Positions 1 through 64,000 of a stretch of DNA of 64,000 nt are shown here, piece by piece. The stretch lies in NCBI GenBank assembly GCA_947650285.1, contig CANTFL010001244.1, positions 496,001 through 560,000 on the forward strand, in the 5' to 3' direction. The notes beneath the pieces were generated by a model. It was given only the letters and a program-made list of their open reading frames with translations. It did no database searches and was not told the origin of the DNA. This DNA is from Hyaloperonospora brassicae (lineage: Eukaryota; Oomycota; Peronosporomycetes; Peronosporales; Peronosporaceae). Position numbers and translations under genes: made by a program. The stretch's first letter is position 1. Every line of letters starts with the position of its first letter.

Positions 1-210
1 GGTGCACAACCGGCAGTAACACGTGCTCGACATAAACGTAAACGCACTTGATTGGCGCCACCATCCCGTTCATATTCCTCCTGTGTCTTGCTACTAGAGG
101 TCAGCAGCAGTAGCAGCAGCATCTCTCTTCTCCTCGCTCTCCAGTCAACAGCCAGCAGCCACTCCATCCTCTCTTCAGCCATCCACCTCCACCAGCTACA
201 CCGCCCGACC
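1..210. other. 3' flank of the tRNA-binding protein gene, no gene seen
   Basis: Short AGC/TCC-rich stretch downstream of the stop codon of the minus-strand gene that follows. No coding frame with recognisable similarity is visible; it probably holds the 3' UTR of that gene. Confidence 0.5.
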
Positions 211-960
211 TTATCGGATCACGCCATTATGGACCAGAGCCGTACAGGGACCTGCTGACGTGGTGAACTCGTGCTCGAGCCACTTGGCAACGCCCTTCTC
301 GTCCGTCTTCATGTCGTCGCCCAGCACCGAAAGCACCTTTTTCTTCTCCACCTGCGCTGGTGACAGGGGCTCGCCACTGAGTCCTGGAAACGAAATGCGT
401 TCGCCCACGTTCGCGCCTTCTGGCGGCGTCACAAACACCACCTTCTCCGTCCCATCAGCCTGCGGCACAGCTGCACACAAGACCATACCGTGGCTCCGGA
501 AGCCCACGAGATTGCGCGGTTTCAAGTTGCACAGCACCAGCACACGACGGTCCTGCATCTCGCCGAGCGCGTAGTGGGGCACGAGGCCGCTCGCGATCGC
601 GCGAGGCGCGTCTTCCCCCACGTCGATCTCCTCGCAGTAGAGTTTGTCGGCGGTCCCGTGCTTCCAGACGTTTTTGATGTGGCCCACACGAATATCCAAC
701 TTGGTGATCTCCGGCTGAGTCGAGGCGACAGTGGATGTTTTAGCAGTCGTTGGCGTCTTGGCACGCTTGGTACGCTTCGACTGCTCCTTCTGCTCGGTCT
801 GCTGCTGCTCCGTCTGTTCTGTCTGCTGCTGCTCCGTCTGTTCTGTCTGCTGCTGCTGCTGCTGCTGCTTGCTGTCGTCAACGACGGGAGCGTTGGCTAC
901 GATGCCTAGATCTGCCTCGACCGAGCTAATGAGGCTCTCGAGCTGCTCGGCGGCGCTCAT
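211..960 (-). CDS. tRNA-binding (EMAP-II/Arc1p-like) domain protein, AIMP1-like
   Basis: Intronless 249-residue frame. The C-terminal two thirds (about residues 88-249) is an EMAP-II type OB-fold tRNA-binding domain: it opens with LDIRVGHIKNVWKH, has the typical LYCEEIDVGE strand, the segment RAIASGLVPHYAL, the CNLKPRNLVGFRSHGMVLCA core and a closing PPEGANVGERI turn. These are hallmarks of AIMP1/p43, Arc1p and the C-terminal extension of tyrosyl-tRNA synthetases. The N-terminal part is a predicted disordered linker with a Gln run and repeated TEQ/EQQQ units followed by a Lys/Arg patch, which could help bind RNA. By family the protein binds tRNA and tethers aminoacyl-tRNA synthetases in the cytosol. 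The start at 960 begins MSAAEQLE and is the first ATG of the frame. The CAG-type repeats make the linker length variable between strains. Confidence 0.85.
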   Translation of the reverse strand: MSAAEQLESLISSVEADLGIVANAPVVDDSKQQQQQQQTEQTEQQQTEQTEQQQTEQKEQSKRTKRAKTPTTAKTSTVASTQPEITKLDIRVGHIKNVWKHGTADKLYCEEIDVGEDAPRAIASGLVPHYALGEMQDRRVLVLCNLKPRNLVGFRSHGMVLCAAVPQADGTEKVVFVTPPEGANVGERISFPGLSGEPLSPAQVEKKKVLSVLGDDMKTDEKGVAKWLEHEFTTSAGPCTALVHNGVIR

Positions 961-1135
961 AGTTTCGTGAGTGGATGAGAGTGGGTGATAGAAATAAAGG
1001 GATTTTTGCTTCCATTTAGGGGAAGGACGCGGTAATCGAATGTAAAACGTGCCGCTCTATCGAGTTAGAAAAGCGCGTCTGTTCGTATTGCGAGGACCTT
1101 ATACTGCCGCACGCGGCGCACTGATAGTGCGAGTC

Positions 1136-2202
1136 TTACTGGATAAGCACCATCCAGCTGATAAAGAGGTAAAAAAGCAGGACTGGGTACACTGTCAGTG
1201 CTTTTCGCTTCGGCGGCACTAGTTTCGACATGAACACGACCGACGCTGCACGGCCAAACACGCAGTCGTCGTAGTATCAAGCGCACGAGCAAAGCACGAG
1301 CAAAGTCAGTATGTACTGTCTTGAGGGCATCGCAATGCAGCATGTCGTCGTACCTCGTGTCGACCAGAGAAAACCCACACCAACGACCAACGCACGCAGC
1401 GCAATGTGCGAGACCGCGATTCTTGTCAGCATGCACACGAGCGTCGCGATGTTCAGTGGAAACACGCAGTACCCCAGCACGCACACGCTCTGAAAGAACG
1501 ATCTGTGCGCATAACAAGTCGATACAACCCCCATCCTTTTCGTCAATGCCACGTTCACACACCGTAAAGATCACATCCACGTCAACGTACATGGAGCTAC
1601 CCAGCAGTTGTGCATTGACAGTGACGATCGAAGCACCCAGCCAGATCACCACAAAGACCCCTGTAAACACCATGGCCGACTGAGCCGCAGGAGCCGTCAC
1701 GCTCAGCATTCTACATCAACATAAACGGCACCAGAGGACGAGTAGTATAGCTTAGACCTGCCACCACTTACTTGTACCAATCTCTGAGCTGCATAGCGTA
1801 CATGGAGAGCGTCAGACATAGCAGCAGTGGTCCCCAGAGATCCCCTGGACAACACAGCGTTCGAGGCACAAAGTTAGGCGTCAAGTGGTCGACGTTGTCC
1901 GCATCTCAGCCATCGTACAGTCCCGCAGCGCCTTCAGCGTCTCTTCTGACGTGTTACTGGGCATGAGCACGACGCGCAACTTGCTACCGACGAGCCGCAG
2001 GTCGCGGAGCTACAACACAAGAGGGGACGTGGTCAGTCTCGATACAAGAGAGCGAGCGTCGAGCTGCGGTTTACGCAATCAGTGCACGTACAATGGTAGC
2101 CGAGACAGGTTCATCGAGCGTGTTCGTCTCAGTCGACGGGAGACTGATGCTGCCTGAGACCAGCTCCACGCCGGGGACCGTCGTCTTCACCTCGTCCGCC
2201 AT
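1136..2202 (-). CDS. YIPF6: Yip1-domain Golgi membrane protein, YIPF6-like (6 exons)
   Basis: Reconstructed exons on the minus strand: 2092-2202, 1919-2009, 1772-1844, 1591-1710, 1354-1502, 1136-1245; all introns are GT-AG and phases close to 217 residues, the size of the family. Diagnostic parts are the N-terminal TLDEPVSATI, then LRDWDLWGPLLLCLTLS (first membrane span), MVFTGVFVVIWLGASIVTVN followed by LLGSSISFFQSVCVLGYC, and a last hydrophobic stretch ending YLFISWMVLIQ. YIPF6/Yip1-family proteins are five-span membrane proteins of the cis-Golgi/ER interface that work with Rab GTPases in vesicle traffic. The coding exons are spread over several frames, so no single ORF shows the protein. 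The GTACG donor is used in three of five introns. The identification is firm; the exact N-terminus is inferred from the first ATG giving MADEVKTT. Confidence 0.85.
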
Positions 2203-3900
2203 TGCGCAGCAGTTTTGTTCGGAGCCCGATTTTTTTGCACTGATTTTAGAAAAATGACAGTTAGCGTTGTCGCTTAAGAGCGAAAACGACGATAGAATAC
2301 TTTTAAGATGTTTCTTATCCGGAAGACGACACTTCTCTAGGTTGTGCGCAAAACAGCTTAAGCGTGACTTATGGCGATGTAAAGCGAGTTGGTAATCTGC
2401 TGAATCGACGAGACTTTGTCGACAAGAGCCATGTTGCGCACATGCCAGCTGCAAAGTAGAAGTCCAATGTCCCAACACGCGTGTGGATATCCATCCCTTG
2501 ACTCGAGGCTCAGTGGAAGTAACCAGTAGTTTCGCAGCACTGGAGCAAAAGCACCTGCGAAATGCTAAGATGTTGCGCTTTTGTTGGTTCCGACAGTTCG
2601 AGTCGACGCAAAAAACTGCCAAAGGTGCTTCGGCTTACAGTCGATCCTGGCCAAAACGCTTGGTTGTGGCAGGTTCCTGCTGGTGCAAGAGATCCTACCA
2701 GTGAAATTGACGTGCGGCTTAGGCAAGACCATTTGAGTTGTCATTTAGTAGAGAAGAGATTTACATGTAGATGACCGTCGAGAGCATAGTGCCTGCAATG
2801 AAGGCGCAAGTCAAAAGAAGCAAAGAGATCAGCGAAGCAAAGTGTTTCAAGACGTCACGTCTGGATCACTGCACGGAAAAGACGCTGCTGGATGCTCCTG
2901 ACGTCGGACGCTGCTTTCGATGCGTGGCACGCGGCTTACAGCAGCTCATGACTTTTTGCGTATCCAGTATCCCGTAGAGCTCCAGCAACAAGGCCCAAAT
3001 TTGGCCCACGAGCTGCTTGTCATCTTTTGCCTCCACGTCTCGTCAGCTCATCTTCTCCTTCGACAGCACAGCATCCACAAGCGGCACCGCGTTTACGATT
3101 CTTCTGCATGTCTTCTAGATTTCACGTCGAACAAGCTCTCTGCCTGCACGACACCCGATCGTGGACCGCAACTGTGTCAAATAACGACCAAATGCTGCCT
3201 CGTTGCTATCACGAGCCTCAGTCGCCCGATTGCCGCTTCTAGCAGTGCTGCAATGTGCGCAGACGTGATCATTGCAACTCCATTTCCACACTAGCGACCG
3301 AGAGCATATTCACTTTACATTGATGCCATCCGTCCGTCCGTCCATCCATCGTCTTCCTCCTTACACAGTCGCGATCTTGCAGCACTCCAAGATGGCCCAG
3401 ATCACGATACTGCGCGGCGCCTGCGACCTCTCGAGCATGGCAGCCAGCACCACGGGCGTTGATTTGCGAAAGCATCTCGAGCGCAACCTTCTGCAGCTGC
3501 CTGGAGACGCGATACACAGGCAAACCACATCAGACTCTCTCTGATTCGCTCCACGTTCGGTTTTCGATGCGTTACTTGTACCCATTCTGAATCCGTATCT
3601 ACTGCAGGTCATCATGACGGCTCAGCAGTCCCAGCGGTGTGTACAGACCGAGTACGTTGAAGTTACGTCGACCACGTGCGACTCGTCGCCCATCCCCCTG
3701 CAATGGTAACCGAAGCTACAACACGCCGTGAGGTCCACCACGTCCGTAGCAGCATCTCGTAGATTATCATCGACTGTCTCTCCTTTCTTCACCTTCACTT
3801 TCTGCATACACACATAGGAGGAACCTCTTTGCTCAGGAAGACACGGGCGCGCCACCGCACAGTCTGATCGTGCGACTGGCTCGTCGCACGCTGCCAAACT
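2203..3900. other. intergenic stretch with decayed coding fragments
   Basis: No intact gene found. Short protein-like runs in both strands (for instance minus-strand segments near 2930-3060 reading KQLVGQIWALLLELYG and near 3390-3540 reading QLQKVALEMLSQI and VIWAILECCKIAT) suggest remnants of an old gene interrupted by stops and shifts. I do not recognise the family. Confidence 0.3.
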
Positions 3901-4695
3901 TCAATCAATCTCTACGGCCCCCGACAGCGCTCGTCCTACGGTTCCTATCCCTTCGTGTCCAGTCCTTTTTTTTCGATTCGACCGACGGACCGTACGTACA
4001 CACACTCGCTCTCCAGCTGGCAGTGCACCCACGCGGTGCTCCCGATCGTCGTCACCCGACCAGCTCCAAACGAGCCAATGAACAGCGCTCGATGACAAAC
4101 CGCTCGCTCCCGATCGTCTCAAGTCCCCGCGGCCGCTTCTACAACTGCACATGTCGCGCACAGTCGCCCGTCTCTGTCCATCGCTTAGCATCCGGAAACG
4201 AAGCACCCGATCCCTGGCGGTCGTTGTCTCCACTAAGTACGAAAACCCCGGCGTCCGCATCGAGACAACGACGGGACCGTCCCATCACCCGCGTGCGTCA
4301 CCCCCTCCCACCCCACTATCCCCCGGTATCTCTGCGTTCGCTATTGGACCTCTTGACCACTCAACGACACAAACACTCGGCCCTGAGTCAAGTCGACCAA
4401 TCGACACACTGACCAATCGGCACACTGACCAACAGACCAATCGACAGACACAGACAGAGCGATCGACACTCGGTACCATCCGACGCTACAGCTTCGAGAG
4501 ACACGCAGTGACACGCAGTCACGTACACACACACACACATAGAGAGAGAGAGAGAGAGAGAGAGGCAGAGGCAGAGGCAGTTCGCCCGACGTTGTCGCCG
4601 TCCAGTCGCCCCCTTGCGCTCGGCGACGGCATTGTCGGTCTTCCCACAGCAGCTCCAGGACCCGTTGACCAAAGCGCTGCCGCTATTGTTCTCCT
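3901..4695. promoter_or_regulatory. C-rich upstream region of the bZIP gene with microsatellite
   Basis: Non-coding, pyrimidine-rich, with GACCAATCGACA-type near repeats at about 4390-4460 and a CA/GA microsatellite closer to the gene. It precedes the bZIP start codon at 4696 and probably holds its promoter and 5' UTR; no specific factor site was identified. Confidence 0.4.
4521..4580. repeat. (CA)n-(GA)n-(GGCAGA)n microsatellite
   Basis: Tandem CA units run directly into about ten GA units and then three GGCAGA units, roughly 120 bp upstream of the bZIP start codon. Confidence 0.9.
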
Positions 4696-5839
4696 ATGTT
4701 GACGTTTGGCTGCAGCTCGGCCCGCAGTGGCTGGTCGTCGATTCAGCCGCTCAGCGTCGCGAGTCCCATGGCGCTGTTTGCTGTGAACGGACCGGCGGCG
4801 CGTACCGACGACCGCGAGGACCAGCGCGCGCAGGACGAAGCGGTCATGGCCAAGTACTTTGGCGTACCGCTGCCCGGGTGCGTGCGGCGCAAGGCGCAGG
4901 ACGAAGAACTGGACAGTGCGAGTCTGCGCACGCCCACGAGCGTACAGTCGTACGGCTCGGGCGGGTGTTTCTTCCCCCCGTCCACGTCGCCCGTCAAGAA
5001 GGACAGCAGGAGCTGCACGCCGACGCTGCCCGGGGACTCGCCCACGCACACGGACGGCTCGAATGAGACCGAGTGCTCGGGGGAACGTGCCAAGTTGCGC
5101 GTGAGTCGCGAGCGCAATCGCCTGCACGCGCAACGCACGCGGATTCGCAAGCGCGAGCTGCTCGAGCGCCTCAAGGAGCAGATGGACGCGCTCCAGGACG
5201 AGTTTGAGCTGTTGACGCACGTCTACGACTTTCACGCGACGGCTGTGTGTCTCTTGAGCCTTGGAATGGGTCACGACGTCCCGTGTGTGCAGCAGCTCGA
5301 GCAGATGGACGTCAAGGGGACGAGGGACTGCAAAGAGGACAGACTGATGGACGAGAGCGACGGCGACGATGGGATGCACGAGCACGAGAAGGGATGTGGA
5401 CTTGGGGAAGGCGATGAGGGCTGCACGTGTCTGGGTAGCGTGCAGCTTAATGCGAACGGGCGGAGACTGCACTTGTCGACAGGCACTTGTACCAGTGCTG
5501 CTGCTAGCACTGCTGCTGCTAGTTTCGTGCCTGTCGGTTCCAAGGAGGAGCGGGAACGTGTGCGTCGCGAACGGAACCGCTTGCACGCGCGGAGAGCTCG
5601 ACTGCGCAAGAAGCGGGTGCTGGAGAAGAGTCAACAGGTACGACCAAGTGCATTGGTTACTGGTTGAGGAGGACTGCAGTCGCTCACTTTGATCGCTGTT
5701 GTATGGTGTTTGGTGTCCTTTGTAGACTGTCTACGATCTGCAAGAGCGCAATGGCCGTCTCCGCAGTCGTCTGAGCGTGCTGGTGTCGTCGATCTATGGC
5801 TCGGAGGTGTGTCTCGACGACCCTGACGCCACGTCTTGA
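4696..5839 (+). CDS. bZIP transcription factor with two basic regions (2 exons)
   Basis: Exons 4696-5637 and 5726-5839 (GTACGA donor, TAG acceptor, phase 0) give 351 residues. Two bZIP-type modules are visible. The first, about residues 134-175, has SRERNRLHAQRTRIRKREL followed by a Leu-heptad stretch LLERLKEQMDALQDEFELL. The second, about residues 280-330, has RRERNRLHARRARLRKKRVL and its zipper continues into exon 2 as VYDLQERNGRLRSRLSVL. Both keep the invariant N-x7-R spacing, but His stands where most bZIPs have the first Ala of the NxxAA motif; oomycete bZIPs are known for such substitutions. The part between modules is acidic and Ser/Thr/Cys-rich. The intron falls inside the second zipper, so retention would truncate it. 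Predicted to act in the nucleus as a dimeric DNA-binding regulator; targets unknown. An upstream start cannot be excluded, but 4696 is the first in-frame ATG of this open frame. Confidence 0.8.
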
Positions 5840-6119
5840 TTGCTACCAGACGTTGGCCGCCTTTTGTCTTCTTCTCCTCGAGCGTCCAGTATTGATCGAG
5901 GTGGTTGGCGTTGGGGTCTCGCTCTCTCTTTGCTGGACGGAGAGCGTAGTCTTTCCGCATGGGTGCTGGTCGCTCGATCTACTCGTATGTATCTCTATCT
6001 ATGGGCTGGCAGCTTGACCAGCTGGGGCTGCTTCAATGTAAATACAGCAGCATAGCATTCCGTTTCACCGCTCTATTGTACGATAGAGCTGCTGCACATA
6101 TTTGGTCTCAGCAGCAAGC

Positions 6120-7990
6120 GGCGATGAAGAAGGAGATTGTACAGGTTCGGACAGCGGCAGCGATTACAAGGGCTGGAATTTGGAGACCACGTGAGCTGCT
6201 GCGTCGATGTCGAATGTCCACGTCGCGTGCACTTCAAGTTGAGCGCAATAGGTCAAAGAAGGTCTGCTGAGGCAGTCTGCCGCAAGTTTTGGCGAGTGCC
6301 GCGAAGAGACGACAGCGCTGGCGTATCGGGTTGGCAGAATCTTCGGCACTCAGCTGCTGGCATCAGTATGCAGACTACCCACATGCGCACCACTGCAACT
6401 GAATGCAGTGGTGCACACGTGATCTTCTGCCAGCGGCGGAGTAAACAGTTGGCGGGCGTCTTCGTGATGACACCAAATGACGACGTGACGCTGCAGTTGT
6501 TGCAGCTCCCAAGGTGTGCGAAGAGTACCATTCTGCTTCATTCTATAGTTGCATGGTAAAGCTGACAAGTTGTTGTGCTCCGTAGAGCATGAGATCCGAT
6601 GGTTTGGCTGTGAGCTGGTCAGGACTTGGGACGCTTTATGCTCGATCCTGTTCCTTTTGTCAGCAGACCTCATCTTCTCCGCGTTGGCCAAGCTACAACC
6701 TGGTTGTTCAGCGACGTGATCGCTATGGTCAACACAAAGACCACACAGACCGGAAAGCTCATCGTGGTCTCATCGAGTGATAAGACCGAGACGCGAACTC
6801 GTTCATGCCATTTGCTATCATTGCACCAAGGCGCACAAGACAGACGCATGATTCTGTCGACGCGAAACGACATGGCAACGTGTCGGTGCTCCGTCATATT
6901 TCACCGTGTAACATACGCTACGGTGCCTTCTTCTGCGTAAGTTCCGAGACGTACGTGGCAGTATATCCTGACAATGAGAGTGTAAATGGCTTCGCGACGA
7001 CACGCGTGAGACCGAATGACTGCAGGTCAAGCGCTCTTGCCATCGCTGATCCACTTCGCATCGATTGGCATCCAAGTCCCGCCCTAGTCGCTGCAACCGC
7101 CTCGGCTTAATTGCTCACAGCCGTCAAGACCGTTATAAAGATGTGGCCAACAACATACGTCCAGCTTTACCTACCAAGCAGTCGCTGCAAAAAACAGCAT
7201 TCAAGTCGACACATTGTTGTCCCTCTTCGTCGTCGATATGGTGCGACATCTTATCAGGTCTTGATGCACATGGCATCGAGGCCCTCTTGACGGCATTTCT
7301 CTCACTCAGCTGCACCTCTTGGCTTTGACAACGGCTAAACCATGTCGCACATTGTCGACCGTGTATCGGTCAGTTTCTGGCCCTTTCTGTCTCGGCACTT
7401 CGCTGACCATGCTTCCTTGTGCCTTCCTTCAGGCGTCGTCAGAGCAGCATACTGACTCCCAACTGCTCACTTTGGCAAAATCGTTTGCGCTCCATCTTTA
7501 CGACCGTTAATGCTTTATCGCTCGCAACTGATACCATGCTGCCCGTAGTCGTTCGGTTGATGGTGCATTCCATCGACAAAGTTTCTCTCAGCTACGTCCC
7601 GGATACAAGTCTAAGCAAATGCCGATTCATCAGATTGCAACAATGCCCGCCACCGATTTTGCAGGGCTGATGCAAAGCCAACATCTCGTCGACAACGCTT
7701 TCCTCAGCTCAGTATTCGAGCAACATCCCAACGGAGCAAGCGACGCTCCCCATATTCACTGGACGATGTTAGTCCTGACACGCTCGATCGTCTTGGCGTG
7801 ACACCGGAGCTGGAAAAGAAGATGCAGAACTTGAGCTTCTGCGATGTCGACATCACCGGTCAAAGCGAGGGATTGCGGCGATAGACTTGAGCTCCAATAT
7901 GAGGCTCGCCTACAGGCTGACGTCGTGTCGAGCTTCAGCGAGAAGCGATTGCATCATCAGAGACTCATCAACGTGAGTGGGTAGCAAACG
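6120..7990 (+). pseudogene. decayed Ser/Arg-rich coding locus, family not recognised
   Basis: Plus-strand open segments follow one another in different frames without plausible splice junctions: near 6140-6560, 6626-6940, 6805-7110, 7419-7610 and 7614-7881. The last segment is the most protein-like: a Ser/Arg-rich tract followed by YSLDDVSPDTLDRLGVTPEL and EKKMQNLSFCDVDI, then a stop. A further segment ending near 7974 stops at a good splice donor (GTGAGTG). The pattern suggests a once-coding gene on the plus strand, now broken by several frameshifts, or a gene whose introns I could not resolve. No domain was identified. Confidence 0.35.
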
Positions 7991-8146
7991 CAGACGCCAA
8001 AGTCGCCAGGGGTGTCTTGCATATGTGCGCCCTTTTTGTTGCCTCACAGCCACGAGACTCGAGGACTGATCCGCACTGGGATACACGATTGCAAGACGAT
8101 TCATTGTCGACGCGACATCGCTTCTCGTTCGTGATGTTGGAAACTC

Positions 8147-8545
8147 TCACATGTACTGGTAGCTGCTGCTGCTGCTCTTGTCTTTTTCCAATTGATCGAG
8201 TTTGTTGCCGAGAGAAATACCGTCGCTTACTGATCCGCTGCCGACGTTGCTGCCCGCACCAACCGCGTTGACCCCACTCAACAGGTTTGCTCCGGAGTTA
8301 CTTCCTGAGAGCGAAAAAGGCGGTGGGTATCCGCTACTTGAGCCACTTGGTCTCAATTGAGCGGAAGAGAAGGAGCGATACGTGGAGCCCGTTCCGATAG
8401 TAGAAGACATCGAGAAATTGTGCTGCGAGTTTTGCGATTCCAGTGGCACTTGCTGCTGTTGCTTGTCCAGAAACATCTTTTTACCAGCGCGCAACGGTGC
8501 TTTCATATCCTGCATATTCTGCGGATGGTAGTGCTGCTGCTGCTG
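8147..8545 (-). other. alternative out-of-frame C-terminal tail of the MIOS homologue
   Basis: Immediately downstream of a six-A run, another frame opens with a Gln-rich stretch (SLQQQQHYHPQNMQDMKAPL) and continues as a Ser/Gly-rich, protein-like sequence to a stop at 8147, while the main frame ends at 8503. A one-base gain (or two-base loss) in the A run at about 8549-8554 would join the two frames. This may be a sequence or assembly error, a strain mutation, or an unused frame. Confidence 0.4.
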
Positions 8546-11500
8546 TAGACTCTTTTTTCCTTCGATGCTGCACGTTGGGCAGCCAAAGCTGCGATGCTGG
8601 ATCGCTGGTGCTCGATGATCGTCGTTTGGTTGTCGTCGCCCACGATCCGCAAGTCCAAGTGCTGGCACTGGCAGTTGCAGTCGGTCACAGGGCACACCGT
8701 ATGCGTTCTGAACCAGTCTGCAAGGTGGTGGGCATGGCCACCGTGCTTGCACGATTGGCACCAAGTGAACCACTCGACAAACGGAATGCTAGAGAGCTGG
8801 CCCAGGTTCTCGTACTCGTTCTTGCCTGTCTTGGGCTCCTTGAGCACACCTCCATAATCGGCTGCTACGCTGGTCACCAATGTGTTCACTGCATCTGATG
8901 TTTGCCTTGAGCGGCGATGAGCCAATTCGAAGTACGGGTTGAGCGATCCAAACGGGAGCAAGCATAGCGCGCACTGTGGCAACGGTTTCCGACATGTCGG
9001 GCAGCACGTCAGCTTGGGTTTGGCACGATTCAGCCATGACGAGTGCGAGCCTCCGAGTCGAAGCAAGCACGCTAGCGACAGCGATGCGTTGCAAAAGTTG
9101 CATCGCACAAACAATTGGGGTGGGACGGAAAGCGCTGATGGTTTCGGAAGTTCCGCATGATGGTCGTCGGCATCACAGTCACGCGAGACGCTGGCAAAGC
9201 CATTGAGAAGGTCCTCGAGCTGCGAACGGCCCACGTCGAATCGAGCTCGCTCATGGAAAAGCTGCCATTGATTCAGCAAATCTTTGTATATCTGGATCCA
9301 CTTCTCCATCGAAGATGACTTTGCCTTGTGCGAAGAGGGAAGTCGCGCAGCCAGCAGTGCAAGCGTCTGGATGTCGCCCGTCATGTCCAAGTACGTCTGC
9401 AAAAGCCTGATGCCATCGGCGTTGATTCCAGTTACCAGCAATCCTTCCAGACGACCACACTGCTCACTCTCCTTTTCGTGCTGATTGACAAACGCAAGCA
9501 AGTCGTCGGCCTGGAGATATCGACAAGCGAACGCAAGCCGATCACTCAGCGGGAGCGTGACATCGTGGAGAATCGCGAAGTACGCGCCAGCACTTGCAGG
9601 CCGAGCAGCAAAAGCCGCTAGCCCATCGACGCTTCCCCATTGTCTACGACTGATCGGGCGTCGCGGTGGTTGCTGAGTTGTTCGTATAGCATTCGAGTTT
9701 GCCGTGCTCGACGAACACGACGAGCTCGTGACGCACAGGAAGGAAAGCATCGCGTGGAAATACCGAGGGTTTGCCTGGGACATGATCTCACTTCGCTTTA
9801 ACAATTGCTGTGTCATGGACAACCACAGAGACAACCCACCCGCACATGTGACGGACGACGAATACCCTGCGACAGACATCGCAATCAGCTGCAACAAGTC
9901 AGGCGTATAAGGCGACGAGACACCGACGTTCAGGTGCTGCATTTGAGTCATCCACATCGCTCCTCTTTGCAGAAGCGCCACTGCTGCATTAAGGTCCCCA
10001 TGAAAAACCGCCAGTGCCGCTGCTCGAGCATAATTGCCTTCCAACTCGCATCGGTTCAAAATGTTTTGCAGCTCGTGTCGACCATTCTCATTCCACGAGC
10101 GATTACTGGACTGCGCCGCTTCATCGGACTGCTTCTTCTGAGAGTACCATATGTTCGAGCTGCTACGATGTATATTCCTCCCTGCGGCGCTGTCAGGGTC
10201 GGGTCCACTTATGCCCGCTGACGCGCGGGACCCGCCCTGACCATTGTCAGGATCCCAGTTGCATGCTAGCAAGCTCAGTCGTCGTCCAGGCCCTTCAAAG
10301 TACTGACAGCCAAGAACCTGATCCACCTTCGCGACAGATGCAATTGCGACAATCGTTTCTTCCTCTCGGGACTCTTCTTGAACAGTGCCAGCATGTCCAC
10401 GAGGAGCAGGCTGAGCAATGGCAGATTGCTCTCCACAGACTGTCAACAAATTCTTCACACCTGCAATTGCAAGGGCATTCGAGTCAACAGGCCACCCGCG
10501 CAACGGACCGGCCATTGCAGTGTTGGCCGCATTGTTTCCAAGGCCGTTGTTTGCAGCGCGCGATTGCTCTATACGCGAAGCTCGAAGTCGGCGCAATGCC
10601 TCAACTTGGTCGACCCACAGCCACAAATGGTGTAGCTGTCGACCTCGTGAGGTCGCCTCGTTGAACAGCTTGAGATTCTTGGAAAGTCCGATGGAGTAGC
10701 CTTGCTTTGCAAGCTTGTACATTTCATTCGAAATGTCCTCTTCGACACGGGGACCCGAGCTAATCTCTTCCTCCAATGTCAATCTCGCTACAGCCGAAGT
10801 CCCCAGTCCAGGTCCGCTGACAGAACCGCCAAAGAGTAGTCTACCGCATCCGAATGTCACCGCCCCATGAGACGATAGTGATAGCGGCATGGCATCATGC
10901 ACAGAGATATCGCCGAGCTCACCGGTTACTGATGCAGTCAGCAACCTATTTGGAAACGCTGCCGCCGTCAGTTGCTCTTTCTGTGCATTGCTACCTCTTC
11001 CACTATCCGTCGCGCACTGCATTTGCGATGGCGAATCCACATGCTGCCACGAAAAAGATGTCAGCGGTTCCGACGTATAGCGTCGACGAAACGGTTTCTT
11101 CAGCATCGAAGGTCGGCTCTCGTGCTTGGTAACATCCCACAACGACACCCATTTTTCTTCCGTCGACGCCGTCACAAGCACGCCAGGCTCAGACGGGCAC
11201 CATGACACCTGTGCCAGATTCTTGCTCGTCTGGTACAGCGAAAGCAGTGGTCCAGACGACGAGTCTAGTTGACGGATATCCCACACTTTCACCGGTTCCT
11301 GTGGCGTATCACTGTACGTCGCAAGCATGTGTGGTCGATGCTGATCAAACACGACACCCAGCACAGCCTTGTTATGAGCTACGACGCTCATCGGAGACGA
11401 CCCCTTCGCCCGCAAATCATACACACGCAGCCACTTGAACCCTGTTCCGGTAGCCAAACAAGTCGGCTGAAGCGGGACCCAGGACAACGCCATTGTTGCC

Positions 11501-12213
11501 TCGGAGTTGGCCAGTTCATGCACGGGTTTCGAGTCTACCGCTGCAAAGCCAGCTGACCCGGCGGCCACGCCCACACTAGCACTAGCTCCACTATTGCTGC
11601 TTCCTTTTCTGCTGCTGATAGGGCGCTCTAAGCCTCCGTCTTGGTCCACAAGTCCGTCCATGTTTCCACTGCTGCAACTGCTAGAGCTGGTCATTGCTGC
11701 GCCAGCGGCGGCTGCTGCGGCGGGACCTGCCGCTCCACCCACTGCGTTGGAGGTGTTGAGGTCCCACACTAGCGTACAAAAGTCACTGCGGACTTTCTCA
11801 AAGCCGGCAGCCAATTGGTTGGACACGGACGGGTTCCAAGCCACCGCGTGACACGGACGGCTGTATTTGGGTACAAACTCGCGCATGACTCGAGCCCGTG
11901 GGTCGTCAAAGTCACACAAAAGCACTTTGCCAGAGCTAGTGCCTGTGGCGATTAACAGGGGCTTGGAGTCGAACGGGTACCACTGTAAACACTTGAGCTG
12001 CGATACTTTGGCGTGGATCCGCACGACGCGGAAGGCGCGTTTGCGCTGCGTTGTGGCTACCGCTGCTGCTGTTACACGATCGAGTGTGGTATCTGCATAT
12101 TCACTGGCAGAAGACGGAACAGTTGTGGCTTCGAATAGGCGCAGATTGTCCGCGCCCACGGCGAAGAGCGACGCGTCGTGGGGTGACCACTCGACGATCG
12201 TGCGCTTGCTCAT
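8503..12213 (-). CDS. MIOS: GATOR2 subunit MIOS/Sea4 homologue (WD40 plus C-terminal zinc domain)
   Basis: Single-exon frame of about 1236 residues from the ATG at 12213; the frame stays open upstream to an ATG at 12501, but MSKRTIVEWSPHD matches where MIOS proteins begin. The N-terminal third is a WD40 propeller (for example LKCLQWYPFDSKPLLIATG, HAVAWNPSVSNQLAAGFEK, VKVWDIRQLD, VSLWDVTKHE), followed by a helical solenoid. The C-terminus carries paired Cys motifs: VRCNFCNASL, CCPTCRKPLPQCALCLLPFG and WCQSCKHGGHAHHLADWF, then CPVTDCNCQC, the RING-like zinc module of MIOS. In the GATOR2/SEACAT complex it promotes TORC1 activity in response to amino acids at lysosome/vacuole membranes. Low-complexity insertions (Ala, Ser, Gly runs) enlarge it relative to the animal protein. 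See the separate entry for a possible frameshifted tail. Confidence 0.85.
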   Translation of the reverse strand: MSKRTIVEWSPHDASLFAVGADNLRLFEATTVPSSASEYADTTLDRVTAAAVATTQRKRAFRVVRIHAKVSQLKCLQWYPFDSKPLLIATGTSSGKVLLCDFDDPRARVMREFVPKYSRPCHAVAWNPSVSNQLAAGFEKVRSDFCTLVWDLNTSNAVGGAAGPAAAAAAGAAMTSSSSCSSGNMDGLVDQDGGLERPISSRKGSSNSGASASVGVAAGSAGFAAVDSKPVHELANSEATMALSWVPLQPTCLATGTGFKWLRVYDLRAKGSSPMSVVAHNKAVLGVVFDQHRPHMLATYSDTPQEPVKVWDIRQLDSSSGPLLSLYQTSKNLAQVSWCPSEPGVLVTASTEEKWVSLWDVTKHESRPSMLKKPFRRRYTSEPLTSFSWQHVDSPSQMQCATDSGRGSNAQKEQLTAAAFPNRLLTASVTGELGDISVHDAMPLSLSSHGAVTFGCGRLLFGGSVSGPGLGTSAVARLTLEEEISSGPRVEEDISNEMYKLAKQGYSIGLSKNLKLFNEATSRGRQLHHLWLWVDQVEALRRLRASRIEQSRAANNGLGNNAANTAMAGPLRGWPVDSNALAIAGVKNLLTVCGEQSAIAQPAPRGHAGTVQEESREEETIVAIASVAKVDQVLGCQYFEGPGRRLSLLACNWDPDNGQGGSRASAGISGPDPDSAAGRNIHRSSSNIWYSQKKQSDEAAQSSNRSWNENGRHELQNILNRCELEGNYARAAALAVFHGDLNAAVALLQRGAMWMTQMQHLNVGVSSPYTPDLLQLIAMSVAGYSSSVTCAGGLSLWLSMTQQLLKRSEIMSQANPRYFHAMLSFLCVTSSSCSSSTANSNAIRTTQQPPRRPISRRQWGSVDGLAAFAARPASAGAYFAILHDVTLPLSDRLAFACRYLQADDLLAFVNQHEKESEQCGRLEGLLVTGINADGIRLLQTYLDMTGDIQTLALLAARLPSSHKAKSSSMEKWIQIYKDLLNQWQLFHERARFDVGRSQLEDLLNGFASVSRDCDADDHHAELPKPSALSVPPQLFVRCNFCNASLSLACLLRLGGSHSSWLNRAKPKLTCCPTCRKPLPQCALCLLPFGSLNPYFELAHRRSRQTSDAVNTLVTSVAADYGGVLKEPKTGKNEYENLGQLSSIPFVEWFTWCQSCKHGGHAHHLADWFRTHTVCPVTDCNCQCQHLDLRIVGDDNQTTIIEHQRSSIAALAAQRAASKEKRVYSSSSTTIRRICRI

Positions 12214-12501
12214 GACGTGGAAGATTGGTGAATGGAGTAAGTTAGGGGGAGTGGATTGGCTAAAAAGAGGAGTGATACGGCTACAGGGTTTTGACGAATG
12301 GAAAGGCAGAAGTGGTGCGCGTTCCCCAGCACGAGTGGATCCGTTTGGCGTGACGACTGGCGCCACATGACTGGACACATAAATTGACACAGTTGAGACG
12401 GCGCTATTCGGACGTTGAGGTGATGCTGCGTCCACAATCTGTGCGTTGTGACCTGCTGTCACGTACGTGTCCATCACTTGCAGTCGCTTTGTCGATCCCA
12501 C

Positions 12502-13333
12502 GTTCTGGATGATTACTATAAGATTGCTCGCTCCATTCTTCTGGCTGTTTTACTCTGCCTGCTGACACAAGACAGTGGTCGCAAAAGCTGCACTAAGGTC
12601 GCGCAGCAATGTCGCATTGATGACGTGCAGTGTCGTCAACCAAGTTGGCTATGGACTGCAAGCATGACAGCGTGAGGTTCGCACGCGATAGTGAGCGGCA
12701 ATGTTGCACGGTGCTGCATGCTCGTAGCGTTCTAGCGATATGGTCTGAGAAAGTAGGAGGGTGAAGCTGCCAGGCACCATATACTACCGGTCCCTTGTTC
12801 ATGCACATCACTCATCCCAAGCGATACGCCAAGTGTCAATGCGGTTGATCAACGCACAATGTTATCACTTGGCGCATCCCGTCGCAGCAATCACTCATCA
12901 ACGAAAAAAGAAGGGATGCACGTGCAGCAGGTAATCGTCAAGCAAATTGACGTTGCAGCTACGTGACCTCCTCCTCCTCCTATACCTACAAACGATCAAC
13001 GAACGACGTGTGGGACAAACACCAGCACCCGTCGGCTGAGCAGCAGTCGCGTCTCTCGCGGTCAGAGTGCGCCCATTTGCCTCGTCTTTGTGACGTGTTT
13101 GTGACAGCTTTGTGCGTCACCTTGCGGTGCGGTACGGCGCATCATCAGGTCAGACGGGACATGGCGTCCGCCCGCATCATCTGATTCTTTTTTCTGAATT
13201 CGATTTCTTCCAATCGGATCGTTCTACTCCGATCCCGCTCTCTCGTCGTTCCAGATCCGCCCTTTCAGCCGCGTGCGATAGAGAGGGAGAGGGAGAGAGC
13301 GCGAGCGAGCGAGCGGTCCCGTGCCAAGTGCCA
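12502..13333. other. divergent intergenic region between MIOS and the acidic protein gene
   Basis: No coding sequence recognised. The interval separates a minus-strand and a plus-strand gene and should hold both promoters. Pyrimidine-rich tracts and GA repeats (about 13290-13310) lie just upstream of the plus-strand start. Confidence 0.45.
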
Positions 13334-14410
13334 ATGGACGACGTGTCCCTCAAGCAAAAGCAGACGGACGACGACATCGACCTCGAAAACCTCATTTTCA
13401 ACCACAGCGACCCGAAGGAACTGGAGCAAACGACGCAGCGCCGAGACAGCGACGACGACGACGACGAGGAGGAGGCGCTCGACGGTCCAGAGACGGAGAA
13501 GCCCGCGGCAATGCAGATGCAGGACAGCGACTCGGACGAGAGCGATGCGACCACAAAGTCGATGGCCAAAGGCGCCGACCGCTCGTCGCTGAACAATGTG
13601 CTGCCCGTGGACAAGCTCAAGAATGGGGCCACGACAGCCTCCAAGTACGTCTGCGCGATGTTGTCGCTCGATCTTTACCTCTGTTTCTGTCCATCTCTCT
13701 CTCTACGTCTCTCTCTATGTCTCTCTCTATCTCTCTATATCTCTATCTATGTCTCTCTATCTCTCTATCTATTCATTTATCTATCTATCTATCTCTCTAT
13801 CTCTCTATCTATCTATCTATCCATTTATCTATCTATCTTTGTCTCTCTGTCTATGTCTCTCTGTGATTTGTTATTGTTTTTACCGTGAATGTCGACTGAC
13901 GAGGTGTTTGTGTCGTGCTGTTGTTTGCACTGGGCTACAGGGTCTTTGGTCAGACGTTTTCCATGTTTAAGGAAAAGTCCGGGGCAGCGCTCGAAGCGGC
14001 GAAGTCGTCAAATGCTGGCAAGACAATTGCTGGTGGACTGAGCAACGCTGCTACTGCTAGTCAAGAGAAGTACGGGAAGCTGAAGGGAACGGATGCGTTC
14101 AAAAAGTCGTCGACGTTGGCAAGCGACGCCTACGAGCGGACGTCTCTTGTTGCATCGGGTGCTTTGGAAAAGGTCGGGATAGCGCAATCTGTTGCACTTG
14201 TGTGTGTGTGTGTGCTTAGCAGTACCGCAAGCCGTGTGTCTGTTGTGGAAATCGCGGCTCACGTGTGCGACTGGATGTTGTGTCTATTTTGTCGACGGGT
14301 AGGCACGCGCTGCGTCATCTTCTGGATTGGAGATGGCCAAACACACTGCTGCTGCTAGTATTGAGACGATCAAGTCGAAGACAGGCAGCAAGAAGGGCGG
14401 CGAGAATTAG
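13334..14410 (+). CDS. uncharacterised acidic/alanine-rich protein (3 exons)
   Basis: Exons 13334-13644, 13941-14172 and 14303-14410 close in phase to 216 residues. The N-terminal half is very acidic with an Asp/Glu run (SDDDDDEEEALD) and many Ser-Asp pairs that look like casein-kinase sites. The C-terminal half is a repetitive amphipathic helix region of Ala, Ser and Lys, including VFGQTFSMFKEKSGAAL, GKTIAGGLSNAATASQEKYG and FKKSSTLASDAYERTSL, ending in a Lys/Gly tail KSKTGSKKGGEN. I do not recognise a family; membrane- or lipid-droplet-associated amphipathic proteins look similar in composition. There is no signal peptide or membrane span. The third-exon junction uses a weak donor (GTCGGG) and is the least certain part. 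The first intron holds a long TCTA/TCTC microsatellite. Confidence 0.65.
13690..13862. repeat. (TCTC/TCTA)n microsatellite inside intron 1
   Basis: About 170 bp of CTCTCTAT, TATC and TCTG units within the first intron of the acidic/alanine-rich protein gene, forming a long pyrimidine-biased tract. Confidence 0.9.
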
Positions 14411-15151
14411 GTTCGAGGGAGGCTGGTGGTGTGCGCAGTCTGCCCGTCCGCGAGTCTGAGTCGTTTCGTCTCTCGGTCGTCGATGCTGGAGCCGCATTGC
14501 TCCATATTCGCTCCGGTCATTGTTGACTCTTGTCAGATGCAGGCCAAAGGACGCTGTGAATGTGCCTCATATTCTGAACACAGTTCCGTTAGCGTTGTTT
14601 GCGCACTCGACTGCAGTTCAAGCGACAACAATACAGATCATCCAGTAGACAGTACTCTGCACCACTGTTTTCGTGACTTGTTCACTGGTTGTACCTTCGC
14701 AACCTCCAGGAATGCTCCATCGACGCCGCGCGCGTCACGTACACACACTTGCGATCAGTTGGTCGAAGAGACGATAAGAACATACAGAGTAGTCCTCACT
14801 GCGCCAGATGGAGTCAATTCATACCCTTTACGCAATTGTGTGTCAACTACTTCATCGCCATCACGTTTCCTGCTGCATCGCCAGCGGCAAGCATGCGATC
14901 GTCGCCCATACCTTCCACATACTTGCACGCGTGCCATCTACCCAGCCGAAGAATGTTGAAGCCCGTCGTTTACAAGCGAGACAACTGCTCCACTTCTGAT
15001 CCTCCCACGATCAGACACGTTTTCCACAGATGCGTACACGCACGCGTTGTTCATCGTCCAGTAAACGCTGCAAAGTGTTTGCCATACGTACGAGCACAAG
15101 AAACTGCGTTCTCCCAAACTCCTTCTGGACCAACATGGATGGGCTGACAGC
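14411..15151. other. intergenic stretch, no gene supported
   Basis: Lies between the ends of two convergent genes. Weak plus-strand open frames (for example 14426-14959) have unnatural composition and no recognisable motif, so they are not annotated. Confidence 0.4.
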
Positions 15152-16038
15152 CTATTTCGGTCGTTCGAGTGAACTAATGAGCGAGAAATACCCTGCAAAG
15201 CTGTCACTGACGTGGATCACGTTCGGAATCAAAGGCACGACTACATCCTCAGACGAGGTCGAAATGTGCACAATACGTGGCACGTGTTTCTCCAAGTCAC
15301 GAACGACCGCAGCGTCAACTACCACAACAGCAGCAGCAACAACAACAACAAGTCAATTACCCATCGCAACCTCATCGTTCTCCCACACACATCGTGCACG
15401 CCCATCACCGCACCGTCCACATGAACATGAGGTTCAATCTGTCGCACAAACGCAATTTTGCCAGTCGACGTGGTACAAAAGAGAATCTTGTGCGCCTGAA
15501 GGCCTCTTCCCGCCGTATCGGCGTTCGTCAAGGCCGCGTGCGTCGTCAACCACTCGCGAACGCGCAGCATATGCTGCGTATCCTTCTCGTCGTTGGCTTT
15601 GCATAGAACGTACACGTCCGCAACGTGCAAGAGATCCGACAGCAGTGCTGGCACGTCATCACTCGTCCAGCTCAGAGCGTGCGACGTGTCAGTCTGGAAA
15701 AGCGCAGCAGCGCTGATCGTGACTATGCGCGTCCCGTTGCGCATGGGCAACTGCGAGTGCAGACGCCGCTGTCGGTCAGTAAAGTCGGTACTGGACAACA
15801 GAGCGCGCTCTGAGGACGACGCTAGCGCAGCAGCAGTGGATACTGTTCGACTGGACAGAGATGCGTTGGTAGCCGGACCACGACGCTGCGGGGGCTGCTG
15901 CTGCTGGGCGCCCCCCTGTCGCAGCTGCTGCAAGTACACGTAGCCTGTACTGAGCATGAGCACGAGCAGGATGATGAGGATACCCAGCAGACTGTCGTCG
16001 ATCATACTGTCCACAACGTCGGAGCTCTTGGCGCTCAT
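15152..16038 (-). CDS. PEX22: peroxin-22-like membrane protein (2 exons)
   Basis: Exons 15414-16038 and 15152-15318, joined by a GT-AG intron in phase 1, give 263 residues. A single N-terminal membrane anchor (about residues 17-37, LLGILIILLVLMLSTGYVYL) is followed by a Gln/Ser-rich linker and a folded domain. The domain holds RIVTISAAALFQ, VADVYVLCKANDE and the diagnostic block HKILFCTTSTGKIAFVRQIE, then in exon 2 VRDLEKHVPRIVHISTSSED and PNVIHVSDSFAGYFSLI. This matches the plant and fungal Pex22 fold, which anchors the E2 ubiquitin-conjugating enzyme PEX4 at the peroxisome for receptor recycling. A longer frame extends upstream to 16335, but MSAKSSDVV places the anchor correctly. The second exon is not visible as part of any long ORF. 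The start codon lies 186 bp from that of the divergent TRAPPC6 gene. Confidence 0.8.
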
Positions 16039-16224
16039 ACTCCCGCGCTCGCTCGGTCCCTCGTGTCCGCTTTTTTGACACGGAGTGGGGTCACTCGGTG
16101 TGGTGCACTTGAGTGACATCGACAGCGCCTGTTTTGCGGACCATCTCGTGTGGCGCACACGAACTCCGCCGCAAGTGACGTGCTGACACACCACAGACAC
16201 ACAGCCCGCCGCCATCGTCAAGCA
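16039..16224. promoter_or_regulatory. compact bidirectional promoter between PEX22 and TRAPPC6
   Basis: Only 186 bp separate the two divergent start codons, so both 5' UTRs and core promoters must fit here. No TATA box is obvious; the stretch contains GTGTGGTGCACTTG and CACTCGGTG-type GC-balanced sequence. Confidence 0.55.
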
Positions 16225-17024
16225 ATGATTGAGGTGGCCGACGGCTGCTTCCAGCAGCTCTACGGCGAGATTGTGCGCTCGATGGTGCGTGACGAAGCAC
16301 GTTGATGGGCGTAGGTGATCAGTACACGAGCACACACTAACTTGACGTTGTTTCTGTCTGTTGTTTCGCTTTGTTTCGGCAGCTCGAGCGCTATCCGTGG
16401 CAGGTACACCGCTCGGACGAAGGAGCGACTGCGGGAGTGTCGACGGCAGAAGAAGAAGCGGCTGCGCATCGTGAGGCGGTTATACTCCGCCTTGAGGCCA
16501 TGGGATATGACGTCGGGTGTCGCTTCGCCGAGAGAATAGCGAGGGAACGGCCGCGCATGCTCGAGCCGCTGGACGTGATCAAGTTTGTGTGCAAAGACTT
16601 TTGGATCGCAATGTTCGCCAAGCAGATCGACAAGCTCCAGACCAATCATCGCGGCATTTTCGTCGTGCAGGACTTTCGTTTCCGCTGGCTCGAGAGCATC
16701 TCGGCTGCGACCGAGCAGGAGACGCGGGAGATGGCGCTGCTCTTCCTCGTCTTTCCGTGCGGCTTGATCCGTGGCGCTCTTGCCAACCTCGGACTCACTG
16801 CGATCGTCAATGCAGATGTCCCGGACGTCCGTGCGCTTCCTGGATGTACGTGCTGCTTGTGCGTGTATGGGTGGTGTAATGAGCGGACCAGGCGTTGTCA
16901 AGCGTGGCTCATTCGTGTTGTGGCATGCTGCTGCTGCTGCTGTTGTTGCTGGTGGTGTGGTGTGTGTGTGGTGACTGATCGGTCGATGCTAGGTCTATTT
17001 AACATTAAGATTAAGCAAGGGTGA
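16225..17024 (+). CDS. TRAPPC6: TRAPP complex subunit 6 (Trs33/TRAPPC6) (3 exons)
   Basis: Exons 16225-16284, 16383-16845 and 16993-17024 give 184 residues with closed phases. Exon 1 encodes the short helix MIEVADGCFQQLYGEIVRSM. Exon 2 carries the Bet3-fold core: LRLEAMGYDVGCRFAERIAR, LDVIKFVCKDFWIAMFAKQI, LQTNHRGIFVVQDFRFRWLE and the CGLIRGALANLGLTAIVNAD strand pair. Exon 3 supplies the last strand CLFNIKIKQG. This is the TRAPPC6/Trs33 pattern, a core subunit of the TRAPP tether and Rab1/Ypt1 exchange factor at the ER-Golgi. The family is about 160-200 residues, as here. A 14-residue, Ala/Glu-rich insertion follows the first helices. The gene is divergently paired with PEX22 and ends 102 bp from the convergent methyltransferase-hydroxylase gene. 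Confidence 0.9.
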
Positions 17025-17126
17025 CGAGTGACAAGCACTGACGCTCGAGACGCAGCTCTGCCTTTCAATCATGCGAGGTTCGCGTCACGCCTCCCCCATC
17101 GCTCGTCGGCTCTACCCCTCTTGTCA

Positions 17127-18772
17127 TCAGCTTTCTCCGTTGCCATCGAGCAACGTCTGATTGCCAAACGACTCGATAAACTCGTCCAGCTCGTCCGAGT
17201 GGCCGCCACGTGCACGGCCTCTCGGGAGATGGTCTGGACGGTAGAAATCAACAATGAGCACGAGTCGCGTCTCGTCCGGATGGTGGTTGAACGCATAGTG
17301 CAACTTGCTGTCATCAAACACTATGAATTCGCGCTCGTTATGGTAGGTGGTCTCGCCACCTACTACCATGGCGCAGCACGGCTCCCCGTTCGACAGCGTG
17401 GGCACGATGAGCGGAAAGTGCACGCGCAGCACGTGGTTTGCCAGGTCCGCCCACCCTCGGTGCGCATTTAGCGTCGTGTTGGGACCGAGCTTTGAGAACA
17501 GTGCGGTGCGAACGCCAGGCAGGCTCTTGAGAATGGCTGCCGTGCGTGGACACATCGAGCACGTAGCGGGTACCCATGTTGTCTTGGAGGCGTCACACGC
17601 CGGGAAGGTATAGCAAAACGGAAATACGCGCCACTCGCTGTCGCCGTTCGTGTAGTGCTTCTCTGGCCAGAACGGCCACGTTGCCACCTGCTGCACAGCC
17701 TGCATCTCCTCCACAATGACGCTGTAGTTGTCGCTCAGCATGTCCAACTGGGGAAAGAGCTCCTGGTACGGGTAGTAACTGGCCAGATCCTCGTCGTGGA
17801 TCTCTTCATCTGAAGTGTCTCCAGCGCTGTCGCCGTCGCTGTCCCGATCCCATTCCGTCACGTGGCAAACGTCTTCTTCTTCATCGGTGCGCCGCTCGTC
17901 TGTCCTGCGTAGGCACAACAAGCGGTAGCCCAGTTGGTCCCGACGTAGCAGCTCATACAGCGGCGAGCGTTCGACAAAGAAGAAAGTCTCGAGCTCCGCG
18001 TGCACGTCCGAAGGCGTCAACCGATGGATCAGCTCCCGCGTGCTGTCCGAGCTGTGTTGCGCGCCCATTGCTGCCTCGTACGACACCAGCTGCTCCTGCA
18101 CAAGATGAAAGCCCCCCGTCTTGTGCTGCGACAGCAGCGAGCGCTCCACGTGATCAGCAGCCGTGTCGAGCGGGATAAAGTCGGCAACGAACAACAGCCC
18201 TCGAGGCTTCACAACTCGCGCCAGTTCACGCACGGCCCGGTCGAGATGCTGCACTTCCTGGAGACTCTGCACCGCCACCGCAATGTCCACCGACTGCGGC
18301 AGTAGGCCGACCATGCTCTCGCACGACTGCTGATACAGCTGCAGCTTCTGCTGCCTCTTCTGCTGCTGCTGTTGTGCTGCTGCTGCTCACGAAAGGCACT
18401 CCACACTTCTTTACAGCGTTCCAGTGCTGCACTCGACACGTCGAGGCCCACGACGTGCGCCTGTGGGTACAGCAGCTGCAGCTCACAGAGACCGCCGCCA
18501 GCGCCGCACCCGACGTCGAGAATCGTGAGCGCTTCGTGTCGCCGTGTCGCGTGCTGTCCATCGACGTCCAGTAAGCGGTCGTAGAGCTGCAACTGGTACA
18601 CGTCGTGCGGATAACGGGTCTGGAACGCAGTGGATCGGACGTCGACGGCGTCGGTCGACTCGCGGCGCGGGCGGTACCCCACGTTGCAGCACACGCGGTG
18701 GCGCTCTGTGAAGAGGGGCGAGCGGAAGACGCCGTCGTAGAACGCGCGTCCGGGGGGCGCGCCCGACGTCAT
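17127..18772 (-). CDS. SAM methyltransferase fused to aspartyl/asparaginyl beta-hydroxylase domain, frame broken in a CAG run
   Basis: Two overlapping minus-strand frames. The first (18772 to about 18380) opens MTSGAPPGRAFYDG and has methyltransferase motif I ILDVGCGAGGGL with the acidic end of strand 2 in HVVGLDVSSAALE. The second (about 18380 to 17127) continues the same fold with VDIAVAVQSLQEVQHLD and VVKPRGLLFVADFIPL. It then enters an Asp/Asn hydroxylase domain: NAHRGWADLANHVLRVHFPL with the first iron His, and FDDSKLHYAFNHHPDETRL with the second His and the 2-oxoglutarate-binding Arg, ending LVLIVDFYRPD. The frame changes inside a CAG/AAC repeat near 18365-18395 with no room for an intron, so the fusion needs a one-base change to be read through. 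Domain order and continuity favour one gene with a sequencing error or a recent mutation. Substrates of either domain are unknown. Confidence 0.7.
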
Positions 18773-19767
18773 TAATGGACAAGTGGCGCAGCGCCGCGGG
18801 GTGTGCAGGTGGGTGGGTACGTGCCGTTACTTTCTATCTGACTCGGATGCAAAGCGGGACACAAACGTTCGGACGCGAGCGAGCGCTCGACGCTATTTTG
18901 GGCTTGTGGCGATCGTGCGGATTTGCGCTTGAATCTTGTAGGCGCCTACCTGGCGAGAAGGCGTTTCTAACAGCGACGACGTGCCGCTGTTTTTAAGGGG
19001 CGCGTTGTGTTGTGTTTCCATCGGTTGACAGCGCTTTTGCAGGTGTGTGTTGACTTGACTGAGGTTTGGCACAGAAGTGAGGGATTTTAGCTACATTTGG
19101 AACGGTATCATTGTCGAGAGGGGCGTGGACTATTCGTAGAATGGATGCTTTGCGCTCGAGTGCCCAGCTGGTCTGAAGAGCGCACATGTGCTCAGGACTA
19201 AAAAAAGGTCTCCGATAACTTCAGACATGCGTGATAGGGCTCCACATGCACTATACAGTATCTTATGGCGCACAATCCTGTATCGACCGTCCGTATTCGC
19301 ATGTTGGTGCTGCTTCAGAACGAGCGAAGTCAGGTCCAAAAGTTGCCATGACTGCATCGACACAACATCTGGTGCTATCACAGTCAGCACTTCACTTTGG
19401 TTCGTAAGAACCCATTGACATTGTCGCTATAGCAAACACATGAAGCTGCATCCCACGACTAGTAGCACTTCGAATGGTAGAACTATTGTGCAATGCAACA
19501 TCAGAGACGTACGTGCACTTCTGCCAGACGTGTCGTACATAAACAAGAGTTGACCAGTACAATGCAATCCGACAATACCCACTCGGAAGTCCAAACATGC
19601 GGCAATTGTTGGCGTCGATCTGATGCATGTAGACACTGGATAGCAAGCGAGAGTGAGTGGATTATACCAAAAGTGGTATGGCCAGATCGGCATGCACCTA
19701 CTTACAACAATTGGGGTCTGCAACGCGGTGCCGTAGCTTCGTCGTTACTCCAGCACGAACAAATGAG
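18773..19767. other. intergenic stretch, no gene supported
   Basis: Lies upstream of the methyltransferase-hydroxylase gene and downstream of the SPT3-like gene. Short frames only; no recognisable coding similarity or RNA structure. Confidence 0.4.
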
Positions 19768-21736
19768 TCATCGCAGCCTTTTGAGTCTCGAAGGTCTAGC
19801 ACTGACGACTGGAGGTGCGACGGTCGACGAGCTTGGTCCTGTTATTTCGGTGGCTGTGCTCGGTACCGATGAAGACGACTTTGCTCGGGAACGTGTTCTT
19901 GCTGTCGGTTCTACCCGTACGCGCTTGCTGTTGGCAGCACTCGCGCCAACTCGTCGCGTTTTCGCAGTCGACGAGCGCGTTCGATCGATCAAGTAGGGCA
20001 AACGCTGCGCTGGGAGAAACTGAAGCGCTACGGACCTGCCAAGTGCAAACGGAAGAGTGATGTTAGCTCGTGCTTTGCATCACAAAAAAACATGAGCTAC
20101 GTTCAGCACGTACTCAATATCGTCTTTCAACAATGGCGTCTCCAGCTGTTCCAGCTTTCCACCTGTCCGGTGTTTGATTGCCAACTCCACCAATCGGCCA
20201 ATGCTGCATGGAAAGCACTACGTAAGCTAGATGTCGAGGCCGCGGTGGTGGCGGTGAAAAGTGGGACCAAACGTACTTGTGGTAAGCGACGAAATTGAGA
20301 AACTCAAGCGAAGCGCGCGAGATCGTTTCAAGACCCAACCATTGACGAAACTGCTGAGACTTGTTGTTCATGAAATTAAGCTTGCGACCTCTTGCAAACA
20401 CATCGTAGTTTGACCAGTCCATCGTCTTTGTGCGCTCGTCAGCAAAGCGTATTCGTTCCTGCATACGTACAGCATCCAAAGAACTCGTCAACCCAGCGAA
20501 CATGTCTCCAAACATGGGCACATAACGATACCGTACCAAAAACGCGTCGTTGAACACGTCATCAGTCTCGGATACAGCAAAAAGATCCAGCTCGTCCGCC
20601 AGCTCTTCTTCCTCCACGTCCTCCAGCTCGTTTTCTTCGTGTTTCGCTTCACCACGAAATTCTCGCCAACGTCCGTAGTAGACGGCCTCTTGGTCAAAGA
20701 GTTCGACCAGTGTCTGTCACAAGCATACGCCACATCGGCCGTAAGATACTAGCAGCACACAAAACTGCTAGACCCAAGTTTAGCGTACCCTCAGACACGA
20801 CGCAGCCCCCAGCACCTTTGGATCCACCGAGCTTAGCACCTTTTTCAAATGATCACCAACTGCATAGCACATCAGCTCCAGATGCAACAACCAGCACAGT
20901 GCAGTCCACTACTACACAGCTGTCTCACCAACTGCCTGCACTTCCTCCACAGCAGACAAACACGTGTGCGTACTGTCACCAAACGTGCTCATCATGCAGC
21001 CAATCGTGTGCAGCATCAACGCCACTTGCCTTCCTTTCAATGTAATATCGTGCTTGGCGCCACACGCGCACGGTTTGTCAAAGAACTCGCCCTCGGCAAG
21101 TTGCCACCTCGGCTTGAACTTGGTCGTAGCGTGTTCGTAGTGAGGCACTTGTGCGGGCGCAACGTACGCGCTGTTTGGGTGGCTCGGCCGCGCCCCTTCG
21201 TCCGCTCCAGTCGTCCCTGGACCTCTCGAGCGGAAGCTCCGCTGCTGGATCATCTTGAGGTAGAGATCCGACTTGACAGCCATAGTCGGGCCCACCTTTG
21301 GTGCGTCATGTGCTGCATCCAGTGCGTTGTGTGTCTCTGCTGCCACGAGCTCCGAGTCGGCATCCGGACGCTGCGTACGTTGGCGCTTGTCACGGATGTA
21401 ATTGAGCATCTTCTTCTTTTGGTCCAGTGGCAGCGTCTTCCATGCGTTCGTCTGCAGAGACACATACAGACAGCAAGTGGTAATGAGTCCATATAGACGT
21501 ACGTATGTACGGTAGTAAGTTTCGGAAAAATAGAGAAATGGGACTGGTGCATGAGGATAGCGGCAGCCACTCACCTCTTTGTAGGGGTAGCGCTGCTGGA
21601 TAGCGTGGAACAGACGGTGCACTTGCTCGAGCAGCGGCAGACGCGCTAAGTCTTGTAGACCGTATTCATTGCCCGCCCCGAGCGCGTTGTCGGCTGTGGC
21701 CATAGCGTCGCACGAGTCGTCGTGCGTGTCCGCCAT
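19768..21736 (-). CDS. SPT3-like histone-fold transcription factor (SAGA/TFIID type) (6 exons)
   Basis: Reconstructed exons 21575-21736, 20929-21451, 20789-20859, 20277-20713, 20114-20203 and 19768-20035 give 516 residues with all phases closed. A long N-terminal part (about residues 1-200) has a Lys-rich helix (LDQKKKMLNYIRDKRQRT) and a CACG pair in EFFDKPCACGAKHDI. A histone-fold-like helix follows (QVALMLHTIGCMMSTFGDS), then LSAVEEVQAVVGDHLKKVL across the exon 2/3 junction. After an acidic linker comes a second block: ERTKTMDWSNYDVFARGRKL, KSQQFRQWLG and EFLNFVAYHNIGRLVELAIK, which resembles the C-terminal half of SPT3. The tail is basic and Ser/Thr-rich. SPT3 contacts TBP within SAGA in the nucleus. 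The family assignment rests on the C-terminal pattern and is moderate; the gene model itself is well supported. Confidence 0.6.
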
Positions 21737-23475
21737 GTGTGTGTGTGCGACGAAGTTTCACAAAAGTAGCGCTTGGGTAGTCACAACTTGCAGTCTATTT
21801 TCTGTATCACGAAAAGAGCTGTCTACTTTCTGTATCACTTAACGGGCTTTCTATTTCATATCATATTATTTGATGCACGCGACTGCGTGCGGTGCGACGC
21901 AGTCAGGCAGATTTTACTGGACTGTATCGTTCCTGATGAATGATTTGCTGCTCGAGTACGTGTAAGCCGATGGGAGGAGCACGCAAGTAGCAGCAGCAGC
22001 ATGGCAGGTGTCTTTTTTTGGTAGACAGTGTGAGGGCTAGCGCACACAAAGTGCTTTGTTGTTCACACGTGCTTGAGGCACTTTGCATGCAAATTGATGT
22101 TGCAACGACCTCGAGGCTGTCGTCACATGTGATTGCTCGTATGTGGTTTTGTCATCGTGAAGTCTTCTGCCACATCGCAAGGGGTTAGCAGTGTTAGTCT
22201 AGGGGCAGCGTTGGTTCTTGTGTGATCGAAACAGGTACAAGTGCAGTTGCAAACGGGTGCGTTTGCCCCATTCGACGCTACGGACAGATAAGAAGGATCA
22301 GTCCTTGTGCCCAACGTGGCAAACCCTTGACACCATACGTGGGCTTATTGGTATCAAGTCAGCTATCGACACATTCGAACACGCTCGCCGCCGACCTTGA
22401 AATCTTGGAGCTCTTGTCAGTACTAATGACACACATACCCTCATGGAGGTTCTGACCTCCTTCAAACTTTACTACGTTGCCTTCTTTATAACCCTCTCGT
22501 ACTTCTGCGCAAAGCAATTGAGTAGTTACGGACATGTTGCTACCAGCAGCATCTTTTGTACACAAGCATTGGATTCCTTGCATGGCACTGTTTGCAACGT
22601 ATCGTAGGTACTGCGTAGAAAACCGGACGGCTAGCGTACGATACGCATTTTTGAGCTGAGACCTATCGAATTCGTTTCTTGCGCTCCTTTTGCATGTATG
22701 AATTTGTAAACCCTGTCGCGATCTCCATTCGGAAAGCATCATCGTGCGCTTGACCAACTGCCTGGTCTTGCTACCGTGTTGCCTAATTATATACGCAAGC
22801 GAGCATGCAGTCAACTGTCACCATTGGCGAAACACGAATGGGAAAACGTGGTCAATTCGCCATGGTCGCTGCGAGATGTCACGTATCAAGAATTGCATGC
22901 AGGGGTACAGCCGCATCTTATAGATCCTAGCGACAGCTTGCTTCTATCTCTTGATCGAGCAGCAACTGAACTGTAAGGCCATCATGTCAAGTCGTTGCAT
23001 AGTAGCCACCGACTTCGTGTGCATTTGTTCCCGAGCGGTGAGCCGTTTGACTGACACGATCGATATTACTGTTGCTTCATTCTACGGCATCGAGAAGGTG
23101 CAGCCACCATCACGCCACCGAAAGTCGCAAGTTTACATATATGGAGGAAGCACTGCGTGGTCCTTGTCTTGGTCGATATCTGCCTTGGACTGTCATGCGC
23201 GCATACAATACGTAGGAACCTAATCGCTTACCGCACTGTTCGATCAGTTGGTTATGAACTGCTTTTACTCCCCAAATCCCCCACTCTTTATGGAATCGCG
23301 GGTACATCCGACACACACGCATGTCCTGGCAGCTATCACGAAATTTGCAACATATCCTCTCCCGCATACCGATACCACCTCTTAGGCGTAATACAACGAA
23401 ATAAGTTTTATTCAATCTCACCCTCAGCCGTTCAATTCACCCCCACGCTCGTCCTAAGCTCGAAAAGCTCAATCA
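21737..23475. other. intergenic stretch, possible coding remnants
   Basis: No intact gene. A 151-codon minus-strand frame at 22359-22814 contains a protein-like middle (FDRSQLKNAYRTLAVRF, LRYVANSAMQG) but no recognisable domain, and could be a remnant. The interval includes the promoters of the divergent SPT3-like and SSU72 genes at its two ends. Confidence 0.35.
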
Positions 23476-24361
23476 ATGCATCGACCGGCCGACCTCACGC
23501 CACCTGCGCGTCCCATGTTCGCGATGCTGTGCGCCAACAACGTGAACCGCAGCACCGAAGCGCACGACCACTTGCACGCCGCGGGCCTCCGCGTGTGCTC
23601 CTTCGGCGCCGGCAATCGCGTGCGCTTCCCCGGCCCGTCGCGCGACGACCCGCGCATCTACGAGTTCTCGACGCCCTACGCGACGATGCACAGAGAGCTC
23701 CAGCGCGAGAACGGCGAGCTGTGCGTGTGGCGTGCGTGTCGATCGATGCAGTCAGCACATGGCTACATTGGTGCTTGCACTTGCACTTGTGTGGGGGATT
23801 CGAAGCGCGTCGTTGCTATGGTCGGTGCACACTGATTGGAGCCATACATGTGTCCCTACTGCAGGTTCACGCGAAACGGAGTGCTCGCGATGCTCGAGCG
23901 CGACATGCTGACCAAGACATGTCCCCAGCGGTGGCAGGACCTCAGTGTGAAGGAACTGCAGGCACTGGACGTGGTGCTCTGCTTTGACGACCGCATCTTT
24001 GAGATCGTGCTGGAAGACCTGCAGCTTCGAGGAGCTGCCGGAGGTCCTGGCGGACCCGGGAACGAGCCCACGACAGTCTGGCGACCGCTCCACGTGCTCT
24101 GTCTCGACACAAAAGACACACCCGAGCACGCGAAAACGGGTGGCCAATTGGCACTGGAGCTCTGCCAAGCGGTACGTCGTTGGTGTCTTCAGCTGCCAAA
24201 TAAAAAAGCTGGTGTGCGGGTGATTAGTTGACTATGGCGTCGTTGTTGTCACGTTGTAGATTGACGGCCTGAACAGCCTCGACGACGACATCGTGGATGT
24301 CATTCTGGACTTTGAGAGTCGAAAAGACGTGCACTTGCTCTACTCACTGATGCACGTGTAG
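23476..24361 (+). CDS. SSU72: RNA polymerase II CTD phosphatase SSU72 (3 exons)
   Basis: Exons 23476-23720, 23865-24171 and 24260-24361 give 217 residues, close to the usual size. The N-terminus carries the low-molecular-weight phosphatase P-loop CANNVNRS (C-x5-R-S) within MFAMLCANNVNRSTEAHDHL. Then come the family blocks VCSFGAGNRVRFPGPSRDDP and IYEFSTPYATMHREL, NGVLAMLERD, RWQDL, ALDVVLCFDDRIFEIVLEDL with the catalytic-loop Asp region, and a C-terminal SLDDDIVDVILDFESRKDVH. SSU72 dephosphorylates Ser5/Ser7 of the RNA polymerase II C-terminal domain and works in 3'-end processing and gene looping in the nucleus. A Gly/Pro-rich loop (RGAAGGPGGPGNEP) is inserted before the final fold half, which the animal protein lacks. 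First intron donor GTGCGT, second GTACGT. Confidence 0.92.
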
Positions 24362-27300
24362 CATTCGGAGCAAAGCTGAACATGGCATGTATGGTCTGGT
24401 GGATTACACGCTTTGGTAGCTTCACTTTTTCCACTAGTCGATGATCGATTGACGTGTCTTGGCTTGTTGACTCCATCCATCGAAGCCAAAACGCGTCGGT
24501 GAAGGCGCACTGGACAATGTACGTCGCCGAAATGGTGATAATCGTCCATGGTACTCAACTTGTCATCGTGATCGACTTGGCACTGAGACGTTGACGTCGG
24601 AACAAGCGATTGTCGTCGTTGATGCCGTGGAACTTAACGAAATACAGGACAATCGCACCGCTGTTTGCGCTATACGTGAGCATCTCCACTTTGCTGTTGA
24701 CTTCAATAGCCTCTTCGATCTGAACGCCGATCGCTATTTTGCTCCAGAAGATTCAGACTGTTAACACCATCTCCGCTCTCGACGTCGTCACTCAGTTCAT
24801 ATACGTTGTAGACGGAAAAGCCATCAGTGACACGGGATGAGGCCTCTACTGCCGCAAAGACTGCTTCACAAGGCTGGTGGCTAGGACGCAGTTGGGTGAC
24901 AATGGGTACCGTATGCCGTGCTGAATTCATGAAGTTCAAGGTAGTCGAAAACCAGTTTACGTTGTAGCATATACGCTTCCAGTGAATCGTCCGAGAAGTC
25001 AGAGTGCAAGACCGACGCTGTGCCCTTCCATCAGGTCTTAAAAACTGTCCGTGGATTTGACCACTTCCGTGATACAGATAGCAGCCCCTGCGCCCAGCAC
25101 AGCCACTTCTCAGTGGCGCATCAGTCGTGCACAGACATGTGTCAGTCTTGTTGGGCATCCCAAAAGTCGGATCGTGGTTCGAGCAGCACTGCGACTATCG
25201 GATACCCGCTGTTGTTGGTAATAGCGCTGCAGTATCGTCATCGCGGGACGGCTCAGTTGAGACTGGTACTCGTCTTCGACATGGCAAATACTTACGCCTG
25301 CAGTGGTCGGGGTCTCCACAACGACAACTTCTGCGATTCGGACGGTCGTAATGCTTCTCGCTTTCACCTCAAATCAACTGCTGTCTCGCTCTCGTTTGCC
25401 TTTGGTATCTCGAGCAAAGTAGTGCTGTCGCCAACGGCCAACTTAAGGATACGAGAAAAGCAGACAACTCGGTCCCAGCGCAATCTCATCCCATCCACCA
25501 CCGGCACGTCGATACGATTGAAGCGACCAAATAATGGACTAGCAAGACCGGCGTTCACACATGCGTCTCTCGTTTTGCCGTACCGGCCTCTGGCGTTCGT
25601 CACGGCGAATGCTGTAGCTCGTGCGCTGAGCTTGGCATACTGGACCCGCCTTCGCCGCACTCCGTATTTGCTGCTTCAGGGCTCTATGAGTAGACGTGCA
25701 GTTCGGTACTACGGATACTGCTCCACTCGTCGATGCAGCACATGCCACGACCTGCCAGCATCAAAGCACCAGCATCCAGTCACCGCCGTCCTGCACAGCT
25801 TACAAGTCCGATCAGCACTCGCCGTGTGGATGTATGTCGTGAGAGCCGAGCAGAGACTTAGTTCAGCAGTGGAACGGAGAAACTGCGCCTGTGTCTGGGT
25901 CGCCTACCAGCAGCATACGTGGTTCGCCTCGCGTCTTCGCGCTAGACTCATTAGCATACGAGACTTCATTAATCACTGTGAGCACCACACGCACCGGAGC
26001 AACCGCTGGAGGTCAGCGTGCTACTGGCATTGCAAGAAAGAAGCGAAAGCCGCTTAGCACGTGAGCACCCATCGCCTCGTCATCGTCATTTTCATCGTGG
26101 AGCTGTTGGAGTTGATGGGTGGGTGGCATGAGGAATCAGTGGGCGCTTATAGCGCCGCGTGATAGCATATCGAGTTCTGCAGCACCGTCAACAATGCCCG
26201 CGTCAGAATCCGTCATCGCTTTCTATCGACTTTCGCTCCTCACCTCTGCGTCCTCAAACTTCTTTCCCTGCATCAACTCCGTCATACTCTTAGCAGCGGT
26301 AGCAGTCAGTACCAGCAGTAGCAGTCAGTGCTCAAGTGTCTCGTTCCCAGACTTTGTTGCCCCCGTAGCCACGCTCCATTGCCCGTAGAGGTGACGCGCC
26401 TGTCAGCTTCGCCCTGTGCTCTTTTTCCTCCTCCTCCTCCATCCATCCACAAGCAGCAGTAACAATCCGTTGAAGCCAACGACTGCTGCATGCCCTACGT
26501 GAAGCCATTTCTCCCCCTCCTATTGCCTCCTTGCAACCGCTCAAAGCGTGTTTTTCTAGCTCAAGTCGTAGTGCCGTTGAACACGCCTGTTGATCGGTCG
26601 AGAAACAAAGCCAACGCTCGGTACATTTTACTTTTACTGCTGCCATCATTTCCAGTGTGCAATACGACCAATTTCTACAGCACTTGACTAACACTATGTA
26701 GCCGTATGCAGCGCCAGCCGCGTGTGAGTCAGTCGAGTACGACCAAGTGCATTGTCAGTCGAGCACGATGCAGTATCATCATTGCACCTATTGTAGTAGA
26801 CTACGTGTCGACGTGGTCGAACACGTAGGAAGGCTTGCAGTACCATGAGCAAATGATTATGTGCTACTTGGCCAAGCGTGAAGGCGAAAACTTGCACTCA
26901 CACGCATTTGCAGACCTATCGCTTGCTATTGATGATACCGACACCACCGTCTACATTTTCGTGCTACTGTTCGTGCAGAACTTTCGGCAGCATGCAGAGC
27001 AGTGGTTGCACTGCGTCAGATCCTATAAAGCCTTGGCTAGCATCAGTACCGGCTGTCATAATTGGTCGGAGGTTCAACTCTTCGATGCAGGACTACTTCG
27101 CAACTACTGCAGCAACAGATTCAACGTCACCAGTGTACCTTTCGCTGTAGAGCCGTCTTAACCGAAAGTTCAGAAAGTTGTCTTCTACTGCTCAAGTACG
27201 CGCTACAAATGACAAGGGACATTCGATCACAGTGAGGTTACGGCGTCTAAACCAGCCGAAGATGAAGACTCGCCGCCTCCTTGCGAGCGTGCAATTCGAT

Positions 27301-28063
27301 GTAGTTGTCAACCGTCTGTGCTCTTTCTGTCCCTGTCAGCAAGAAAGACGTTCAGAATGTGTTTGCCATTTTAGTCATCACAGCCATTTGCACCCGATAG
27401 GTGGCACGAATTGGCCCTATGATTTTTTATACAGATTCACTAGCCTAAGAGGCGGCAGCCTTGACTCACACGTGCCGAAGGTATCCATTGATATCCGGCT
27501 CCCAAATACGACAGGCAGGCGGAGCTGTCGTGTTTGGGAGCCGGATGTCTAATGGGTGCCTGACATGCCTACCGAAGCAGCAGAAAAGTGGTAGAAACCA
27601 TAGCGAAGGCGAGGCAAAGGTGCCGTAGGTTGTACTGTGCGTCGACGCGATTGGCCATCGAAGCGTAAGACAGCCTGAGGCGGGGACGAAACCTTATGTT
27701 TCCAAGCAAAAGCGAGGGCTTCGTACCCGTCTGGTCCTCACAACGAAGGCGAGTAACCTTATCGCATTGCCGCAGTGAAAGACTCCGATGTGGTATAGTT
27801 GTATCTCAGCGGGTGGCAAAAAGGTCTGGATTGACTGTTGATGACTTCAGTTATCAACATAGGATTTTTTCATTGTAAGTCTCTATACGATGCAGTGCTC
27901 ATGGTGGTTGAAACGCTGGCACACGGACCTCTAAACATCATGGAGTCAATACCGATCCTTATGTTTACGTAGAATGGTCATGGCCAGCACAACAGAATGG
28001 TGTCGCACTTGGTGCATATCAATCCAGCGTGCTTCTACCAATTGCAGAGATATCGCTACCCCT
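24362..28063. other. gene-poor region with decayed coding fragments
   Basis: No intact gene. Minus-strand open stretches near 24703-25158, 25110-25367 and 25364-25660 read like degraded protein (for example IDVPVVDGMRLRWDRVVCFS) but are broken and unrecognised. The 345-codon plus-strand frame at 25020-26057 is probably their shadow. CT-rich and Ser-codon-rich stretches occur near 26280-26470. A strong isolated hairpin is listed separately. Confidence 0.4.
27493..27546. repeat. isolated long hairpin (22-bp arms, 10-nt loop)
   Basis: Arms 27493-27514 and 27525-27546 are inverted repeats of 22 bp with a single mismatch that becomes a G-U pair in plus-strand RNA; the loop is GCAGGCGGAG. The size fits a small-RNA precursor or a residual terminal inverted-repeat element, but no other signal supports either. 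Confidence 0.75.
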
Positions 28064-28640
28064 GTGTAGCGGAGCTACCTTAGCTCCTGTGCTAGAGGAA
28101 GACTTCAAGGCATAAACAGCCTCTCAGTTCTACGGAACTGAGTTAACGACTAAAAGTGTATATCGTTTAAGGAACTGCGTTCGACTCAAGAGTCACACAA
28201 TGTCGTATAGCTGTGTAGTCCTTGTTCAAGGGACGAGTAATTCAGAGAATCGCACGGCATCGAGAGCCTAAACTCGTATGCCTTGTAAAGGCTTCTTACT
28301 CTTAGTATTTGGAGCGCAAGTCGTAGGAAGGCAGGGAGCGCTACAAGATAATGAGAAAAAGTGAACTTTATTTTGTTTTGTATCAAATAAACACGCTACC
28401 TAGAGCATCCCTCATCTAGACCTCTTGGTCCTAATTTAGCACTAGTAGAGGATTTTTAATCCGGTGGCTGACACGCGTCAGCCCCCACAAACGGATAACG
28501 ACTTACCGAAAGTAAGATCGAGGGATATTCTGTGTGGTGTAAATCACACAACTTAACCGGTTAATAACCGACGTACAACCCCAATCGATTCTGAGCCATT
28601 CGTTTCGAATGACCTTCTGGCATTGACAAGTTGCCCGAAG
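28064..28640. mobile_element. probable LTR-like fragment, rich in short inverted repeats
   Basis: The stretch opens GTGTAGCGGAGCTACC, which resembles the TGTAAC...GTTAC hairpin that begins both complete retrotransposon LTRs in this window. It then shows a run of short inverted repeats: GGAGCT/AGCTCC, GACTC/GAGTC, GGATT/AATCC, GGCTGAC/GTCAGCC, CTTAC/GTAAG, TGTGTG/CACACA, ATTCG/CGAAT. The density is similar to that of the two LTR elements. No partner LTR or coding part was found, so a solo or truncated LTR of a related family is the best guess; its borders are uncertain. Confidence 0.35.
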
Positions 28641-28672
28641 TGTCATTCGTCAATTTGCTCCGTCCCGGCAAG

Positions 28673-28990
28673 ATGCGTCTTGACTACTCGATCCTGTTCT
28701 TGACAGCTGTCTGCAACCCCGTTCAATCAACTTTGCCTGTTGGTCCCCGAGTGAGCACGGACGCTTTCCCTCTTCCGTCGTTGGGTCGCTCGTCAGCGGT
28801 AGAGGTGCATCGATTTCTACGTCAGCGCGAGGACCTCGAATCAAGAGGCATCGAGAGATTTGCGGAGTCCATTGGTAAAGCTCTGGAAACCGAAAGTCAA
28901 GAAGTCCACTTTGGTCTTTTCAAGGCACTGAAAGAGGCGCAGCTCAAGTATAATGACTTGTTTGATTGGCTGTCAGGCAATAGGGCATGA
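28673..28990 (+). CDS. candidate secreted RXLR-type effector
   Basis: A 105-residue frame from the ATG at 28673 (an upstream in-frame ATG at 28631 would spoil the signal peptide). It begins MRLDYSILFLTAVC, a typical hydrophobic secretion signal with a likely cleavage near residue 20-22. RFLR stands at residues 47-50 and an acidic dEER-like stretch follows at 51-58. The C-terminal part is a helical segment including KALKEAQLKYNDLFDWL, reminiscent of WY-domain helices. Such proteins are secreted by oomycetes and translocated into plant cells; the specific host target cannot be inferred. Its placement in the repeat-rich, gene-poor part of the window is typical for this class. The stop at 28990 may be premature, because another frame continues with similar helical character (next entry). 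Confidence 0.6.
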   Translation: MRLDYSILFLTAVCNPVQSTLPVGPRVSTDAFPLPSLGRSSAVEVHRFLRQREDLESRGIERFAESIGKALETESQEVHFGLFKALKEAQLKYNDLFDWLSGNRA

Positions 28991-29101
28991 CACCAAACTT
29001 GCCACAGCTTTCCGCACGTACCTTATGGATGAGAATTCTGCCGGAACGAGTGCTGCCAAACCGACAACCGACTATCTCAACGATTGGTACCGTAGTTATT
29101 A
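28991..29101 (+). pseudogene. out-of-frame continuation of the RXLR candidate
   Basis: Directly after the effector stop, the neighbouring frame reads as a plausible C-terminal helix (with TKLATAFRTYLMDEN and DYLNDWYRSY) to a TAA at about 29099. It looks like the original end of the effector, split off by a one-base change near 28975-28990; alternatively the shorter protein is the real product. Confidence 0.4.
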
Positions 29102-29546
29102 AACCAGTAGCTAGATTTTTCTTGAATAAATCTACCGATCAGTGCCGAACGTCTTGCGTTGCTCCTATGTAAGTATGTATGTTGACGATGTTCTCATTGA
29201 AAAGGTAGCGCGTATAGTTGGTGCGCTCTCTATTATCTTGTCTACAGAGCTTAACCTTTGACTGCCTTCGTTTTGGATTGAATATGCCGAATTTGTCATT
29301 GAATGCGTGTAATGTGATTGCTTCATGTTGAGCCAGGAACGCCCTGTTTGGGTTTAAAAACATATATGTTTGAAGTCCCGCAGTTATCTTAGCGAATATT
29401 GGGACCCTAACATAATGGTTAATATACATACTTATGTCTATTTGCAAGGTCCTTCCCTAGGTGTTATCGCTTGAGTGTCCAAATCACACGTTCCACCGGG
29501 TTCGTCTTCGAGTCGCGCAAGGGCAAACAGTTAGCATACATGGACG
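29102..29546. other. AT-rich intergenic stretch, nothing identified
   Basis: Markedly more AT-rich than the gene-dense arms, with no open frame that looks coding and no clear repeat. Confidence 0.4.
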
Positions 29547-30440
29547 GTGCTAGACAAAGCAGATTTGCTGTGGTGCAAGGTAACACTCATGGAAGAGTTA
29601 TTGATACATTTCGACAAACAACGGAAAAGCGCTGACGAAGAAACATTGACATACACAACAACCCCATCATCCGAAGTCAATGGAAAGAATTACGAACTGG
29701 TGAGTATTGTATCCTCCTCTTGTTTGGCGGTAAATGAATCTCATCCATACTCTCCCCATCATCTCTTAATTGATTTGACGATCGCATTTGGTGCTGCTGC
29801 TGTTGTTGTTGTACAGTAACGATCAGCAGTCGTTTCCATTCACTTAATCGGAAGCTTTAGCAGCACATCATCAACAAAAACGAGCTGATAAGTCCCACAA
29901 CAAACAGGATAGCACTACACACACACCATCTCGAGCCGTAAACGCCAAGCATCCCAAATGGGTGTATAAATATATCGAGCACTTGATTCGGTCCTCTGGA
30001 CAAATATTCTTAAATTGAAAAGCAAGGAAGGTCCAGAGATGGCCCCCCTCTATCTTTGTTGTAAAACTTATATGCTGTATACCTACAAATATTGATGATT
30101 AGCCGTTACTATTGTGCGTCATTGCAGGATCTTGTTGTCGAGCAAATCGGTCTAATGAGCCATTTCGAGCAACATGTCGTCAACTGCTGCCGAATACACA
30201 GCAGGTACACTATTTCCAATTGATAAAATTGTCTGATGCTTTGTAAAACTTACAGGATGTTGCATTGACTATTATGGCGACAGAACAGACCCACTGCTTA
30301 ACGGCGTTGATATCGGTCAAATCGAGAATTTTGACCGTGAAAATACGGTGATTGACAAGATGCGTGCGTGAGAGATTTCACAACCGAATGAACCCGAGCT
30401 TGCATCATTCCTAAGGCATATGAAAATGCATTCGGCAATC
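29547..30440 (+). pseudogene. fragments of an unrecognised intron-containing gene, next to the LTR insertion
   Basis: A plus-strand segment at 29547-29700 (VTLMEELLIHFDKQRKSADE) ends at a good donor (GTGAGT). A second short exon-like piece at about 30129-30202 (DLVVEQIGLMSHFEQHVVNC) lies between CAG and GTACAC. A third at about 30255-30370 (DRTDPLLNGVDIGQIENFD) follows a further AG. Together they look like exons of one gene on the plus strand, but I could not close the phases and do not recognise the family. Retrotransposon copy 1 begins 85 bp further on. Confidence 0.35.
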
Positions 30441-30519
30441 ACGAAAATGAAACACCCAACCGCGCAGAGTACACGCCTCATTTGTGTACTGACCGCCCTT
30501 GACTTGTTGTTCGAATAGT

Positions 30520-30524
30520 TGTAG
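30520..30524. repeat. target-site duplication TGTAG, left of copy 1
   Basis: TGTAG directly abuts the LTR start and is repeated at 38498-38502 directly after the right LTR, the usual 5-bp duplication of LTR element insertion. Confidence 0.9.
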
Positions 30525-30912
30525 TGTAACGGGGCAGCCCGTTACATGATATTGTCACTTAAGGAAAGTGACAATAAAGAATATAAGATGGATATTCTTT
30601 AAACAATATCACCAAAGTGGTGATATTGAAGGGTCGACCAAAGGGTCTGTTCATTGGTTGATATCGTGATGATATCAACCCACCAATCGCCGCAAGACGC
30701 GCGCAATGAGTGGTGACGAGACGTCACCATACATGCAGTTATATTAGTATGATTGAATTAAGTCAAACGAAGAGACAGTAGTTTAAAGACTTAATTTATT
30801 AATATAACAGTTCTACTTTTACCCTACCTACGCTTCCTCGCTTTCCTTGTGTACGTCCGTCGGGGCACCCAAATCCCTTGCGTTAAGTTACGCAAGGGTG
30901 TGCCCCGTTACA
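30525..30912 (+). repeat. 5' LTR of copy 1
   Basis: Begins TGTAACGGGGC and ends CCCCGTTACA, the same as the right LTR at 38110-38497. It is densely self-complementary: GTAACGGG/CCCGTTAC, ATTGTCACT/AGTGACAAT, AAAGAATAT/ATATTCTTT, CAATATCACC/GGTGATATTG and GGTTGATATC/GATATCAACC follow one another in the first 160 bp. Confidence 0.92.
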
Positions 30913-30930
30913 CCTGGTAGCACTTTGTAG
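30913..30930 (+). other. putative primer-binding site of copy 1
   Basis: CCTGGTAGCACTTTGTAG follows the LTR; after a 2-nt spacer, TGGTAGCA fits the 3' end of a tRNA finishing GCUACCA, as in initiator Met tRNA. Complementarity beyond 8 nt cannot be judged here. The same sequence adjoins the 5' LTR of copy 2. Confidence 0.5.
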
Positions 30931-30956
30931 TCCTTCCAAGGACCACATCATCCAAC

Positions 30957-32111
30957 ATGAACATGTTGGATGAAGAAGACACCTTTCACGCCACGCGTGA
31001 AGGGTTTACCCATTTGAGTGACATCGAATGGGGTGCGGTAGAACGAATGAGTTCTACCGTAGGCGAACTCGTCGTCAGCACCATGTTGGAGTCTCTAGAC
31101 AGAGACCAACAACATGCTGCTATCGCCAAGTTCATTCACAATGAACTTGCTCTCGAGAGGGAGAAAGTAGCCTTGCTTCACCAGCAAGGCTCTCAACAGG
31201 CCGAGCAGTTGAGAGAACTCGGTGCTCAACAGACGGAGCTGTTGAGACAGCAGCAATTCCATGCTGCTGTGGGCGGGACGGCGCATGCGCGTCGTCCCGA
31301 AGTGATGAAAGTCGACATCTCCAAGTACAGTGGAGTCCCGGAGGACTCCCTGTTACTATGGTTTGTCGAACTCGACAGAGCCCTAAGGGCTCGTCGCGTC
31401 GAAGATGAGCAAATGAAACTCACATTTGCTCAGACCCACTTGGCAGGGCGTGCCAAAACTTGGTCCCTGGGACTCGAGAGTAGCGACCCAAATGTGTTTA
31501 GGTCGCTAGATGACTTCAAGTCCCGGCTCAGACAAACGTTTGAGCCGCCACGTGCTGAGTTCAGGGCTCGTTCAGAGCTCCTGAAACTCAAGCAGGGTAA
31601 GCGTGATGTGCACGCTTACGCACAACATATACGACTCCTTGCGAGTAGTATAACTGCAAACCCAGTTCATGAACACACGTTGATTACGGTGTTCATGCAA
31701 GGGCTCGCAGAAGGGCCCGTCAGGAGCCACCTGTTCCGCCTTGAGCTGAATACGCTTGAAGAAGCGATATCAGCCGCGGAACAGGAAGACTTTAGCATGA
31801 GACAGGCTCATGCTAGCTCAAACTCTTACCGTCCACCGAGACGACAAGAGATCGGAGGTCCAGAACCAATGGACCTCTGTTATGTTGAGAGCGAGAGACC
31901 TCGCTCTACAAACAACAAGCGATTGCAGAGGTGCAATCGCTGTCAGAAGTTAGGGCACTACGCATACGAGTGTAGTGCTCCGCGCCCAGTACCAAACAGT
32001 ACTGAGCGAAATGGACGACCATTCGCCAGAAAGGGCAATGGGCGTGGGTCCAGCGCTGTTGCGAAGCCGCAACAGCGAGACGGGCCATCAAAAAATGGTC
32101 GGGGTCAGTAG
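30957..32111 (+). CDS. gag: Gag polyprotein with CCHC zinc knuckle (copy 1)
   Basis: Intact 384-residue frame starting MNMLDEEDTFHATREG. The central part (about residues 120-270) is the retrotransposon gag capsid-like domain, with FVELDRALRARR, KLTFAQTHLAGRAKTW, RLRQTFEPPRAEF and LLKLKQGKRDVHAYAQHIRL. A CCHC knuckle, CNRCQKLGHYAYEC, sits at about residues 326-339, followed by an Arg/Lys/Gly-rich tail for nucleic-acid binding. Gag forms the virus-like particle and packages the element RNA. Its ATG lies in a perfect 12-bp-arm inverted repeat (30948-30973). Pol follows in another frame 50 bp after the gag stop, so pol expression needs frameshifting or separate initiation. Confidence 0.92.
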   Translation: MNMLDEEDTFHATREGFTHLSDIEWGAVERMSSTVGELVVSTMLESLDRDQQHAAIAKFIHNELALEREKVALLHQQGSQQAEQLRELGAQQTELLRQQQFHAAVGGTAHARRPEVMKVDISKYSGVPEDSLLLWFVELDRALRARRVEDEQMKLTFAQTHLAGRAKTWSLGLESSDPNVFRSLDDFKSRLRQTFEPPRAEFRARSELLKLKQGKRDVHAYAQHIRLLASSITANPVHEHTLITVFMQGLAEGPVRSHLFRLELNTLEEAISAAEQEDFSMRQAHASSNSYRPPRRQEIGGPEPMDLCYVESERPRSTNNKRLQRCNRCQKLGHYAYECSAPRPVPNSTERNGRPFARKGNGRGSSAVAKPQQRDGPSKNGRGQ

Positions 32112-32161
32112 GGGCGGAGCGCCCTACTGATCCAGCAACCTCAAGAGAATTTGCAAACCTC

Positions 32162-35100
32162 TTGACGAAAGTTGCTCCAGATACACAATCATTGTGTGTC
32201 TCTGCACCTGGTGATGACGTTTCGCTCATCACCTTGAAGTTGGAAGCGACAAATGACTTGTCGCTTCGTGCCCTAGTAGACTGTGGGGCGTCGAACAACT
32301 TTGTTCGTCGCCAGTCACTAGAGGGTCGTAGGCTCAAGTTCGTTGAGCGCGACATTCCCCTCACAAGGATGACGGTGCGCCTTGCAACAGGCGCATCGAT
32401 AACCGTTGAGAAACGTGTAGTAGGAATCCACTACACGTTAGAGGGCGAACAGTACGATGATGATTTCATCGTACTAGATCTGGATGACAAATTTGATGTC
32501 ATCCTGGGATTACCTTGGCTCAGAAAATACGAGCCAAGGGTGAGCTGGCAGCATCGATCCGTGAAGATGCCTGCTGCTTGTTCATCAGATGGCCATCTGA
32601 TGAACATCTTGGAGCGTCCACAAGCGTGTGGATGTTCTGCGAGTGAGTGCGATGGCCTCACTTGCGGTACGGTCGTTAGCACGACTGCACAAGGTCACAG
32701 TGTAGTTGATCACTACACTGTGGAGCAAGCTCCCGGCGGCTGTACAGAAGTACAGGCTGCGCCGAAGGTCCACCACTCGAATAAGTCGAGTGGACCGGGA
32801 CATGGATGCATGCCTAGCGGGCAGCATCTTAGAAGAAAGAAATCTGTTGCCCCCAAGGGGCAACATGAAAATCCTAGGTCGACTGGAGAGTCGACCGTAG
32901 AGGATCGGTTCCTGACTGTGGTTGCACAGCCACAGTCGGAAGACGTCGAGGGAATAAGTCCCCACGTACTTGAGGAAGGAGTTCCTCAAGAGTTGCTTGC
33001 TGAGGGATCAGGCCCTCAGCAACCTGTGGAAGCAAGATCCCAGGAAGAAACCGAGACGTTGAACGTCTTGGTTAATGACGGATCAAGCGTAGGCGCTTAT
33101 ACGCTTGATCTGATTGTGCCTCCGAAGTTGACTTCGGAGATAACTCAGTTGCCAACGCTAGAACCGAAACGGTTCTTGCGTGATCTGCGTAGTGGCAAAG
33201 TCAAGCAGATCTGCGTACTCGTCACAGAGGACGAGTATGTGACCGACATTCGGTCGGCAACAGTATTTGCTGAGAACGAACGGGTTCTCAGCAGCTCATC
33301 GATGGACGAAAGTGTCCTCGATGAGAAGACTCGGATTGAGCGATACGCGTCCCAATCCTGGGAGTCACTTCAGGCAAATCCTTTGTATAAGGATTTGATC
33401 GAATTCAGGGATGTGTTCCCTGAATCCGTACCTTGCGAGTTGCCTAAGGACAAAGGCACTCGACACGAGATCGAGCTCAAACCGGGCTCGAAATACTGTG
33501 TCATGAAGCAGTGGCCACTGCCTCGTGAACAAGTGATAGCGATCGACAAGTTCTTTGCCGATCGCTTAGCAGCGGGCCATGTGAGGGAATCAACATCCCC
33601 TCACAGCTCTCCGACCTTCTGTGTGCGAAAGGCCACAGGAGGGTGGCGGATAGTGCACGCATTCAACAAGTTGAATGCTGCAACGGTACCGGCTCAGACG
33701 CCGATACCGAGGAAGGACGTAATCATAGATGGTATGTCAAAGAGTACCATCTTTTCGTCCATGGATCTGATGGATGGATTCTATCAGATCCTGATGCGTG
33801 AACGGGACGTCCCGTTCACAGCAGTGAGTACCCCCAGCGGGATGCTGTGGGAGTGGCTAGTGATGCCACAGGGGCTGAGTAATGCCCCTGCAACATTCAA
33901 CAGATGTGTAACAAATCTGTTGAGACCGGTGCGAGACTTCGCACCGAGTTACTTCGACGATGTGTTCGTCCATAGCCGGGCTATGGACGGGAAGACGGAC
34001 GTTGAAGTTCACAGAACTCACGTTCGTCAGGTTCTTCAACTTATGCGCAAGCATAAGTTGTACGCCAACCTCAAGAAGTGTATATTCGCGGCTAGCGAAA
34101 TACCACTTCTTGGGTGCATCGTGGGGAAACACGGCGTACGCCCTGATCCCGAAAAGATCAAGGCGATCACCGACTGGCCAGTGCCAGTCGATGTCAAGGG
34201 ACTACGGAAGTTCCTTGGTCTAGCGGCGTACTTGCACAAGTACTCGCGCAACTACGCCGAGATGACAGTACATCTTTCTTGCTTGCTCAAGAAAAATGTC
34301 AAGTGGTCATGGAACGCTGAGTGCCAGCGTTCCTTTGAAGGTATCAAGCAAAGCTTGATGCAATCGCCGATCTTGGCGATTGCAGATCAGGACAGACCAT
34401 TTCATGTGGTCTGTGACGCCAGCGATTTCGCAATCGGCTGTGCGTTAATGCAGTTCGATGCAGATGGCGCGGAGCGCGTCATCTGTTATCAATCGCGTCA
34501 GCTGCAAGCAGCTGAGCGTAATTACCCAGTGCATGACAAGGAACTCCTTGCCATGAAATACGCACTGGCTAAATTTCGCGTCTATCTCTTGGGAGATAGA
34601 CCGTTTGTTGTCTACACGGACCATGCGTCATTACGCACGGCCGTAAACAGCCCACACCTCTCGCAAAGAATGGCGAGGTGGCTGTCTTTCTTCGCGGAGT
34701 ATAACTTCTCCGTGGAGTATAAACCGGGACGACTCAATGTCGTCGCGGATGCTCTTTCGCGCCGGCCCGATTTCGAGCCGGACGCGCAATCCAACAGTGA
34801 GGACAAGCCCACTGTTGCGACACTGTCAGTCAGTGTCCCGTCGTCAAGTTTACTTGACGACGTACGAAAGGCATACGCGGAAGATAAGGATCTTCTGCGA
34901 TTGATGGATCATCTGGTGAATCCATCCAGTAAATCCATGAGGGATTTACCGGCTTTGTACCGATCCTCATCGGATCGGTATAGTACACGCAACGGATTGC
35001 TGTACTATACAGCTGTTGCCGACGACACGCCTCGTGTCGTCGTACCCGCTCATCATGATTTGCGATTGCGCATCATGTATGAGTGTCACGATGCCCCAAC

Positions 35101-35218
35101 AAGCGGCCATCGTGGTAGAGAAAAGACTTACCTCACGGTAAGTCGCGACTTTACTGGCCCCGCCAGTATCAGTTTGTTCGCAAGTACATCCGTGCTTGCG
35201 AAGTATGTCAACGGGTGA
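32162..35218 (+). CDS. pol: Pol polyprotein, protease-RT-RNase H and start of integrase (copy 1, frame broken)
   Basis: 1018-residue frame. Residues 37-44 (ALVDCGAS) are the aspartic protease active site, with Cys at the position more often Thr or Ser. RT spans roughly 420-640: SSMDLMDGFYQI, FTAVSTPSGMLWEWLVMPQG and the catalytic SYFDDVFVHS (YFDD at 597-600). The connection and RNase H domain follow (VVCDASDFAIGCALM, YPVHDKELLAMKYAL, NVVADALSR). The integrase zinc region begins with ECHDAPTSGHRGREKTY, but the frame shifts where one T is missing at about 35150, relative to copy 2, and ends out of frame at 35218. Function by family: proteolytic maturation, reverse transcription primed by a tRNA, removal of RNA, and integration. 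Confidence 0.9.
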   Translation: MTKVAPDTQSLCVSAPGDDVSLITLKLEATNDLSLRALVDCGASNNFVRRQSLEGRRLKFVERDIPLTRMTVRLATGASITVEKRVVGIHYTLEGEQYDDDFIVLDLDDKFDVILGLPWLRKYEPRVSWQHRSVKMPAACSSDGHLMNILERPQACGCSASECDGLTCGTVVSTTAQGHSVVDHYTVEQAPGGCTEVQAAPKVHHSNKSSGPGHGCMPSGQHLRRKKSVAPKGQHENPRSTGESTVEDRFLTVVAQPQSEDVEGISPHVLEEGVPQELLAEGSGPQQPVEARSQEETETLNVLVNDGSSVGAYTLDLIVPPKLTSEITQLPTLEPKRFLRDLRSGKVKQICVLVTEDEYVTDIRSATVFAENERVLSSSSMDESVLDEKTRIERYASQSWESLQANPLYKDLIEFRDVFPESVPCELPKDKGTRHEIELKPGSKYCVMKQWPLPREQVIAIDKFFADRLAAGHVRESTSPHSSPTFCVRKATGGWRIVHAFNKLNAATVPAQTPIPRKDVIIDGMSKSTIFSSMDLMDGFYQILMRERDVPFTAVSTPSGMLWEWLVMPQGLSNAPATFNRCVTNLLRPVRDFAPSYFDDVFVHSRAMDGKTDVEVHRTHVRQVLQLMRKHKLYANLKKCIFAASEIPLLGCIVGKHGVRPDPEKIKAITDWPVPVDVKGLRKFLGLAAYLHKYSRNYAEMTVHLSCLLKKNVKWSWNAECQRSFEGIKQSLMQSPILAIADQDRPFHVVCDASDFAIGCALMQFDADGAERVICYQSRQLQAAERNYPVHDKELLAMKYALAKFRVYLLGDRPFVVYTDHASLRTAVNSPHLSQRMARWLSFFAEYNFSVEYKPGRLNVVADALSRRPDFEPDAQSNSEDKPTVATLSVSVPSSSLLDDVRKAYAEDKDLLRLMDHLVNPSSKSMRDLPALYRSSSDRYSTRNGLLYYTAVADDTPRVVVPAHHDLRLRIMYECHDAPTSGHRGREKTYLTVSRDFTGPASISLFASTSVLAKYVNG

Positions 35219-35790
35219 AGCCTAGTCCTTCATCCCGTGCGCCATTGCAGCCTCTGCCTGTTCCGACAGAGTGCTGGCAGTCCGTTTCAATGGACTTCGT
35301 CTTCGGGTTTCCCGAAGACGCTCACAAGAATAATGGTATTCTTGTGTTTGTGGACCGATTCAGCAAGATGGTCCATCTTGCTGCTGTCCCTGAGTCAATC
35401 AAGGCTCAAGGTTGTGCTCGTGTCTTTCTAGACACGGTCTTTAGACTCCACGGGTTACCCCGTGAACTCGTATCCGACCGTGACCCTCGGTTCACGGCGG
35501 AATTTTGGCAAACCGTGTTCCGTACTCTCGGAACACGATTGAAGATGTCCACTTCTGACCATCCAGAAACAGATGGTCAGACGGAACGTGCGAACCGTGT
35601 CCTCGAAGAGATTCTTCGAGGATATGTCCACTCGTTTCCGAGTTGGAGCGAATTCCTACCCATGGTGGAATTCGCCATCAATAATTCGGTGCATGCTTCA
35701 ACACAGCACACACCGTTTTACGTGAATGGCCTACGCCATCCACGTGTGCCCACCCTTCTAGAGTGTGACTCTTGGATAAGGGGGGAGGGA
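35153..35790 (+). CDS. integrase core continuation (copy 1, after the frameshift)
   Basis: The shifted frame (its first ATG at 35215) carries the end of the zinc region and the catalytic core: SVSMDFVFGFPEDAHKNNGI (first Asp), RDPRFTAEFWQTVFRTLG (second Asp) and SDHPETDGQTERANRVLEEI (Glu), followed by MVEFAINNSVHASTQHTPF. The D,D-35-E order is that of Ty3 integrases. The frame becomes uninformative after RGEGLARAK, just past the run of six G at 35780-35785, where the C-terminal domain continues in another frame. Confidence 0.85.
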
Positions 35791-36480
35791 CTCGCTCGAG
35801 CAAAAACCGTTTTGGCTCTTGCTCATCACGTGTCGACGCAAACGTCGTCACGTATGATGCCGATGTCGATCAAGTCGACATCGATGAAGAAGATCATCTC
35901 AATAATAGCGAAGACGCTATTATTGATTCGGATGATGATGACGATGCTGGTATATTCAGCATCGCCAACGATTATGCCAGCGAGGAAGAAGACAACCTCG
36001 CTGAAGAAGAGAATGATCTCTTAGCAGTGCGCACGAAGCGCACTGCTAGACAAAACAAAGAGTCAGCAGAGAACTTCCTGCTGACTCGAGAGGCGATAGT
36101 CCGCTTCGTTCAAGACTCCATCGCAAATGCGGTGGATCGTCAGAAACGGAACGCAGACAAGAATGGAAGAGCAAATGTTCTTTCATTTAAGGTTAATGAC
36201 CTAGTACTACTGTCTACGGTAAACTTACCTGGACATGCAGTCACTAGTGTCGGCAGTAGTAAACTACTGCCGAAATACATTGGGCCATTTCGAGTGTTGC
36301 ATCGCAAGGGCAATGCATACACACTCGAATTGCCACGTAGGATGCGCACGCATCCTACGTTTTACGTGGGGAGGCTTAGGTCGTACTGTCAGTACGAGCC
36401 TTCTTCTTCCGATGAAGATAGCCCCCACGTTCAAGAACATCCATCAAGTTCTTGCGTTCGCGCTCCAGACGATCCGTCTG
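35786..36480 (+). CDS. integrase C-terminal domain with acidic insert (copy 1)
   Basis: In a third frame after the G run: an unusually acidic insert (DADVDQVDIDEEDH, AIIDSDDDDDAGIFS) and then the integrase GPY-type module: [52 protein letters not shown] and [19 protein letters not shown]. It matches the segment that precedes the chromodomain in chromoviruses. The acidic insert is not typical and is present in both copies. Confidence 0.75.
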
Positions 36481-36515
36481 GTCGCGCAGATATGATACCT
36501 CGGTATTCAACCGAG

Positions 36516-37979
36516 TTATCTCTCCGCGAGCTGTCGCCAGCTCGCCGAAAAGGAGCGGACATCCCGCTCGACCTGAAGCTGCGCCGTGGCATAATCGGCG
36601 CGATCCCTCGCCCGATCAGCCTCGTGATCCTTGCGGTTCTTCCGCACGGTGTCGGTCAAAGCGTAGCGTCGGTCGCGCTCGTGCTTCAAGTCATCGCGCA
36701 ATTCATCGATTGCGCGATCCATCTCGTAAGGGTCGAGATGGTGGGCCTGGGGTTCTGGAGGAGGTCTTTCCTCCTCCACCACATCCTTTGGTGGATGCTC
36801 ACGGTGATCAACGCTTTCTAGTGGAGCGTATCTTGAATCACCGTGACGATTCAGGATCAAGGACGAGCTACCTCGTCCAGTGGCGGGGGTATCCACCCTC
36901 TTGGAACAGCTGGGAGCCCCGCTCTCAGCTGTTAATGGATGTTGAAGGTCTCGTCCACCAGTATGACGAGACCCATCCGATGAGTCCTGTGGCCCATCGG
37001 TAAACACGCGCCCTAGGCGCTTGTAGACGGATTGCAAGTTTGCAATCGCGTCACGCATCTCCTCCGAGAGATGTGCCCTTCCCCAGGGCGAATTTAGGAA
37101 GTACACATCCCTATGTGCACGCTGCGAGTTGTCAACACAACTCGCACAAGGGTCTCCCCATGTGAGGCAAGGAATGCCTGCCTCACTCGATAAACAATGC
37201 AACCGGTACCTAGCACCGGTTGGCGTTCGCCGTTCGAACCTGAGGCGTGTTGCCTCAAGTTTCTTGAGCCACCCTTCTCGTCCAAAATTCTTTACGTTTT
37301 GGACGAACGCGTTCCACGCAGCCAAAAGCGATGTTTTGTCACGCTTTTGGTTGCTATTGTACCATCGATGTCTAAGGAAGACATCGAGATAAAAGTCTTC
37401 TTCAGCGCGAAAGTTCTTCGCGCTGGGACTCAAGCCGTGAAGCTCGGTTGCATCGAATAAGGGTATTCGATGGTGTTGGCCTGTCTCGTGAGACAGGCTA
37501 TTGATGAGTTGTTCGGGCAAACGCCACGGCTTCAACTCATCACGCTTCACAGTGGTACCCTTGTCGGTACCACGGCTCCCAGATTGACGACGGCTCGCGC
37601 CATCGTCAACACGCTCGTGCGAAGACGCACGAGCCGGCGGTGGTGAAGAATAGAACTCACCACCCTGATCATCGTCATCACTGCCGAACAGACTGTGATG
37701 CGAATCACGAGTCCGTTCGTTCGGCAGTGGCCTTGGCGAATACTGAGGCGTCGCCGGTGAGCGAGACGCCTCTGGAGCATTGCCCGAGTCAGACACGTCT
37801 GACTCGCCAGAGTAGATGACCTCCACATCGGGGTCATCATACGCACGCGGCGTGATACCGCGTGCACCTGCAGCACCTGTTGCTGCAGGCGAAGAAGGGG
37901 CGGCAGACGACGAAGCGTCTGCCGCAGAGGCTTGCACAGCACCAGGCTGTGTGGGTCTTGAGTCACCTCGCATAGACAT
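36516..37979 (-). CDS. conserved antisense ORF of the retrotransposon (copy 1)
   Basis: 487-residue frame opposite to gag-pol, starting 130 bp from the 3' LTR. Layout: a disordered Ala/Ser/Pro-rich N-terminus with the conserved VEVIYSGESD element; a folded middle (about residues 170-310) with EEDFYLDVFLRHRWYNSNQK, SLLAAWNAFVQNVKNFGREG and a C-x6-C-x2-C motif in CLTWGDPCASCVDNS; then [20 protein letters not shown]; and a highly charged coiled coil (YEMDRAIDELRDDLKHERDR). The end at 36516 is probably premature: a base is missing near 36545, and the homologous coiled coil goes on towards about 36390. The middle domain is only moderately similar to that of copy 2 but keeps its key residues, which argues for protein-level constraint. 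I do not know a function; a zinc-binding structural or regulatory protein is a guess. Confidence 0.7.
   Translation of the reverse strand: MSMRGDSRPTQPGAVQASAADASSSAAPSSPAATGAAGARGITPRAYDDPDVEVIYSGESDVSDSGNAPEASRSPATPQYSPRPLPNERTRDSHHSLFGSDDDDQGGEFYSSPPPARASSHERVDDGASRRQSGSRGTDKGTTVKRDELKPWRLPEQLINSLSHETGQHHRIPLFDATELHGLSPSAKNFRAEEDFYLDVFLRHRWYNSNQKRDKTSLLAAWNAFVQNVKNFGREGWLKKLEATRLRFERRTPTGARYRLHCLSSEAGIPCLTWGDPCASCVDNSQRAHRDVYFLNSPWGRAHLSEEMRDAIANLQSVYKRLGRVFTDGPQDSSDGSRHTGGRDLQHPLTAESGAPSCSKRVDTPATGRGSSSLILNRHGDSRYAPLESVDHREHPPKDVVEEERPPPEPQAHHLDPYEMDRAIDELRDDLKHERDRRYALTDTVRKNRKDHEADRARDRADYATAQLQVERDVRSFSASWRQLAER
36730..36999 (+). CDS. chromodomain at the end of Pol (copy 1)
   Basis: A plus-strand segment reading PPPPHPLVDAHGDQRFLVER, then a chromodomain: [20 protein letters not shown] and [20 protein letters not shown], ending GLVHQYDETHP. 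The aromatic and Trp/Glu positions of chromodomains (Y-L-V-W...W-E-P) are present. Chromodomains of this class guide integration towards heterochromatin. It is not in frame with the preceding C-terminal module as the sequence stands, and the opposite strand codes for the antisense protein over the same bases. Confidence 0.8.
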
Positions 37980-38096
37980 GTTAGCTATGCGAGGTCAAGC
38001 GGAAAGTGAGTGGAACGGACCAAACAAGTACTCCCTGTCCCAATGGTGGCCAACGGGTGGCCTCCATATTTCGATAGTCATACGGTGACTATCAGT

Positions 38097-38109
38097 TAAG
38101 GGGGGGTGA
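38097..38109 (+). other. polypurine tract of copy 1
   Basis: TTAAGGGGGGTGA lies immediately 5' of the right LTR, the expected site for plus-strand priming during reverse transcription. Confidence 0.8.
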
Positions 38110-38497
38110 TGTAACGGGGCAGCCCGTTACATGATATTGTCACTTAAGGAAAGTGAAAATAAAGAATATAAGATGGATATTCTTTAAACAATATCACCAA
38201 AGTGGTGATATTGAAGGGTCGACCAAAGGGTCTGTTCATTGGTTGATATCGTGATGATATCAACCCACCAATCGCCGCAAGACGCGCGCAATGAGTGGTG
38301 ACGAGACGTCACCATACATGCAGTTATATTAGTATGATTGAATTAAGTCAAACGAAGAGACAGTAGTTTAAAGACTTAATTTATTAATATAACAGTTCTA
38401 CTTTTACCCTACCTACGCTTCCTCGCTCGCCACGTGTACGTCCGTCGGGGCACCCAAATCCCTTGCGTTAAGTTACGCAAGGGTGTGCCCCGTTACA
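38110..38497 (+). repeat. 3' LTR of copy 1
   Basis: Same length and termini as the left LTR. Differences are one C-to-A change (AGTGAAAAT, which breaks a hairpin arm kept in the left LTR) and a cluster of four within six bases near 38427. Confidence 0.92.
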
Positions 38498-38502
38498 TGT
38501 AG
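38498..38502. repeat. target-site duplication TGTAG, right of copy 1
   Basis: Direct repeat of 30520-30524, defining the insertion. Confidence 0.9.
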
Positions 38503-41500
38503 TGTATTCACCTGACTCACACGAAGTTTCTTCGAACCGTCCATCGTTTTTTGCCGTGCGAGTCCAGCCTGCTACGCAGGCCCACCAAGCATTAGGTTGC
38601 CGCGTAAACTTGGGGCCATGAGCCTTGCACGCCGATCCACGCCGCCTTTTTACGACTACGAAAGTCATTTCACTGATTGTTACCACCGCAGTACCACCGT
38701 GACGAACTGTGACGAACTGTCATCAGTCAAAACTTTAGCTGCTACATCTATGGCCAATACTATTATTACGACACTTTTCCTAACACGCCTCTCTCGAGAT
38801 CACCTACCGCATCATCTGAGACAGACGTCCATTCGGCAGACACCGAAGTCCTGGACTGCATGAGTGCAAGGTATATCTTAGGTCGAGCCACAATCCGACC
38901 GTGCACCCATGCAGATCTGCATAGAGAGTTGATGGATAAGCAGAAGATGGTAAATTTGGCTATTCTGGTCACTTGGCACTGCCTTTTTGAACGCCATCCA
39001 TGATACAGTACCCGTGCGCGTACAAGAGAGCTGGCGGCCAAACTGCTTTACCCGAGGCAACTGTTAAGAAACAGACCGTGCACCATTTACTACAGCTTAC
39101 TTAGGCGATACAGAAATTGCTGAATAGCCGTTCTCCTGTCTCTACGGCTCCACGTATTCTCTCTTTGATACCGAACGAACAACGGTTGATGTTATTTTGT
39201 ATTGCTTATCAACTCTTGTAAGAAGAAGCAAGGATGTTGATGTCATATGTATCTGGACGCGTGATGGGCCCAGGCTAACCGCATCAACAATCTTCTTTCC
39301 TATGATGACGATGGACGCTTCTCCTTTTTTCAGAGCCTCCTTTGAATGATTTAGCAACGAAAATGCTCCTAAAAATGAGCGATAGTGACTAAAGAGGTGA
39401 CACAGGTATATATGAGGAGCTTCCGTTGATGTAGTGTGCAGCTCTAGAATAAAGCCTTTACATGCAGTTTGACATTTCGCTCACCTGAACGTACATGCTC
39501 TTGTAAGTGGCGCCTTAGTTTGTCTCTAAAAGTATTTGGAGCCACTTCATAGACTTTGACGAGCAACGCATGCTCGCCGCTAAGTTTGGTTTTTCCTCTC
39601 CTTGTCGTCAATGATGTCATAAATGAACCTAAGCTAACTTTCGTTGATAAAGAAAAGGAGAGTCTGGCTACATCACTTCCTTCACTATCGACGCAAAGTT
39701 CGGTATCACCAACTCTTTTGAGCTTCTACAAGGACGATAGCAACAAAAGAAGCGACAAGCGACGCTTTCCAACCTGCAGGTCTTATCATTCGTCTCACCA
39801 CCATTAGTGCCGTACACATAAGCGCACGCATACCCCCGCTCGTAAATGCATTGTGCTGCATTCTAATATTAAGGAATTAAGACATGGAAAAACTATAATG
39901 ATCGCGTCGACGAATATGACAGCAGCAGGCGTATCAGCAGAAGACGATTTGTGGGCTAGGAGTGACTGTGTGAGCAGCTTGTAATGAGAAATAATTATAA
40001 CAGTGCTCCGTAGCCAGCGACAGGCAAACGCAAAACGATTGCTTTTGGCCTCTCAGCCATGGAAGTCACGCGCGTCTCATTCTCTCTTTGCGAGGAACAA
40101 ATGGCACTGGAGTGAACGGCTGCGTATTTTTTGCCTTGGAACCTACGAGTCTCAGGGAGCGTGCCAAAATATACTGGTCAAGCGCATTATAAATGTCGTC
40201 ATACTTTCTCCCGACAAACTGCGTTGAACGTCCAACCTTGAGTCCTCAAGCTGCCCGGTTGCTACTAAAATAACCGTCGCACTCCTCCCACTAGCCCGCA
40301 TAGTTTTCAGCTCTGCTGCGCTCTACTATACCGCCGTCTTATCCTGATACTGGAACAGGTACCGTCACACGACGCCCCTCTCGCGTCGATCCGTTGCTCA
40401 GGATACGAGGTGACGTTGGAAAGCGATGTATTTCTGCTCAGTTCGAGACACAGCGGGCATCCAATCTAGCGACATAGTCACGGCGTGGATATTACGTCAG
40501 GGATCGACAACATTACAAATCAGGCCAGACCACGGGACGTGGGAGTTCTAGCAGATCAATGAGGGTGATTTACTCACTTCGTTTTTTGTTCCAATCGAGC
40601 AGTTCATGCTACCTATCGGTAAAACGATAGGTTGTGCACCTCACCTTCTACATCCTCTTTCTCTTTGTCGATCACGATCTTGCCCACTTGCCGCGAGCTT
40701 TAGCTCTTCGAGTTTGGTTTTTTTCCTCCTCCTCCTTCTCCGCTGAAGTGGCTTCGTCTAAAACCGGCGGGCACCGGCGTGCCGCCCCCCCCCTCTGGCG
40801 CAACTCTCTTCGTCCTCACGTCCCCCATCGACCACTGACTCAGGCGACTCCGATTACCCTAGAGGTCCGATTAGAACAGCACCATCCTCAGTAATTCCGT
40901 TTCACATATTTCTTTGCCTCCTTGAATTTCCCTCAGCAGCATTGTTTTTTACTGAGATAAGATCCGAATGCCACCAAAATCGCCGACCGCCTGTGTGGAA
41001 CGACCCAAAATATTGCACGTTGCTCGATTGAGCGGAATGACAGCTGAAGTTGGGGGAGAACGATAACTGCGGACGATAATTCTGTGCGAAACTTGTCAAC
41101 AGTACGTCTGTTTTCGAGGTGAAGTCGACGCTCGCTGTAACCTCAATGACGCAAATCCGCGATTTGGACCTTAGAATGACCTCGAAGCCATAAATTTTGT
41201 GAAGAGTGACACCCGCTTTGATCGATACAGTCAGGAATGCTTTGGAAACAGGAACATTCGTAGAGTAGTAGGAAAACAATACACGAAATGCCTGCTATCA
41301 GACATCATGAGCGGTGAGGTTCAGCCAACATCAGCTCGAGTTAAGGATGTCGTTTTATGTAGCAGGATTATCCGCACCAAGGAGGATTGTATAATCGACG
41401 TCGACAACGATACGTAATGACTTAGATAAGGAGTCTCAAGTAGGGATCAACCTGTCCAGATTGATCATGTTCACTGAGAGAACTATCACAGTATGTTCTG

Positions 41501-44500
41501 TCGCGTCATGTCGGACAACGTAATGTGATCAAGCACCAGTACGATAAGGCGCAATATGTATTCTAGATTCAATGGAGTCAACAAATCCCGAGCAATTATA
41601 CATCTACAAGACGTGCAGACCAACGGCTTGGACGTTGTAGCAGAGAACAAAACGTTGATACATCTGTGTAATTTGGTGACGAGAAAATCCATCTACTCGA
41701 GTGCTGGTTGTGTGCGAGAGATCAGCAACAGACGTTCGACAGATTCCAGCGGAATTGTTCGAACAGATATTGAACTGATTTTGCGAGTCGGTATAATCGA
41801 TCTTGATTGTGACGGCGCTACAGTGCGCATCGGACAGATTGCGTTCGACGGCAGTTTGTGGGACCTAAGAAACGGCGATACCATGGAATATGCTGCCTCG
41901 CGTAAGATCCAGTAGTATTGTCTCGACAGTCTGTGACAAAAAGTGGCGACTGTTGGACTAATGAGATGACGCTAGCAAGTGAGTCTCCTCAATGCGTACG
42001 ATGTGATGTGCATGGGCAATCATCGCATCTGAAGCGACTTAGCGTCACCTACAAGTCGATCCTTCCATGCGACTCATGTATGAGGGACCGGAAGTTTCTC
42101 TTGGTAAATTTATCCGCTGACTGGCTAGCACATGAACACACGAATGAGTCGGTGCAGTACTTCGTTTTGGTCGATAACTAATTTACCTCTCGTGTAGTGG
42201 CAAGGAAATGAACATCGGTTGTACATAGCAGATAACAGGAACACTTGCAGCGAATAAGTCCGGTTGCGGACCAGTAGTTATGGCCGTTCAACAGTTATGC
42301 GTCATCTTACAAAGATTGACTGTCGACACACACGTATGAGCAGGGTATATTTGCGATGACCGAACATTTGCGACAACAATGCCCCCGTGACATAGGAAGC
42401 AAGGTATCTGGATGCAATCGACAGCAATCGGCACGATTACGTCTAATAGCAGTGCAAGCTTCCCATTGGATCGTGTCCAGCGGCTTGAGGGTGGTGATGT
42501 TTGAGCTTCCAGGCGCGCCGAATAAACTGTGGTCTGCATACTTATGGGACACTTCGTGAATGTAGAACCAACTAATAATAGGAGCCAAGCCAAATGAGGT
42601 GCACGGATCGAAATTCCGATACGTCTATAGTCAGAGTGGTCGACAGTGATGTCATGAAGACGACAACCTGCAGTACGAATATCGAGAGTCAAGTCATCGT
42701 CACACACTGTAAATGCAGAAATGTAGCTTCTTCGGTTACGATTGATAGAAAGAGATGCATTTTGATTACAAGATTAAGAGACAAATAAAATACCGAGCAA
42801 CACCCAGGTACTGCTGTTCAGTCGATGGATGCATATGCTAGGCTAACAAGATACTGGCGACATTATAAACGGGAGCCGTAGCAACTTATATAGTCTGCTT
42901 ACTCAGGAAAATCGACAAGGCGCTTGATGGATTGAGGATGTTTCAACGGCCAAATCAAATCATTCCCAACTTCATCAGTCGCCTCTTATCTCAGCAGAAC
43001 GCGCAAACAACGGCTTGATATGTGCCCCGCTTCATCACGACTCCGCGCGTCGGAATGGCTCACTAAAACCATACGGACTCCTATCCGATTGGCTAAGCGA
43101 GCATCGGTGGTGAGCAGGCGAGTACAGAAGAACGAGGAAGGAAGGGAGGACAGCTTAGAGTAGTCTTGATAACACTATTCTACTAGATTCGTCATCTGCC
43201 AACGAGAATGACAAGCACATTTGAGCATAATTGACACTGTCCGAACTTCAGACTCAGTCACCATAAAGATTGGTGTTTCATGCTGGATTATCCGACTCAT
43301 CTCAGGTCTCACAAAAGATGACCGAAAACATGATTATTCCAGCTGGTGCTGTGAAGACATCAAGGCGACTAAGGCCAATGTTTACTTTAGTAACGGCAAG
43401 TCGATTAGGCAAATACGGCGCGAAGACAACACAAGATTATACAATATTGCTACCGAAGCAAGGTCGCAATGCAAACAGTGCTGTACATGCAATCTTTAGA
43501 CGCAGATTATAATTAATTAGTTAGACTTTTAACTCATCAACGAATTTTTATGTAGTCGATTGATAACAGTTACTCGACATTTCAATACCTGACCAAGGCA
43601 AGCAGCGATTAGGACCGAGTTGGAATCGCTGATTATGATGCATACGTAATATACGTCAAGAAAGTAAGTGAGCAAGGTCATGCACGAGCCAAATGGCTTT
43701 ATCAATCGTTCTATGTTACTCGTCGTCGCACGTGACGCCTCACAAGTGTGAGAAGTAAGCTAAGCAGAACATACTCAGCGGTCATCCGGATTGACAGTAT
43801 TTATTCTTGCTTGCACTTTCATCAATTGAGAAAGCGGCAGAAGCGTACATCTAACCTTCACTTATTGGATGATGTTTGATGTACTTAAAGCCCAAATCAC
43901 AACGTCTGTGTCTCGTGCGAGTCCGCTTGTTTTACGGTGCGGGCTGCCTTTGGAGTCGGCTATGTAGCTTGTCGTGACGTGTCGCGTTGGAACCTGTAGC
44001 AGACGTGTGCCTTATGCTTCTAGTCACCCCTCCGATACTTCCGCTATATACCAATCGCAGTTGCCTCATACACGTGTCCCAAAACACTGTGACGTTGCAT
44101 TCGATGGTAACGTCCGCACAAAAGAAACTTACTCGATTGCGTTGTACTTACAAGCTATGGATACAAATTTCGATTCATCTACACCACGATCGCGCCCACA
44201 CGTTAGCATGTTCGGATCTTAGTCAGGGTGATCCCGAGGAAAATGCTCCTTGACCACCTTCGATGGCTCCTGCACGCGTCTGTATGTACTATAGGGAAGA
44301 AAGCCGTGCATTCGGCCTACCCCCCCATGTTCTACCGTCTAGTAGCAGATGAGGTTCTGCCAACAAACGTGTGCACATATGGCATGTCCGGATCTTAGAT
44401 TTATTATCTCCTCTACCCCTCGGCAGCTTAGTAGAATTCAGTACTGAGGCCACGTCCTCCAACGGTATGTATATTCTATTGACGCACTCGACTTGATAAC

Positions 44501-45349
44501 TGAATTATACTTGCTACCTATGCGTTATTTACCGTGTGCCCAGATAGTTGCTGGCGCTTCGTTACATGTGCTACCCCTGCTGCAGTCTAGAACTTCATCA
44601 CCCTCGCAGGCAGCGCACTTCCCGAATCTGAAAGCCAGCGAAACGACTTTCTTTAGGGGTACCATTTCTTGTGGGATCGTCGCGAAATCAGCCTTTCTAC
44701 AGGAAATTGCTGTAGCAGCGGATGCGCGTAGAAGACAATACCTTGTGCGTCGTGGCGCTGTCGAAGCATCCAGCGTTCGGCCTCTGGTCACTGATCTTCG
44801 CTGCTGCTGGTCAAGTCAAGCCTCCAATATATTACATCACTCGCTTGATCTAGAGTGATAAAACTCCCGCTGATCGGGGCCTGACATTATTCCATGCGTA
44901 GGCATCGACCGAAGTGGTAGGTGCCTTTGTACAAGGCTCCGCTGTATAGAGCGCCGTCAGTTCATGTCGTGCACACACTAGTGTGTCTATCCCTTAGCGA
45001 GGCATCTTGGATTGTTCAATGCATTTATGCGCTAAGCGTTGGGATAGCGCAGGAGTAAGTCTCGACATCGCTTCGACGTAGTCCCAACATTGCAACAGTT
45101 GCATGATCCACTCGTGTCAATTACCAATCATTGAACGTGATCCCAGTGATAGACAATCCAAGGGCTGTCAGCACCATTGTGCAAGGACCAGAAGGATGTC
45201 TCGTATAGTACCGTCGCGTGGTTGTAGCAATAAAGTGGTTGCGAAAGCTTTACAACCCGTTTCTTAGGTGCCGGACAATCAACTGCTGGCAGAAGGCAGG
45301 ATCAGCAGATCCACAATGTATTTCAGCTGTATGCCGTCTAATCTGGCAA

Positions 45350-45399
45350 AGTTGATAGAAGTGTGACACAATAAGTGCTGTGTCACACTTGTATCAACT
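45350..45399. repeat. isolated long hairpin in the gene desert
   Basis: Inner arms AAGTGTGACACA (45359-45370) and TGTGTCACACTT (45379-45390) are perfect over 12 bp with an 8-nt loop. Outside a small mismatch, AGTTGATA pairs with TATCAACT, making a stem of about 20 bp. Confidence 0.8.
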
Positions 45400-45999
45400 A
45401 CAAAAACTTCTTGGGATCATCGAGATCCAAACAACTGATTCATGCGTTCTATCAGTGGAGAGAAGCTGCCAACCAAGTGTGCTAGCCCCTGAAGATACCA
45501 TGCACGCGAGGTAGGAATAAGCTTCCTTGCAGTCGGATAACCTTATAACAGCCTGTTATACTCGCTATGTCTTGCACGATATCAGTGTCGAAGCTAGACC
45601 GACCCCTCATACATGTTTGGGCGTGTGTAGAATCTCATATACGTCTTACGTTCTGCAGCCTTCGTGCTAGTGAAAATGATGCCGCAAAAGGTTTGTGGCG
45701 GAAGACTCCGGAGCTGTTGTTCCGCCCAAAGAGAAAGCTAAGAGACCGCCGCCGAATATAGAATCGCCGATAGCATGATGTAGTTGATCATGCATACGCT
45801 GATCTCCACCCCGATTCGCGAGCTGTTTTCATCTGCCGTTAAGGGGGCGTACACGCGCTGCCCAGCTTACGTCGGTGAGCTCACCGATAATAAAGATGGA
45901 CGCAAGCACCTTGTCGTCAAAAGCGTATTTAGGACACACCTACACGACGAGGTACTTGATCTCGTCCAGGATGTCGTGATACTCCGCCGTGTGTTCAGC

Positions 46000-46180
46000 C
46001 GAATTGAACAATCAACTTACTTTTGCGCGGCTGCACCGTAAGCCCCATATCGTCCAGACATCGCCACGATTTATCAAAACTATCGGAAGCTGTCGCCCTT
46101 CCTGTAAAATCAGTCGCATCATCGAGTATGTAGCGTACTTGTGCCTCGCTGCATCGTGTTAGAGTACGGCAGTGTCTCAC
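46000..46180 (-). pseudogene. possible reverse-transcriptase remnant
   Basis: A 61-codon minus-strand frame reads RYILDDATDFTGRATA and CLDDMGLTVQPRKSKLIVQF. The spacing resembles the catalytic-loop plus 'LGLxVxxxKS' segment of retroelement RTs. Flanking frames are broken and no other motif is visible, so this is a weak call. Confidence 0.3.
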
Positions 46181-46749
46181 CTGGCTGTTAAACGCAGTAT
46201 TGGTATGGTATCCCCTTCCACAGAGGTTTACTGCAAGATGTGTTCATTGTCGATCACAGATTACTTGTCTTCTGGTAAGAACGTGGACAAAAAAATCTTC
46301 AAACTCTGTCTTCATATGAGAAAAAGGTCCTATCTAGTGGATAACACCCAAGCTGAGCTGCCGTTACACGAAGACAGCAGTAAAACTTCCCGGCGATGCT
46401 CTTAGCGACGTTGAGATTGTTGCGAGAAATGTCGTAGACTGACACTATGCTCATCCCTGATCCAACCGTTTGACGGCCATGTGCGAGCAATTGCTGAGTA
46501 TCGACGAAGGTCAATTTAAACCGCGCTAACTGTGAGCTCAAAGGAGGCCCGCGAAGCGTTTGCACCATTTTGAGCTACAAATATTGTCCGATATCCCGTA
46601 GCATCAGCGAATATCGCTTCTTCCGGAGCGGTAAAATAAGCTCGGTACGAAAGGATGGCGAAAAAACTCGTCATAGGGAATTGTTTCCCACCGTAATCAT
46701 GACTGAGAAAATAAGATCATATGCCAACATACAGCCATGGTTCGAATGT

Positions 46750-46785
46750 TTTCGAGCGCCTGGATTCTAACCCAGGCGCTCGAAA
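46750..46785. repeat. isolated perfect hairpin (14-bp arms)
   Basis: TTTCGAGCGCCTGG at 46750-46763 pairs perfectly with CCAGGCGCTCGAAA at 46772-46785 across an 8-nt loop. The GC-rich stem in an AT-leaning desert stands out; no U tract follows it. Confidence 0.8.
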
Positions 46786-49688
46786 CTCACAGCTGACTAG
46801 ATCTCTTGCATCCACACACGACAAGTCGCCACCAGTTTTCTTGGTAAGAAATCTGGTGTCGATGTTGCAATCTGAGCTCGCCCGTTACCTGATATAACGA
46901 TCTTGATCCAGCTTTAAACGTGTCGGCGAGCAAAATGGACCGTGTTTTGTTGCCGTTCCTTCATAACACCCGGTCTGGCTTTTTCGCTTTATATGTTCGC
47001 GTCCGTCGATTGCTGCACACATACATACTTCATGCGTGACACCAGCAAGCAATTGTATGTAGAAACATTATTTCAGGCAGTGTGCTGTGAGAAACAATGA
47101 CGTCAAGACCTTCCCAATCTGCCATGTTTTATCCAATCTTGTCGAAATAAACAGTCATGACTGTAAACTTGACAAAAGCTGAACAAAGAAAGACAAGGCA
47201 GTTCATTTCTCCTGCAACACGCTTGTTCGCTCTGGTCTTACTTCAGCACGCTTGCAGCCCATTGCCACAAGCTACAAATAAAGGCTGCACATACCCTGAT
47301 TAATCCACCATATACATGCACGCAAGTGGCATGATGTGATCTCAGACGTTATGTTTTCAATTTTGCTTGCATCAAGCAGAACTTTACAAGAACAAAATTT
47401 TGAAGCAGAACAAAAGGTCGGTTTCCATCATTTTCGTCTACATGCTTGGTTCCGTTCATATTCCCAATTTCTGATCACTTTTGTAACACAGAGGAAGTCT
47501 ATGACACGATACACTAGCAATTTATGTCGCGTGGCCTTCTCAGGCCACCAGGAGGTGATCTGCGAGTATACTGACGCTGTAACTCATTCGGAGCCCGAAC
47601 CACTCATAACACTACGACGCTTTTCGGCTTGGAGGGCCCTCGGACGGCACTGGCCACCAATTGGTGGTTGCTCGTCTGCATCATTAGCCTATCGCCGGCT
47701 TCCTTCAACCGTAACGCCCATCGCGGGTATCGATCCAGGCACCTCCCGGTCTCAATGACACGATACACCAGAAGTGAGAGCCTGTCGACCATACGTGGTC
47801 CACACGTTGCAGCCAAACGTACACACTTCTCGTCCAGAAACTGCCCAGCACTACTACACAAGAGCATGCGTCCACCCATTTGTCTGTTTGCGACTCCTTT
47901 CATGTTCTTGTGGCGACTTCGTTATTCAACGCCTTAAGGGTATAACAAGACTTCTGATGGTGATCGCTACATCTTTGCCCTTTCTGTCCGTGTGAAGACA
48001 AATGCGTCCCACTTGCCAATATACTGCAATCACGCAAGCATGCAGTGAGCGCCACTGACCAGATTGACGAGGAGAGGGTTGGACATGTCATCTTCGTCAC
48101 AAATGAACGACGCAGTTGAGAAGCACATTCGTTAACGTCCATGCTAACAAACGAGCATCCGGCTACCTTTTTCAAGCACGTTGGGATTGACCCTGACCTA
48201 TGGGAACCATGCATGAGACAGATACGGCCTAATGTCAACATAAGGTCCTTATTCCGACTGCACGGCTTCTCCACATTGTACCTAGCAAGCCCTCCAAGAG
48301 CTCCAATCATTTAGAATGATCGGACCGATTATAGTAAGTGATTGTTGTCCATTTGAGCCAAACGCATTCGCTAGTACCCTCACAAAGTCTAAAATGTTTG
48401 TCGGAAATGTTCTATGCAGACGTTTAGATGAACTACGACAAACATTGACATCCACTCGGTCATAACGTTGTCAGCAGTAAAGGCCTTTCGCCGAAAAGAC
48501 CGTTACATGAATGTGTTGCATGAGGGTGACACATGTCTACATGTCATCACTTCCTGAGGCCCGCTGTAAGTCTCAGCGCAGCTAATCTGTCGTGTGCTCA
48601 GATCAATTCCCCCCTTTCATCGAACATTTCGCCAAAGTGTGTCCTGACTGGCCTTGTAAACTATTTCCGAGTACGTAAAGCGACATGCCCTGTTTTTTTA
48701 CCTTGTGCGCATGCCATTACCGCGGTTGTTTTTCTGTGTGCTAAATGCCGCAATTGCCGCAGAGCACCTAGGGATTAGGCTGTCACATGTAAATGTAGGA
48801 ACCGATATGTCAACTCTCCTTTCCACAAGCTACGACATCAGGACTGACCGAACGCGCATCAACTTTGCCGATCGAATCATACAGATGATAGACCGCCTCT
48901 TTCTTGTGTCGGGGATGAGCTGCATACTTTGAAAGAGCATCACCGATAACAGCTAATGATCGGGCTCAACTGGTGGTTTGATAACCTCGACGTTTGCGCG
49001 GTATTATCCACTGACGCGGGACGTAAAAACCATCGATTCTACTCGCTGCTTGCCCGAATCGAATCGGCGGAATTTTCTGTTAGTTCGAGCAGGGCCTCAT
49101 CGTCCATAAGTTCCGCACCATCTCGCGCATCAGCAAGTCCTAACATTTGGACGAGATGAGTCGACGCCGCAATACCGATCGTCCCCTTCGTATGCCTCCG
49201 TCACGGTGTGAAATAGGTTTGGACGCTGTCAAAGTCTTCTGCTATGAGCAATGACACTGGTAGACTAAGGCTAATGAATCAGTGAAGCAATTACTCCTCC
49301 CGCTCCTGTTGGTAGGTCGGAGCGTTAACGATGGACATGAGGAAATGATTGACCCGGCTAACATAGACAGGAGACGCGCTTGGTCCCAACTCAGGATGAT
49401 GCGTCTTCCGATCGAATGGGATCTAGTAAGAACGAATCCTTCCGCTTTTTGTCATCTCCGACGCTTCGGTGCTAAACTGGGAGGGCGTTCTCGGAGTGTT
49501 AGGGAAACTGCCACGGTCTCATCCAATTTTACTGTAGACCCGTCGGTAAGGCGTCGCTATCCGCATGGGTTTCTGGCAAAAAACGAATGATGGGTCGTCG
49601 GCTGACCAGTGGCCTTCGACATACCTCTCTCTATCCACGTATCAGGGTTACGTGCCTTAAAAACAAGTACATTTCGTATATCCACGAG

Positions 49689-49693
49689 GACAG
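49689..49693. repeat. target-site duplication GACAG, left of copy 2
   Basis: GACAG abuts the left LTR and recurs at 57921-57925 directly after the right LTR. Confidence 0.9.
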
Positions 49694-50137
49694 TGTAACG
49701 GGGCACACCCCTTGCGTGAACTTAACGCAAGGGTGACGTGTGCCCGACAAGCGTACACAGGGCAACCGAGGAAGCGGTGGGCAAAACAGAACCCGAAAGC
49801 TCTGTCTTGAGGGAAAAGTAGAACTGTTTATTTAATATAGTTATAACGTTAATAAATCATCTTTGACTTACTCTAACTATATTAAACTATCTTCTCCTAT
49901 GTGGGTCCCTTGCTCACCACCCATTGCGCGCGTCCAGCAGCGATTGGTGGTTGAGTTGGTTGATGTACACCGTACATCAACCGAGAAGTGGACCCCTCCA
50001 CGGATATTATCCTTAGCGATAATAATCCGACAACATCACTCATTTCGAGTGATGTTGATTGAATATTATCAAAACAGATAATATTCAAAATTGGTACTTT
50101 CGTACCAATTTTTATGTAACGGGCTCACCCCGTTACA
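49694..50137 (-). repeat. 3' LTR of copy 2 (left side on the plus strand)
   Basis: Bounded by TGTAACGGGGC and CCCCGTTACA. Shares only its ends and scattered blocks with the copy 1 LTR, yet shows the same style of hairpins: CCTTGCGT/ACGCAAGG, GGTTGATGTAC/GTACATCAACC, CAACATCACTC/GAGTGATGTTG, GAATATTATC/GATAATATTC, AATTGGTAC/GTACCAATT. Confidence 0.9.
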
Positions 50138-50151
50138 TCACCCCTCCCTTA
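50138..50151 (-). other. polypurine tract of copy 2
   Basis: Reads TAAGGGAGGGGTGA on the element strand, directly 5' of its 3' LTR. Confidence 0.8.
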
Positions 50152-50269
50152 ACCATCAGTCACTATAGTGAATGATATGATTGGTTGTGACAGAGTGACT
50201 ACCGTCGTGTCGCTCTGGGGACGGGGAGCACTTGTTGGTCTTTTCCTTCTCAATTCCACTTCGCAGACC

Positions 50270-52109
50270 ATGACGAGCAAGGCCGCGACTGAAGCGGCTG
50301 CACGGATGCGTGCAGCCGGAGAACAAGACGCACAAGGTTCAGCAGCAGGTGGTTATCCGCCTGCTGTTGCTGACAAAAAGCCTGCAACTCCCGTAGTTGC
50401 AGGTGCACGTGGTCATCCACGTGCAGCTCCTTCACCCGCAGGGTCTGCTGCGGGTGGTAGTCCCATGGACCATGGCCCCGACATAGACGTGGTCTATTCG
50501 GGCGAGTCGGACACACCGTCCGACTCGAAATCGTCTGTAAAGCCCGACCGGAAGGTCGCGGAAACGAAGACTGCTGCACCTCGCGGCAGTCTCGACAAAG
50601 AGCTGCAGTACGAGATGCTCGGTTTATCCGACGAGTTCGAGAACTCGTCACCGGGATCGAACCGATCGCGCTCGTATTCGTGATGAGGCAAGCGTGCAAC
50701 AAAAGGACGTAAGTCCTCATGTGGGTGTCGATGACTCCGTACGGAGTCATCGTAGCCATAGCCGTGATAGTGGTGCCGGTTACATTGGCACCACGCAAGA
50801 GGAGCAGGATCGTGATGCTATCCGATCTGCTCCTGAGCGCAAGCCATGGATGCCATCTTTGAGAATGCAGAGAGAGTGGTATGGTTATACCACTGGGGGC
50901 TGTCAGATCCCACTCTTTGACTCATCAAAGCTCCATGGTTTTGATGTCAGTGCGAAGTATTATCGCACTGAGCATGATTTTTACATCGATGTCTTTTTCA
51001 GACATCGATGGTTCCACTTCAACAAGAAGAAAGACCCGCACTCGTTGGTGCAGGCGTGGAACGCATTTATCGCCAACATTTTGACTGTTGGTCGACAGTC
51101 TTGGCTGGACAAACTTGATGCTGCTCGCAGCAAGTTTGAACAGAAGTCGCATGTCGGTGCACGGTATAAATTGCACCGATTATCTCGAGAGGCAGGTTTA
51201 CCTTGCCTCTCGTGGGGAGAGAAGTGTCTGAGTTGTGTTGACAACTCAGTTCGCGCCCCTAAGGAGGCGTACCTCCTTAATCAGCCCTACTGGAGGGCGC
51301 GCATCTCGTCTGAGATGCGCGAAGGGATTGAGAATTTGCAATCCCTTTACGACCGCGGCGATCGTTCGTACGACGATGGGCCTCCACCAACAAAGGGTGT
51401 GTCTCGTCGTACTGCTCGACGAGACCGGCCACATCCATCATCAGCTGGGAGCGAGGCTCCCAGCTGTTCCAAGAGGGTGGATACCCCCGCCACTGGACGA
51501 GGTAACTCGTCCTTGATCCTGAATCGTCACGGTGGTTCAAGATACGCTCCACAAGGAAGCGTTGACCACCGTGTGAGTCCATCAAAGGATGTGGAGGAGG
51601 AGGAAAGACCTCCTCCAAGTCGTTCTGCTCACCATCTCGATCCTTACGAGATGGATCGCGCAATCGTTGAATTGCGCGATGATTTGGAGCACGAGAGGGA
51701 CAGGCGTTACGCTCTGACTGATTCTTTGCGGAAGCACCGCAAAGACCACGAGACGGACCGTGCGAAGGACCGTGCTGAGTATGCGGTCGCGCAGCTGCAG
51801 GCCGAGCGCGATGTCCGCTCCCTCGTGGGTGAGCTGGCGACAGCTCGCGGAGAGATCCTTCGTTTAAACGGAGAGATCTCTGATGTGCGCGTCCAGGTTG
51901 AACGTCTGGAGCGCGAGCGCAAGAACCTGATGGAGGTTCTTGAACGTGGGGGCTATCTTTATCGTAAGAAGAGGGCTCGTACTGACAGTACGGGCGGAGA
52001 CCCCCACGTAGAACGTAGGATGCGTGCGCATCCTACGTGGCAGCTCGATCGTGTATGCGTTACCTTGTCGGCTCAGCACACGAAAGGGGCCGATATATTT
52101 GGGCAGTAG
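50270..52109 (+). CDS. conserved antisense ORF of the retrotransposon (copy 2, one frameshift)
   Basis: Read opposite to gag-pol. Frame 50270-50683 gives the Ala/Pro-rich N-terminus with the conserved element [10 protein letters not shown]; after a one-base shift near 50680 the frame 50694-52109 gives the rest. The middle has [40 protein letters not shown] and [15 protein letters not shown] (C-x6-C-x2-C as in copy 1), then [20 protein letters not shown] and a long coiled coil with heptads ([39 protein letters not shown]). This copy shows the full coiled coil that copy 1 loses by a deletion. The coiled coil overlaps, on the other strand, the chromodomain and the end of the integrase C-terminal region. 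The protein is about 600 residues when complete. Family and role unknown; see findings. Confidence 0.7.
51330..51620 (-). CDS. chromodomain at the end of Pol (copy 2)
   Basis: Minus-strand segment with [40 protein letters not shown] and [20 protein letters not shown], ending [11 protein letters not shown]: a complete chromodomain, almost identical to copy 1. It is encoded opposite to the [12 protein letters not shown] part of the antisense ORF, so both strands are conserved here. Confidence 0.8.
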
Positions 52110-52590
52110 TTTACTGCTGCCCACGTTAGTCACTACGTGTCTAGGTAGGTTTACCGTAGATAGTAAGACTAAGTCGCCTTCGATAAATGAATGTACATTT
52201 GCCCTTCCATTCTTGTCAGCGTTCCGTTTCTGACGGTCCACCGCGTAAGCGATGGAATCCTGTACGAAACGGACCACTGCTTCGCGAGCCAGCAGAAATC
52301 CTTCTGCTGACTCGGCGTTGTTTTGTTCAGTTCGCCTTGTGCGAACTGCAGAAAGAGTGCTTTCCTCTTTCTGTTCATCAGCGAGGATGGTGTCATCCTC
52401 GCTGAGATAGTCGTTGGCAATGCTGAAAATACCAGCATCGTCATCATCATCCGAGTCAATAATAGCGTCATCGCTATTATTGGGGTGATCTTCTTCATCG
52501 ATGTCGACCTGATCGACATCGGCATCATACGTGACGACGTTAGCGTCGACACGTGATGAGCAAGAGCCAGAACGGTTGTTGCTCGAGCGA
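51920..52590 (-). CDS. integrase C-terminal domain with acidic insert (copy 2)
   Basis: Minus-strand frame after the G run: an acidic stretch (VDQVDIDEEDH, IIDSDDDDDAGIFS) followed by [56 protein letters not shown] and [13 protein letters not shown] one-base loss after YVG relative to copy 1 throws the following codons off frame. Confidence 0.7.
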
Positions 52591-54531
52591 GTCCCTCCCC
52601 CTTATCAAAGAGTCACACTCTAAAAGGGTGGGCAGACGTGGATGGCGTAAGCCATTCACGAAGAACGGTGTGTGTTGCGTTGAAGCATGCACCGAATTAT
52701 TGATGGCGAATTCCACCATGGGTAGGAATTCGCTCCAACTCGAAAACGAGTGGACGTATCCTCGAAGTATCTCTTCGAGGACACGATTCGCACGTTCCGT
52801 CTGACCATCTGTTTCTGGATGGTCAGATGTGGACATCTTCAACCGTGTTCCGAGTGAACGGAACACGGATTGCCAAAACTCCGCCGTGAACCGAGGGTCA
52901 CGGTCGGATACGAGTTCACGGGGTAACCCGTGAAGTCGAAAGATCGTGTCGAGAAAGACACGAGCACACCCGTGTGCTGTGATCGACTCGGGTACAGCAG
53001 CAAGATGGACCATCTTGCTGAACCGATCCACGAACACAAGAATACCATTATTCTTGCGAACGTCTTCGGGGAAACCGAAGACGAAGTCCATTGAAACGGA
53101 CTGCCAGCACTCTGCCGGGACCGGTAGAGGCTGTAAAGGTGCACGGGATGAAGGACTAGGCTTCACCCGTTGACAAACCTCGCAAGCACGTATGTACTTG
53201 CGTGTAAACTGATACTGGCGGGGCCAGTAAAAGTCACGACTTACCGTGAGGTAAGTCTTTTCCCTACCACGATGACCACCAGATGGCGCATCGTGACACT
53301 CATACATGATGCGCAAGCGCAAGTTGTTATGAGCTGGAACGACGACACGAGGCGTGTCGCCGTCAACGGCTGTATAATATAGCAACCCGTTGCGTGTTGT
53401 ATACCGATCCGACGAGGATCGGTACAAAGCCGGTAAATCTTTCAAAGATTTACGGGTTGGATTCACCAGATGATCCATCAATAGCAGAAGATCCTTATCT
53501 TCTGCGTAGGCTTTCCGCACATCGTCAAGTAAACTTGACGATGGAACACTGACTGTAAGTGTTGAAACAGTGGGCTCATCCTCACTGTTGGATTGCGCGT
53601 CTGACTCGAAATCGGGTCGGCGCGAAAGCGCATCAGCGACGACATTGAGTCGTCCTGGCTTATACTCCACGGAGAAGTTGTACTCCGCGAAGAAGGACAG
53701 CCACCTCGCCATGCGCTGCGAGAGGTGTGGACTGTTTACGGCCGTGCGTAATGACGCATGGTCCGTATAGACAATGAACGGTCTATCTCCCAAGAGATAG
53801 ACGCGGAACTTAGCCAGTGCGTACTTCATGGCAAGGAGTTCCTTGTCATGCACTGGATAATTACGCTCAGCTGCTTGCAGCTGACGAGATTGATAACAGA
53901 TGACGCGCTCCGCGCCATCTGTGTCAAATTGCATCAACGCACAGCCGATTGCAAAATCGCTGGCGTCACAGACCACATGAAATGGTCTGTCCTGATCTGC
54001 AATCGCCAAGATCGGCGATTGCATCAAGCTCTGCTTGATACCCTCAAAGGAACGCTGGCACTCAGCGTTCCATGACCACTTGACATTTTTCTTGAGTAAC
54101 CAAGAAAGATGCACAGTCATTTCGGCATAGTTGCGCGAGTACTTGTGCAAGTACGCCGCTAAGCCAAGGAACTTCCGAAGTCCCTTGACATCGACTGGCA
54201 CTGGCCAGTCGGTGATCGCCTTGATCTTTTCGGGATCAGGGCGTACGCCGTGTTTACCCACGATGCAACCAAGAAGTGGTATTTCGCTAGCCGCGAATAT
54301 ACACTTCTTGAGGTTGGCGTACAACTTATGCTTGCGCATAAGTTGAAGAACCTGACGAACGTGAGTTCTGTGAACTTCAACGTCCGTCTTCCCGTCCATA
54401 GCCCGACTATGGACGAACACATCGTCGAAGTAACTCGGTGCGAAATCTCGCACCGGTCTCAACAGATTTGTGACACATCTGTTGAATGTTGCAGGGGCGT
54501 TACTCAGCCCCTGTGGCATCACTAGCCACTC
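52540..54531 (-). CDS. pol: Pol, RT C-terminal part, RNase H and integrase (copy 2)
   Basis: Frame beginning just after the nonsense codon at 54532. It holds the RT catalytic SYFDDVFVHS, connection and RNase H (VVCDASDFAIGCALM, NVVADALSRRPDF), and an unbroken integrase: zinc region ECHDAPSGGHRGREKTY to ACEVCQRVKPS, catalytic core with SMDFVFGFPEDVRKNNGI, RDPRFTAEFWQSVFRSLG and SDHPETDGQTERANR. It runs off frame at the five-G run (52597-52601). It supplies the reference for the base missing in copy 1 near 35150. Confidence 0.9.
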   Translation of the reverse strand, partial: EWLVMPQGLSNAPATFNRCVTNLLRPVRDFAPSYFDDVFVHSRAMDGKTDVEVHRTHVRQVLQLMRKHKLYANLKKCIFAASEIPLLGCIVGKHGVRPDPEKIKAITDWPVPVDVKGLRKFLGLAAYLHKYSRNYAEMTVHLSWLLKKNVKWSWNAECQRSFEGIKQSLMQSPILAIADQDRPFHVVCDASDFAIGCALMQFDTDGAERVICYQSRQLQAAERNYPVHDKELLAMKYALAKFRVYLLGDRPFIVYTDHASLRTAVNSPHLSQRMARWLSFFAEYNFSVEYKPGRLNVVADALSRRPDFESDAQSNSEDEPTVSTLTVSVPSSSLLDDVRKAYAEDKDLLLLMDHLVNPTRKSLKDLPALYRSSSDRYTTRNGLLYYTAVDGDTPRVVVPAHNNLRLRIMYECHDAPSGGHRGREKTYLTVSRDFYWPRQYQFTRKYIRACEVCQRVKPSPSSRAPLQPLPVPAECWQSVSMDFVFGFPEDVRKNNGILVFVDRFSKMVHLAAVPESITAHGCARVFLDTIFRLHGLPRELVSDRDPRFTAEFWQSVFRSLGTRLKMSTSDHPETDGQTERANRVLEEILRGYVHSFSSWSEFLPMVEFAINNSVHASTQHTPFFVNGLRHPRLPTLLECDSLIRGRDSLEQQPFWLLLITCRR

Positions 54532-56220
54532 TCACAGCATACCGCTGGGGGTACTCACTGCCGTGAACGGGATATCCCGTTCACGCATGAGGATCTGATA
54601 GAATCCATCCATCAGATCCATGGACGAAAAGATGGTACTCTTTGACATACCATCTATGATTACGTCCTTCCTCGGTATCGGCGTCTGAGCCGGTACCGTT
54701 GCAGCATTCAATTTGTTGAATGCGTGCACTATCCGCCATCCTCCTGTGGCCTTTCGCACACAGAAGGTCGGAGAGCTGTGAGGGGATGTTGATTCCCTCA
54801 CATGGCCCGCTGCTAAGCGATCGGCAAAGAACTTGTCGATCGCTAGTACTTGTTCACGAGGCAGTGGCCACTGCTTCATGACACAGTACTTCGAGCCCGG
54901 TTTGAGCTCGATCTCGTGTCGAGTGCCTTTGTCCTTAGGCAACTCGCAAGGTACGGATTCAGGGAACACATCCTTGAATTCGATCAAATCCTTATACAAA
55001 GGATTTGCCTGAAGTGACTCCCAGGATTGAGACGCGTATCGCTCAATCCGAGTCTTCTCATCGAGGACACTTTCGTCCATCGATGAGCTGCTGAGAACCC
55101 GTTCGCTCTCAGCAAATACTGTTGCCGACCGAATATCGGCCACATACTCATCCTCTGTGACGAGTATGCAGATCTGCTTGACTTTGCCACTACGCAGATC
55201 ACGCAAGAACCGTTTCGGTTCTAGCGTTGGCAACTGAGTTATCTCCGAAGTTAACTTCGGAGGCACAATCAGATCAAGCGTATAAGCGCCTACACTTGAT
55301 CCGTCATTGACCAAGACGTTCAACGTCTCGGTTTCTTCCTGGGAACTTGCTTTCACAGGTTGCTGAGGGCCTAATCCTTCAGCAAGTGACTCTTGAGGAA
55401 TTCCTTCCTCAAGTACGTGGGGACTTATTCCCTCGACGTCTTCTGACTGTGGCTGTGCAACCACAGTCAGGGACCGATCCTCTACGGTCGACTCTCCAGT
55501 CGACCTAGGATGTCCATGTTGCCCTTTGGAGGCAACAGGTTTCTTTCTTCTAAGATGCTGCCCGCTAGGCATGCATCCATGTCCCGGTCCACTCGACTTA
55601 TTCGAGTGGTGGACCTTCGGCGCCGCCTGTACTTCTGTACAGCCGCCGGGAGCTTGCTCCACAGTGTAGTGATCAACTACACTGTGATCTTGTGCAGTCG
55701 TGCTAACGACCGTACCGCAAGTGAGGCCATCGCACTCACTCGCAGAACATCCACACGCTTGTGGACGCTCCAAGATGTTCATCAGATGGCCATCTGATGA
55801 ACAAGCGGCAGGCATCTTCACGGATCGATGCTGCCAGCTCACTCTTGGCTCGTACTTTCTGAGCCAAGGTAATCCCAGGATGACATCAAATTTGTCATCC
55901 AGATCTAGTACGATGAAGTCATCATCGTACTGTTCGCCCTCTAACGTGTAGTGGATTCCTACTACACGTTTCTCAACGGTAATCGATGCGCCTGTTGCAA
56001 GGCGCACCGTCATCCTCGTGAGGGGAATGTCGCGCTCAACGAACTTGAGCCTACGACCCTCTAGTGACTGGCGTCGAACAAAGTTGTTCGACGCCCCACA
56101 GTCTACTAGGGCACGAAGCGACAAATCATTTGTCGCTTCCAACTTCAAGGTGATGAGCGAAACGTCATCACCAGGTGCAGAGACACACAATGATTGTGTA
56201 TCTGGAGCAACTTTCGTCAA
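54532..56220 (-). CDS. pol: Pol, protease and RT N-terminal part, ended by a nonsense codon (copy 2)
   Basis: 562-residue frame starting MTKVAPDTQS as in copy 1: protease site ALVDCGASNNF, linker, and RT fingers/palm up to FTAVSTPSGML, where TGA replaces the Trp codon seen in copy 1 (Met-Leu-Trp-Glu-Trp). A G-to-A change accounts for the stop. Most other differences from copy 1 are conservative or silent. Confidence 0.9.
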   Translation of the reverse strand: MTKVAPDTQSLCVSAPGDDVSLITLKLEATNDLSLRALVDCGASNNFVRRQSLEGRRLKFVERDIPLTRMTVRLATGASITVEKRVVGIHYTLEGEQYDDDFIVLDLDDKFDVILGLPWLRKYEPRVSWQHRSVKMPAACSSDGHLMNILERPQACGCSASECDGLTCGTVVSTTAQDHSVVDHYTVEQAPGGCTEVQAAPKVHHSNKSSGPGHGCMPSGQHLRRKKPVASKGQHGHPRSTGESTVEDRSLTVVAQPQSEDVEGISPHVLEEGIPQESLAEGLGPQQPVKASSQEETETLNVLVNDGSSVGAYTLDLIVPPKLTSEITQLPTLEPKRFLRDLRSGKVKQICILVTEDEYVADIRSATVFAESERVLSSSSMDESVLDEKTRIERYASQSWESLQANPLYKDLIEFKDVFPESVPCELPKDKGTRHEIELKPGSKYCVMKQWPLPREQVLAIDKFFADRLAAGHVRESTSPHSSPTFCVRKATGGWRIVHAFNKLNAATVPAQTPIPRKDVIIDGMSKSTIFSSMDLMDGFYQILMRERDIPFTAVSTPSGML

Positions 56221-56270
56221 GAGATTTGCAAATTCTCTTGAGGTTGCTGGATCAGTAGGGCGCTCCGCCC

Positions 56271-57426
56271 CTACTGACCCCGACCATTTTTTGATGGTCC
56301 GTCTCGCTGTTGCGGCTTCGCAACAGCGCTGGACCCACGCCCATTGCCCTTTTTGGCAAATGGTCGTCCATTTCGCTCAGTACTGTTTGGTACTGGGCGT
56401 GGAGCACTACACTCGTATGCGTAGTGTCCTAACTTCTGACAGCGATTGCATTTCTGCAATCGCTTGTTGTTTGAAGAGCGAGGTCTCTCGCTCTCGACAT
56501 AACAGAGGTCCATTGGTTCTGGACCTCCGGACTCTTGTCGTCTCGGTGGACGATATGAGCTTGAGCTAGCATGAGCCTGTCTCATGCTAAAGTCTTCCTG
56601 TTCCGCTGCTGAGATAGCATCTTCTAGAGTATCCAACTCTAGACGGAACAGGTGATTTCGGACGGGCCCCTCTGCGAGCCCTTGCATGAACACAGTAATC
56701 AACGTGTGTTCATCGCACTGGGTTGACAGTTATACTACTCGCAAGGAGTCGTATATGTTGGGCGTAAGCGTGCACGTCACGCTTACCCTGTTTGAGCTTC
56801 AGAAGCTCCGATCGAGCTCTGAACTCTGCTCTTGGCGGCTCAAACGTACGTTTGAGCCGGGTTTTGAAGGATTCGAGCGACTCAAAAGCATATGGGTCGC
56901 TCATCTCCAGCCCTAAGGCCCAAGTCTTGGCACGTCCCGCCAAATGGGATTGAGCAAATGTTAATTTCATTTGCTCATCGTCGATACGACGTGCCTTTAT
57001 GGCTCTGTCGAGTTCGACGAACCATAATAACAGGGAGTCTTCCTCGACTCCTCTGTACTTGGAGATATCAACCTTCAAGATTTCGGGACGACGCGCATGC
57101 GTCGTCCCGCCCACAGCAGCATTAAATTGCTGCTGTCTCAACAGCTCTGTCTGTTGAGCACCGAGTTCTCTCAACTGCTCGGCCTGTTGAGAGCCTTGCT
57201 GGTGAAGCAAGGCTACTTTCTCCCGTTCGGTAGCAAGTTCATATTGAATGAACCTGGCGATGGAGGCATGCTGTTGGTCTCTGTCAAGAGACTCCAACAT
57301 AGCGGTAACGCCAATGTCGCCCACGGTAGAGCTCATTCGCCCTACCGCGGCCCATTCGAGATCACTCAAATGGGCAAAGCCTTCACGCGTCGCGTGAAAG
57401 CTTTCTTCCTCATCCATCATGTTCAT
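56271..57426 (-). CDS. gag: Gag with CCHC zinc knuckle, frameshifted (copy 2)
   Basis: Two frames: 57426-56710 (MNMMDEEESFHATREG through the capsid-like region to the end of KQGKRDVHAYAQHIRLLASS) and 56702-56271 (ITVFMQGLAEGPVRNHLF through CNRCQKLGHYAYEC to the end). A base inserted near 56710 relative to copy 1 separates them. Otherwise the same domain layout as gag of copy 1. Confidence 0.85.
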
Positions 57427-57460
57427 GATGGATGAGATTATTGGTCGCTGGAAGGACTAC

Positions 57461-57474
57461 AAAGTGCTACCAGG
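57461..57474 (-). other. putative primer-binding site of copy 2
   Basis: On the element strand CCTGGTAGCACTTT follows the 5' LTR, identical to copy 1. Confidence 0.5.
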
Positions 57475-57920
57475 TGTAACGGGGCACACCCCTTGTGTGA
57501 ACTTAACGCAAGGGTGACGTGTGCCCGACAAGCGTACACAGGGCAACCGAGGAAGCGGTAGGCAAAACAGAACCCGAAAGCTCTGTCTTGAGGGAAAAGT
57601 AGAACTGTTTATTTAATATAGTTATAACGTTAATAAATCATCGTTTGACTGACTCTAACTATATTAAACTATCTTCTCCTATGTGGGTCCCTTGCTCACC
57701 GCCCATTGCGCGCGTCCAGCAGCGATTGGTGGTTGAGTTGATTGATGTACACCGTACATCAACCGAGAAGTGGACCCCTCCACGGATATTATCCTTAGCG
57801 ATAATAATCCGACAACATCACTCATTTCGAGTGATGTTGATTGAATATTATCAAAACAGATAATATTCAAAACTTGGTACTTTCGTATCAATTTTTATGT
57901 AACGGGCTCACCCCGTTACA
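57475..57920 (-). repeat. 5' LTR of copy 2 (right side on the plus strand)
   Basis: Same ends and layout as the left LTR of this copy, with scattered single-base differences, some of which disturb hairpin arms (for example TGTGTGAAC for TGCGTGAAC). Confidence 0.9.
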
Positions 57921-57925
57921 GACAG
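57921..57925. repeat. target-site duplication GACAG, right of copy 2
   Basis: Direct repeat of 49689-49693. Confidence 0.9.
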
Positions 57926-59216
57926 GAGCTCGTAACTCGACAAAAGAGGCGGAATGCGTGACCTCATGAGCAAAATACTCCATGTGTTGGTCGGCAGCTT
58001 ACGCCGCACAAGTCCTTCGTGGGACAGGTAGCAAGAAGCAGTCAGCAGTCCGAGCAAGTGACTGTCCTCAGTACCAAAGAGTCCACTGGGTACTCATTCG
58101 AGACAGCGCTTGCTGAACAACTTGGTTAGGATTGATCAGTCTGCGGAGTTGACCATTGCCGTGTACGTCTCTCGGTACGACTTGCAGCAGCGGTAACTAT
58201 AGAAACCTAGTGCCATAACGCGTAGTATAGATTGTATGCAATTCCATCGTCCCCATCTTTTGGCAACTTTGTGTTCGACGTTCCATTGGATGTGATGTGG
58301 TCAAACAGGAGCTACAACTCACGAGATGGATATATGTGTGGCTATATGCGGGCAAGAAGTGTTGGCAAAAGAGCGAAGACTGCTCAGTTAACATTGTCTA
58401 CTTTTATCGTCGTTCCCATCAGAAGCTGCTACAAAATAGACTGCGAAAGCGGGACAAACTTACGTGGTGATGCCGAGACAACATCCTTCCGATCAGAATG
58501 TCGGTTGCTTTAGACACATTGCATTCGCTTGTGCCATCCGCCTTTGCTTCAATGACTATGATGATTCGCAAGAAACACTTACATGTCTTTTCAGCTGCTC
58601 AAACGATACGTCGTGAAGAAGTAAACGCTCGATGGGTGCTCTATCATACAGATCCCCGCGAAGTGAAGCAGATCTATTGTCGCGGACGTGACCGCTTGCG
58701 GTGTTCATACGGGTTCGTAAGTCGCTGACGTTTGGTAGCCGAAGACGAGCTAGCATACCTATGAGCGTTCAGTGGGAGCATCTCAATGCCATACTGCCAG
58801 CGAATCAGCTCGAAAAAGGCATACCGCTTATCTACAGAAAAGCCTAGCATCAACACCAAGCGATAGCAAATGAACGAGCGTGGCGATCGAAAGCGCAGTC
58901 AATGTCGATTCGACCTACAGCACGTCGGGTGGATACTGTATCACAAGCGCTTGTTTGTCGTATACCATTGACTCGGTAATGACCAGATTCCCGAAGTGCG
59001 GTTTTGTTTCTTACTGCACACAGCGAAACGAGTCAATTGTGTAAAATCACACTCGTTGTTTTTCAGATTCCGCACGATGGTTCATACAGCCTGCGCTTCA
59101 TTCGTGTCCGACGTTTCCACGTGGTCCTAATTTAGTGTCTTGCGACAGCCTAAAAGAATCACCTCGTCCTTTATAGCAAGCGACGCCACCGTGTGCTCGA
59201 CTAGAGACCGTCTCGC
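57926..59216. other. decayed coding stretch and promoter of the PLPBP gene
   Basis: Plus-strand scraps at 58232-58510 (FGNFVFDVPLDVMWSNRSYN) and 58498-58728 (LHVFSAAQTIRREEVNARWV) look like parts of an old gene, perhaps of a START/M96-like oomycete family, but this is not secure. The last few hundred bases should contain the promoter of the following gene. Confidence 0.3.
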
Positions 59217-60121
59217 ATGACCGTGACGACAAACTTGCTGGCCGTGCGGGCCAAGATCGCAGACGCACTTGCTAAAAGCACGTGGAAGCAGCAATGTACG
59301 CTCGTGGCCGTGAGCAAAACGAAGCCACTGGAGGAGCTGCAGGAAGCGTACGAAGCCGACCAGCGCCACTTTGGCGAAAACTATGTAGGACCACTGCCCA
59401 GTCGATCGACCGATCGATAAAAGCACTTTGTTTATGCTGCTGATGGTGCTGTTGTCGCTCTGTTTTGTTTCACTGATGACGATAGATTCAGGAACTGGTG
59501 CAAAAAGCGCCGCAGCTGCCTTCTGATGTCAAGTGGCACTATATTGGCCACGTTCAGTCGAACAAGGCCAAAGCACTCGTGCGTGATGTACCGAACCTGT
59601 ATATGGTCGAGACGGTTGACTCGGTCAAGATTGCAAATGCGCTGAACAAAGCGTCACGGGAGTGTCGCACGGCAAAGCTCAATGTGATGGTGCAAGTCAA
59701 TACGAGCGGAGAGGAGCAAAAGTCCGGCGTGGACGCTGAGGGCTCGGTCGAGCTGGCCCGCCATATCGCGAGCTCCTGTGAGCACCTGACCCTGACGGGG
59801 CTGATGACCATTGGCCGCTACGGCGACACGACGTCCGAGTGCTTTGACCGCTTGGTGGCCTGTCGGAAGAACGTGGCAGAGGCGATCGGGAAGGCTGAGA
59901 CGGACTTGGCTGTCAGCATGGGCATGTCTGGGGATTTCGAGCTCGCAGTAAGGGCGGGTGCTTGGCACTTGTCAATCAGTGGCATGGAAGTTATTGTGAG
60001 GAGGTACTCACTGTTTCTCGCTTGGGTTTGTATTTGTTGGGCTTAGATTTCGTGCGGCAGCACGCACGTTCGCGTCGGTTCGACCATCTTTGGGGCCCGT
60101 GACTACGCTAAGAAAGACTAG
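59217..60121 (+). CDS. PLPBP: pyridoxal phosphate homeostasis protein, YggS/PLPBP family (3 exons)
   Basis: Exons 59217-59384, 59486-59947 and 60047-60121, all joined in phase 0, give 234 residues, the normal size of the family. It folds as an alanine-racemase-type TIM barrel binding PLP. Seen here: CTLVAVSKTKPLEELQEAYE with the PLP Lys in VSKTK, RHFGENY, then in exon 2 WHYIGHVQSNKAKALV, MVQVNTSGEEQKSG, LTLTGLMTIGRYG and LAVSMGMSGDFELA, and in exon 3 GSTHVRVGSTIFGARDY with the phosphate-binding Gly-Ser-Thr turn. The protein buffers free PLP and affects amino-acid metabolism; location is cytosolic or mitochondrial. It ends 28 bp from the end of the convergent PIH1 gene, so the 3' UTRs must overlap. 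Confidence 0.92.
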
Positions 60122-60149
60122 ACCGGTGACTGGGTATTGTGAAAGCGTC

Positions 60150-62556
60150 TCAAAGCAAATCGAACGCCAAGGCCGATTGCAAATCGAGCGTGCTGTTGTT
60201 CTCGGACCAATTGGCTGCTACTCGCTTTGCGTCCTCCACAGACATGTACCCTTTTTCAGGGTCCTCTGGTTCCTGTTGCTGTTGTTGTATGTAGCAGCCA
60301 AGTCTTGCTTCCTCTTGTCGCACAATGTCTTCGACGTCAAGGTAAGTCATCTCCGGCTCATTCGTATGCAACTCCTCCACCTTTTGTGCCTCCGTCTGCA
60401 TTTCCTTTGCCGTAGGACATTCTTGCGCAAGTTCGGTCTCTTCTATGTTTTCCTTTTGCTCGCGCTCCGTCCGCTGCTGCTCCAAGGTGCGCATGGACAG
60501 CACGTTCTTGCTATGAGACTGGTCTTGTGGCAGCTCTCCAGCATCATTCATGACAGGGTCCCATCGTCTGCTAGCTTGTATCGTGGGTGCATTGCCACAA
60601 CCTGGTCGATTAGTATTGGCAAGGCAGAACATCCCCGCCAACGTCTTTGGCGTCCCACTGATACAGTCGGCAGTCGTGGCCGACCTACCTTCACTTCCCG
60701 AAACCTGCAAGTTGGTTTCCTCGGCCAACTTTCGAGCAAGAAGCCATGAAGCTGAGCCGCAGTCCGGTCCCAGAGTATCCCACGACTTGTCAATCAGAAG
60801 GGTGATGTCCATTCTGTTGCGGACCTGGTCGAAGCAAACTGTCGGCGAGTCGATTTCGACAGGGTAAGGCAGAAAGATCTCTAGAACACGGCAACAGGGA
60901 ATGAATGATCTGTCACACCACTGCGCACGAGCATTGCAGACTTACCCATTTCGCGATGCGTGGCGGCTTTGACCGTCAGTAACTCAGCTTGTAACTCGAC
61001 CTCAACGTGACTAGCTGCATGCACTTTGTTCTCGAATTGAATCGAGACGATCAACCGGTCGCCCGAGTGCAGCAGTATCTCGGGTGATAATGGCGTGCTG
61101 TCCTTCGCAACCGCAGAAGATCGTTGACAAACAGTTCGTTTGCCTTCGCGCTCTTCAAACAGATCGTAGCATGCCGTAGCTGCATGTGACGCGCTCGATA
61201 CTTCTGGTGCTGTCGATTCAAAGACGCGGGGCTTCTTTAACGTAGTTGTGGTGACTTCCTCGATGATCGGCGCCTGCTTTTTGCGAATGTAGTGCTTTGG
61301 CGGAGGCAGTTGCCCTCGGTATGCCAACTGCTGCACTTCGTAGCGATCATCGAGCTTGATGTTGTACTGCATCAACCAAAAAACGTGTCACTTTGTTGGC
61401 TCAATACGCGTTCAACGTCGGTGAAATCGCAGGCTTACCTTCCGACCGACGTACTCGATCGCTAGCTCGCAAACAAAGTGGCAAAACGTGCCGGTTTCGT
61501 CGATCTTACAGCCTTCGACAACTTTCGTGTTCACAGCCACATCAAACGCTGTAGAATTTGCTCCCGTCTCGTCCTTCACCTCATGCGGCGCACTCAGGCT
61601 CAATGGTACATGAACGCCCTATACAGACACAGCAGCTTGTATCGATCAGCTCAGCGATGCTTGCAGCAGTGCACCGTGACAAAGCCATTACCTCGTGCTC
61701 CTTGCCTTTGTCGTCTAGCTTTCTCTTCTCCGAAAACTCTTGAATCTCGTCTGCAGAGACTACATTCACAAACACCTAGCAGAGCACCGCGCATTCCATC
61801 ATTTTTGCATCGCACAGTTCGAGATCCATGCAAGCTTTGCATCGCACAGTTTGATATCCATGCAAGCTTTGCACCATGGATTCGAGATACAACGCACGAG
61901 CAATCGATAGGTACCTCTTCCTTGGTCTTCATATCCCTTGTCTTGATCGCAAAACCAGCTTTCACTTCCACGTATACCTGTCCACGAGCAGATGCGTACT
62001 AGCTCAGCTCTCTGTCAAGCTCCAGATTGCTCGAACGCGCCAAGCTGACGCAAAAAAACACGTCGCACATACCCCTTCCATCGCAGCTTGCAAGCCACCC
62101 TCCTCCATGATTTTGTCACCAGGAAAACGGGGCTTGAACGCTGGTCAAATCACAAAACAACGTTATCAGTAGCTACAAGAGCTATGACGACAAGCAGCCG
62201 GTAGCTTCCGACACAAGAGAACTGTGGCTATGAGCTACTAAGAACTTCTGACTGAACGTGTACAACAGCAGTTCATTTGCACAACCTTTCGGTGCTCCAG
62301 AGACGGTATTGACCCCAGAGTCAGCAGTCTGAAGTTGGCTCTGCAACGTCTCAATAGCGCGGTGGTAGCCGTCTGGGTCCGTCTGCTCCAACGCGTTCAG
62401 CCACTAGACAGCACAGCACAATGATAAAAAAAGAGGAACACGTGCAGACGCAATGAGAGTGTCATTCGGGTCCAATGCACTCGCTCTCTCCGATGTACTT
62501 CAAACGGAAGATCGTACATCGACATAGTGCTCCATAGCTGCTGTATCCTCCTCCAT
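60150..62556 (-). CDS. PIH1-domain protein, Kintoun/DNAAF2-like (8 exons)
   Basis: Exons 62518-62556, 62286-62403, 62073-62140, 61915-61977, 61692-61775, 61439-61618, 60946-61366 and 60150-60880 close in phase to 567 residues. After a short helical N-terminus (HYVDWLNALEQTDPDGYHRA) comes the PIH1 domain: VYVEVKAGFAIKTRDMKTKE, VFVNVVSADEIQEF, PLSLSAPHEVKDETGANSTA, FDVAVNTKVVEG, HFVCELAIEYVGRKYNIKLD. A CS/p23-like beta domain follows (HASHVEVELQAELLTVKAAT, EIFLPYPVEIDSPTVCFDQV, RMDITLLIDK) and then a charged, Gln/Glu-rich tail. PIH proteins are HSP90/R2TP co-chaperones; those with a CS domain and this length are mostly cytoplasmic assembly factors of axonemal dynein. That would imply a flagellate (zoosporic) life stage. 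A general R2TP role (PIH1D1-like) remains possible. Confidence 0.8.
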
Positions 62557-62970
62557 CTTCCTGCGTATTGAAGATCCCTTGTGAGCAAAGTACGAGCAGT
62601 CATGTAGGTCATGTCCCACACAAACCAGTGGAATATCTCGAAACGAGTGGGAGATCTCTCAACTCGACCGGATCGTTTCCGACGAGCGACAATGATGGGC
62701 ACCTTTTGTCAGCCGATCGCCGTCGTGCAGATGCAATAGCAGCGATAGAGGAGTGGAATCATATGAAGAAGATAAGAGAGAGAGGGAGAGAGAGAGAGAG
62801 TGTGTGTGAACATACAGACACGACGCAGCACATTCGACTCGTTCTTTCATTCTGCTCCACCCCTGGAGGTGACTACGACGTGCTGGCACCAAGTGCCCTT
62901 CCGCACCTCGCAACAAAGTGCAGCAAGTGCTTCCATGCCATCAAGCAAAGATGAACCGCACCGCTCCTGC

Positions 62971-63453
62971 TTACATGAGGTCCACGAACGGCTGTGCCGC
63001 CATGGTGATTGGCGTGGTGCCCTTGGTCTTCAACGTGTAGGCGGCCTTGGGCTGCGCCGGCACGCGCTTAATCTGCGCGCGGACGCCCGTCAAACGAGCC
63101 TCTTTCTTCTTCAGCTCGTTCTCCTTCACGCGCGTGAGGAAGCCGAGACGGCACTTGGACTGGTGCACGTGCTCGATGCGCACGTTAATGTGCTTGTGGA
63201 TGATGCGGTTGCCCACGATCTTGTTCACACGCACGCCGACGGCACGTCGCGTCACGTTGTACACGCGACCCGTGCGGCCGTGGTAGAACTTGTGGGGCAT
63301 GCCCTTCTGCACGGCACCGTTCGCCTTAATGTCCACGTAGTCACCGACCTTGAACGTCCGCAGGTACGTCGACATCTTGATCATGCCGCTCTGACGGAAC
63401 GGACGCGCAAACATGTCGCGCGTACGCGCGCGGTAACCAAACGAGTGCGGCAT
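62971..63453 (-). CDS. RPL21: 60S ribosomal protein eL21
   Basis: 160-residue single-exon frame, the usual eL21 size. It shows [100 protein letters not shown] and the Lys-rich tail. eL21 lies near the central protuberance of the large ribosomal subunit. Codon use is strongly C-ending, as expected for a highly expressed gene. It lies upstream of the PIH1 gene on the same strand, with 414 bp between. Confidence 0.95.
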
Positions 63454-64000
63454 GTTGGACTAAGCTGTGCAGCAGCAACGAACGACACATCCACAACGCT
63501 GTTAGACTCGGCCGGTTTCTAGCGCAGCAGTAGTAGAGCGACAGGAGAGCGACTGCAACGTCGAGAGAGAGAGAGAGGAGAGCAGTGCAAGCACAACGCA
63601 GCAATCGACGAGCTGCTGAGAGAGCAATTGGGTCAGCAGAGAGCACTTCGTATCGCAGTCTCATTGACCGCTGATGACCGCTCCACCTGCTGCGGTCGTA
63701 AACCACTGGAGCTGCTGCAGCTATGGGCTTTGCAGCTCACAGATCAAATGGCCGTGTCGTCTCTAGTAGTGCACCCTCTTGTCTCCTGTCCATTGTGCCA
63801 TTGCGGCTCTCCCATTCTCTCTCTCTCTCTCTCTGCTGCTGCTTCGACCTAATGCTGTGGTCGTTGTCGTTCCCATTGGCACAGCACTCACCTGCAAAGT
63901 CGAACGAGACAAGAAGAACTGGACGAGGTGGGGCACTCGGGGATGCCACAAACTATTGGCCGCGGGGGCTCGAGCATACAAAGAGCAAAGTAGGCGTCGT
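63454..64000. promoter_or_regulatory. upstream region of the eL21 gene
   Basis: No coding sequence recognised. Two short CT/GA microsatellites (about 63560-63580 and 63812-63835) and GTAAAC-, AGCAGC-containing stretches lie upstream of the eL21 start. Probably its promoter and 5' UTR; another gene may begin beyond the window edge. Confidence 0.4.

What the first reader, a model, noticed from the sequence alone, without database searches (positions are those of the whole stretch)
30525..38497. An entire retrotransposon written as a chain of adjoining short hairpins
Reading copy 1 from LTR to LTR, nearly every 20-40 bases form an inverted repeat, one directly after another, in non-coding and coding parts alike. 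Examples seen: the gag start codon lies in TCATCCAACATG/CATGTTGGATGA (30948-30973); CAAGTTCATT/AATGAACTTG (31127-31149); GTAAGCGTG/CACGCTTAC near 31600; TAGCATGAG/CTCATGCTA near 31795; GGAACGCTG/CAGCGTTCC (34311-34333); TGCAATCGCC/GGCGATTGCA (34359-34384); AACTTATGC/GCATAAGTT near 34040. Arms are mostly 7-12 bp with 0-10 nt loops. The neighbouring host genes do not show this. Because it persists through protein-coding sequence, codon choice must be bent to keep pairing. Possible causes: selection for a folded genomic RNA (packaging, nuclease or silencing evasion), or repeated conversion of imperfect palindromes to perfect ones by template switching of the reverse transcriptase. I know of no described element with such end-to-end architecture.
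Basis: seen in the sequence. Interest (0 to 1): 0.95.

Follow-up and report, generated by a model that had tools for sequence, protein, structure and literature searches.

The report
Retrotransposon built from hundreds of hairpins
A mobile element in a downy-mildew genome is written, through genes and non-coding parts alike, so that about half of its bases lie in short self-pairing hairpins that natural selection keeps intact, possibly as armour against the host's small-RNA silencing.

Summary
Element 1 (30525-38497), a Ty3/Gypsy retrotransposon of Hyaloperonospora brassicae, has 140 perfect inverted repeats (arm >=7, loop <=12; 17.6/kb) against 0.97/kb in host stretches; synonymous-codon shuffles keep 1/13 (gag) or 1/16 (pol). 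Copy 2 (about 49.7-57.9 kb) is alike. None of 54 sampled loci of other retroelements shows it throughout. Within its lineage it is graded; two sister clades share no hairpin site in the RT stretch.

Hairpins are under selection: synonymous changes shared by two or more copies hit stems seven times less often per site than non-stems (6/301 against 94/651 sites), and hairpin stems vary less than unpaired columns in non-coding LTRs. Neither strand folds clearly better, unlike in RNA phages, so sense-RNA folding is not the whole story, though weak signs favour sense.

Preferred mechanism, inferred and untested: shielding of sense and antisense RNAs, and small RNAs cut from them, from RNA silencing. 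Rivals: compaction for packaging; a DNA-level role. My paper searches showed no precedent.

The parts
30525..38497 (+). Element 1, Ty3/Gypsy LTR retrotransposon; 5-bp target-site duplication TGTAG at 30520-30524 and 38498-38502
   Evidence: Sequence read; LTR repeat; hairpin density 17.6/kb
30525..30912 (+). 5' LTR, begins TGTAACGGGG, ends CCCCGTTACA; itself hairpin-rich
   Evidence: 18.1 hairpins/kb; hairpin stems conserved
38110..38497 (+). 3' LTR
30957..32108 (+). gag ORF with CCHC zinc knuckle (the zinc-knuckle matches are below Pfam's cut-off)
   Evidence: Pfam Retrotrans_gag 4e-16, Ty3_capsid 6e-9; 21 hairpins against 1.6 in codon shuffles
32129..35215 (+). pol ORF: protease, reverse transcriptase, RNase H, start of integrase
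   Evidence: Pfam RVP_2, RVT_1, RT_RNaseH, Integrase_H2C2; 56 hairpins against 3.5 in codon shuffles
35119..36818 (+). Integrase core and C-terminal part, in two overlapping frames in this copy (left as found)
   Evidence: Pfam rve, SH3_Tf2-1
36767..37000 (+). Chromodomain, in another frame in this copy
   Evidence: Pfam Chromo 9.5e-15
36519..37994 (-). Antisense ORF of 492 aa overlapping the 3' end of the sense frames; similar ORF in copy 2
30948..30973 (.). Example hairpin (arm 12, loop 2) holding the gag start codon
30604..30628 (.). Example LTR hairpin (arm 11, loop 3): A-T to G-C matched change in three of nine near-identical copies compared
34311..34333 (.). Example hairpin in pol (GGAACGCTG/CAGCGTTCC)
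49693..57900 (-). Element 2 (ends approximate), same family on the opposite strand, 16.1 hairpins/kb

Best explanation
A lineage of oomycete Ty3/Gypsy retrotransposons has evolved, family by family, a sequence in which up to about half of all bases lie in discrete short hairpins (arms 7-11 bp, loops mostly 2-10 nt, whole span about 23 nt, about -12 kcal/mol each). SHOWN: the hairpins are real; they are fitted round the protein code; their stems are kept by purifying selection; two sister clades have them at different sites in the RT stretch; and the pairing is equally good on both strands. INFERRED: the hairpins shield the element's RNA from the host's small-RNA silencing. A small RNA of 21-26 nt cut from either strand would often contain a self-complementary hairpin, and the matching site in the sense or antisense transcript would be folded too, so guide and target both become poor partners, while arms of 7-11 bp are probably too short to serve as Dicer substrates (recalled). 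Needing this on both strands would explain why G-U wobbles, which fold on one strand only, are not clearly favoured.
For: Selection: synonymous changes shared by >=2 of the compared copies hit 6 of 301 stem sites against 94 of 651 non-stem sites (p=3e-9), while singleton non-synonymous changes hit both alike (0.099 against 0.109 per site). Non-coding LTR: columns variable within 13 related LTRs, 24/124 hairpin-stem against 68/220 unpaired, p=0.022. Separate build-up: in the 1320-nt RT stretch element 1 (25 hairpin axes) and family D (16) share none, though arms, loops and span are similar. Strand symmetry: sense minus antisense energy per 150 nt is -0.50, -0.02, -0.27, +0.46 (none significant) in four element sets against -2.63, -2.80, -2.18 (p<0.03 each) and -1.34 (p=0.22) in four RNA phages. 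Sampled other retroelements of the genome lie near background. The genome has 3 Piwi-domain matches and 6 RNase III matches in four reading frames, two of which hold two such domains. In Phytophthora 25-nt small RNAs come mainly from transposable elements and are proposed to silence them; 21-nt ones come mainly from inverted repeats and some gene families (PMC3804510, passages). P. infestans small RNAs map along two Gypsy elements in both orientations (PMC3522703, passages). Viroids and HIV-1 are reported to resist silencing through RNA structure (PMC3185485, a review, passages).
Against: No small-RNA, expression or structure-probing data were available; the silencing step is untested. Hairpin-poor sister families (L067 clade) and Copia elements also show runs of equal scores, as recent copies would, so hairpins are not needed for activity. 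Hairpins look spaced at random rather than closing every small-RNA-sized gap. Signs that the sense strand matters more: loops A-rich on the sense strand in all four sets examined, though the A-against-T contrast is significant only in element 2 (p=0.019; 0.074, 0.12, 0.2 in the others); single-sided stem changes lean to G-U, 69 against 47 (odds ratio 1.6 against control, p=0.026), and singletons in the coding part 43 against 20, but changes shared by copies 4 against 6. The mismatch test is weak: it gives only 16 G-U against 11 A-C in the four phages pooled. The fall above 11 bp needs no avoidance of Dicer: pairing beyond the arm ends is at chance. The equal energy of hairpins in two families says little, since chance host hairpins with arm >=8 come out alike (-13.6 kcal/mol, 12 hairpins).
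Confidence: 0.42

Rival explanations
1. The hairpins compact or protect the genomic RNA for packaging into Gag particles, or against nucleases, as in structured RNA viruses; silencing is not involved.
For: Fold z-scores exceed those of phage MS2 (-5.9 against -3.7). Nearly every part of the element is affected. Loops are A-rich on the sense strand and single-sided changes lean mildly to G-U.
Against: The four phage genomes favour the sense strand energetically (three significantly) and have 1.7-4.2 perfect hairpins/kb; the two window copies have 16-18/kb and equal strands.
Confidence: 0.25
2. DNA-level role: the repeats act as cruciforms, or fold both the plus RNA and the minus-strand cDNA during reverse transcription, for instance to steer strand transfer or protect cDNA.
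For: Strand symmetry of folding energy and no clear G-U preference among standing single mismatches (34 G-U against 30 A-C in the two window copies).
Against: Loop A-enrichment is on the sense strand; the mild G-U lean; arms of 8-9 bp are short for extrusion in chromatin (recalled).
Confidence: 0.17
3. Mutational origin: template switching of the element's own reverse transcriptase turns imperfect palindromes into perfect ones; hairpins are by-products.
For: Restricted to one RT lineage among the loci sampled, strand-symmetric, arms perfect, matched single-pair changes at low divergence. Some single hairpins do differ on one arm only, for instance 4 changes against 0 in a family D hairpin, and hairpins gained or lost between D and E differ more than their flanks (0.34 against 0.24, 7 hairpins).
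Against: In 35 gained or lost hairpins between the two window copies the changes are not piled on one arm (sum of arm differences 47 against 59 in controls); four RT comparisons, not independent, show no significant excess (9 against 9.6, 9 against 9.7, 38 against 46, 42 against 39.5). In 16 LTRs only 2 of 83 pairs changed on both sides, no more than shuffles, while hairpin stems are conserved. Propagated synonymous changes avoid stems.
Confidence: 0.08
4. Chance, composition, codon usage or an assembly artefact.
For: None found.
Against: Codon shuffles, host and other-element controls, ten loci of the same family, one of them element 1 itself, with 57-61 hairpins (arm >=8) per 4.4 kb.
Confidence: 0.01

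Closest known systems
Genome-scale ordered RNA structure (GORS) of positive-strand RNA viruses such as hepatitis C virus
   Same: Structure spread through coding sequence
   Different: Here an LTR retrotransposon; discrete perfect 7-11 bp hairpins at 16-18/kb; no clear strand preference. GORS as a label is recalled; for the virus I saw only a listing with the start of an abstract (PMC7566573)
Viroids folded to escape RNA silencing
   Same: Structure proposed as passive defence against small-RNA silencing (PMC3185485, passages)
   Different: Viroids are non-coding and folded as compact rods (partly recalled); here an 8-kb coding element with local hairpins
Chronos Ty3/Gypsy elements of Peronosporales (PMC5348765)
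   Same: Oomycete Gypsy element with a chromodomain after integrase (section read)
   Different: Second (archaeal-type) RNase H not found here; the word 'hairpin' has 0 hits in that paper
Plant Retand LTR retrotransposons (PMC11963269)
   Same: Antisense ORF between pol and the 3' LTR
   Different: No TRP28 match in the antisense ORFs of either copy; the word 'hairpin' has 0 hits in that paper

Membership tests
Ty3/Gypsy LTR retrotransposon (Metaviridae-like) | Order gag-PR-RT-RH-IN | tested here: met
Ty3/Gypsy LTR retrotransposon (Metaviridae-like) | LTRs with TG...CA ends and a short target-site duplication | tested here: met
   388-bp LTRs, TGTAG on both sides
Chronos group | Chromodomain at the 3' end of pol | tested here: met
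Chronos group | Dual RNase H (additional archaeal-type RNH) | tested here: not met
   No second RNase H in Pfam scans of the pieces, E<=0.01 and E<=0.05; profile search only, a very diverged domain could be missed
Genome-scale ordered RNA structure (GORS) | Folding energy far below that of shuffled sequence along the whole genome | tested here: met
   (26 of 27 windows negative, mean -5.9); codon-preserving hairpin counts
Genome-scale ordered RNA structure (GORS) | Property of the RNA sense strand | tested here: inconclusive
   Strands equal in energy; phage controls favour sense; loops A-rich on sense
Structure-based escape from RNA silencing | Reduced small-RNA production or target cleavage because of structure | not testable with these tools
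   No small-RNA or reporter data

The most novel reading that the evidence does not exclude
A protein-coding retrotransposon lineage evolved, more than once, a sequence-encoded armour: each stretch about as long as a silencing small RNA tends to be self-complementary on both strands, so that neither the guides cut from it nor the transcripts they target pair well. Immunity to RNA silencing would be written into the synonymous sites of the whole element rather than into a suppressor protein.
Probability: 0.38. Interest if true: 0.93.

Novelty: new variant of a known kind. Interest (0 to 1): 0.85.

Why it matters
It is the densest hairpin architecture among the sequences compared here (nine times the perfect-hairpin density of phage MS2). 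Sister families of one genome seem to have built it separately, with hairpin-poor relatives as built-in controls, and synonymous sites in stems are constrained about as strongly as amino-acid-changing sites outside them (0.020 against 0.017 shared changes per site). If it is a defence against small RNAs, it shows that silencing can reshape the whole coding sequence of a transposon, and it makes the question of how structure protects RNA from silencing testable with natural contrasts.

Tried and rejected
Template-switch origin: tested by arm asymmetry and LTR pair counts; not supported. Simple RNA-virus-like folding: the strand contrast does not fit. A naive claim of stem conservation from pairwise divergence was dropped because stems chosen as perfect in one copy are biased; it was replaced by third-copy and shared-against-singleton tests. 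In one search single comparisons are noisy: synonymous changes in stems against elsewhere are 2/67 against 57/271 (copy 2, gag), 7/94 against 47/427 (copy 2, pol), and in one decayed copy the other way round (L074, 2/94 against 3/427). An energy set-point common to the families was considered and weakened: chance host hairpins with arm >=8 have the same energy. Active avoidance of long arms: not needed. Arm length against GC: rho -0.25 (p=0.003) in element 1, -0.09 (not significant) in element 2. Long-range foldbacks in the LTR vary like unpaired columns (14/41 against 68/220), so the constraint there is on short hairpins only. Relatives by the search for related loci in viral contigs and prokaryote contigs and by tblastn in phage records: none; so the trait could not be checked in other oomycete DNA, although RT relatives are listed from other oomycetes as protein (best 120 of 3659 shown). 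Literature: nine of ten searches used, with terms on retrotransposon and hairpins or inverted repeats, ordered RNA structure, palindromes and silencing, stem-loops and synonymous sites, antisense ORF, viroids and escape, Hyaloperonospora; no paper describing such an element stood out in the listings. Papers were seen in passages only, apart from one section of PMC5348765.
Full report
What was checked. The quoted inverted repeats are all present. Element 1 has 140 perfect repeats with arm >=7 and loop <=12, copy 2 has 132; three host stretches totalling 43.5 kb have 42. In element 1 arms are 7-11 bp with few longer (4 of 140 at 12 or more); loops peak at 4-5 nt. Mean span over both copies is 23.2 nt, arms and loops are negatively correlated (-0.30), and the span varies less than independent arms and loops would give; no such correlation is seen in host repeats. 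Pairing beyond the arm ends is at chance, so these are discrete hairpins, not fragments of longer foldbacks. Synonymous-codon permutation removes most of them (21 to 1.6 in gag, 56 to 3.5 in pol). Among 77 coding hairpins the register that pairs first with second codon positions is the rarest (15 of 77; in shuffles 156 of 517), which suggests fitting through wobble positions.

What it is. The element is a Ty3/Gypsy retrotransposon: gag, protease, RT, RNase H, integrase and chromodomain, 388-bp LTRs and a 5-bp target duplication. A 492-aa antisense ORF overlaps its 3' end; the second copy has a 522-aa counterpart, 59% identical over 358 aa. In this copy the integrase end and chromodomain lie in different frames. 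The queried part of a host gene of the window is identical to a protein of Hyaloperonospora brassicae on a contig as long as the window's contig, 801,970 bases. At least 91 places in the genome hold the tested pol piece (91 of 91 scored; 4946 first-look candidates).

Who has it. Of 50 loci with RTs of other families (L011-L060), 46 have 0-3 repeats with arm >=8 per locus (2.6-3.8 kb); four Copia-type loci (L042-L045) have 4-7, which in the two I looked at (L042, L044) are mostly a tandem TGACGTCA palindrome; the three in L036 lie in a neighbouring LTR of the present lineage. Four further loci (L061, L062, L070, L075) have 0.4/kb at arm >=7. Ten element-1-family loci, one of them element 1 itself, have 57-61 per 4.4 kb. 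Within the lineage density (arm >=7) falls with RT distance: 14-18/kb at 97-100% identity, 12.4 at 93%, 11.2 at 89%, 3.6-7.2 at 69-70% (families D and E; up to 10.1 in other pieces of D), 1.2-2.0 at about 68% (L067 clade), 0.4 at about 30%. A tree of 20 RT rows gives element 1, D/E and the L067 clade as three clades whose order is unresolved. In the RT stretch element 1 and D share none of their 25 and 16 hairpin axes; E shares 5 with D and 2 with element 1, and L071, a close relative of element 1, shares 1 with D. D has a similar geometry (arms mostly 7-9, loops mode 4, mean span 21.0, correlation -0.39). Its energy per hairpin equals that of element 1 although its hairpins are richer in GC (0.63 against 0.52), but chance host hairpins with arm >=8 have the same energy, so this is weak evidence. 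I read the pattern as separate build-up under one pressure.

Selection. Pairwise divergence is biased, because stems were chosen as perfect in element 1. I therefore compared changes shared by two or more of the compared copies (19 aligned sequences, three of them pieces of one copy) with singletons (mostly decay after insertion) over coding positions up to about 35.1 kb. Shared synonymous changes: 6 in 301 stem sites, 94 in 651 non-stem sites, ratio 0.14; the bias alone should not go below about 0.5 (my estimate). Singleton non-synonymous changes: ratio 0.91; singleton synonymous: 0.50; shared non-synonymous: 0.41. In the non-coding LTR, hairpin stems vary less than unpaired columns in 13 LTRs of a related subfamily (24/124 against 68/220, p=0.022), with little covariation (2 of 83 pairs in 16 LTRs, no more than shuffles). 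So stems are held mostly by keeping their sequence.

Which molecule. A hairpin selected in one strand of RNA should tolerate G-U. Standing single mismatches are 34 G-U against 30 A-C in the two window copies; with loops of 3 or more, 46 against 35 over four sets that are partly related; hairpin counts allowing G-U or A-C are alike. Single-sided changes lean to G-U, 69 against 47, with control 304 against 331 (p=0.026); singletons in the coding part are 43 against 20, changes shared by copies 4 against 6. This test has little power: four RNA phages pooled give 16 against 11. Folding energy is the better contrast: sense and antisense are equal in four element sets (93-108 windows each), whereas the phages favour sense, three of four significantly. 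Loops are A-rich on the sense strand in all four sets, the A-against-T contrast significant in one. I conclude that both strands count, with perhaps some extra weight on sense.

Mechanism. Template switching would copy one arm onto the other; the changes behind gained or lost hairpins show no significant one-arm excess in any of five comparisons, though single hairpins with one-arm changes exist. A passive shield against RNA silencing fits strand symmetry, the span close to small-RNA size, and the presence of Piwi-domain and RNase III genes, with support from literature on oomycete small RNAs and on viroids. It is an inference; packaging or compaction and DNA-level roles remain open. Hairpin-poor families also show what look like recent copies, so the trait is not essential to transposition.

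Noticed in passing
36519-37994 (minus); 50541-52106 (plus): Conserved antisense ORF at the 3' end of both copies; 13 related proteins found, two named as Peronospora matthiolae, the rest from unnamed assemblies; no Pfam family for copy 1, only weak coiled-coil-type matches below the cut-offs for copy 2; function unknown.
   Followed up: partly
L042, L044 (first kb): Copia-type loci with a short tandem array of TGACGTCA palindromes, which accounts for most of their hairpins.
   Followed up: partly
L052:3134-3201, L059:3070-3187: Clustered ATTACTCATG inverted repeats beside Copia RT matches.
   Followed up: no
30902-30937 and L080:560-595: A 36-nt stretch after the 5' LTR, including TGGTAGCA, is 97% identical between element 1 and family D, although nothing else in that D piece matched and the RT stretch is about 65% alike; probably the primer binding site (recalled).
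   Followed up: no
30738-30808 (5' LTR): Larger nested foldback in the LTR (arms GTTATATTA/TAATATAAC around AATTAAGTC/GACTTAATT), more variable than the short hairpins.
   Followed up: partly
P0070 (protein hit): A Peronospora effusa protein is 94% identical in the RT stretch, nearer to element 1 than families D and E of its own genome.
   Followed up: no
L067, L086: The hairpin-poor sister clade still folds somewhat better than shuffles (z about -1.9 and -2.1 on the two strands, 13 windows), more so than family E (about -1), which has more perfect hairpins.
   Followed up: partly
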